35,115 nucleotides of DNA from the NCBI GenBank assembly GCA_022825595.1, contig JAJDWM010000743.1:1-35115 (forward strand), given 5' to 3'. The position numbers and the translations under genes were made by a program. This DNA is from Bryobacterales bacterium. Lineage in GTDB: Bacteria > Acidobacteriota > Terriglobia > Bryobacterales > UBA6623. Position 1 is the first letter of the stretch. Each line of letters opens with the position of its first letter. The notes beneath the pieces are model-generated. The model ran no database searches and had not been told where the DNA came from. It was given only the letters and a program-made list of their open reading frames with translations. Positions 1 to 35,115 of the stretch are shown here, in pieces.

Positions 1-1050
1 GCGCCCGAGGGAGTTCCCTGGGCGTTCTGGTACGGATCGCGGGAGCCGCACCGCGCATACGAGTTTCGGTCCGGAGAGACGTTGGGCGGCAAGCAGCCCG
101 ACGAGATCGATAACGTGCCGGCGTACTGGCCCGACACAGAAACCGTGCGCCACGACATGCTGGACTACGCCTTTGAGATCGAGCACTTCGACGATCACCT
201 GGGGCGCATGCTACAGCAGCTCCAAGACAGAGGGATCCTGTCCAACACGCTGGTGATCGTCACGTCCGACAATGGCATGCCCTTCCCGCGCGCCAAGGCT
301 CAGGAGTACGAAATATCCAATCACCTGCCGCTGGCGATGATGTGGCCGGAGGGAATCCCCCATCCCGGGCGCTCTGTCAGGGATTTTGTGAGCTTTGTCG
401 ACCTGGCACCGACGATCCTAGACGCTGCGGGCGTGGACTGGGACGGTAGCGGAATGCAGCCGGCGGCGGGCCAGAGCCTTGTCCCGCTGCTGCAGTCGGA
501 CGAGTCTGGGCAGGTAGATCCGGCCCGCGATCACGTGCTCATCGGCAAGGAGAGGCACGATATCGGTCGGCCGAACGACGCCGGCTATCCCATTCGCGGC
601 ATTGTGCAGGGCAACCTCCTGTACCTGCGGAACTTCGCTCCCGACCGCTGGCCGGCCGGAAACCCGGAAACGGGATACCTGGCTGTCGACGCAAGTCCGA
701 CCAAGACCGAAATCCTGAACCTGAGGCGGTCGGGAGGGGACGCGAGCTTCTGGGAGATGGCCTTCGGGAAGCGGGGGGCCGAAGAACTCTACAACATCGA
801 AGAAGACCCGGCGTGCGTTCGGAACCTCGCTGACGACCTTGAGTACGCTCCCGCCAAGGAGCGGCTCGCGGACCTGCTAGCGTCGAGGCTCACTGAGCAA
901 GGCGATCCGCGGATGTCGGGCGAGGGCGATGTGTTCGACGCCTACCCGGTCGCGACGCGCTGGGCCGGGTACTACGAGAAGTTCCTTGCGGGCGAGATGG
1001 AGTTCGCCGTTTGGATCATTCGCGACGACATGGATCCGCCAATGGACTGA
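1..1050 (+). CDS. Sulfatase (arylsulfatase family), 3' part
   Basis: This is the C-terminal 349 residues of a type I sulfatase; the frame is open from base 1, so the N-terminus with the formylglycine Cys lies outside the window. The family hydrolyses sulfate esters or sulfamates, usually on glycans, in the periplasm. The visible start carries the W-Y-G-S-R-E-P-H-R stretch that holds active-site residues in heparan-N-sulfatase-like members. Around residues 78-88 there is the V-T-S-D-N-G-M-P metal-ligand motif, followed by a [11 protein letters not shown] segment and the usual C-terminal block ending in E-L-Y-N-I-E-E-D-P. The neighbours are Gfo/Idh/MocA oxidoreductases on the opposite strand, which suggests a glycan or sugar-use locus. 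A TTG at 82 could be misread as a start, but the coding frame clearly continues upstream. The substrate cannot be told from sequence. Confidence 0.93.
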
Positions 1051-1076
1051 GGGCTGCGGGCCGGGCCCCCAATGCC

Positions 1077-2213
1077 CTACGCGCCCATCATCTCGTCCCA
1101 GGTCACCTCAGCCCGGACGTCCATCGCCATGCGACCGAGGATCGCCGTGAGCGTGCTCTCGGCCCCTCTCACACCGGTGTTTTCGGGCTTGCCCTCGGCA
1201 ATCCGCCTGATGAAGGAGTCCATGGCGTCCAGCGTGTTGCCGCGCTCGGAGGGCTCGAGGACCTCATCGCCCCGACCGCGGTAGTGCCGCCAGTGCAATT
1301 CGGAGGTCTCGATCATTCCGTTCGTCCCGAAGAACTGCTCGTGGACTTCCCGGTAGTTGTTCGAGCCCAAGGTGGAGCCGGCCAGGGAAGCGAGCACGCC
1401 ACCCTCGTACTCATAAACGACGTTGTTGTTGTCGCGCATGTCGCCTGCCCGATCGGCCGTCTTGGAACCGCGGCCGACGGCGCTGAGGGGATGGCCGCCT
1501 AGGAACCAGTTGAGGATGTCGATGCAGTGGACGTTGTTCTCGACGATCAGGTCTCCGGATAGCTCGCTCCAGACATGCCAGCGGCGGATCTTGTCGATGT
1601 CGGTCTCCGGAGGCCGGCGCTCGGACGCCGCGCGCGAGCTTCCCCCCGTCTTGAGAAAGTGGGCGTGGGCCATGCGGATCTCACCGATCGCGCCCGAGTC
1701 GTGGACCCGCTTGGCCTTCAGGTACGTCTTTGCGTAGCGCCTCTGGAAGCCCATCGTGATGTTGAGCCGGCGGTCGGCGGAATCGGAGGCCCTCATGATC
1801 CGCTTGCAGTCCTCGACGCTCACGGCGGCGGGCTTCTCGATGTAGATGTGCTTGCCGGCCCGCACGGCGGCTTCGAAGTGGTCGGCGTGCAGGTGGGGTG
1901 GTGTCGCGATGATGACCGCATCGACGTCTGCGGCTAGGAGTTCGTTCAGGTCGTTGTATTCCTTCGGGGCGTTCGTCCCGATGCGCTGCTTGGCCCGTGC
2001 AATCTGCTCGTCGAACAGGTCGCACATCGCCACCAGCCGCGCATCGGTCGCCTCTAGCAGCGAGCGCGCCAGCGAGCCGCCGCGACCGCCGCATCCGATC
2101 AGGCCAACCGATGGGGCAGAGTTCGCCGCGGCGCCGCGCACGGCCGCGAGGGGTAACGCGATCGCGGCAGTTTGCAGGACCGTCCTGCGGGAAGTCGTGT
2201 TAGATCGTGTCAT
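1077..2213 (-). CDS. Tat-exported Gfo/Idh/MocA family oxidoreductase
   Basis: A 378-residue NAD(P)-dependent oxidoreductase of the Gfo/Idh/MocA family, members of which oxidise or reduce sugars and related polyols. The N-terminus has a twin-arginine signal (S-R-R-T-V-L-Q, then a hydrophobic stretch ending near AAANS), so it is probably exported folded with its cofactor. The Rossmann motif reads G-L-I-G-C-G-G-R-G. The family E-K-P catalytic lysine motif is present (I-Y-I-E-K-P). A C-terminal alpha/beta domain follows, with H-C-I-D-I-L-N-W. The ATG at 2213 has a GAGGTG ribosome site about 8 bases upstream. It lies 27 bases downstream of a second gene of the same family, very likely in one operon. 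The substrate is unknown. Confidence 0.93.
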   Translation of the reverse strand: MTRSNTTSRRTVLQTAAIALPLAAVRGAAANSAPSVGLIGCGGRGGSLARSLLEATDARLVAMCDLFDEQIARAKQRIGTNAPKEYNDLNELLAADVDAVIIATPPHLHADHFEAAVRAGKHIYIEKPAAVSVEDCKRIMRASDSADRRLNITMGFQRRYAKTYLKAKRVHDSGAIGEIRMAHAHFLKTGGSSRAASERRPPETDIDKIRRWHVWSELSGDLIVENNVHCIDILNWFLGGHPLSAVGRGSKTADRAGDMRDNNNVVYEYEGGVLASLAGSTLGSNNYREVHEQFFGTNGMIETSELHWRHYRGRGDEVLEPSERGNTLDAMDSFIRRIAEGKPENTGVRGAESTLTAILGRMAMDVRAEVTWDEMMGA

Positions 2214-2240
2214 TTGTAGTGCACCTCGCGCTGGCCCCTC

Positions 2241-3299
2241 TCAGCCCATCATTTCCGATGCCCGGAGCAGGGTCTCATGGACCAAGAGTTCGTGGTCGTA
2301 GGAGTGCTTGAGCGGGGTTTTGGTCTTGAACGCCCTCGCAAACTCCTCGAAGTCTGCAATGTAGCGCGGCTGTGGCCCGAGGTCGACCGTCTGCCAACCC
2401 TCCTTGTAGGGCCCACGGGCGGTCCGCATGGCGACCTGCATCTTCGAGTGACCGCCGAGCGGCTGGATCATCATGGTCCCATCAGTGCCGATCACCTCGA
2501 ACGAGCGATGATCCCCCGACCCGTACATGCGGGCCGTCGTCGAGACCACGGCCAGACCCCCGTCATATTCGAGGACAGCCAATGTGTTGTCCTTCAGATC
2601 GTCGTCGACGCCCGTGTCGTGGCGCAGCCACGTTTGGACATTCGTGGGCCGACCAGTGAACTCCAGCACTCGGTCGATCATGTGGCCGGCTAGCTCGAAC
2701 ATCGCACCTCCCGGATAGCGCGCCTCCAGATCCCGCTGGGACTGGCCGCGGTCCGAGTTCATAGTGGCGCGCACCAAGTGCACGTGTCCTAGCCAACCCT
2801 GATTGGCAGCCTCGACGGCCGCGTTGATGCCGGCTTGGCCGCGCAAGACCCACCCCTTCTGGAGGAGCAGGTCCTTGGCGCGCGCGGCGTCCACCAGTTC
2901 CTTGAAGGGTTCGTAGGTGTCCCCGGCCGGCTTCTCCAAGTGCAGGTGCTTACCGGCATCGATCACCTTGTGGCCCCACGGGATCGCCTGCCAAGGCTTG
3001 CACTCCACAACCACCAGGTCAATGGTGGTGTCGCTTAGCAGCTCGCTCTCTGAGACCCACGCCTGCCCCTTGAAGAGCGGATCCGCCGCCTGGCGCTTCT
3101 GCACTGCATCGTCGTGCTCGCAGATGCAGATCACCTCGTAGTCGGGCGAATCGATCATAGCCTGGAGTTTTCCTCGCACATGGCTGTGCTGGGTGCCCAG
3201 GACGGCGGCGCGAATCTTGGCGCTCTGAGCCTTGGCGCCGCCTGCCGCGGCTAGTGCGGCAGTCGACGACATCAGAAATGCCCTGCGGTCCAATGACAT
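2241..3299 (-). CDS. Tat-exported Gfo/Idh/MocA family oxidoreductase
   Basis: A 352-residue oxidoreductase of the same family as its downstream neighbour. The start is placed at the ATG at 3299: it begins M-S-L-D-R-R-A-F-L-M, a twin-arginine signal, and has AGAGGGGA about 8 bases upstream. The frame is open further up to 3407, but that extension reads as non-signal, arginine-rich sequence. Key features are A-V-L-G-T-Q-H-S-H in the nucleotide-binding region, L-H-L-E-K-P with the catalytic lysine, and A-G-H-M-I-D-R-V in the catalytic domain. It is the first gene of a two-gene minus-strand operon. Two adjacent exported paralogues could act on successive or alternative sugar substrates; that is inference. 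Confidence 0.92.
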   Translation of the reverse strand: MSLDRRAFLMSSTAALAAAGGAKAQSAKIRAAVLGTQHSHVRGKLQAMIDSPDYEVICICEHDDAVQKRQAADPLFKGQAWVSESELLSDTTIDLVVVECKPWQAIPWGHKVIDAGKHLHLEKPAGDTYEPFKELVDAARAKDLLLQKGWVLRGQAGINAAVEAANQGWLGHVHLVRATMNSDRGQSQRDLEARYPGGAMFELAGHMIDRVLEFTGRPTNVQTWLRHDTGVDDDLKDNTLAVLEYDGGLAVVSTTARMYGSGDHRSFEVIGTDGTMMIQPLGGHSKMQVAMRTARGPYKEGWQTVDLGPQPRYIADFEEFARAFKTKTPLKHSYDHELLVHETLLRASEMMG

Positions 3300-3554
3300 G
3301 GTTCTTTCCCCTCTGGTTCCTTGGCTGCCGCAGTTCGCCAACGGCCGATCGTCGCTGGGAACGTCCTCGCCGGGTCTGCGGCGTTCTTGCTGCGCAAGTC
3401 CATGCATAGTTTGCCACTAAGTGGCGGTCGCGCGCGACCCACGCTCGGGATCCCCGGCAGGCAACAGGCCAAACTTTCGTGACGGTGCCCACATGCACCA
3501 CTCGGGCTGGGCGGCGCGCGCTGTTCCGCAACTCCGGCATGGGTACCATTGGGC
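3300..3554. promoter_or_regulatory. Divergent intergenic region with short dyads
   Basis: The 255-base gap between the oxidoreductase operon (minus) and the hydrolase (plus) should hold both promoters. A 13-base perfect odd palindrome, GCCACT-A-AGTGGC, lies at 3413-3425. A smaller CTTGC-TGC-GCAAG dyad lies at 3386-3398. Either could be an operator, but nothing ties them to a named regulator. A TACCAT hexamer at 3544-3549 sits 5 bases before the hydrolase ATG and could be a -10 for a leaderless transcript. Confidence 0.3.
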
Positions 3555-4838
3555 ATGCCCGTTCACAAGCACGCACGAATCCTGCTGGCAAGCTGCCTAG
3601 TCCTCGCCTCGCTGCTCACCATTCCGCCGGCGGCGGCGCAAGACCTCGTCCCTGCCGTTCCGGAATCGGTCGGGATGTCCAGCGAGCGGCTAAAGCGACT
3701 CGACGACGCCATGCACGAGTACGTCTCGGACGGACGCCTGGCGGGGGCGGTCGTCCTCGTCGCCCGGCGGGGGCGCGTTGTCTATCACAAGGCCTTCGGA
3801 GAGCGGGACATGGAGTCCGGCTCTCCAATGCGAAAGAACGCAATCTTCCGCATTGCGTCACAGACCAAGGCACTGGTAAGCGCGGGGATCCTAGCGCTCC
3901 AAGAGCAGGGGAAACTCCTGATCAGCGATCCTCTCGGCAGATTCCTTCCCGAGTTCAGCAAGACCGGCGTGGCCGTCGCGACAGAGGCCGGCGGATACGA
4001 TGTCGTCCCGGCCAAGAGGCCGATCACGCTTCGGGACCTGCTGACTCACACCGCCGGCATCAGTTACGGCCAAGGGACGGCGAAGGACCGCTGGGAGGCA
4101 GCGGGCGTCCAAGGGTGGTATTTCGCGGACAGGGAGGAGCCCGTGGGCGAGACCATCGCACGCATGGCGTCCCTGCCCTTCGACGCGCAGCCCGGCGAGC
4201 GCTGGGTGTACGGGTACAACACCGACATTCTCGGCGCGGTCGCCGAGCGCGCCAGCGGCAAGCCCTTGGACGTGTTCCTGCGGGAGACGGTCCTGGAGCC
4301 GCTGGACATGAAGGACACGCACTTCTACCTCCCGGAAGGCAAGGCCGGTCGCCTTGCCACGGTCTATTCGGCTACGGAGGACGGGCTCGAACGAGCGCCC
4401 GACCCTGGGCACATGGTCGGGCAGGGGCAGTACCTCAAAGGGCCCCGCGTGAGCTTCTCCGGCGGAGCGGGGCTGCTGTCAACCGCCCGCGACTACTCCC
4501 GCTTCTTGCAGATGATGCTCAACGGAGGGACTCTGGACGGCCAACGCATCCTGAGCCGCAAGACCGTCGAACTCATGGTCTCGGACCATCTCCACGCGAT
4601 CGACTTTCGCCCTGGCCAAGGCTTCGGCCTTGGGTTCTACGTGATCAAGGATGTCGGAGCCCGGGGCACTCCCGGCTCGGTCGGCGAATTCGGCTGGGGC
4701 GGTGCGTACCACTCGACCTATTGGGCGGACCCCCAGGAGGGACTTGTTGTGGCATACCTGACCCAGCTGATCCCCGCGAACGGGCTGGACGACCACTCGA
4801 GGCTGCGGGCGTTGGTCTATCAGGCGATCACCGATTGA
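3555..4838 (+). CDS. Serine beta-lactamase-like hydrolase (class C / EstB-like)
   Basis: A 427-residue exported serine hydrolase of the beta-lactamase/penicillin-binding-protein-like family. This family includes class C beta-lactamases, D-aminopeptidases and EstB-type esterases. The N-terminus is a Sec signal peptide (a hydrophobic run ending near P-A-A-A-Q). The nucleophile motif S-Q-T-K begins at residue 102, matching SxxK. D-L-L-T-H-T-A-G-I and a tyrosine-containing Y-G-Y-N-T-D-I-L-G follow. A W-G-G block (F-G-W-G-G-A-Y) near residue 380 stands where class C enzymes have K-T-G, which favours an esterase or peptidase over a true beta-lactamase. ATG 3555 is preferred over TTG 3549 because a TACCAT -10-like hexamer ends 5 bases before it and no Shine-Dalgarno site is visible. 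It is transcribed divergently from the oxidoreductase operon. Confidence 0.88.
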   Translation: MPVHKHARILLASCLVLASLLTIPPAAAQDLVPAVPESVGMSSERLKRLDDAMHEYVSDGRLAGAVVLVARRGRVVYHKAFGERDMESGSPMRKNAIFRIASQTKALVSAGILALQEQGKLLISDPLGRFLPEFSKTGVAVATEAGGYDVVPAKRPITLRDLLTHTAGISYGQGTAKDRWEAAGVQGWYFADREEPVGETIARMASLPFDAQPGERWVYGYNTDILGAVAERASGKPLDVFLRETVLEPLDMKDTHFYLPEGKAGRLATVYSATEDGLERAPDPGHMVGQGQYLKGPRVSFSGGAGLLSTARDYSRFLQMMLNGGTLDGQRILSRKTVELMVSDHLHAIDFRPGQGFGLGFYVIKDVGARGTPGSVGEFGWGGAYHSTYWADPQEGLVVAYLTQLIPANGLDDHSRLRALVYQAITD

Positions 4839-5301
4839 GGACCCTGACCGTTCGGTTTCGATCGGGGCGCCCCAAGGAATCGCCGTCCGGCGGACTGGGT
4901 CGGCCTTCTCGCCAGAACGATCCGCGAGCGAACCCTAAGGGTGGCGGGCGGGCCCACTCTTGCGCGGGCAACCTGACCGGTGGCCGGAGTGTCGAGCCAG
5001 CAGCCATGCGCTGGCCCAATCAGCATCACTCGCTCCGGACAGTTTCTCGTTGGCATCCTCTCAAGTGCCACGCCAATATGTCGAGTCTCTGGGGCATGCT
5101 CTTGGTCGGCCTCGAGACAACCGGCGAAGCCGTACGGTCGTGGCTCTAGGGCTAGGCGCTCCTCACGGTTCTCTGGCCACCCACCTGCGCCGGCTGGAGT
5201 TGGCATTGACCAGTACCCCTCGTCGACGACCGTGGTCGTGGCCTCTCCGACCTCCAGCGTCCCCAGCGACCGGGTTCTGAGGAGTGCCCAGCGACCCAAC
5301 T
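4839..5301. other. Intergenic stretch without recognisable gene
   Basis: This gap of 463 bases lies between two convergent genes. Several overlapping open frames exist on both strands (for example 4820-5311 minus), but none has recognisable motifs, a ribosome site or a protein-like composition. They look like the chance open frames expected at high G+C. No terminator hairpin with a T-run and no inverted-repeat ends of an insertion sequence were seen. It may be decayed coding DNA. Confidence 0.4.
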
Positions 5302-6468
5302 TCACTTCCAATCGGCGACTTCACGGCATAGGTCGTGGAGGCCGATGGCCTCGACGCTAGCTTCGACCGGATACCTCTCTGTCCCTCGGTGCACCGCGAA
5401 CGCGCGGGTTGGATTGACATCCCGGCGAGCGTTGTGGAATCCTCGGCGCAGCTTTGGAGGCGTGCCACTCTTGATCGCCATCACCCAGATCTGTCCGCTG
5501 GAATGTTCGAGGACAAGATCGATCTCAGCGCCGTCCGCCGTCCGATAGAAGCTCGGCTGAACACGATTCGGCGCAACAGCCAGCACGTTCTCGATCACGA
5601 AACCTTCCCAACTGTCCCCAACAACCGGGTGCCCGAGCAGCGCATCCATGTCCGGCAGGCCCAGCAGGGCGTGAAGCAGGCCGGAGTCTCGGACGAAGAC
5701 CCTAGGGGACCTGGTGAGTCGCTTGCCAACGTTCGCGACATGCGCCGGCAAGCGCCTCACCAAGAGGAGGTCGACTAAGAGATCGATGTAGCGAATTACG
5801 GTCCTGCCGGACACGGACAATGCGCGCGCCAACCGCGACGCGTTCAGAACGTGACCCTGGCTGTGGGCAAGCATCGTCCAAAATCGGCGCAGGGTTGCCG
5901 CCGGAATGCGCGGACCTATTTGGGGGATGTCCCGCTCCAGGTAGGTCCGGATCAGCTCCTCCCGCCAGACGAAGCTTCGATCATCTGAAACTTGCAGGAA
6001 GCTGGGCGGAAAGCCGCCCCGGAGCCAGAGCCTGTCCCCGTCGGTTGGCGGCAACTCCAGAACACCGAAGGGGTTGAGCTCTATGTAGGCGATCCGACCC
6101 GCGAGGCTCTCGCCGGACTGGTTCAGGAGAGCGCCCGATGCGGATCCGGACAAGAGGAAGCGCCCGGCTGTAAGCCCGCGACGCATCCCTTCGTCAATGA
6201 TGCCACGAAGGGGCGCAAACAGCTCGGGAGCCCTCTGCACTTCGTCGATCACAACCGGTCTCTGAGCGTGGATGGAGAGGTGCCTCACCGGATCGGACAG
6301 CCTTCGAAGGTGGTGCGGGTTCTCCAAGTCAAGGTAGACGCTGTCTTGGCTGTCTGCGATGCCACGGACCAAGGTGGTCTTGCCGACCTGACGCGGGCCG
6401 AGTACTGCTACCGCTGGGAAACACTCAAGTCGCTGTCTCACGCTTGGCTCGGTTTGGCGGGGGATCAT
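5302..6468 (-). CDS. AAA_14 ATPase with C-terminal DUF4143 domain
   Basis: A 388-residue, apparently full-length member of the widespread AAA_14 + DUF4143 family. Its cellular role is not established; it is often found in genome-plastic regions. Walker A is G-P-R-Q-V-G-K-T-T-L (residues about 24-33). Walker B is P-V-V-I-D-E-V-Q, followed by the sensor-like F-L-L-S-G-S-A-S. An arginine-rich helix (R-T-Y-L-E-R-D-I-P) precedes a winged-helix-like segment. The DUF4143 nuclease-like fold contains A-E-I-D-L-V-L-E. In that fold the family's usual E-x-K is here A-I-K (V-M-A-I-K-S-G), so the acidic residue is missing. It starts at ATG 6468 without an obvious ribosome site and stands alone between long intergenic stretches. 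Confidence 0.9.
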   Translation of the reverse strand: MIPRQTEPSVRQRLECFPAVAVLGPRQVGKTTLVRGIADSQDSVYLDLENPHHLRRLSDPVRHLSIHAQRPVVIDEVQRAPELFAPLRGIIDEGMRRGLTAGRFLLSGSASGALLNQSGESLAGRIAYIELNPFGVLELPPTDGDRLWLRGGFPPSFLQVSDDRSFVWREELIRTYLERDIPQIGPRIPAATLRRFWTMLAHSQGHVLNASRLARALSVSGRTVIRYIDLLVDLLLVRRLPAHVANVGKRLTRSPRVFVRDSGLLHALLGLPDMDALLGHPVVGDSWEGFVIENVLAVAPNRVQPSFYRTADGAEIDLVLEHSSGQIWVMAIKSGTPPKLRRGFHNARRDVNPTRAFAVHRGTERYPVEASVEAIGLHDLCREVADWK

Positions 6469-7193
6469 TCCCGAAAATCTGACATTGCATGCCGGATTTA
6501 CGGGGTTATCGGCGTTTAGTCCCGAGGACGATGGCCCAATGTCCGGGAGTGGGCCACTGCCTCGTCACGGAGAGTCCTCCCGGATTCGGCTGTACTGTGC
6601 CACAGCGCCGGATCCTGGTGACTGGGGCCCGACGCATCGAGTCCGCCGGAAATCCCGCGTCCGCCCCTCACGCGACGGCCCTGGCGCTCTCGATCGCACA
6701 AGCCCCATACCGCCGCTCCCGCAGTCCGGGCATGTGTAGGCGTACGCCACCTCATAGCCGGGGCTCAAGCACGATCTGAGCGTCTCTCCCGAACAGCGCG
6801 GTCAGCCGCGGGTTCGGGCACGACGAAACGCCTCCTGGCAGCAGCTGCAAGTCCGGGGCTCAGACTCGACAAGCGGCTGTAGAGACCTGATTCACGCCCG
6901 CATCGAACGGCAGCGAAACCGAAGATGCGGCTGGTGTCATCGCGGGAACCGTCACTGCTGCGATCATCGCCCCGGCTCTCAATCGGGCTGATCGAGACCT
7001 GACGAGGCACACACGGCTGGATCGCCAGGCCGTCCAGTGGAGCAACTGGATCGAGTCTTGCCAGATTGCCCGGCCTGTGACATTTCATGCCCGCGATCGG
7101 CGTCCCTGATTGATCCCGGTGTTCGGCGCGAAGCGCCCAGCGGTCCGCCCATCAGCCATCTCCCAGCTTGGATGCCTGTGCTAACCTGCCTGC
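6469..7193. other. Long intergenic region containing kinase-gene debris
   Basis: This 725-base gap separates the ATPase from the FG-GAP lipoprotein. Its only interpretable content is a decayed copy of the 3' end of the LytS-type kinase gene at about 6668-6835. The remaining sequence holds only short, unrecognisable open frames on both strands. A TAACCT hexamer at 7182-7187 lies 6 bases before the lipoprotein GTG. Confidence 0.5.
6668..6835 (-). pseudogene. Degenerate 3' fragment of a LytS-type histidine kinase gene
   Basis: Read on the minus strand, this stretch aligns in frame with the last ~55 codons of the intact kinase gene at 8881-10215. Shared blocks include L-T-x-L-F-G-x-D, Q-x-V-L-E-P-R, G-G-V-R, L-R-E-R and the shared C-terminus A-R-A-V-A followed by TGA at 6668-6670. 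An in-frame TGA at 6752-6754 (plus-strand tca) interrupts it, where the intact gene continues after E-P-R-Q with glycine. Nucleotide similarity is also visible, for example gcgacggccctggc and cgctcccgcagt in both. Upstream of about 6835 the similarity fades and no ATPase N-box or histidine region is found. It is therefore a fragment, not a second kinase. Confidence 0.82.
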
Positions 7194-8420
7194 GTGCGAT
7201 TCCTCTTGGCTGCTCTCCTGCTCGGCAGTACGTTCCTCGGCTGCGATGGGAACTCGTCCGAATCGCAGCCCGTCGCAGCGGGCCCGGTCCAATTTCGAAC
7301 ACACGTCATCGAAGCCGAAATCCCGGGCGGGTACGCCGTGATGACGTCCGACGTCAACAACGACGGGAAACTCGACGTTCTGGGCATGACTTCGCGCATC
7401 AAGGAGTTGCCCTGGTACGAGAACCCCTCTTGGGATCGCCATGTCCTGATCCAGGACATGAACGGTCTGGTGAACATGGCTGCGCATGACGTCGACGGTG
7501 ACGGCATCCCGGAGATCGCGATCGAGAACGAGTTCAGCATGGTTGCCGCCAACAGCAGGGGACTGGTATGGCTCCTCAAGAACGACGGCGACCTCCGCAG
7601 TCCCTGGCGATCCATCCCTGTAGATGAACTGACGACCTCCCACCACCTCGCCTGGGCCGACATCGATGGGGACGGCTCAAAGGAGCTGATCAATGGCCCG
7701 CTGATCGGCGCAGACGCGCTGGCTCCGAAGTACGAAGACAACGTGCCGCTCGTCTACTACCCCGTTCCGGACGCCCTCGACGGCACTTGGGAGAGGCGGC
7801 TCATCGACGACCAGCTCCGAGGTGTTCTGCACCGCGTCCGTGTTGTGCAATGGGACGACGATCCCCGTGAAGAGCTGCTGACTGCCGGATTCGACGGAAT
7901 CACGCTCCACGATCCAACTGGCGAGGGAGAAGAGGTCCGCTGGGAAAACACGCGGCTTTCACGCGGACACAAAGAAGAGCCCAGAACAGCGGGAGCGAGC
8001 GACGTCGCCGTAGGCAGCCTCAACGGTACGCGAATCATCACTTCGGTCGAGCCGTGGCACGGGAATGAGGTCGTCGTGTATACGCAAGACGAGGCCGGCA
8101 CTTGGGAGCGGCAGATCATTTACGACCAGCTCATCGAGGGGCACGAAGTCTGCATGGGTGACTTCAACGGTGACGGACGAGATGACATAGTCGCCGGAGA
8201 CCGCGCTCGGGGCGAGATCGCGGGCTCGCACGTCTTCTACTCACAGGATGACGGCGGGGCCGAATGGTTGCATCAGGATCTCGACCCGATGGGAATGTCC
8301 GCCTCCGGTTGCGAGGTCGCCGACATCAATGGAGACGGGCTTGCGGACATCGTCCAGATCGGCGGTGCGACGAAGAATATCAAGTGGTACGAGAATCTGG
8401 GCCAATCGTCCCAGCCGTAA
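7194..8420 (+). CDS. FG-GAP/VCBS-repeat lipoprotein
   Basis: A 408-residue surface or periplasmic lipoprotein. The N-terminus is a lipoprotein signal with lipobox S-T-F-L-G-C, lipidated Cys at about residue 18. The body is a beta-propeller of FG-GAP/VCBS repeats carrying calcium-binding D-x-D/N-x-D-G loops: D-V-N-N-D-G, D-V-D-G-D-G, D-I-D-G-D-G, D-F-N-G-D-G and D-I-N-G-D-G. Repeated W-Y-E-N segments typical of this propeller group also occur. Such proteins bind carbohydrates or other proteins outside the cell, but no enzymatic site is evident. The GTG start at 7194 is chosen because the signal peptide begins there. There is no Shine-Dalgarno site, and a TAACCT hexamer ends 6 bases upstream, consistent with a leaderless message. 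Confidence 0.9.
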   Translation: MRFLLAALLLGSTFLGCDGNSSESQPVAAGPVQFRTHVIEAEIPGGYAVMTSDVNNDGKLDVLGMTSRIKELPWYENPSWDRHVLIQDMNGLVNMAAHDVDGDGIPEIAIENEFSMVAANSRGLVWLLKNDGDLRSPWRSIPVDELTTSHHLAWADIDGDGSKELINGPLIGADALAPKYEDNVPLVYYPVPDALDGTWERRLIDDQLRGVLHRVRVVQWDDDPREELLTAGFDGITLHDPTGEGEEVRWENTRLSRGHKEEPRTAGASDVAVGSLNGTRIITSVEPWHGNEVVVYTQDEAGTWERQIIYDQLIEGHEVCMGDFNGDGRDDIVAGDRARGEIAGSHVFYSQDDGGAEWLHQDLDPMGMSASGCEVADINGDGLADIVQIGGATKNIKWYENLGQSSQP

Positions 8421-8880
8421 TCCCAGAGGCCAAGGGACAGCGACGTGCAGGGGATCCCGATCTAGGAACGACCTGAACGGCGCCGCCGCGATCCAACTCC
8501 GACCGCGCTCGCACGGACCGGCGAGGCTTAGCCAGGGCCGGGGGGCGACGCTCGCCAACCGGTTGCAGCCGCCAATTCCGTCGAGAAGGCGCCGCGCTTC
8601 GTCAACGCAATCAAGGAGCGCGGTCTCGCGCCCGTCGCTGACGCCAAGGGGATGGGCGGCAATGCGCTTGGGCCGTGGACGAGACCCAAACTGTGGTCGG
8701 GCGGATTGCCGCATCCCACCCGGGATGCCGACGAGTAGCTTCTCGGCGCCGCGGTCAGCGTGTCCCTGAGGGCGACCTCGACCACGGAGATGCACTTACG
8801 GAACGACCTCCGGAGGCCCATCAGGCGGGAGTGAGTGCTAGTATCCCAACCCGCTTCGCGGGAACTCGGGTGCCCAACCC
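8421..8880. other. Intergenic stretch with a startless open frame
   Basis: This 460-base convergent gap separates the FG-GAP gene from the LytS-type kinase. On the plus strand, 8532-8738 is an open frame without a plausible start codon. Its translation looks protein-like (for example F-V-N-A-I-K-E-R-G-L-A-P-V-A-D-A-K, later P-K-L-W-S-G-G-L-P-H-P-T-R), so it may be the decayed tail of a lost gene. I do not recognise the family. A small CCCGC-TTC-GCGGG hairpin near 8849-8862 lies just past the kinase stop but lacks a T-run. Confidence 0.3.
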
Positions 8881-10215
8881 TCAGGCGACGGCCCTGGCCC
8901 TCTCGGGCGCGGCGGTCCCTGCCGCCCGCTCCCGCAGTTCTGGGATCTGCACTCGCGCGCGCACGCCGCCTCCCTGGCGGGGCTCCAGCACGAACTGGAA
9001 ATCCGTCCCGAACAGCACCGTCAGCCTCTCGCGGACGTTGCTGAGGCCGATGCCCTTGCGAAATACCGAAGGAAGATCGTCCACAGGTATGCCCACGCCG
9101 TCGTCCTCGACTTCGACCTGAAGCCGACCCCCGCGCAGCTCGGCACGCAGCACCACCGTGCCGCCTTCCAACTTCGGGCCGATGCCGTGCTTGATGCAGT
9201 TCTCCACGATAGGCTGCAGGATCATGCTCGGGATGCGTGCGGCTGCCGCCTTTTCGTCCACCTCTCTGCGAACTTGTAGCTTGGGCCCATGGCGGACTTG
9301 CTCTATCTGCAGGTAGTCGTCGATGAACGCCAGCTCCTCGCTCAGGGCCACGAAAGCGTCCTGCTTGCGAAGCAGGCGCCGCAGGATTGTGGACAGCCGG
9401 TACACTACGCTGCGCGCCTGATCGGGATCGGTGCGGATCAGGGCCGCCACCGAATTCAGTGTGTTGAACAGGAAGTGCGGGTTCATTTGACGCGTCAGGT
9501 TCATCAGGCGCGCCTCAACCAGCAAGCGCTGCTGGTTCTCGATCTTCCACTCGTTACGGGTGTTGTTCCAGACCTTGAGCGTCAGCCCCGCCCCGACCAA
9601 GGTCGCCAAGTAGCCCAGCAGCAGCGCCGCCAAGCCCGGCTCAGCTCCCTCGTGGAGGTCGAAGACCAGCCCGCGACGGGCGAGTTCGTAGCGAATGGCC
9701 TCCACCATCGCGCAAGCTAGGAGCAGCAAGCTGTTGAAGACGCCCTCCGAATTCGGGATGCGACCGCGTGTCCAGGCCAGCAGCGAAAAGAGGAAGAACG
9801 GCGAGAAGCGCCAGACATCCTCCGGATCCCTGGCCATCTTACGCAGCAGCCCGCCGAGAGCGCCGACTCCCACCAAGAGCGGCAGAGTCCCCCACTCGAA
9901 CGCGGGACCGGCGAACGCCGGAACTGAGATCAGCGCCCCGGCAACTGCGCCAGGAACGAAGCCGCCGACAAGCCCGGACACCAAGGCACCTTCCACGCCC
10001 ACCTCAGCTGCCCGGTAGCCGAGAGCCATGCGAACGAGCGGTCCGCTGGCGAACACCACGCCGAACAGCACCGCCAGCTCGAAGCGCTGCCAGATCGTGC
10101 GGCGCTCGCGCAGGAAGAGGCGCTTGGCGAAGTTGGGCCGCAGCGCGATGCTGGCCATAGACGCCAGAATCGCGACCTTCACGAGGAGGGTTACCAGCAG
10201 GTCGGTGTCGGCCAT
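8881..10215 (-). CDS. LytS/YehU-type membrane histidine kinase
   Basis: A 444-residue sensor kinase. About the first 220 residues are hydrophobic and resemble the 5TM LytS-type (5TMR_LYT) sensor, with segments such as A-V-L-F-G-V-V-F-A-S-G and glycine/alanine-rich helices. The kinase core has the His_kinase motif R-Q-M-N-P-H-F-L-F-N-T-L-N with phospho-acceptor His247. The ATPase domain shows the N-box I-V-E-N-C-I-K-H-G, G1 E-D-D-G-V-G-I and G2 G-I-G-L-S-N-V-R-E-R. This class normally signals to a LytTR response regulator, but none is encoded nearby, so it is an orphan in this window. It starts at ATG 10215 with poor Shine-Dalgarno complementarity, divergent from ribA. A decayed copy of its 3' end lies at 6668-6835. 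Ligand and output are unknown. Confidence 0.93.
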   Translation of the reverse strand: MADTDLLVTLLVKVAILASMASIALRPNFAKRLFLRERRTIWQRFELAVLFGVVFASGPLVRMALGYRAAEVGVEGALVSGLVGGFVPGAVAGALISVPAFAGPAFEWGTLPLLVGVGALGGLLRKMARDPEDVWRFSPFFLFSLLAWTRGRIPNSEGVFNSLLLLACAMVEAIRYELARRGLVFDLHEGAEPGLAALLLGYLATLVGAGLTLKVWNNTRNEWKIENQQRLLVEARLMNLTRQMNPHFLFNTLNSVAALIRTDPDQARSVVYRLSTILRRLLRKQDAFVALSEELAFIDDYLQIEQVRHGPKLQVRREVDEKAAAARIPSMILQPIVENCIKHGIGPKLEGGTVVLRAELRGGRLQVEVEDDGVGIPVDDLPSVFRKGIGLSNVRERLTVLFGTDFQFVLEPRQGGGVRARVQIPELRERAAGTAAPERARAVA

Positions 10216-10260
10216 GCCTTGCGGGAGGGAGAGCGCCGGCCGGGACCCGGGGCGCCCGCC

Positions 10261-10267
10261 TATAATA
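10261..10267. promoter_or_regulatory. Symmetric -10 element TATAATA between kinase gene and ribA
   Basis: TATAAT reads towards ribA on the plus strand. The same seven bases read TATTATA towards the kinase gene on the minus strand, so one element could serve both directions. It is a strikingly AT-rich island in G+C-rich surroundings. No good -35 hexamer is visible at the standard distance on either side. The predicted leaders would be about 70 bases (ribA) and about 40 bases (kinase). Confidence 0.5.
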
Positions 10268-10291
10268 AGGCTCCGCCAGCGCTTGTTGGAA

Positions 10292-10334
10292 CCTCTCCGG
10301 CGCTGTCTCCCGGAGAGGACCGCGCAGAGCGCGG
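10292..10334 (+). promoter_or_regulatory. Two consecutive hairpins in the ribA leader
   Basis: The first hairpin has a perfect 9-bp stem, CCTCTCCGG (10292-10300) with CCGGAGAGG (10310-10318), and a 9-base loop. The second, two bases later, pairs CCGCGC (10320-10325) with GCGCGG (10329-10334) around AGA. They end 8 bases before the preferred ribA TTG and would lie in its 5' leader. The arrangement does not match the conserved boxes of the FMN riboswitch. No T-run follows, so it is not an intrinsic terminator. Control of ribA translation is a possibility only. Confidence 0.4.
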
Positions 10335-10342
10335 ATGGGAAA

Positions 10343-10951
10343 TTGTCGGAATCGGTCCAGCTGGTAGCCGAAGCCAGCTTCCCGTGCCGCTACGGCGACT
10401 TCCGCATCTTCGGTTTCCGGGCCGTCGAGCGGGGCGGCGAGCGGGAGTTCGTCGTGCTCGCCAAGGGCGACCTCCGGTCCGCCAGCGCCCCTCTGCTCCG
10501 CATTCACTCGCGGTGCCTGACCGGCGATGTCTTCCGCAGCCTGCGCTGCGACTGCGGCCCGCAGCTTTCCCTGGCGCTGGCCAAGATTGAGCAGTCCGGC
10601 AGCGGCCTGCTGATCTACGACCCGCAGGAGGGACGGGGCATCGGGCTGCTAAACAAGCTGATGGCGTACCAGCTGCAGGATCAAGGGGCAGACACCGTCG
10701 AGGCGAACCAGCAGCTGGGCTTTGGGGCGGACGAGCGCAGTTACGGCTCCGCCGTGGCCATCCTGCGGCACTTCGGCATCTCCGCTGTCCGGATGCTCTC
10801 GAACAATCCAGCCAAGGTGGATGCCCTCGAGAGCGGGGGTATAGGAGTGGTTGAGCGCGTGCCCTGCGACCCGGAGGATACGGGTGAGGTGGCGCACTCC
10901 TACCTGCGCACGAAGCGCGACAAGCTCGGCCACCTGCTGGAGGAGCTGTGA
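10343..10951 (+). CDS. ribA: GTP cyclohydrolase II
   Basis: A 202-residue cytosolic enzyme for the first committed step of riboflavin synthesis: GTP to 2,5-diamino-6-ribosylamino-4(3H)-pyrimidinone 5'-phosphate, formate and pyrophosphate. It is close to the length of the stand-alone E. coli protein and lacks a RibB domain. Zinc ligands appear as C-L-T-G-D-V-F-R-S-L-R-C-D-C-G. Other hallmarks are R-I-H-S-R-C, D-P-Q-E-G-R-G-I-G-L, the catalytic G-F-G-A-D-E-R-S-Y and L-S-N-N-P-A-K. The frame is open upstream across the kinase gene. TTG 10343 is chosen because the protein then begins at the conserved V-Q-L-V-A-E-A region, and GGATGGGAA just precedes it. TTG 10283 is an alternative. No other rib gene is present. 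It is convergent with the deacetylase gene 16 bases downstream. Confidence 0.92.
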   Translation: MSESVQLVAEASFPCRYGDFRIFGFRAVERGGEREFVVLAKGDLRSASAPLLRIHSRCLTGDVFRSLRCDCGPQLSLALAKIEQSGSGLLIYDPQEGRGIGLLNKLMAYQLQDQGADTVEANQQLGFGADERSYGSAVAILRHFGISAVRMLSNNPAKVDALESGGIGVVERVPCDPEDTGEVAHSYLRTKRDKLGHLLEEL

Positions 10952-10967
10952 TCGGCGCGCGCGGCGC

Positions 10968-11792
10968 TCAGGCCGCCCCGGCGTCGCCCGCCGCCGCGAG
11001 TTCGCGGTAAGACACCAGTTCGATCCCCGCCTCAGAGACCGCCCGGCGCGCCCTCGACGAACACAGGGCTTTCAGTTCCACCTCGCGGCTCGCCTTGAGG
11101 CGAGTTTCGGCGGCGAGCAACTGGGGACCGCATATACCCGGATGGCAGACCAGTTCCCCTACGCCCTGCGGCAGCCTCCGCAGAAGCCGCGCCAGCCAGA
11201 TTGCGTCGAGTCGGCCTGTGGCGACGAACCCGGCGAAGTAGTCTGCCGTACGGCATCCGGCCTTCCGCAGCCGGTCCTCGAAGGGAATCCGCCATGGCCG
11301 CAGCGCCATGGCGAGGCAGGCGCGCAGGCCGGGCGACAGCCCGAACGGCGCGTCGAACGGCTTGCGGATCCAGCCCACTCCGAGCCGCTGGGCGACCGCG
11401 AGCGCAGCGTCGAGCACGCTGGGAACAAGGTGAACGTGCTTGTGCGTGTCCAGGTGAAACGGGACAATGCCGCTGCGCGTGATCCGGTCGGCCTGGGCCT
11501 GGAACTCGCGCCGCGCCTCGGCGAACGTCGGAGGGCTGGCGAGCAGGGACCGAAGGCTTGAGGGGAGGCGGATCCCGGGCTGCGACAGGGACTCGCCCTG
11601 CACGAGCGTCAGATGGCAGCCCACCCCGAGCCCCGGGTGCCTGCGGGCTATGCGGACCGCGTCCTCGAACGCGGCACCGTTGGCCATAAGCGAAGCCGAC
11701 CGGACGATGCCGTCAAGGTGGCTGCGGAGGATTCCCTCGTTGACGTCCTCGGTGAAGCCGAAATCGTCCGCGTTGACTACCAAGCGGCGCAC
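10968..11792 (-). CDS. ChbG/HpnK (YdjC-like) family carbohydrate deacetylase
   Basis: A 274-residue member of the YdjC family of metal-dependent deacetylases. The family includes ChbG, which deacetylates chito-oligosaccharides, and HpnK, found in hopanoid gene clusters. It opens with the metal-binding R-R-L-V-V-N-A-D-D-F-G. It then shows G-V-G-C-H-L-T-L, F-H-L-D-T-H-K-H-V-H-L with the metal-ligand histidines, and G-E-L-V-C-H-P-G near residue 225. The start is GTG at 11792, placed directly before the conserved first strand, with GGGAG about 10 bases upstream. No chitobiose or hopanoid genes lie nearby, so the substrate is open. An intrinsic terminator ends only 16 bases before the start codon. 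Confidence 0.9.
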   Translation of the reverse strand: MRRLVVNADDFGFTEDVNEGILRSHLDGIVRSASLMANGAAFEDAVRIARRHPGLGVGCHLTLVQGESLSQPGIRLPSSLRSLLASPPTFAEARREFQAQADRITRSGIVPFHLDTHKHVHLVPSVLDAALAVAQRLGVGWIRKPFDAPFGLSPGLRACLAMALRPWRIPFEDRLRKAGCRTADYFAGFVATGRLDAIWLARLLRRLPQGVGELVCHPGICGPQLLAAETRLKASREVELKALCSSRARRAVSEAGIELVSYRELAAAGDAGAA

Positions 11793-11808
11793 CGCTCAGC
11801 CGACTCCC

Positions 11809-11844
11809 AAAAAAATAAGCGGCGGGGCCGTCGCCCCGCCGCTT
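11809..11844 (-). terminator. Intrinsic terminator downstream of the lactate permease gene
   Basis: A perfect 12-bp stem, aagcggcggggc (11817-11828) with gccccgccgctt (11833-11844), closes a 4-base loop. On the minus strand it is followed by A and seven Ts (11815-11809). It is the clearest Rho-independent terminator in the window. It lies about 170 bases past the permease stop and only about 17 bases before the deacetylase GTG, so it separates two same-strand genes or attenuates read-through into the second. Confidence 0.88.
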
Positions 11845-12017
11845 CGTGCAACCACAGGTTCACAAGGAGAAGGAGTTCGAACCGTAGTTTCTGTCAGCAC
11901 TACCTAAGACGATTGAGCGGGCCGATCTTATGGCAGGATCTGAAACAATTTCCGCACTATTTCTGACCACAGCCCGCACGAGAGCACTGAACTGGGGGCC
12001 AAACCGCCCAAGAGGCC

Positions 12018-13706
12018 TCAGAATCGGTCCGCGAAGACCCCGTAGCTGAACAGTAGGCCGAGCAGGCCCGCAGCGACGACGTAGTAGAGCATGGGGTAGA
12101 TCGTGCGCCGGATCAGCAGACCCTCGCGGCCCACCAGCCCCACCGTGGCGCTGGCGGCCACAACATTGTGGACCGTGATCATGTTGCCGGCCGCGCCGCC
12201 CAAGGCCTGCAGCCCGAGCACGACCAGGTGAGAGACGCCGATCCGGTCCGCGACGCCGTACTGGAAGTGGCTGAACATCAGGTCGCTGACCGTGTTGGAT
12301 CCGGCGACGAAGGCGCCCAGTGCGCCGATCATGGCGGCGAAGAAGGGCCAAGCCTGGCCCGCCACAGCAGCCGCGAACTCGGCGAGCTCAAGCGGCATGC
12401 TCTGCAGCCCCCAGAGGTTCGCGTCCGAGTCGATGAACACGCGCACGAGAGCAACCGCGAAGAGCAGTGCGAAGGCCGGCCCGGCCAGCATGCGCGCGGA
12501 GGCCGACCATGCGCTGCGCACCTGCCGCCCCGACATGCCGTGCAGCAACGCGGTCACCAGACACACGACGAGGAAGATGGTGCCTGGCAGGTAGAGGGGC
12601 TGGATCCCTTGGCTCATGCCCGTTCCCAGGATGTCGGTCCAAGTGAGTTGGATTCCGCTGAGCCAGGCCTTGAACGGCAGCGCTGGCAGCCGCGTGATCA
12701 CAAGCAGCGCCGCCACTAGCACGTATGGCATCCAAGCGCGGGCCAGCGACATCCGGACCCCTTGAGCGACCGGGGCGCCGCTGAACGTGCCCATCCAGCT
12801 CGTGTGCCAGCTCTCGCGGGCCGGAAAGTCCCACGGTTGGACGTCGGAGAGCAGAAAGCCCTTGCGGGCGGCCTGGACGACGATGGCCAGACCGAGCAGG
12901 GCCCCCAACAGCGTCGGGAATTCGGGGCCCAGATAGATTGCCACGGTCAGATAGGGGACCGTGAACGCCAGCCCGGAGAAAATCGCGAACTTCCAGATCC
13001 CGAGACCCTCCTTGAAGGACCGCGAAGCTCCGAAGAACCGCGTGAGCATGCCGCAGATGATCAGCGGGATCAGCGTTCCGACGATCGCGTGCGGTATCGC
13101 CGCGAAGACGCCGATCTGGTAGATGAAGTCTGCGTACGGCAGGCCGATGCCCTCGAGAGCGGACTCGACGTCCGGCACGTTCAGCGATTCAGCCATCCCG
13201 ACCAGGATGGGAGTGCCGACGGCCCCGAAGGTGACCGGTGTGCTCTGGATGATCAGCGTGCACATGACCGCGGCGAGAGCCGGGAACCCGAGCGCCAGGA
13301 GCAGGGGCCCGGCGACCGCAGCCGGCGTGCCGAAGCCAGAGGCGCCTTCGATGAAGGCGCCGAACATCCACGCGACGATGATCAGCTGTACGCGGCGGTC
13401 TTGCGAGACATCCATGAACCCGGCGCGGATGGCAGCCGCAGCGCCGCTCTCGGACAGCGTCTGCAGGAGCAGGATCGCACCGAAGATGATCCACAGCAGC
13501 GAGACGGCGATGATCACGCCGCGGATGGAGGCCGCGGCGACGTGGACGGCGCTGACGTCCCACAGCCACAGGGCCGACGCAGCTGTCATCACATAGGCGA
13601 CGGGCATCGCCCTGGTCGCAGGCCAGCGCAGCACCACAAGGAAGAACATCACCGCCAAGATTGGCGCTAGGGCGATTGCGGCGTGCAGTGCGGAAGCTTC
13701 CGGCAT
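12018..13706 (-). CDS. lctP: L-lactate permease (LctP family)
   Basis: A 562-residue inner-membrane transporter of the LctP family, which takes up lactate (and glycolate in some members) with protons. The protein is hydrophobic throughout with about 13 predicted membrane segments. It carries the family's conserved [13 protein letters not shown], the G-A-V-G-T-P segment and the C-terminal [13 protein letters not shown]. Its length matches the family. It starts at ATG 13706 and is transcribed divergently from the DUF1549/DUF1553 gene across about 117 bases. No lactate dehydrogenase (lld/lut) genes are adjacent. A strong terminator follows the gene. Confidence 0.94.
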
Positions 13707-13823
13707 ATGAGCATCAAGCCTACCCGCGGGTCGCGCGGCATGTCAAGAACTGCGCTGGGGCGAGAGGGCTGTGGCCGACGCAGCGATTGCGCGGGCGCGC
13801 AGGAATGGGCCAAGGTAGAGGGC

Positions 13824-16541
13824 GTGAGGGGAATCGGGTCCTGGTCAGCCGGACTGCTCGCAGCGGCCGCGCTTGCCGCCCCGCAACCATTGCGGGCGGA
13901 CGCGGGGGAGGACTTCTTCGAGCGCCGAATCCGGCCGCTCCTTGCCGAGCAGTGCGCACAGTGCCACAACGAGCAGCTGCTGTCTGCCGGCATCGACATG
14001 CGCCGGCCGGAGACGCTGATCGGCACAGCCGTGATCGCAGGCGACGAGTCCAGCCCCTTGATCCGGGCCGTGCGTTACGAGAGCGCCGTAAAGATGCCGC
14101 CCACCGGCAGGCTGCCCCAAGAGAAGATTCGGCTATTGGTCGATTGGGTGCGCATGGGCGCGCCTTGGCCGGGACACGAGACCGCCGACGGAGAGGACGA
14201 CGGACTCCCAGAGGAGACCGTGCACAGCGACCACTGGGCATTCCAGCCCTTGCGGGATCCGGAACCGCCCGACATCGGCAGTTCCCGGTGGCCGCGCAAC
14301 GGCATTGACCGCTTCGTGCTGGCCCGCCTTCGATCGGCCGGCCTGGATCCCGCGCCGGCAGCGGCACCGCTGACCCTCCTGCGGCGCGCAAGGTACGGCC
14401 TGACAGGCCTGCCGCCCCTCCCGGGCGAGGTCGAGCGCTTCGGGGAGCCGGGCGCTCCGCCAAGCTTCGGGCAGCTCGTCGACGCGCTCCTCGCAACGCC
14501 CCAGTACGGAGAGCGATGGGCCCGCCACTGGCTCGACGTGGCGCGCTTCGCAGACTCCACTGGAGTGGACGAGGACCATCCGTTCGGCAACTCTTGGCGC
14601 TACCGCGACTATGTCGTGCAGGCCTTCAGCGAGGATCTGCCGTTTGACCAGTTCATCCGCGAGCAGGTCGCGGGCGACCTGCTCCCGCCCGCCGCTGGAG
14701 AGCCCGTCAATGCGCGCGGGATCGTGGCGACAGGGTTCCTCGCGGTGGGCCCCATGGCCTTGGCCCAGCGCGACCCCGTGCAGAAGCGCTACGACGTTGT
14801 CGACGAGCAGATCGACACCCTGACGAAGGCCTTTCTGAGCCTGACAGTGGCGTGCGCTCGCTGCCACGACCACAAGTTCGACCCGATCCTGACCTCGGAC
14901 TACTACGCCCTGGCCGGGATCTTTGCCAGCACGCGCACATTCGAGGACTGGCGCAGGAACGGTTCGCGCTACCTCAAAGAGCCCCTGGTCGAAGCAGGGG
15001 AGTACGAGGCCTACAGGCAGCACGCCTCGAAGGTGGACCGGTTGCAGCGCGTGCTGCGCATGGCCCGCCAAGCGGCCGTGATGCGGTATCTGCTCAACGG
15101 TCCGGGCATGCGCATCGCTGAGATGATGCTGGCCGCGGCCCAACCCCTACGGCCGTTCGGACCAGACGCGAAGACCGTCGCATGGCTGCGGACCTACCTC
15201 ACGCCCCGGCCTGTGCCCCGCCCTCACTTGGCGGTCTGGAGAGAGGTCGGCGCTGACCGTGCGCGGGCCGCCGAGCAGTACCAATCAGACCTGCTCGAAA
15301 TCCTGGAAGGGCGAGCCGCGGCAATTGGTAGCTGGGTCGGCAGGGCCTCTGCGGCGCTCGACGCGAGCGATGGAGCGGATCTCCCGGAACTGCCGGTCGA
15401 ACTGCCGACATCTCTGCTGTTCCGCGACCTTGCCGAAGAGGGAGGTCCGCTGTCTGCGGACTTCGAAGATGCACGGCTGCGGCTGGCCCCACCCGATCTC
15501 GCCCTCGCAGAGGGCCTTGAGGCGCGCCTGGCGAGACTGCGCGAGGGGGCGCCCGCAGAGCCGCCCATGGCCAATAGCGTCGCCGATGGCGACGTCGTCC
15601 GGCAGCGAATCTTCCGGCGAGGGCAGCACCGGAGCCCTGCGGCTGCCGTCGAGAGGCGATTCCCCCTCGTGCTGGCCGGAAACGGCCAACCGGAGATCCG
15701 AGAGGGCAGCGGGCGCCGGGAACTGGCCGACTGGATCGCGTCCAAGAGCAACCCTCTCACCGCCCGGGTAATCGTGAACCGCGTTTGGCAGTGGCACTTC
15801 GGCGAGGGCATCGTGCGCACGCCGAACAACTTCGGCACTCGCGGCGAGGAGCCGACCCATCCCCTCCTGCTCGACTGGCTGGCAAGCCGGTTTGTGGCGA
15901 GCGGCTGGTCGATAAAGGCGCTCCAGCGCCTGATCCTCGAATCGGCCACCTACCGGATGGGCAGCGGAGTCTCGGACCATGCACACCGGGTGGACCCCGA
16001 CAACGCGCTGCTGTCGCGCTTCCCCCGCCGAAGAATGTCCATCGAGGAACTGCGGGACAGCTACCTGCACGTCAGCGCACGGCTCGACTCGGCGGTGGGC
16101 GGGGACACCGACCTGGGTTCGGGCAGCCTGCCCGAATTCGAGCGCAACAACCGTCGCATCGATCCGGACACGCACCGGCGGCGCACGCTGTACCTACCGC
16201 TCATGCGCAACAAGCTACCGGCCCTGCTGCGGCTGTTCGACTTCGGCGATGCGACCACCTCTGTCGGAACGCGGTCCTCGACGAACGTCGCGCCGCAAGC
16301 CCTGTACCTGCTGAACAGCGGCTTCGCGGCCGCATCGGCCGCTGGGGTCGCGGGACGGCTGGCCGGCCCGTCCCGGGACAGGGCGGAGATGGCGTACCGA
16401 CTGATCCTCGGTCGGCCCCCGTCGCGAGAGGAGACGTCGCGGGCGGAGCGCTACGTGCGTTCGCGCGGCGGCGGCGAGCAGGGATGGAGCAGCCTGTGCA
16501 AGCTGCTCCTCGCATCGAACGAGTTCCACCACATCGAATGA
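13824..16541 (+). CDS. DUF1549/DUF1553 protein with cytochrome-c-like N-terminus (PSD1 type)
   Basis: A 905-residue exported protein of the planctomycete-type PSCyt1-DUF1549-DUF1553 architecture, whose biochemical role is not established. GTG 13824 is chosen because a Sec signal peptide (W-S-A-G-L-L-A-A-A-A-L ending near L-R-A-D-A) starts there with AAGGTAGAGG just upstream. The longer open frame to 13683 would overlap the permease start. The haem-binding-type C-A-Q-C-H begins at residue 44. DUF1549 contains A-R-H-W-L-D-V-A-R-F-A and a second C-A-R-C-H-D-H-K-F-D-P at residue 344. DUF1553 includes N-R-V-W-Q-W-H-F-G-E-G-I and S-G-W-S-I-K-A-L. It is followed 40 bases later by DUF1501, the usual partner, so the two probably form one complex or pathway. 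Confidence 0.93.
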   Translation: MRGIGSWSAGLLAAAALAAPQPLRADAGEDFFERRIRPLLAEQCAQCHNEQLLSAGIDMRRPETLIGTAVIAGDESSPLIRAVRYESAVKMPPTGRLPQEKIRLLVDWVRMGAPWPGHETADGEDDGLPEETVHSDHWAFQPLRDPEPPDIGSSRWPRNGIDRFVLARLRSAGLDPAPAAAPLTLLRRARYGLTGLPPLPGEVERFGEPGAPPSFGQLVDALLATPQYGERWARHWLDVARFADSTGVDEDHPFGNSWRYRDYVVQAFSEDLPFDQFIREQVAGDLLPPAAGEPVNARGIVATGFLAVGPMALAQRDPVQKRYDVVDEQIDTLTKAFLSLTVACARCHDHKFDPILTSDYYALAGIFASTRTFEDWRRNGSRYLKEPLVEAGEYEAYRQHASKVDRLQRVLRMARQAAVMRYLLNGPGMRIAEMMLAAAQPLRPFGPDAKTVAWLRTYLTPRPVPRPHLAVWREVGADRARAAEQYQSDLLEILEGRAAAIGSWVGRASAALDASDGADLPELPVELPTSLLFRDLAEEGGPLSADFEDARLRLAPPDLALAEGLEARLARLREGAPAEPPMANSVADGDVVRQRIFRRGQHRSPAAAVERRFPLVLAGNGQPEIREGSGRRELADWIASKSNPLTARVIVNRVWQWHFGEGIVRTPNNFGTRGEEPTHPLLLDWLASRFVASGWSIKALQRLILESATYRMGSGVSDHAHRVDPDNALLSRFPRRRMSIEELRDSYLHVSARLDSAVGGDTDLGSGSLPEFERNNRRIDPDTHRRRTLYLPLMRNKLPALLRLFDFGDATTSVGTRSSTNVAPQALYLLNSGFAAASAAGVAGRLAGPSRDRAEMAYRLILGRPPSREETSRAERYVRSRGGGEQGWSSLCKLLLASNEFHHIE

Positions 16542-16581
16542 GGCAAACCTCCGAACCGCCCGGTGTTAGGGTGTGGCTGTG

Positions 16582-18015
16582 ATGGGGCCTGCCTTGCCAG
16601 TCCTCTCAAGGCGCGCGATGCTCCGCCGCACGGCCTTGGGGTTCGGCTCGCTAGGGCTCGCTGCGCTGCTGCACGAGAGCGCCCAAGCCGACGCGGCCAG
16701 CGGCGAGGGCCCCTTGGCCGTCCGCACGCCGCACTTTCCGGCGCGGGCCAAGCGCGCCATCTTCCTGTTCATGCACGGAGGCGTCTCGCACGTAGACACG
16801 TTCGACCCGAAGCCGCTGTTGGAGCGCGACCGCGGCAAGCCGCTGCCCATCAAGCGCGGGCTGACCTTCAATCCGGGCCAGGCGGGGGGCCTGATGCCCT
16901 CGCCGTGGAGATTCGAGCCGCGCGGCCAGAGCGGGACTCCCGTCAGCGAACTGTTCCCGGAGATCGCGCGCTGCGCCGACGACCTGTGCGTGATTCGCTC
17001 CATGGTCGGGGAAGGCGTCGACCACGGAGCCGCGATGCTGCAGCTGTTCACCGGGACGTTCTCGTTCTCGCGACCGAGCCTCGGGGCATGGACACTCTAC
17101 GGACTGGGCACGGAGAACCAGAACCTCCCCGGCTTCGTGACCATCAAGCCCACGCAGTGGCAGGGCGGCGACAAGCTCTTCGCGGCGAGCTTCCTCCCCG
17201 GCGTCTACCAAGGCACTCCGATCGGCTCGTCGCCGATGGCCGTCGACGACATCATCGAGAGTCCCGTGAAACACGTCCTGCCGCGGGGGGACAGCCCGCG
17301 CGGCCAGCGCCTCGAGCTCGAATTCCTGCGCGAGATGAACCGGCGGCACGCCGAGGACCGCAGGCTGGATCCGCGGCTGGAGGCCCGGATCCAAGCCTTC
17401 GAGCTGGCCTTCCGCATGCAGGCCGAGGCGCCTGAAGCCTTCGACATCTCGGGCGAGACCGAGGCTACCCGCAGGCTCTACGGACTCGACGAGGAAGTCA
17501 CGCGCGACTTCGGATGGCAGTGCCTGCTGGCCCGCAGGCTGAGCGAGCGCGGCGTGCGCATGGTCCAGGCTACCCATTCCGGCGTGGAGGAGAAGTGGGA
17601 CCACCACGGCGACATCCTGCGTCTGCACCCGATCCGCGCGCGTGAGGTGGACAGGCCGATCGCGGGCCTCATCAGGGACCTGAAGGGCCGCGGCCTGCTT
17701 GAGGAGACGCTGGTGGTGTGGGGCACGGAGTTCGGTCGCACGCCCTTCTCCGAAGGATCGGACGGGCGCGACCACAACCCCTACGGGTTCTCGGTCTTCA
17801 TGGCCGGAGGGGGCGTCAAGGCCGGCAGCGTGTACGGGGCCACGGACGAGTTCGGCTACCACGCTGTCGAGGACCGCATGCACATCCACGACCTGCACGC
17901 GACCGTGCTGCACCTGATGGGCCTGGACCACGAGCGGCTGACCTACCGCCACAGCGGCCGGGAGTTCCGCCTGACGGACGTGGCAGGCCGCGTGGCCCGC
18001 AAAGTCCTGGCCTGA
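16582..18015 (+). CDS. DUF1501 family exported protein
   Basis: A 477-residue protein of the DUF1501 family, related in fold to sulfatases and alkaline phosphatases and usually paired with DUF1549/DUF1553 proteins. The N-terminus has a twin-arginine-type signal (S-R-R-A-M-L-R-R-T-A-L-G-F). Family motifs visible are F-L-F-M-H-G-G-V-S-H-V-D-T-F-D-P-K, D-H-G-A-A-M-L, W-D-H-H-G-D-I-L, W-G-T-E-F-G-R-T-P and G-R-D-H-N-P-Y-G-F. ATG 16582 is used; in-frame GTGs at 16573 and 16579 are alternatives. A TAGGGT hexamer at 16567-16572 lies 6 bases before GTG 16579. Its biochemical activity is unknown; the metal-ligand-like histidines and aspartates suggest hydrolase ancestry. Confidence 0.92.
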   Translation: MGPALPVLSRRAMLRRTALGFGSLGLAALLHESAQADAASGEGPLAVRTPHFPARAKRAIFLFMHGGVSHVDTFDPKPLLERDRGKPLPIKRGLTFNPGQAGGLMPSPWRFEPRGQSGTPVSELFPEIARCADDLCVIRSMVGEGVDHGAAMLQLFTGTFSFSRPSLGAWTLYGLGTENQNLPGFVTIKPTQWQGGDKLFAASFLPGVYQGTPIGSSPMAVDDIIESPVKHVLPRGDSPRGQRLELEFLREMNRRHAEDRRLDPRLEARIQAFELAFRMQAEAPEAFDISGETEATRRLYGLDEEVTRDFGWQCLLARRLSERGVRMVQATHSGVEEKWDHHGDILRLHPIRAREVDRPIAGLIRDLKGRGLLEETLVVWGTEFGRTPFSEGSDGRDHNPYGFSVFMAGGGVKAGSVYGATDEFGYHAVEDRMHIHDLHATVLHLMGLDHERLTYRHSGREFRLTDVAGRVARKVLA

Positions 18016-18024
18016 CCCGCCCCC

Positions 18025-19734
18025 TCAGCCCTGCTCCCGGATCTCGGCCAGGGCGAAGCCGCGGATGCGCCGTTTGTCGAACTTTCCGGTCGCGATGCGC
18101 GGCAGCGGCGCCTGTGAGACCAGGATGTGAGCGGGGACCTCGAATCGCGCGACCCGTTCCCCGAGCGCGTCCCGCAAGGATGGCCCTGAGACGTCCGCTC
18201 CCGGGCGTGGCACGACCACCGCCGCCAGCTCCTCCCCCAAGCGGTCGTCGGGGATGCCGAGAGCCACGGCCTCGGCCACGCCCTGGCAGCGGTGCAGGGC
18301 GTCCTCGACCCGTAGGCAGCTGATGTTCTCGCCGCCCCTGATAACGATGTCCTTGATCCTGTCAACGAAGTGGACGAACCCCTCGCCGTCCTCGAAGGCC
18401 AGATCGCCGGTCCGGAACCAGCCGTCCCGGAAGGCCCTGCGATTAGCGCCGGGCCTGTTCCAGTACCTCCGCACGACCGGCGTTCCGCGCACCCAGACCT
18501 CGCCCGTTTCGCCGCGAGAAAGCTCTGCGCCATCCTCAGGACGGGCTATGCGCATGTCCATCAGAACGGAACGGCGGCCGCTGCTCGTCGGCACGCGCAA
18601 GTAGTCCGATCCGGCGATCTGCGTGCCGATCGCATTCGTCTCGGTCATGCCCCAGCCCGTGCTGGGCAGGGCATTGCGGAATGTCTCGGCGATCGCAGCC
18701 ACCTGGCTCACAGGCCGGTGGGAGCCTCCCCCGCCGACGTACAGCAGGCTCGGCAGGTCCCGGCGCAGGCTGGCCGCCTCCCGGACCAGGTCGCCGGTCA
18801 CCGTGGGAACGGAAATGAAGTGCGTGATGCGCTCGCCGTCAATCAGGTCGACGGCATGGCTGGGGTCCCACTTGCGCATCAGGGTAAGGCGCCGACCGTA
18901 GCGAAGACCCGTGAGCATGCAGACGTGGCAGGCCGTCACGTGGAAGAACGGGATCGTCACCAGCATGCGCTGCTGCGCATCGAACGGCTCGTTCACCACG
19001 GGCAGGCCCTGAAGGGCGGCCTGCGCGCGGTTCTCGATTTCCCACGCCATCAGGGCGTGCACAACGTTCCGGTGCGTCGAAACGGCGCCCTTGGGGCCGC
19101 CGGTCGACCCGGACGTGTACAGCATCATGCAGTTGTCGTCCGGCCCCACAGGCGGGTGCGGCAGCGGGCCGGAGCGCGACGCGGCCAAGGCGTCGCCCCA
19201 CGGCACGACGCGCCCGGACCGAAGCTCCGGGCAGCGCACGCCGATCGCCCGCACACCGAGGCCGGGCAAGTCCTCCTCGACACGGGCAAGCCGATCCCGG
19301 TCCGCGATCAGGACGGAAGCGCCGCAATTCTGCAGGCCGTCGGCGATCTCGTCGGCGCTCCACCAGCCGTTCAGCGAGACCGAGATCGCGCCCAGCGCCA
19401 TCGGGGCGAAGAGGGCCGCCGGCCATTCGGGCAGGTTTCGCATGCACACGGCAACGCGGTCGCCGCGGCGCACTCCAAGCCTCGCTAGAGCGCGCGCCAG
19501 CCTGGATGTCTGGTCGAGGACGTCGCCGAAGGTGTACGCCTCGCCCCGGTACCGAATGTACTCCAGCCCCGCAAAGCTCTCGGTCGCGGCAAGCAGGTCC
19601 AGCAGCGTGGACGGCGCGCCCCGGACGACCCGGTCGACGCCTCCCCCCGGCAGTGAGAGCTCACGGAGCTCATGAGAACCCCCCGCGCCTGTGAGGCGGT
19701 CAAGCTGCCGCAATCGGGCGAACTCGCGCGTCAC
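18025..19734 (-). CDS. AMP-binding acyl-CoA synthetase
   Basis: A 569-residue member of the ANL superfamily that adenylates a carboxylic acid and transfers it to CoA. The P-loop motif is L-Y-T-S-G-S-T-G-G-P-K-G. Further motifs are G-W-G-M-T-E-T-N, D-G-W-F-R-T-G-D, D-R-I-K-D-I-V-I-R-G-G-E-N and the C-terminal A-T-G-K-F-D-K-R with the catalytic lysine. The overall pattern is that of medium/long-chain or aryl acyl-CoA ligases; the substrate cannot be assigned. GTG 19734 is supported by GGGAGG about 10 bases upstream. It is the last gene of a minus-strand run with the FAH-family gene 60 bases upstream, which could supply or use a carboxylate; that link is inference. Confidence 0.93.
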   Translation of the reverse strand: MTREFARLRQLDRLTGAGGSHELRELSLPGGGVDRVVRGAPSTLLDLLAATESFAGLEYIRYRGEAYTFGDVLDQTSRLARALARLGVRRGDRVAVCMRNLPEWPAALFAPMALGAISVSLNGWWSADEIADGLQNCGASVLIADRDRLARVEEDLPGLGVRAIGVRCPELRSGRVVPWGDALAASRSGPLPHPPVGPDDNCMMLYTSGSTGGPKGAVSTHRNVVHALMAWEIENRAQAALQGLPVVNEPFDAQQRMLVTIPFFHVTACHVCMLTGLRYGRRLTLMRKWDPSHAVDLIDGERITHFISVPTVTGDLVREAASLRRDLPSLLYVGGGGSHRPVSQVAAIAETFRNALPSTGWGMTETNAIGTQIAGSDYLRVPTSSGRRSVLMDMRIARPEDGAELSRGETGEVWVRGTPVVRRYWNRPGANRRAFRDGWFRTGDLAFEDGEGFVHFVDRIKDIVIRGGENISCLRVEDALHRCQGVAEAVALGIPDDRLGEELAAVVVPRPGADVSGPSLRDALGERVARFEVPAHILVSQAPLPRIATGKFDKRRIRGFALAEIREQG

Positions 19735-19794
19735 CGTGCGCCAGCCTCCCGTGCGCAGCGCGTGGCAAAGCCGCCCGGGTCCGGCGCGGCGCCC

Positions 19795-20655
19795 TCAAGC
19801 GGTGGCCGGCTCGTCCTCGACAACGTTCGACAGCGTCCCAATGCGCGAGATCTCGATTTCGATACGGTCCCCCGGCTTGAGGAAGACGGGCGGGTTGCGC
19901 GCCTTGCCGACCCCTCCCGTCGTGCCGGTGGAGATGACATCCCCGGGCCGCAGCGGAAAGATCCGCGAAATGTACTCGATGAGGTCGGGCACGTCGAAGA
20001 GCAGGTCCCTGGTCGGCGCCATCTGCATGACCTCCCCGTTCAGCCGTGTCTCCAGCCGCAGGTCGCCCGGATCCGGAATCTCGTCACACGTCACCAGCCA
20101 AGGCCCGAAGGCGCCGGAACGCCAGAAGTTCTTCCCGGCAGTGAACTGCGAGGTGTGCGCCTGATAATCCCGGATCGATCCGTCGTTGTAGCAGCTGTAG
20201 CCTGCCACGTAGCCTAGAGCCGCATCCCTGCGGACGTGGCGTCCCTGGCGGCCGATCACGACCGCAAGCTCGCCTTCGAAGTCATGCTGGCGCGAGAGCT
20301 TAGGACGTACGATCGCCTCCTCGTGGCCCACATGCGAGTCCGGAAAGCGCGTGAACAGCGTCGGATAGGCCGGCGGCTGGCGGCCTGTCTCCTCAATGTG
20401 GGACCGATAGTTCAGGCCTACGCACAAGATCCGCCCAGGGCTCGGCACGGGAGGCTGCAGCACCACGTCCGCGATCGCGTGGTCGGGTCCGAGCCCGGTC
20501 GCCAGCTCCCGCAGCCTTTCCAGCGCTCCATGGCGCAGCACGGACAGCAGGTCTGGCCAGAGGCGACCGTGGCGAACTCCAAGGTCGACAATCCCGCCGC
20601 CGGCCAGGGCGCCGTAGCTGCGGGACTCGCCTAGCCGGAAACTGGCCAGCTTCAC
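19795..20655 (-). CDS. Fumarylacetoacetate hydrolase (FAH) family protein
   Basis: A 286-residue cytosolic enzyme of the FAH family, whose members hydrolyse, decarboxylate or isomerise beta-keto acids in aromatic and sugar-acid catabolism. It shows L-C-V-G-L-N-Y-R-S-H, the metal-ligand F-E-G-E-L-A-V-V-I-G, S-C-Y-N-D-G-S-I-R-D-Y-Q, T-A-G-K-N-F-W-R-S and I-S-T-G-T-T-G-G-V-G. GTG 20655 is taken as the start because the family N-terminus (V-K-L-A-S-F) begins there. The frame stays open to 20943 only by overlapping the ammonium transporter. It is 47 bases behind that transporter and ahead of the acyl-CoA synthetase. The exact reaction is unresolved. Confidence 0.92.
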   Translation of the reverse strand: MKLASFRLGESRSYGALAGGGIVDLGVRHGRLWPDLLSVLRHGALERLRELATGLGPDHAIADVVLQPPVPSPGRILCVGLNYRSHIEETGRQPPAYPTLFTRFPDSHVGHEEAIVRPKLSRQHDFEGELAVVIGRQGRHVRRDAALGYVAGYSCYNDGSIRDYQAHTSQFTAGKNFWRSGAFGPWLVTCDEIPDPGDLRLETRLNGEVMQMAPTRDLLFDVPDLIEYISRIFPLRPGDVISTGTTGGVGKARNPPVFLKPGDRIEIEISRIGTLSNVVEDEPATA

Positions 20656-20702
20656 CGCTCGCAGGCCGCCCGCCGCGCCGCCCAGCCCTTCCCGGCCCCG
20701 GC

Positions 20703-22103
20703 TCAGTCCTCCTCGGGGTAGAGGACAAACTCCGGATAGGCCTCGATGCCCAGTTCCCCGACGTCCTGGCCGTGGGCCTCGACGCCCGCGGAGACGCGTG
20801 CGCCCATCGTGTGCTTGAGCCCGAGCCAGAACAGCATCGAGAGGCCGAACGCATACGCAGCAATCGCCAGAATCCCGACGAGCTGCACGACAAGATCGCC
20901 GCCGGCCGCAATGCAGACGGCGAGCGTGCCCCACACGCCGCAAATCAGGTGGGCCGGAACGGCGCCCACCACATCGTCAACCTTCATCTGCTCGAGGAAC
21001 TTCATACCGGCCACGCACAGCACGCCGCCGACGGCTCCGATGACCACCGCCCAGTAGTGCTCCGTGATGTCCGGGGCAGCGGTGATCGACACCAGCCCGG
21101 CGATCGTGCCGTTAAGCCCGGCCATCAGGTCGACCCTGCCCAGGATCGGCCGCGACACGAGGATGGCGGTGAGCACTCCGGCGGCCGCCGCGAGGTTGGT
21201 GTTCGCGAAGATGTTGCTGACGGCCACGGCGTCGACCGCACCGCCAAGGGCCAGCTGGGACCCGCCGTTGAAGCCGAACCAGCCCAGCCAGAGGATGAAC
21301 ACGCCGAGGGTGACGCCGGGCACGTTCGACGGTGGCGTGGCCTTGACGCTCCCATCGGTCCGGAACTTCCCCTTGCGTGGCCCTACCACGAGTGCGCCAG
21401 CAAGGGCAGCCCAGCCTCCCGTGCTGTGGACGATGGTCGATCCGGCAAAGTCCATGAAGCCCATTTCGGCGAGCCAGCCGCCGCCCCACGTCCAAGCGCC
21501 GATGACGGGGTAGATGAAGGCCGTCATGACCGCGACGAACACGAAGAACGACCAGAGCTTGACCCGCTCGGCTAACGTGCCTGACACGATCGAGGCGGTC
21601 GTGGCGACGAAGACCATCTGGAAGAACCACATGGACATCTGTGCCGCACCGGTCCCGAGGACCGCCTCCGCAGCCCCCTCCTGGCCGCCCAAGAGGCCGA
21701 CCTCGTCCGCCGTCGTGCCGAACAGCAAGCGGACCTGTCCGAGCCAGCCGCCCGCTTCGACGCCGGTGTACATCAGGTTGTAGCCGATCAGGTAGAAAGT
21801 CAGTCCCGCGATTGAGTAGAGGCCGATGTTCTTCAGGCAGATCATCGAGGCGTTCTTCGTTCGCACGGACCCGGCCTCCAGCATCGTGAACCCAGCCGCC
21901 ATCCACATCACCAAGGCGCCCCAGATCAAGAATGCGAATGTGTTCAGCACGAACTGGGACTCGCCGTCGACGGCCGCGCGGGCCTCCACAGGTGCGGCTG
22001 CCAGCGCCGTGAGCAGCGCGGCGGCGACTCCAGCAGCGCGGGCCAGCCGGCGCATCGAGCCCCAAGCCAACGTGAGCAGTCGATAGGTCGTTCCTTCGTT
22101 CAT
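20703..22103 (-). CDS. amt: Ammonium transporter (Amt family)
   Basis: A 466-residue inner-membrane ammonium channel/transporter. A cleavable signal-like segment (L-L-T-A-L-A-A-A-P-V-E-A-R-A) precedes about 11 membrane helices. Conserved blocks include F-T-M-L-E-A-G-S-V-R-T-K-N, the first pore histidine in S-T-I-V-H-S-T-G-G-W-A-A-L, L-G-W-F-G-F-N-G-G-S, and the second pore histidine region P-A-H-L-I-C-G-V-W-G-T-L-A. ATG 22103 is chosen because AGGAGG lies 7 bases upstream; the frame is open to 22145 without such support. No glnK/PII gene accompanies it, unlike many amt loci. Confidence 0.95.
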   Translation of the reverse strand: MNEGTTYRLLTLAWGSMRRLARAAGVAAALLTALAAAPVEARAAVDGESQFVLNTFAFLIWGALVMWMAAGFTMLEAGSVRTKNASMICLKNIGLYSIAGLTFYLIGYNLMYTGVEAGGWLGQVRLLFGTTADEVGLLGGQEGAAEAVLGTGAAQMSMWFFQMVFVATTASIVSGTLAERVKLWSFFVFVAVMTAFIYPVIGAWTWGGGWLAEMGFMDFAGSTIVHSTGGWAALAGALVVGPRKGKFRTDGSVKATPPSNVPGVTLGVFILWLGWFGFNGGSQLALGGAVDAVAVSNIFANTNLAAAAGVLTAILVSRPILGRVDLMAGLNGTIAGLVSITAAPDITEHYWAVVIGAVGGVLCVAGMKFLEQMKVDDVVGAVPAHLICGVWGTLAVCIAAGGDLVVQLVGILAIAAYAFGLSMLFWLGLKHTMGARVSAGVEAHGQDVGELGIEAYPEFVLYPEED

Positions 22104-22439
22104 CGATGTCCTCCTGCTTCCATTCGATCCCACGGTGCCCGCCAACGCGGCGGCGGAAAGAACATGGTCGCCTAGACTTTAGCAATCATTGCCGACGCGA
22201 GCGGGCGGCCGTTCTCTCCGCACAGCTGACAGCGGCCCGGCAACGGCCGCCCAAGACGGCGGCCCCCCAGCAGTGCGGCGCGGGCCCGGCAATGTTAGCA
22301 TCCTATAAGCAGCGAGCCGGAAGATGCGCGCCCGCACAGACCTTGCACGAAACCGGGTCGGCCAGCCTGCCTTTCCGAAGGGAGCACGCCCGCCCGCCAG
22401 TTCCGCGCCCATCAACCAATCCTTCGCCATGAGGTAGCC
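22104..22439. promoter_or_regulatory. Divergent control region between amt and the signalling operon
   Basis: This 336-base gap should hold promoters for both directions. On the minus strand, TAAAGT (plus-strand 22176-22181) is a plausible -10 for amt. Beside it is an odd palindrome GCAAT-C-ATTGC (22182-22192). A related GGCAATG-TT stretch lies in the opposite orientation at 22288-22296, followed by TATAAG at 22304-22309, a possible -10 for the plus-strand operon. The paired GGCAATG sites could bind a common regulator. No sigma-54 GG-N10-GC spacing was found for amt. Confidence 0.3.
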
Positions 22440-23624
22440 TTGGTCAGACGATCAGTCACTTTGTCCGCCAAACCCCACCGAATTCTGGTGGTCGACGACG
22501 AACCGGACTTGGAGCGCCTCGTGCGCCAGCGCATGCGCCGCGACGTCCGCGCCGGCCGGTACGTGCTGGACTTCGCCCGAAACGGGATCGAGGCCCTCGA
22601 GAAGCTCAAGAGAGAGGACGCCTTCGACATGGTCCTCTCGGACATCAACATGCCGCTCATGGACGGGCTGACCCTGCTGCAGCAGATCCCGAACGTCAGC
22701 CCGGACGTGCGAGCCGTCATCGTGTCGGCCTACGGCGACATGCGCAACATCCGCATCGCGATGAACCGCGGCGCTTTCGACTTCATCACGAAGCCGATCG
22801 ACTTCAAAGACCTGCGCGTCACAATCGCGCGCACGCTGAAGAACTTGGAGGAATGGCGAGAGGCACTCCGGTCCCGTGACCGATTGGTCGTGCTGGAGAA
22901 CGAGCTGGAGGTGGCGCGCAGAATGCAGAAGTCGATTCTGCCCACCGAGTTCCCAGATCACCCGGGTGTGGGAATCTACGCCAATATGCAGCCCGCCCGG
23001 GCAATAGGCGGAGACTTCTACGACGTGGCCAACCTTAGTGGCGGACAGTTCGGCGTCGCAATCGCCGATGTTTCCGGCAAGGGGATTCCAGCGGCCCTGT
23101 TCATGATGTCCAGCCGAACACTCCTTAAGGGAGCGGCCGTCGGCGGATCCACCTCTGCCGAAGTGCTTCAGGAGACGAATCGGGTCCTGAGCCGCGACAA
23201 TGCATCCATGATGTTCGTCACGCTGCTCTACGCGGTGTGCGACGCGGCCACTGGGGAGTTCAGCTATGCCTCCGGCGGACACGAACCGCCGCTGCTGGTG
23301 CGGGCCGACGGAGAGTGCAACTTCCTCCCCCTGACGGACGGTCTCGCCTTGGGGGTGATGGAAGACTTCGATTACTCGGCGAGCCGCGCGCGGCTCGAGC
23401 CCGGCGACACCATGGTGCTGTACACCGACGGCGTCACGGACGCGCAGAACCAGGCAGGCGAGCACTTCGGCGCGGAACGTCTGTGGGACCTCTTCAACGA
23501 CGCGCCGCCCGCCGATGAGAAGGACGCCGTCGATCGAATCTTCGGCGCCGTCCGAGAGTTCTCCACGCATGCGGAGCAGTTCGACGACATCACGTGCGTT
23601 GCGGTCTCCCGGAGGGCCTGCTGA
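22440..23624 (+). CDS. Response regulator with SpoIIE/PP2C phosphatase domain
   Basis: A 394-residue cytosolic protein with an N-terminal receiver domain (residues about 13-130) and a C-terminal PPM-type SpoIIE phosphatase domain (about 165-394). The receiver has V-D-D-E-P, the phospho-acceptor Asp68 in L-S-D-I-N-M-P and the conserved lysine in T-K-P-I-D-F. The phosphatase has R-A-I-G-G-D-F-Y-D, A-D-V-S-G-K-G-I-P-A-A, S-G-G-H-E-P-P, Y-T-D-G-V-T-D-A and Q-F-D-D-I-T. Such proteins dephosphorylate STAS-domain antagonists in partner-switching pathways under receiver control. The start is TTG 22440 with GAGG just upstream, only moderately sure. It is the first gene of a four-gene operon; the kinase at 25227 is its likely donor, and the two STAS proteins at 27431 and 27907 its likely substrates. 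Confidence 0.94.
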   Translation: MVRRSVTLSAKPHRILVVDDEPDLERLVRQRMRRDVRAGRYVLDFARNGIEALEKLKREDAFDMVLSDINMPLMDGLTLLQQIPNVSPDVRAVIVSAYGDMRNIRIAMNRGAFDFITKPIDFKDLRVTIARTLKNLEEWREALRSRDRLVVLENELEVARRMQKSILPTEFPDHPGVGIYANMQPARAIGGDFYDVANLSGGQFGVAIADVSGKGIPAALFMMSSRTLLKGAAVGGSTSAEVLQETNRVLSRDNASMMFVTLLYAVCDAATGEFSYASGGHEPPLLVRADGECNFLPLTDGLALGVMEDFDYSASRARLEPGDTMVLYTDGVTDAQNQAGEHFGAERLWDLFNDAPPADEKDAVDRIFGAVREFSTHAEQFDDITCVAVSRRAC

Positions 23625-23626
23625 CC

Positions 23627-24043
23627 GTGGCCGCGACCATCAAGCTGACGCTGCCAACGCAGATCTCCGCGCTACGGCAGATGGAGGAGGCGGTGGAAGC
23701 CTTCGGCGCGCAGGAGGACTGGCCCCCTCGGCTGGCGTTCCAGATGCAGCTTGTCCTCGAAGAGCTGGCATCCAACGTCATCCGCCACGGCTTCGGGGAA
23801 GAGGGGCACGAGTTCGAGATCTCAGTCTCCTCGGATCCGGAGGCGGTCACCGTCGAAGTCGTCGATGCCGCGCCACCGTACAACCCGATCACGGAGACCC
23901 CGGAACCGGATTTGGACGCAGAGTTGGAAGACCGCCAGATCGGCGGGCTCGGCGTGTTCCTGGTACGCGACGTGGCGGATGAGATGAGCTACCGCCGAGA
24001 GGACGGCAAGAACCGCCTGGTCATCGTCAAGCGGAGGGATTGA
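23627..24043 (+). CDS. RsbW-like anti-sigma/serine kinase ATPase
   Basis: A 138-residue GHKL ATPase of the RsbW/SpoIIAB-like HATPase_c_2 type. These proteins phosphorylate STAS antagonists and bind or release a sigma factor or other output. The N-box is L-V-L-E-E-L-A-S-N-V-I-R-H-G-F. The G1 region reads V-D-A-A-P-P-Y-N-P, and G2 reads G-G-L-G-V-F-L-V-R-D-V-A-D. GTG 23627 starts two bases after the previous stop, with GGAGGG upstream in the preceding gene; longer in-frame starts overlap the phosphatase gene. It overlaps the following gene by one base (TGATG), so it is translationally coupled. No sigma-factor gene is present in the window, so the target is unknown. Confidence 0.9.
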   Translation: MAATIKLTLPTQISALRQMEEAVEAFGAQEDWPPRLAFQMQLVLEELASNVIRHGFGEEGHEFEISVSSDPEAVTVEVVDAAPPYNPITETPEPDLDAELEDRQIGGLGVFLVRDVADEMSYRREDGKNRLVIVKRRD

Positions 24044-25218
24044 TGCGGCGCTGCTGGCTCGCGGCGCTGGTGTGGGCGCTGGCCTGGGGTCCTGAGGGCG
24101 GGGGCATCGCCCGTGCGCAGGACGACGGCGTCACCGAGGACTCCATCCTCTTCGGACAGTCGGCGGCTTTTAGCGGGCCCACGGGACTGCTGGGAACGGA
24201 CTACCGGGCAGGTGTGCTCGCCGCCTTTGCCGAAGCCAACGCCCGCGGGGGCGTCCACGGGCGACGGCTTGATCTGCTCTCGCTGGACGACGGCTATGAG
24301 CCCGAAGAGGCGATCAACAACACCCACAGGCTGCTCGACGAGGAGCGCGTCTTTGCCCTGATCGCCTACGTGGGTTCGCCGACTGCGCGCGCCACCGTCC
24401 CCATCGCGGCCGCCCAGGACGTGCCCTTCGTCGCCCCGCTCACTGGGGCGGCGTTCCTGCGCGACGAGCAATGGACGAACGTCGTCAACCTGAGGGCCTC
24501 GTATGCCCAAGAAATGGCCGAGATCGTGGAGAGGCTAGTCCTAGATTTGGGCATCGTGCGGATCGGAGTGCTCTACCAGGACGATTCGTTCGGCCTTGCA
24601 GGCCTGACGGGAGTGGAGGACGCGCTCGCCAAGAGAGGGCTGGCGACGGTCGCGCGCGCCGTGTACCCGCGCAACACCTCGGCGATCAAGACGGGCGTTC
24701 TAGAGCTGCGCGAGGCCGACCCCCAGGCCGTCCTGCTGATCGGCGCCTACAGCCCGGTCGCGACGGCAGTCGCCTGGTCACGCCACCTCGGCATGGATGC
24801 CGTGTTCGCTACCACGTCATTCGTCGGAGGGAACGCCCTTATCGACCGGTTGCGCAGCTTCGGGCAGTTCGGGCTCTACGTCACCCAGGTCATTCCTTCG
24901 CCAACGTCCGACTCGCTCGCGGCGCGGCAGTACCGGCGGGCGATGGCGGCCCACTCATCCGGCGTAAAGCCGGGATTCGTGTCCTTCGAAGGCTATCTGG
25001 CGGGACGGCTCGCAATTGAGGGTCTGGAACGCTCGGGACAGGCGGTTGACCGCGTGGTGTTCCTTGAAAACCTGCTGGACGGCGAGCCATTCAACCTGGG
25101 AGGTGTCCGGCTGAGCTTCTCTGCGCGCCGCAACCAAGGCTCGGACCGGGTGTATGTCAACCTGATCGCGGAGAATGGGCAGATCCGCACGGTCCAGACA
25201 CTGGCGGAGGATCCCTAG
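24043..25218 (+). CDS. Periplasmic substrate-binding protein (branched-chain amino-acid type, Peripla_BP_6)
   Basis: A 391-residue exported type I periplasmic binding protein. It has a Sec signal peptide (hydrophobic W-L-A-A-L-V-W-A-L-A-W, cleaved near A-R-A-Q). The fold then shows I-L-F-G-Q-S-A-A-F-S-G-P-T-G-L-L-G, typical of Leu/Ile/Val-type binding proteins, plus N-T-H-R-L-L and V-R-I-G-V-L-Y-Q-D-D-S-F-G. ATG 24043 has GGAGGG about 4 bases upstream and overlaps the preceding stop. No permease or ABC ATPase gene lies nearby; it is instead sandwiched between an anti-sigma ATPase and a membrane sensor kinase 8 bases downstream. It is therefore more likely a ligand receptor for that kinase than a transport component. 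The ligand is unknown. Confidence 0.92.
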   Translation: MRRCWLAALVWALAWGPEGGGIARAQDDGVTEDSILFGQSAAFSGPTGLLGTDYRAGVLAAFAEANARGGVHGRRLDLLSLDDGYEPEEAINNTHRLLDEERVFALIAYVGSPTARATVPIAAAQDVPFVAPLTGAAFLRDEQWTNVVNLRASYAQEMAEIVERLVLDLGIVRIGVLYQDDSFGLAGLTGVEDALAKRGLATVARAVYPRNTSAIKTGVLELREADPQAVLLIGAYSPVATAVAWSRHLGMDAVFATTSFVGGNALIDRLRSFGQFGLYVTQVIPSPTSDSLAARQYRRAMAAHSSGVKPGFVSFEGYLAGRLAIEGLERSGQAVDRVVFLENLLDGEPFNLGGVRLSFSARRNQGSDRVYVNLIAENGQIRTVQTLAEDP

Positions 25219-25226
25219 GCCGACCG

Positions 25227-27416
25227 ATGGAGAAGGCGAGCGCGATGTTCGGGTCCATCAAGGCGCAACTGTCTCGCCGTCGGCTGGTCCGCGTCCGCCG
25301 GAGCATCGCTGTACAGCTGTACGTCGGCCTCGGCGGTGCTGTCGCCGTCACGCTGGCGGCCAGCGCGGTGGGCTGGATGACCTTCAACCAGGTTGGGAAC
25401 GAGCAGGCCCGGGTCAACGACCGAAACGTTCCGGACATGGCCGCCGCGTTCACGGTTGCACAGCGCATCGGTGCACTCGTGGACACCGCCCCCCGGCTGA
25501 CCGTGGCCTCGAGCGAGGCGGAGTTCGAGTCTGTGCGCGCCGAGATCGGGCGCGAGCGCGAGGCTTTCGAGGCACGCCTGGACGAACTGGGCGAGAGGCG
25601 CGGTCAGAGCGAGGGCGTCCGCCGTGTCCGCGTGTGGGGTCGTGCCATGACCACCAACATTGAGGCGATCGAGCAGTCCGAGATCGAGCTGTTGCGCCTG
25701 GGCGGCACGCTCGATGCACAGAGGGAGCAGATCCGCACGGTCAGCGGTCGCCTGTCCCAGCAGCTGGAGACCTTGGTCGATGACCAGTTCTTCTTTGCCA
25801 TGACCGGCTACCGGGACCTCGAATCGCCGCCGATGGAACGCTCAGTGCCTTTCCTCGATTCGGAGCTGGACCGCTTCCGTCAGATCGCGGCCCTCAAGGA
25901 GGGGGCCGCCATTGGCGACCAAATCCTGGCGAGCCTCTTCAGCGTCTCGCACGCGGACCGCGTGATCCCGCTCCGGGAGCGCTACGAAGCGGCCTCCAGC
26001 CAGATCGGCCGAAGCCTCGCGGCCCTCGCAGACGACGAGCGCAGCCAAGCGGTGGCCGCCAACTTCGAGGAACTGTTCAACCTGACCTTCACTTCCGGCG
26101 GCGTGTTCGAGACGCGCTCTGAACAGCTCGAGATGGAAACACGGCAGGCTGAGCTGCTCGCGGAGAACCGTGAGGTTGCCTCCAACCTGATCACGGAGAT
26201 CGAGTCGTTGGTGTCCGTGCTCAGCAGCGGAACGCTGGCATCGACTCGCTCCAGTTCCGAGACAGTGCGGACAGGGCGCAATTTGCTGCTTGCCATGAAC
26301 CTCTTCAGCGTTGCAAGCGCAGTCATGATCGGCTGGCTCTTCATCGGGCGCCATCTGCTCTCGCGTCTGGAGCGCCTCTCAACGCGCATGCGGCGCATGG
26401 CCATGGGTGACCTCGAGTCCAAGGTCGAGCGCGAAGGGACGGACGAGATCGCCGAGATGGCAGAGGCGCTGGAAGTCTTCCGCCGGCACTCCCTGGAGGT
26501 ACAGCGGCTGAACTTGGTGGAGGAACTCGCCGAAGACCTCAGCGACAAGAACGCCAAGCTGGAGTCGGCGCTGGCGGACCTGCGCAAGGCGCAGGACCAG
26601 ATCGTGATGCGCGAGAAGCTGGCCGCGCTCGGCGAACTCACGGCCGGTGTGGCCCACGAGATCAAGAATCCTCTGAACTTCGTCAAGAATTTCGCCGAGG
26701 TCTCCGAAGAGCTCCTTGAGGAGCTTCAAGAACTGCTCCCTGACCCGGGCGAGCCCGTGGAAGAAGAGGACCAGGAGGAGGTCGACGACCTGATGGACGA
26801 TCTGGCCGGCAACCTGCAGCTCATTCGCCAGCACGGCGAGCGCGCGGACGCGATCGTCCGCGACATGCTGATGATGGGCCGCGGGTCCGACGAGAAACGA
26901 CCGACGAACCTCAACAGCCTTGTCCGGGAGCACGCCAATCTGGCCTACCACAGCGCCCGGGCCACCGATGCGGACTTCCAGCTGCACATCGAGCAGGACT
27001 ACGACGAGCGTCTGGACACGACCGAGGTCGAAGTCGTGCCCCAGGATGTAGGGCGTGTTGTGCTGAACATGGTCGGCAACGCCTGCCACGCGACCGACGA
27101 CAAGCGGCGGTCGGGAGTGGAGATGTACCTGCCGACCCTTCAGCTCAGCACGCGACTGGACACCGACAAGGTGCAGATCCGCATCAGGGACAACGGCTGC
27201 GGAATGCCGGACGATGTGGTCGAGAAGATCTTCAACCCGTTCTTCACCACCAAGCCGACCGACAAGGGCACTGGGCTCGGGCTGGCGCTGTCGAACGACA
27301 TCGTGCGCAAGCACGGCGGCCGGATTCTGGTCGACACGGAACCCGGCGAGGGCACACAGATGACCGTGGAAATTCCAACCGCGCCGGGGTCAGCGGGCCC
27401 GGCGCTTGACGCGTAG
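25227..27416 (+). CDS. Large membrane-bound hybrid-less histidine kinase (TorS-like sensor layout)
   Basis: A 729-residue sensor kinase. One membrane helix lies at about residues 27-50 and a second at about 352-372. Between them is a roughly 300-residue, mainly helical periplasmic sensor, as in TorS-type kinases that contact a binding protein. A HAMP domain (about 373-425) and a coiled coil follow. The HisKA motif is G-V-A-H-E-I-K-N-P-L-N with phospho-acceptor His477. An acidic insertion (E-E-E-D-Q-E-E-V-D-D) lies within the dimerisation region. The ATPase shows N-M-V-G-N-A-C-H-A, D-N-G-C-G-M-P, F-F-T-T-K-P and G-T-G-L-G-L-A-L-S. It lacks a receiver domain, so the receiver-SpoIIE protein four genes earlier is the natural partner. 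It ends 14 bases from the convergent STAS gene. Confidence 0.93.
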   Translation: MEKASAMFGSIKAQLSRRRLVRVRRSIAVQLYVGLGGAVAVTLAASAVGWMTFNQVGNEQARVNDRNVPDMAAAFTVAQRIGALVDTAPRLTVASSEAEFESVRAEIGREREAFEARLDELGERRGQSEGVRRVRVWGRAMTTNIEAIEQSEIELLRLGGTLDAQREQIRTVSGRLSQQLETLVDDQFFFAMTGYRDLESPPMERSVPFLDSELDRFRQIAALKEGAAIGDQILASLFSVSHADRVIPLRERYEAASSQIGRSLAALADDERSQAVAANFEELFNLTFTSGGVFETRSEQLEMETRQAELLAENREVASNLITEIESLVSVLSSGTLASTRSSSETVRTGRNLLLAMNLFSVASAVMIGWLFIGRHLLSRLERLSTRMRRMAMGDLESKVEREGTDEIAEMAEALEVFRRHSLEVQRLNLVEELAEDLSDKNAKLESALADLRKAQDQIVMREKLAALGELTAGVAHEIKNPLNFVKNFAEVSEELLEELQELLPDPGEPVEEEDQEEVDDLMDDLAGNLQLIRQHGERADAIVRDMLMMGRGSDEKRPTNLNSLVREHANLAYHSARATDADFQLHIEQDYDERLDTTEVEVVPQDVGRVVLNMVGNACHATDDKRRSGVEMYLPTLQLSTRLDTDKVQIRIRDNGCGMPDDVVEKIFNPFFTTKPTDKGTGLGLALSNDIVRKHGGRILVDTEPGEGTQMTVEIPTAPGSAGPALDA

Positions 27417-27430
27417 GTCGAACGCCGCCC

Positions 27431-27769
27431 TCAGGAGGAGACTCTGGCCACCGCGGCGTCCCGGCTGCCGAACAGCGGGATGATCTTCTCAAAGCCGCTG
27501 ATCGCAAAGACCTCGCGGATCGGATGTCCCAAGCCGCACATGGCAAAGCGCTTGCCCTGACTCTTGAGGCTCTTGCGGACCAGCAGCACGGCGCGCAGGC
27601 CGGCACTGCTGATGTAGGCGAGACCCTCGCAGTCGACCACCATCCCGCGGTCAGCGCCTCCGGCCAGTCGCATGAGCGTCCGCTCGAATTCCCTGGCATT
27701 CGTGCTGTCCACGCGTGTGCAGGCTTCCGCGATCACCACGTCTCCCGACCGAGTGGTTTCGAGTTCCAT
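27431..27769 (-). CDS. STAS-domain anti-sigma antagonist
   Basis: A 112-residue single STAS domain, the typical size of SpoIIAA/RsbV antagonists. The phosphorylatable serine region is Y-I-S-S-A-G-L-R-A in the loop after the V-V-D-C-E-G-L strand. Such proteins are phosphorylated by RsbW-like kinases, dephosphorylated by SpoIIE-type phosphatases, and when unmodified sequester the kinase. Both enzyme types are encoded in the convergent operon. ATG 27769 has AAGGAG about 9 bases upstream. It is clearly paralogous to the next STAS gene (shared V-V-D-C, I-S-S-A-G-L-R-A, V-F-A-I-x-G-F) and shares a promoter motif with it. Confidence 0.93.
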   Translation of the reverse strand: MELETTRSGDVVIAEACTRVDSTNAREFERTLMRLAGGADRGMVVDCEGLAYISSAGLRAVLLVRKSLKSQGKRFAMCGLGHPIREVFAISGFEKIIPLFGSRDAAVARVSS

Positions 27770-27839
27770 CTTCCGTGTCTCCTTGGATCCTTGGGCCTGG
27801 CGGCTACGCTGTCCCCGGGCGCTGGGCTGTCGGCTCAGC

Positions 27840-27860
27840 GCCTAAACAGGTATAGCAGAT
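27840..27860 (-). promoter_or_regulatory. Shared promoter motif, copy 1 (upstream of first STAS gene)
   Basis: On the minus strand this reads ATCTGcTATACCT followed 4 bases later by AGGC, 70 bases before the STAS ATG at 27769. It matches the copy at 28288-28308 at 17 of 21 positions. TGcTATACC resembles an extended -10 element. No conserved -35 hexamer is evident, so binding by an alternative sigma factor or a regulator is also possible. Confidence 0.55.
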
Positions 27861-27906
27861 CGCGCGCCGCGCCTCAGCCAGACCTTCCAACAACGGCAAA
27901 GCAGCG

Positions 27907-28245
27907 TCATCGGCGGATCGCTGCAACTGCCTCCTCGCGGGTGTGATAGGTCGGTATGACCCTGTCGAACCCGGTGATCGCGAACACCCTCTGCACCTGG
28001 CGGTCGAGCTCGCACATGACCAAGGGGGTCTTCCGGCGCGAGAGGGCCCTCGACACGGCCAGCAGGGCCCTCAGCCCCGCGCTGCTGATGTAGGAGAGCT
28101 TCTTGCAGTCAACCACAACACCTTGGTCGCCCTCCCCGACCGAATCCTGAACTGCAACCTGAAACGCAAGGGCGTTCTCGCTGTCAAGCTCCCGCCACGC
28201 TCCGACCGTCAGGATTCCCTGTGTACGATGCGTTGGCAAGTCCAC
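27907..28245 (-). CDS. STAS-domain anti-sigma antagonist, second paralogue
   Basis: A 112-residue single-domain STAS protein with the acceptor-serine region Y-I-S-S-A-G-L-R-A-L after V-V-D-C-K-K-L. Its length and motif order match the adjacent STAS gene, pointing to a tandem duplication; surface residues differ considerably, so the two may have different affinities or targets. GTG 28245 gives an N-terminus that aligns with its paralogue; the ribosome site is weak. A copy of the shared promoter motif lies 42 bases upstream. It is divergent from the oxidoreductase gene at 28353. Confidence 0.92.
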   Translation of the reverse strand: MDLPTHRTQGILTVGAWRELDSENALAFQVAVQDSVGEGDQGVVVDCKKLSYISSAGLRALLAVSRALSRRKTPLVMCELDRQVQRVFAITGFDRVIPTYHTREEAVAAIRR

Positions 28246-28287
28246 CGCCGTAAGCTCGATGCTGCGCGACGACCCTGCCGTCCCGCT

Positions 28288-28308
28288 GCCTGACTAGGTA
28301 TACCAGAT
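28288..28308 (-). promoter_or_regulatory. Shared promoter motif, copy 2 (upstream of second STAS gene)
   Basis: On the minus strand this reads ATCTGgTATACCT followed 4 bases later by AGGC, 42 bases before the STAS GTG at 28245. It is the counterpart of 27840-27860. The motif also lies about 45 bases upstream of the divergent oxidoreductase gene, so it could influence both directions. Confidence 0.55.
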
Positions 28309-28352
28309 TCCGCCAGTCCCGGGGAGGCACAGAAGGGCGCTAGAGTGGCTGC

Positions 28353-29405
28353 ATGCAGAGGCGACTCCGGGCGGTCGGAATCGGCGCAGGCTACTTCTCG
28401 GGCTACCAGTACGAAGCCTGGGGCAGGATTCCGGAGGTGCGGCTGGTCGCGATGCACAACCGCACCGAGTCCAAGGCCCGCCGGCTCATGCGGATCCACG
28501 GGATCCCGCGCTACTACGGGGACTGGCGGGAGATGATCGCCCACGAGCGGCCCGACTTCGTGGATGTCATCACTCCGCCGGAGACGCACGCCGAGATGTG
28601 CGCTTTCGCCGCTGGCCGGGGTGTGGGAGTCATCTGCCAAAAGCCCCTGGCTCCGACCCTGGCGGAGAGCGCTGCAATCGTGCGACAGGCCAAGGACGCC
28701 GGGGTGCGCTTCATGGTCCACGAGAACTTCCGCTGGCAGCCTTGGTACCGCAAGATCCGGGCCGTTCTGGACGGCGGCGCCCTCGGCCGTCCGACTCACA
28801 TGTACTTCCGGATGCGCACCGGCGACGGCTGGACGGAAGACGCCTACCTAGACCGGCAGCCATTCTTCCGGGACTATCCCAGACTGCTGGTGTACGAGAC
28901 TGCTGTGCACTTCATCGACACGTTTCGCTACCTCTTGGGGGAGGTCACGGATGTGTACGCGCGGCTGCGCCGACTGAACCCGGCGATCCGCGGAGAGGAC
29001 GAGGGGCAGATCCTGCTGGCCTTCGCCGGGGGGGCAACCGCGATCATCGACGCGAACCGCTACAACGAGGCCGAGACGCCCAATCCCCGCTTTACGTTCG
29101 GGGAACTGCGGCTGGACTGCACAGGGGGCCACCTTGCCATGGAGGCGGACTCCTCGATGCGAATGAAGCCTTTGGGCCAGCCCGTTCGCGCTGTGGACTA
29201 CGACCGCGAGGACCGCAATTTCGCGGGGGACTGCGTGTACGCCCTGCAGCGGCACTTTACGGACCGCTGGCTCGCCGGCCTACCGTTCGAGAGCAGCGGC
29301 GAGGACTACCTCCGCACGCTCGCGGTGGTGGATGCAGTCTACGAGTCGGCTCGGTCGCGCCAAGCGGTTCGGCTGGGGGCCACCGAAGGCCCGCGGAGCC
29401 TATGA
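28353..29405 (+). CDS. Gfo/Idh/MocA family oxidoreductase (cytosolic)
   Basis: A 350-residue NAD(P)-dependent sugar or polyol oxidoreductase. Unlike the two at 1077-3299 it has no Tat signal and should be cytosolic. The nucleotide-binding motif is V-G-I-G-A-G-Y-F. The catalytic lysine motif reads I-C-Q-K-P-L-A, with glutamine in place of the common glutamate of E-K-P. H-E-N-F-R-W-Q-P-W and E-T-A-V-H-F-I-D-T are typical of the catalytic domain. ATG 28353 follows a TAGAGT hexamer by 6 bases with no Shine-Dalgarno site, suggesting a leaderless transcript. Its last codons overlap the next gene by 4 bases (ATGA), so it should be co-translated with the sialidase-sulfatase, perhaps processing the sugar that protein releases. 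Confidence 0.93.
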   Translation: MQRRLRAVGIGAGYFSGYQYEAWGRIPEVRLVAMHNRTESKARRLMRIHGIPRYYGDWREMIAHERPDFVDVITPPETHAEMCAFAAGRGVGVICQKPLAPTLAESAAIVRQAKDAGVRFMVHENFRWQPWYRKIRAVLDGGALGRPTHMYFRMRTGDGWTEDAYLDRQPFFRDYPRLLVYETAVHFIDTFRYLLGEVTDVYARLRRLNPAIRGEDEGQILLAFAGGATAIIDANRYNEAETPNPRFTFGELRLDCTGGHLAMEADSSMRMKPLGQPVRAVDYDREDRNFAGDCVYALQRHFTDRWLAGLPFESSGEDYLRTLAVVDAVYESARSRQAVRLGATEGPRSL

Positions 29406-31993
29406 TTGGGGGCGCCATGGGCCGCTCCGTCCCGCAAGCCGGCCAGCTGCCCGAGCCGAGGCTGCGCTTCCCTGCTTGCGCCGTGGCCTGGGTGGGCGCG
29501 GTGGCGTTGGGGCATGCACAGCCCCCGCAGGGCTACTCGATTCCGACGGTAGACCTGGCGCACGAGGAGCACCGCCAAGTGGTTGTGGACCGCGAGCCGG
29601 GCCAGTACCTTGGGCATCCCTCGACGCTGCTGCTCCCCGACAACCGCACAATACTGGTCGCATATCCCATGGGGCATGGCAGGGGGGCCATCGTCTACAA
29701 GAAGAGTCCAGACGGCGGGCTGACTTGGAGCAGCCGGCTCGCCACGCCCGAAAACTGGGCCACGTCGATGGAGGTCCCGACGCTGTTCCGCTTGGTCGCC
29801 CCGGACGGGACGGCCCGCGTCCTGCTGTTCTCGGGCAAAGCCGCGGGCATCCGCGTGGCGCAGTCTGACGACGAGGGCCGCACTTGGTCCGCGCTGCGGC
29901 CACTGGCGACGCCGGGCCCGCCATTCGGCGGCATCGTGGCCATGTCGTCCGTGGTGGAGCGCTCCGACGGGGCGCACATGGCCTTCTTCCACGACGACGG
30001 CCGCTGGCTCCGCGACCCGCCCGAACATTCCGGCGGCGCCCGTTTCGCCGTCTACAAGACCGTCTCCACGGACGGCGGGCAGACCTGGGCCCAGCCTGAG
30101 GTAGTGACGCGGCACCCCGAGGCGCACCTTTGCGAGCCCGGAGCCGTGCGATCGCCGGACGGCCGCCAGATCGCACTGCTCCTGCGCGAGAACAGCCGCA
30201 GGCTGAATTCCTTCGTGGTCTTCTCCGACGACGAGGGCGAGACGTGGAGCGAGCCCCGCGAGCTGCCGGGTTCGCTGACGGGGGACCGTCACGTGGCACG
30301 GTACGCGCCCGACGGCCGCCTCTTCGTCAGCTTCCGCGACCGGACTCACGTCAGCCCGACTCACGGCGACTGGGTTGGCTGGGTCGGCACCTACGGCGAT
30401 ATCGCGGCGGGCCGTCAGGGCCAGTATCGTGTGCGCCTCATGGACAACCTCAAGGGGACCGACACCGCCTATCCGGCAGTGGAGCTGCTGCCCGACGGGA
30501 CATTCGTGGCCACGACCTACGGCCACTGGACGGCGGGCGAAGAGCCCTACATTGCAAGCGTGCGCTTCAAGCTCGAGGAGCTGGACGCGCGGGCCGCAGG
30601 GGCCGGCCCTGAGCCGGCCTCGATGGTGCGGGAGGCAGAGCGGCCGCCGGTCGCACCGCAGGCCCGCGAGGGCAACCCGAACGTTCTGTTCATCGGGGTC
30701 GACGACCTAAACGACTGGATCCTCGAGCGTCACACGCCCCTGAAGATGCCGAACCTGATGCGTCTTGCGCGCAGAGGGGCCCTCTTCCGGCGCGCTTACG
30801 CCGCTTCGCCGGCCTGCAATCCGTCGCGCGTCGCTCTGTTGACCGGCCTGAGCCCTTCCGCCACGGGGGTATACGGGAACCGCTCGGACTGGCGCGGGGC
30901 GCTGCCATCGACAGTCACTCTTCCGCGGCATTTCATGAACCACGGCTACCGCGTGGAGGGCGCTGGGAAGATATTCCATCACCATCTCAACAGCGCCTTC
31001 CACGACGACGAGTCGTTCCACCGCTTCGTGAAGATGCAGCTCGACCCGATGCCGCCCACGAAGCTGAACAGGATTCCGGAGGTTGCCAGCCTGAACTTCG
31101 ACTGGGGCCCGTGGCCCTTGGATGAGTCGGCCACCCCGGACGTGCGCTCGGTGGAGTTCGGGATCGACTTTCTCTCGCGGCGGCACGAGCAGCCCTTCTT
31201 CCTGGCGATCGGCCTGTTCCGGCCGCACATGCCATTCCACGTCCCCCCGAAGTACTTCGCAGAGTACCCGAGCGACGCGGTGGCGATGCCTCGCGCACCG
31301 GCGGACGACCTAGATGACATCCCGGAGGGCGGAATGGCGCTGCTTCGCGAGAAGCAGCACTTCATGCGGGCCATCCGCGCCGGAGAGGCGCGAAGCCCCG
31401 GCACTTGGAGGGAGGCCGTGCGAGCCTACCAGGCCAGCTGCACGTTCGCGGACCACCAGATCGGGCGGCTGCTGGCAGCCCTTTCGCGCTCTGGGCACGC
31501 CAGCAACACCGTCGTGGCGCTGTGGTCGGACCACGGCTACCACCTCGGCGAGAAGGGCCACTGGGAAAAGTTCGCCCTGTGGGAAAAGTCCACGCGCGTG
31601 CCGCTGGCCCTGGTGGCCCCGGGGCGCATTGAGCCTGGAACCGTGGTTGACGCGCCGGTGTCGCTGCTGGACCTGTACCCGACACTGGTGGAACTCTGCG
31701 GGCTGCCTGAGAGGAAGGGGCTCGAGGGTGAGAGCCTGCTGCGCGCGATTCGGGGACAATCGCCCCAACGGTCGGTCGCGATGACCTACCAGAGGGGGAA
31801 CCACGCGGTCCGCTCGAGCCGCTGGCGCTACATCCGGTACGCGGACGGCAGCGAGGAACTCTACGACCACAGGAGCGACCCCGACGAGCTCTCCAACCTG
31901 GCGGGGACCGGCGAGCACGCGGACGTCATCCGCTCGCTGCGCCGCTGGCTGCCGCGCAAGGACGCCCCGACCGTCCCGGACCTGCGGCGGTGA
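29402..31993 (+). CDS. Sialidase-like (BNR/Asp-box) and sulfatase two-domain fusion
   Basis: A single 863-residue open frame. After an N-terminal extension and a hydrophobic signal-like segment (C-A-V-A-W-V-G-A-V-A-L ending near G-H-A-Q), residues about 45-395 form a sialidase-superfamily beta-propeller with four Asp boxes: S-P-D-G-G-L-T-W, S-D-D-E-G-R-T-W, S-T-D-G-G-Q-T-W and S-D-D-E-G-E-T-W. A Pro/Ala/Glu-rich linker (about 396-420) leads to a complete sulfatase of the iduronate-2-sulfatase/choline-sulfatase type. This has N-V-L-F-I-G-V-D-D-L-N-D-W, the formylglycine motif C-N-P-S-R at Cys472, V-A-L-W-S-D-H-G-Y-H-L-G-E-K and K-F-A-L-W-E-K-S-T-R. The frame is continuous with no stop between domains. 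It overlaps the oxidoreductase by ATGA and birA by GTGA. It probably acts on sulfated glycans outside the cytoplasm; exact linkages and true sialidase activity are unproven. Confidence 0.9.
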   Translation: MIGGAMGRSVPQAGQLPEPRLRFPACAVAWVGAVALGHAQPPQGYSIPTVDLAHEEHRQVVVDREPGQYLGHPSTLLLPDNRTILVAYPMGHGRGAIVYKKSPDGGLTWSSRLATPENWATSMEVPTLFRLVAPDGTARVLLFSGKAAGIRVAQSDDEGRTWSALRPLATPGPPFGGIVAMSSVVERSDGAHMAFFHDDGRWLRDPPEHSGGARFAVYKTVSTDGGQTWAQPEVVTRHPEAHLCEPGAVRSPDGRQIALLLRENSRRLNSFVVFSDDEGETWSEPRELPGSLTGDRHVARYAPDGRLFVSFRDRTHVSPTHGDWVGWVGTYGDIAAGRQGQYRVRLMDNLKGTDTAYPAVELLPDGTFVATTYGHWTAGEEPYIASVRFKLEELDARAAGAGPEPASMVREAERPPVAPQAREGNPNVLFIGVDDLNDWILERHTPLKMPNLMRLARRGALFRRAYAASPACNPSRVALLTGLSPSATGVYGNRSDWRGALPSTVTLPRHFMNHGYRVEGAGKIFHHHLNSAFHDDESFHRFVKMQLDPMPPTKLNRIPEVASLNFDWGPWPLDESATPDVRSVEFGIDFLSRRHEQPFFLAIGLFRPHMPFHVPPKYFAEYPSDAVAMPRAPADDLDDIPEGGMALLREKQHFMRAIRAGEARSPGTWREAVRAYQASCTFADHQIGRLLAALSRSGHASNTVVALWSDHGYHLGEKGHWEKFALWEKSTRVPLALVAPGRIEPGTVVDAPVSLLDLYPTLVELCGLPERKGLEGESLLRAIRGQSPQRSVAMTYQRGNHAVRSSRWRYIRYADGSEELYDHRSDPDELSNLAGTGEHADVIRSLRRWLPRKDAPTVPDLRR

Positions 31994-32805
31994 GCGGATC
32001 CGCACCCAGTGCTCCGGTCCGCGATGGCGGGAAGGGGGCTACAGGCTTCGGTGGTGCGGTCCACCATTACGCGTCGGTGGACTCGACCATGCGGGTCGCG
32101 GCTGAGCTCGCGCTCGAAGGCTGCGCCGAGGGGACGGCCGTGAGCGCGGACCGCCAGACCGCCGGCAGGGGCAGGCTGGGGCGCAAGTGGCACTCCGAGG
32201 CAGGTCTCGGAGTGTACCTGTCGGTCGTGCTCAGACCGGACTGCGCACCTGCCCGCGCCCCGCTGCTGACGCTGGTGGCCGGGCTTGCCGCCAAGCAGGC
32301 GCTGGAGCAAATGGCGGGGGTCGAGTGCGACATTCGCTGGCCCAACGACATCCTGATCGGGGACCGCAAGTGCTGCGGCATCCTTGTCGAGATGGAATGC
32401 TCAGCCGACCGCGTCACGCACGTCATCGTGGGCATCGGCGTCAACGCAAACCACCTCGCTTTCCCGGACGAACTTGCCGGCCTAGCGACTTCCCTGCGGA
32501 TCGAGACCGGCCGCCGCTGGAGCCGTCGCGCCATTCAGGTGGCGCTGCTGAGCGCCTTAGAGGAATGCTACAGGCTCCACCATGCGCGGGGAGCGGAACC
32601 GATCTTCGAGGCGTTTCGGCGGGCCTCCAGCTACGTCGAGGGGCGCCGCGTGGTCATCGAGGACATCCCAGCAGGGCAGGCAGTCCCGACACGCGGGGTG
32701 ACCGCAGGGCTGGACGGCAACGGCGCTCTGCTGCTGCGGGCCGAAGACGGTACGGTCGCGCCCGTGCTGGCCGGCAGTGTGCGCCCTGAGCCGGGCAGAA
32801 TGTAG
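31990..32805 (+). CDS. birA: Biotin-[acetyl-CoA-carboxylase] ligase
   Basis: A 271-residue biotin protein ligase that activates biotin with ATP and attaches it to the carboxyl carrier protein. It lacks the N-terminal helix-turn-helix of E. coli BirA (class I type), so it should not act as a repressor. Signature motifs are A-G-R-G-R-L-G-R-K-W-H-S (adenylate-binding loop), R-W-P-N-D-I-L-I and K-C-C-G-I-L-V-E, then I-V-G-I-G-V-N, with a small SH3-like C-terminal domain. The GTG start at 31990 overlaps the sulfatase stop by 4 bases (GTGA). It is followed 3 bases later by coaX, a pairing seen in many bacteria. Confidence 0.94.
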   Translation: MSGSAPSAPVRDGGKGATGFGGAVHHYASVDSTMRVAAELALEGCAEGTAVSADRQTAGRGRLGRKWHSEAGLGVYLSVVLRPDCAPARAPLLTLVAGLAAKQALEQMAGVECDIRWPNDILIGDRKCCGILVEMECSADRVTHVIVGIGVNANHLAFPDELAGLATSLRIETGRRWSRRAIQVALLSALEECYRLHHARGAEPIFEAFRRASSYVEGRRVVIEDIPAGQAVPTRGVTAGLDGNGALLLRAEDGTVAPVLAGSVRPEPGRM

Positions 32806-32808
32806 AGA

Positions 32809-33576
32809 ATGCTGCTCGCTGTCGACGTCGGCAACACGAATCTCACGATCGGGCTCTTTGAGGGCCAGCGTCGGGTCGCGAACTGGCGCCTGAAGACCGA
32901 CCCCGAGGAGACGGTCGACGGCTGGGGGGCCCTGTTCCACAACCTAGTCGCGCTGGCCGGCCTGCGGATGGCAGGCATCCGCGGATTCATCTTCTCGTCG
33001 GTCGTGCCCCAACTGGACGCGTCGCTGAGCGGCATGGCTGGCCGGTATCTTGGGTTGGAGCCGTTCCAGGTGACTGCCGCAACGCCCACCGGGCTGGCGA
33101 TCCGTGTCGAGAACCCGGCGGAGGTGGGGGCGGACCGCATCGTGAACTCCGTCGCAGCGGCCCATCGATACGGCTGCCCCTGCATCGCTGTGGACTTCGG
33201 AACAGCGATCACGTTCGACGCGATCTCGGCGAAGCAAGCGTATCTGGGAGGCGTAATCTGCCCGGGCATCCAGGTCTCCACCCAAGCCCTCGTGCGCAGG
33301 ACGGCCCGCCTTCCCCAGATCGAGGTGCGCAAGCCCTGCTCCGTCATCGGGACGAACACCGTGCGCAGCCTGCAGTCCGGCTTTTACTACGGCATGCTCG
33401 GGATGCTGGACGGCATCCTCGCGGAGATGCTGGGCGTGCTAGGTGAGGGAACGAGCGTTGTGGCAACGGGAGGGCAGGCCAGCGTGCTGGCGCCCGAGTC
33501 GCAGCACGTGCAGACGGTGGACGACGGGCTGACCCTTGAGGGACTGCGCCTGATCTGGGCACGCAACCGCACCTGA
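32809..33576 (+). CDS. coaX: Type III pantothenate kinase
   Basis: A 255-residue cytosolic kinase for the first step of coenzyme A synthesis (pantothenate to 4'-phosphopantothenate). The ASKHA-fold motifs are all present: L-L-A-V-D-V-G-N-T-N at the N-terminus, G-A-D-R-I-V-N-S-V-A-A, A-V-D-F-G-T-A-I-T-F-D and G-G-V-I-C-P-G-I. V-V-A-T-G-G-Q-A stands near the C-terminus. The length is standard. ATG 32809 follows the birA stop by 3 bases, so the two genes are translationally linked. Type III enzymes are not feedback-inhibited by CoA, as known for the family. Confidence 0.96.
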   Translation: MLLAVDVGNTNLTIGLFEGQRRVANWRLKTDPEETVDGWGALFHNLVALAGLRMAGIRGFIFSSVVPQLDASLSGMAGRYLGLEPFQVTAATPTGLAIRVENPAEVGADRIVNSVAAAHRYGCPCIAVDFGTAITFDAISAKQAYLGGVICPGIQVSTQALVRRTARLPQIEVRKPCSVIGTNTVRSLQSGFYYGMLGMLDGILAEMLGVLGEGTSVVATGGQASVLAPESQHVQTVDDGLTLEGLRLIWARNRT

Positions 33577-33585
33577 GCCGAGACT

Positions 33586-35043
33586 TTGCCAGCCCCGTAC
33601 GGACAGTCGCTCGCCCTGCTGACCGACCTGTACCAGCTGACGATGGCGTGCGGGTACTGGAGGGAGGGTATTGCCGAGCGCGAGGCGGTGTTCCACCACT
33701 ACTTCCGGACAGCGCCATTCGGAGGGTCCTTCGCCATCGCGGCCGGGCTGGAGACGGCCCTGCAATGGCTGGACGACCTGCGCTTCGGCGAGGGCGACCT
33801 CGAATATCTTGGCGGCCTGAGGGGAAACACCGGCAGTGCGCTGTTCCCGCGCCGCTTCCTGAGCTATCTGGGAATGCTCAAGTTCGCGTGCCACGTGGAC
33901 GCAGTGCCGGAGGGGACGCTGGTGCTGGCGGAAGAGCCCCTCGTGCGCGTTCAAGGCCCCCTGTTGCAGTGCCAGCTTGTCGAAACGGCGCTGCTCAATA
34001 TGATCAACTTCCAGACACTGGTTGCGACCAAGGCGGCCCGCGTGTGCCTCGCCGCAGGCGACGCCCCCGTGATCGAGTACGGGCTGCGCCGCGCCCAAGG
34101 AATCGACGGCGGGCTGAGCGCCAGCCGAGCGGCCTACATAGGGGGCTGCTCGGGAACTTCGAACACGCTGGCCGGCAAGCTGTACGGCATCCCTGTCAAG
34201 GGAACGCAGGCGCACAGCTGGGTGCTCGCCTTCGGCAATGAGCGGGAGGCTTTCGAGGCATACGCAAGATCCATGCCCGACAACTTGGTGCTGCTGGTCG
34301 ACACGCACGACAGCCTGGCCGGGATCCGAAAAGCGATCGAAGTGGGGCTGAGTGCTCGCAAGCGGGGAGTCCAGCTCGCCGGCATCCGGCTGGACTCCGG
34401 AGACCTTGCCGCACTCTCCAAGCGGGCACGCGCCATGCTGGACGCTTCGGGCCTCGGCAGCACGGCGATCATCGCATCGAACGATCTAGACGAGTACGCC
34501 ATCGAGCGGCTAAACGCCCGAGGGGCGCGCGTGGGCGTGTGGGGCGTGGGCACCAGCATTGCCGCAGCCAAGGGCCAAGCCGCTCTTGGCGGCGTGTACA
34601 AGCTGGCGCTGTTGAGAGACCGAAACGGGACGTGGGTGCCCAAAGCGAAGCGCTCGGAGGACGCCAACAAGTCGTCGACTCCCGGCATGCTGCAGGTGCG
34701 CCGGTTCTGGGATGGGCAGCGGCCCGCCGCCGACCTGCTGTACGACGAGACGCACCCGCCCGCTGGGCAGTGGGCCGGACTCGGACGCTCGGCCGGCGCG
34801 GGCGCGGAGCCGGTCACGCTTGGAGGCCCGTCGGAAGACCTGCTGCGGCCCGTTATGCGGCGCGGCCGGCGGGTGGCCCCGGCAGCGGCGCTTTCAGAGT
34901 CGCAGTCGGCAGCGCGCGACTGGATGCGCAGGATCGGGCGGAAGGCCCTCCACGTGGAGCCTGGCGCGGACGCGGTCCCCTTCTTCACCGAGACGGGGCT
35001 GGCGGCGCGGCGCCGGGCGGAGTTGGGCCGCCACGCGGACTGA
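33586..35043 (+). CDS. pncB: Nicotinate phosphoribosyltransferase
   Basis: A 485-residue cytosolic enzyme of the NAD salvage (Preiss-Handler) pathway: nicotinate, PRPP and ATP to nicotinate mononucleotide. Visible motifs are L-L-T-D-L-Y-Q-L-T-M-A near the N-terminus, Y-G-L-R-R-A-Q-G, G-T-S-N-T-L-A, P-V-K-G-T-Q-A-H-S-W with the conserved histidine, and L-V-D-T-H-D-S. The PRPP-site-like I-R-L-D-S-G-D-L and S-N-D-L-D-E-Y follow. It starts with TTG 33586, 9 bases after coaX, because the family N-terminus begins there; no strong ribosome site is seen. It is the last gene of the plus-strand operon and converges on a trpB-like gene. Confidence 0.95.
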   Translation: MPAPYGQSLALLTDLYQLTMACGYWREGIAEREAVFHHYFRTAPFGGSFAIAAGLETALQWLDDLRFGEGDLEYLGGLRGNTGSALFPRRFLSYLGMLKFACHVDAVPEGTLVLAEEPLVRVQGPLLQCQLVETALLNMINFQTLVATKAARVCLAAGDAPVIEYGLRRAQGIDGGLSASRAAYIGGCSGTSNTLAGKLYGIPVKGTQAHSWVLAFGNEREAFEAYARSMPDNLVLLVDTHDSLAGIRKAIEVGLSARKRGVQLAGIRLDSGDLAALSKRARAMLDASGLGSTAIIASNDLDEYAIERLNARGARVGVWGVGTSIAAAKGQAALGGVYKLALLRDRNGTWVPKAKRSEDANKSSTPGMLQVRRFWDGQRPAADLLYDETHPPAGQWAGLGRSAGAGAEPVTLGGPSEDLLRPVMRRGRRVAPAAALSESQSAARDWMRRIGRKALHVEPGADAVPFFTETGLAARRRAELGRHAD

Positions 35044-35059
35044 GCCCGAAGAACCGCTG

Positions 35060-35115
35060 CTATCCGATCTCGGGAAGGTTCTCCCGCAAGATGCCGATGT
35101 CCTTGTCCCCGCGGC
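35060..35115 (-). CDS. trpB: 3' end of a tryptophan synthase beta chain-like gene
   Basis: Only the last 17 codons are in the window, reading on the minus strand R-G-D-K-D-I-G-I-L-R-E-N-L-P-E-I-G and then TAG (plus-strand cta at 35060-35062). The R-G-D-K-D block, probably preceded by Gly or Ser (…GC at the window edge), matches the well-conserved C-terminal S-G-R-G-D-K-D of TrpB, the PLP-dependent enzyme that joins indole and serine. The gene converges on pncB with a 16-base gap. The short overlap limits certainty; another family with the same ending is possible. Confidence 0.65.
   Translation of the reverse strand, partial: RGDKDIGILRENLPEIG

Follow-up and report, generated by a model that had tools for sequence, protein, structure and literature searches.

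We asked why a 35,115-nt stretch of DNA from a Bryobacterales bacterium (hereafter the window, meaning the whole stretch that was analysed) carries a second, damaged version of the end of a sensor kinase gene about 2 kb from the intact gene, and how this fragment arose. Pfam searches over the window identified a sulfatase gene (1-1050, cut by the window edge), two Gfo/Idh/MocA oxidoreductase genes, and genes for a beta-lactamase-family protein, an AAA_14/DUF4143 protein, an FG-GAP protein and the kinase; further genes encoded GTP cyclohydrolase II, YdjC and lactate permease. The kinase scored 87.1 bits for His_kinase (PF06580) and 50.2 bits for HATPase_c, both over the cut-offs, indicating that it is of the LytS type, and 17.8 bits for the 5TM-5TMR_LYT sensor domain, under the cut-off of 24.6. 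Elsewhere in the window, two STAS-domain genes on the minus strand (27431-27769 and 27907-28245) formed a diverged tandem pair with an internal 82-nt repeat of 72% identity. The features around the kinase are as follows.

1053-8880, no strand: derived insertion of about 7.8 kb, flanked by the sulfatase gene (1-1050) and the kinase gene (comparison with congeners)
5302-6468, minus strand: AAA_14/DUF4143 ATPase gene, downstream of the copy (Pfam)
6644-6807, minus strand: kinase-tail copy, about 47 codons, stop and 24 nt (alignment, shuffles, TGA, sister copy)
6808-8856, no strand: segment between the copies, 2049 nt, containing the FG-GAP gene (repeat ends, Pfam)
7194-8420, plus strand: FG-GAP repeat protein gene with orthologues elsewhere in relatives (Pfam, relatives)
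8857-9026, minus strand: source stretch, the intact kinase 3' end and 24 nt after its stop (alignment, shuffles)
8881-10215, minus strand: intact LytS-type sensor histidine kinase gene with His_kinase and HATPase_c domains (Pfam)

A preliminary description had placed a decayed duplicate of the last 55 or so kinase codons at 6668-6835, with an in-frame stop and in the same orientation as the gene, and had named alignment against shuffled sequence as the test that could refute it. Local alignment of 6644-6807 gave a score of 103, far above the 500 dinucleotide shuffles (mean 25.1, maximum 37), so the decayed copy is real. Both copies lie on the minus strand, and in global alignment 124 of 171 columns were identical between 6644-6807 and its source, 8857-9026, with 8 gap columns and a net loss of 6 nt in the copy. 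The 164 bases of the copy comprise about 47 final kinase codons, fewer than first proposed, then the copied stop codon (6668-6670) and 24 nt past it, down to 6644; the in-frame TGA lies at 6752-6754. That is, the earlier span held for 6668-6807 and extends at its low end, whereas 6808-6835 showed no detectable similarity. The two copies start 2213 nt apart and are separated by 2049 nt. When 6808-6930 was compared with the matching kinase stretch, the score was 9.8 against a shuffle mean of 9.9, and neither this flank nor 6510-6643 resembled the matching kinase flanks, either here or in the sister genome described below. Both ends of the repeat are sharp. Beyond the kinase end, 6500-7190 had no other match in the window genome (assembly 87.8% complete). 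Significant similarity to an intact gene, truncation and a disabling change thus coincide in 6644-6807, as in a truncated pseudogene, and we read it from its sequence as a partial duplicate of the kinase 3' end, presumably non-functional.

The surroundings of the copy were also as first described: the AAA_14/DUF4143 gene (minus strand) and the FG-GAP gene (plus strand) flank it, among gene-free spacers of 463, 725 and 460 nt. Kinase orthologues were found in 61 of the 61 genomes searched, its own included, and in some of these the match covered the conserved kinase domain only. The named relatives were mostly metagenome-assembled genomes (MAGs) of Bryobacterales or other Acidobacteria; the nearest, L023 (RHO3_bin_37), matches the kinase of G007 (97%), and G007/L023 is referred to here as the sister genome. 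The sister showed the same layout, the same TGA and the same 6-nt loss in the copy, with an additional 11-nt deletion of its own. In all nine other same-genus genomes (L005-L013), tblastn matches placed the kinase end 17-694 nt from a convergent sulfatase gene. The gap was 17-70 nt in eight of these congeners and 694 nt in G006, where it was filled by a helix-turn-helix ORF (HTH_3; L028, 9356-9715, plus strand) at the same spot as the insertion in the window; in the window and the sister, the gap was about 7.8 kb or more. Seven loci belonging to other genera in the same family (L014-L020, with 1.5-kb flanks) gave no sulfatase match beside the kinase, indicating that the kinase-sulfatase adjacency is a feature of the genus.

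A search of 11 further kinase loci (L024-L034, including nine from congeners) found no comparable tail copy; the tail gave only short weak matches there (one each in L028 and L030, four in L034; E-values 1.9e-4 to 0.004). Among the genomes searched, the copy is confined to the two sisters, and none showed an intermediate state. Since the kinase stands beside the sulfatase gene, with no comparable tail copy, in nine of nine congeners, we regard approximately 1053-8880 as a derived insertion, within which the copy has the FG-GAP gene on one side and the AAA_14 gene on the other. These comparisons fit the earlier proposal that the ATPase and FG-GAP genes came in through a rearrangement; both are missing from the kinase-sulfatase junction in the nine congeners.

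The inserted genes have counterparts at other places. FG-GAP orthologues of 79-83% identity were located elsewhere in eight of the nine congeners, and the ninth, G003, had a 39% homologue only. In G003, the two Gfo genes and the beta-lactamase gene were found together on a 15-kb stretch containing neither kinase nor sulfatase, and G008 carried the Gfo pair together without the beta-lactamase. In G008, G009 and G006, the FG-GAP gene stands next to a 3-keto-disaccharide hydrolase gene; this hydrolase gene lies at a contig start in G007, was not found in the window genome (G000), and left no remnant in 8421-8856. Matches to DUF4143 numbered 12-21 per genome in five same-genus genomes and 1-3 in two from other genera. 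The sister was also about 860 nt longer between the beta-lactamase and AAA_14 genes (window 4839-5301; L081, about 13590-14500), and no clear gene was identified in this extra sequence.

We then considered the age of the copy. In the coding alignment, identity of the copies was 72-77% with the window and sister kinases and no more than 63% with any other kinase; in the core alignment, the values were 71-74% and at most 65%, respectively. Of the post-stop columns that were invariant within each pair, 12 of 14 agreed between copy and kinase. The best tree preferred an origin inside the window/sister lineage. An origin before the split from L005-L010 was not rejected (p-AU 0.185; core alignment 0.271), and an origin before all congeners was barely rejected in the coding alignment (p-AU 0.047) and not rejected in the core alignment (0.226). 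The copy might therefore predate the lineage, as the first of these p-AU values allows, or might have arrived as the kinase of another species on foreign DNA. However, the tree and the identities both favour the window and sister kinases, the C-terminal codons and the 24 nt after the stop are common to the copy and these two kinases only, and the nine congener loci lack a comparable copy; we consider an older or foreign origin improbable.

The preliminary description had offered two histories: duplication of a segment during rearrangement, which fits the data, and loss of a tandem kinase paralogue. In the latter, a full second kinase would have stood here, and the FG-GAP insertion or deletions would have removed its first 88% or so, leaving the tail. 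Whole-gene tandem duplication would also give a copy that includes the 24 nt past the stop, and older kinase remnants could have become unrecognisable because spacer DNA is only about 68% identical between the sisters (0.68-0.69 in 6881-7193 and 8421-8856). Against this, the synteny comparison first proposed found two kinases at this place in no congener, and no kinase sequence was detected beyond the copied stretch of about 165 nt: searches of 6881-7193, 8421-8856 and 4839-5301 found none; the window gave a single marginal score, matched by 6 of 200 shuffles, that the sister failed to reproduce (31 of 200). In addition, of 17 polarised changes on the stem of the copy, 5 were synonymous and 12 non-synonymous, the TGA among them, against a random expectation of 0.68-0.71 non-synonymous. 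These changes are as expected without coding constraint and fit a fragment that was dead at birth or soon after, with 17 changes making this a weak test. Positive support for a lost tandem kinase was thus lacking, and we judge that history unlikely.

One observation is not predicted by a plain scar. Identity between the sisters was 0.84-0.86 over 6510-6880, compared with 0.68-0.69 in the spacers 6881-7193 and 8421-8856; the other spacers ranged from 0.76 to 0.95, except for one 26-nt spacer at 0.54 and, at 0.67, the 24 nt that follow the kinase stop codon. Separately, the spacer at 11793-12017 was 95% identical to the sister, above its surrounding genes, and may hold an unrecognised gene or element. 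The better conservation of 6510-6880 might mean that the copy was taken into use, either as a control region of the AAA_14 gene, whose start lies 176 nt away, downstream and in the same orientation, or as a small plus-strand ORF (6489-6779). The plus-strand frame over 6489-6667 gave a pN/pS of 0.38 (Fisher p 0.012, for one frame of six), but the minus-strand frame with common third positions gave a similar signal, and the 11-nt deletion shifts the plus-strand frame in the sister. The ORF had no Pfam match and no homologue beyond the sister in 100 genomes, apart from a self-match to the antisense strand of the kinase tail and a single weak hit containing two stops. With a weak signal, a frame broken in the sister and no homologues, it was rejected as a real gene. 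A structured RNA was likewise rejected, as Rfam gave no match in the window; the fold z-score was -2.4 for one 412-nt sequence. Reuse of the copy, in which a dead kinase tail would have become a conserved control region, or a small opposite-strand ORF, before the AAA_14/DUF4143 gene and so a working element in one lineage, is, in our estimate, very improbable.

An inverted repeat at 6469-6509 (CCCCGTAAATCCG..CGGATTTACGGGG in the sister) reaches the ATG of the AAA_14/DUF4143 gene. Several homologues of this gene carried different, yet self-complementary, versions of the repeat at the same place. In a self-complementarity test, 11 of 32 loci beat at least 28 of 30 shuffles and many showed nothing; for one of the 11, the start taken was questionable, lying 2 aa before the P-loop. 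The repeat may be an operator or a leader hairpin and is a candidate for either.

With a probability of roughly 0.6, we favour the reading that the copy is a non-functional partial duplicate left by DNA insertion at the kinase 3' end. It builds on the observed repeat and its ends, the layout common to two genomes and the insert-free site in the nine congeners. Before the window genome and its sister diverged, FG-GAP-bearing DNA would have entered the kinase 3' end in their shared ancestor, at a convergent intergenic spot presumably tolerant of insertions. A direct repeat of the kinase end, about 165 nt long, would have resulted on either side of the new 2-kb segment; the kinase would have retained one copy and stayed intact, and the other, which had no start, would have decayed without coding constraint. 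We infer that a single event produced both the duplication and the FG-GAP insertion. Its joining step would have been either insertion with a long target duplication or one crossover involving a circle that bore the tail. As the whole insert is about 7.8 kb, the other genes call for one or more additional events.

We compared the locus with known processes. DNA duplication associated with inversion, a process from the H. pylori literature, was set aside because both copies in the window have the same orientation. The copy resembles an ordinary truncated pseudogene from duplication in its truncation, in-frame stop and parental orientation; unlike such a pseudogene, it is not accompanied by any remnant of the remaining second gene, and no relative carries two copies here. 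Insertion with long target duplication, as described for H. pylori restriction-modification genes (Nobusato et al. 2000; PMC1643837, PMC3031569), offers a gene segment bordered by long direct target repeats with no obvious transposase. Here, too, direct target repeats (6644-6807 and 8857-9026) border 6808-8856, an obvious transposase is lacking, and a single kinase tail lies beside the sulfatase gene in the nine other congeners. In this case, however, an FG-GAP gene forms the cargo, identity between the copies has fallen to about 73%, and further genes were inserted beyond one copy, in contrast to the H. pylori cases as described there. Removing the insert and one repeat would not restore the uninserted order: the AAA_14, beta-lactamase and two Gfo genes remain between the copy and the sulfatase gene, and these require at least one more event. 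The window case therefore falls outside strict membership and appears to work like insertion with long target duplication. Transposed plant genes with flanking direct repeats, for which a circle-integration model was proposed (Woodhouse et al. 2010, PMC2869330), are similar in that, as described, the moved gene lies between direct repeats matching a target site that is often genic. Those cases are from plant genomes, and in our searches no repeat-carrying donor copy was found; circle integration by crossover in the tail could serve as an alternative joining step.

The helix-turn-helix ORF at the same spot in G006/L028 indicates that this convergent intergenic site took insertions more than once. 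The finding alters no view of how kinases or genomes work, and known processes explain it well enough. It provides a two-genome example in which a change of gene order in Bryobacterales leaves partial gene copies behind.
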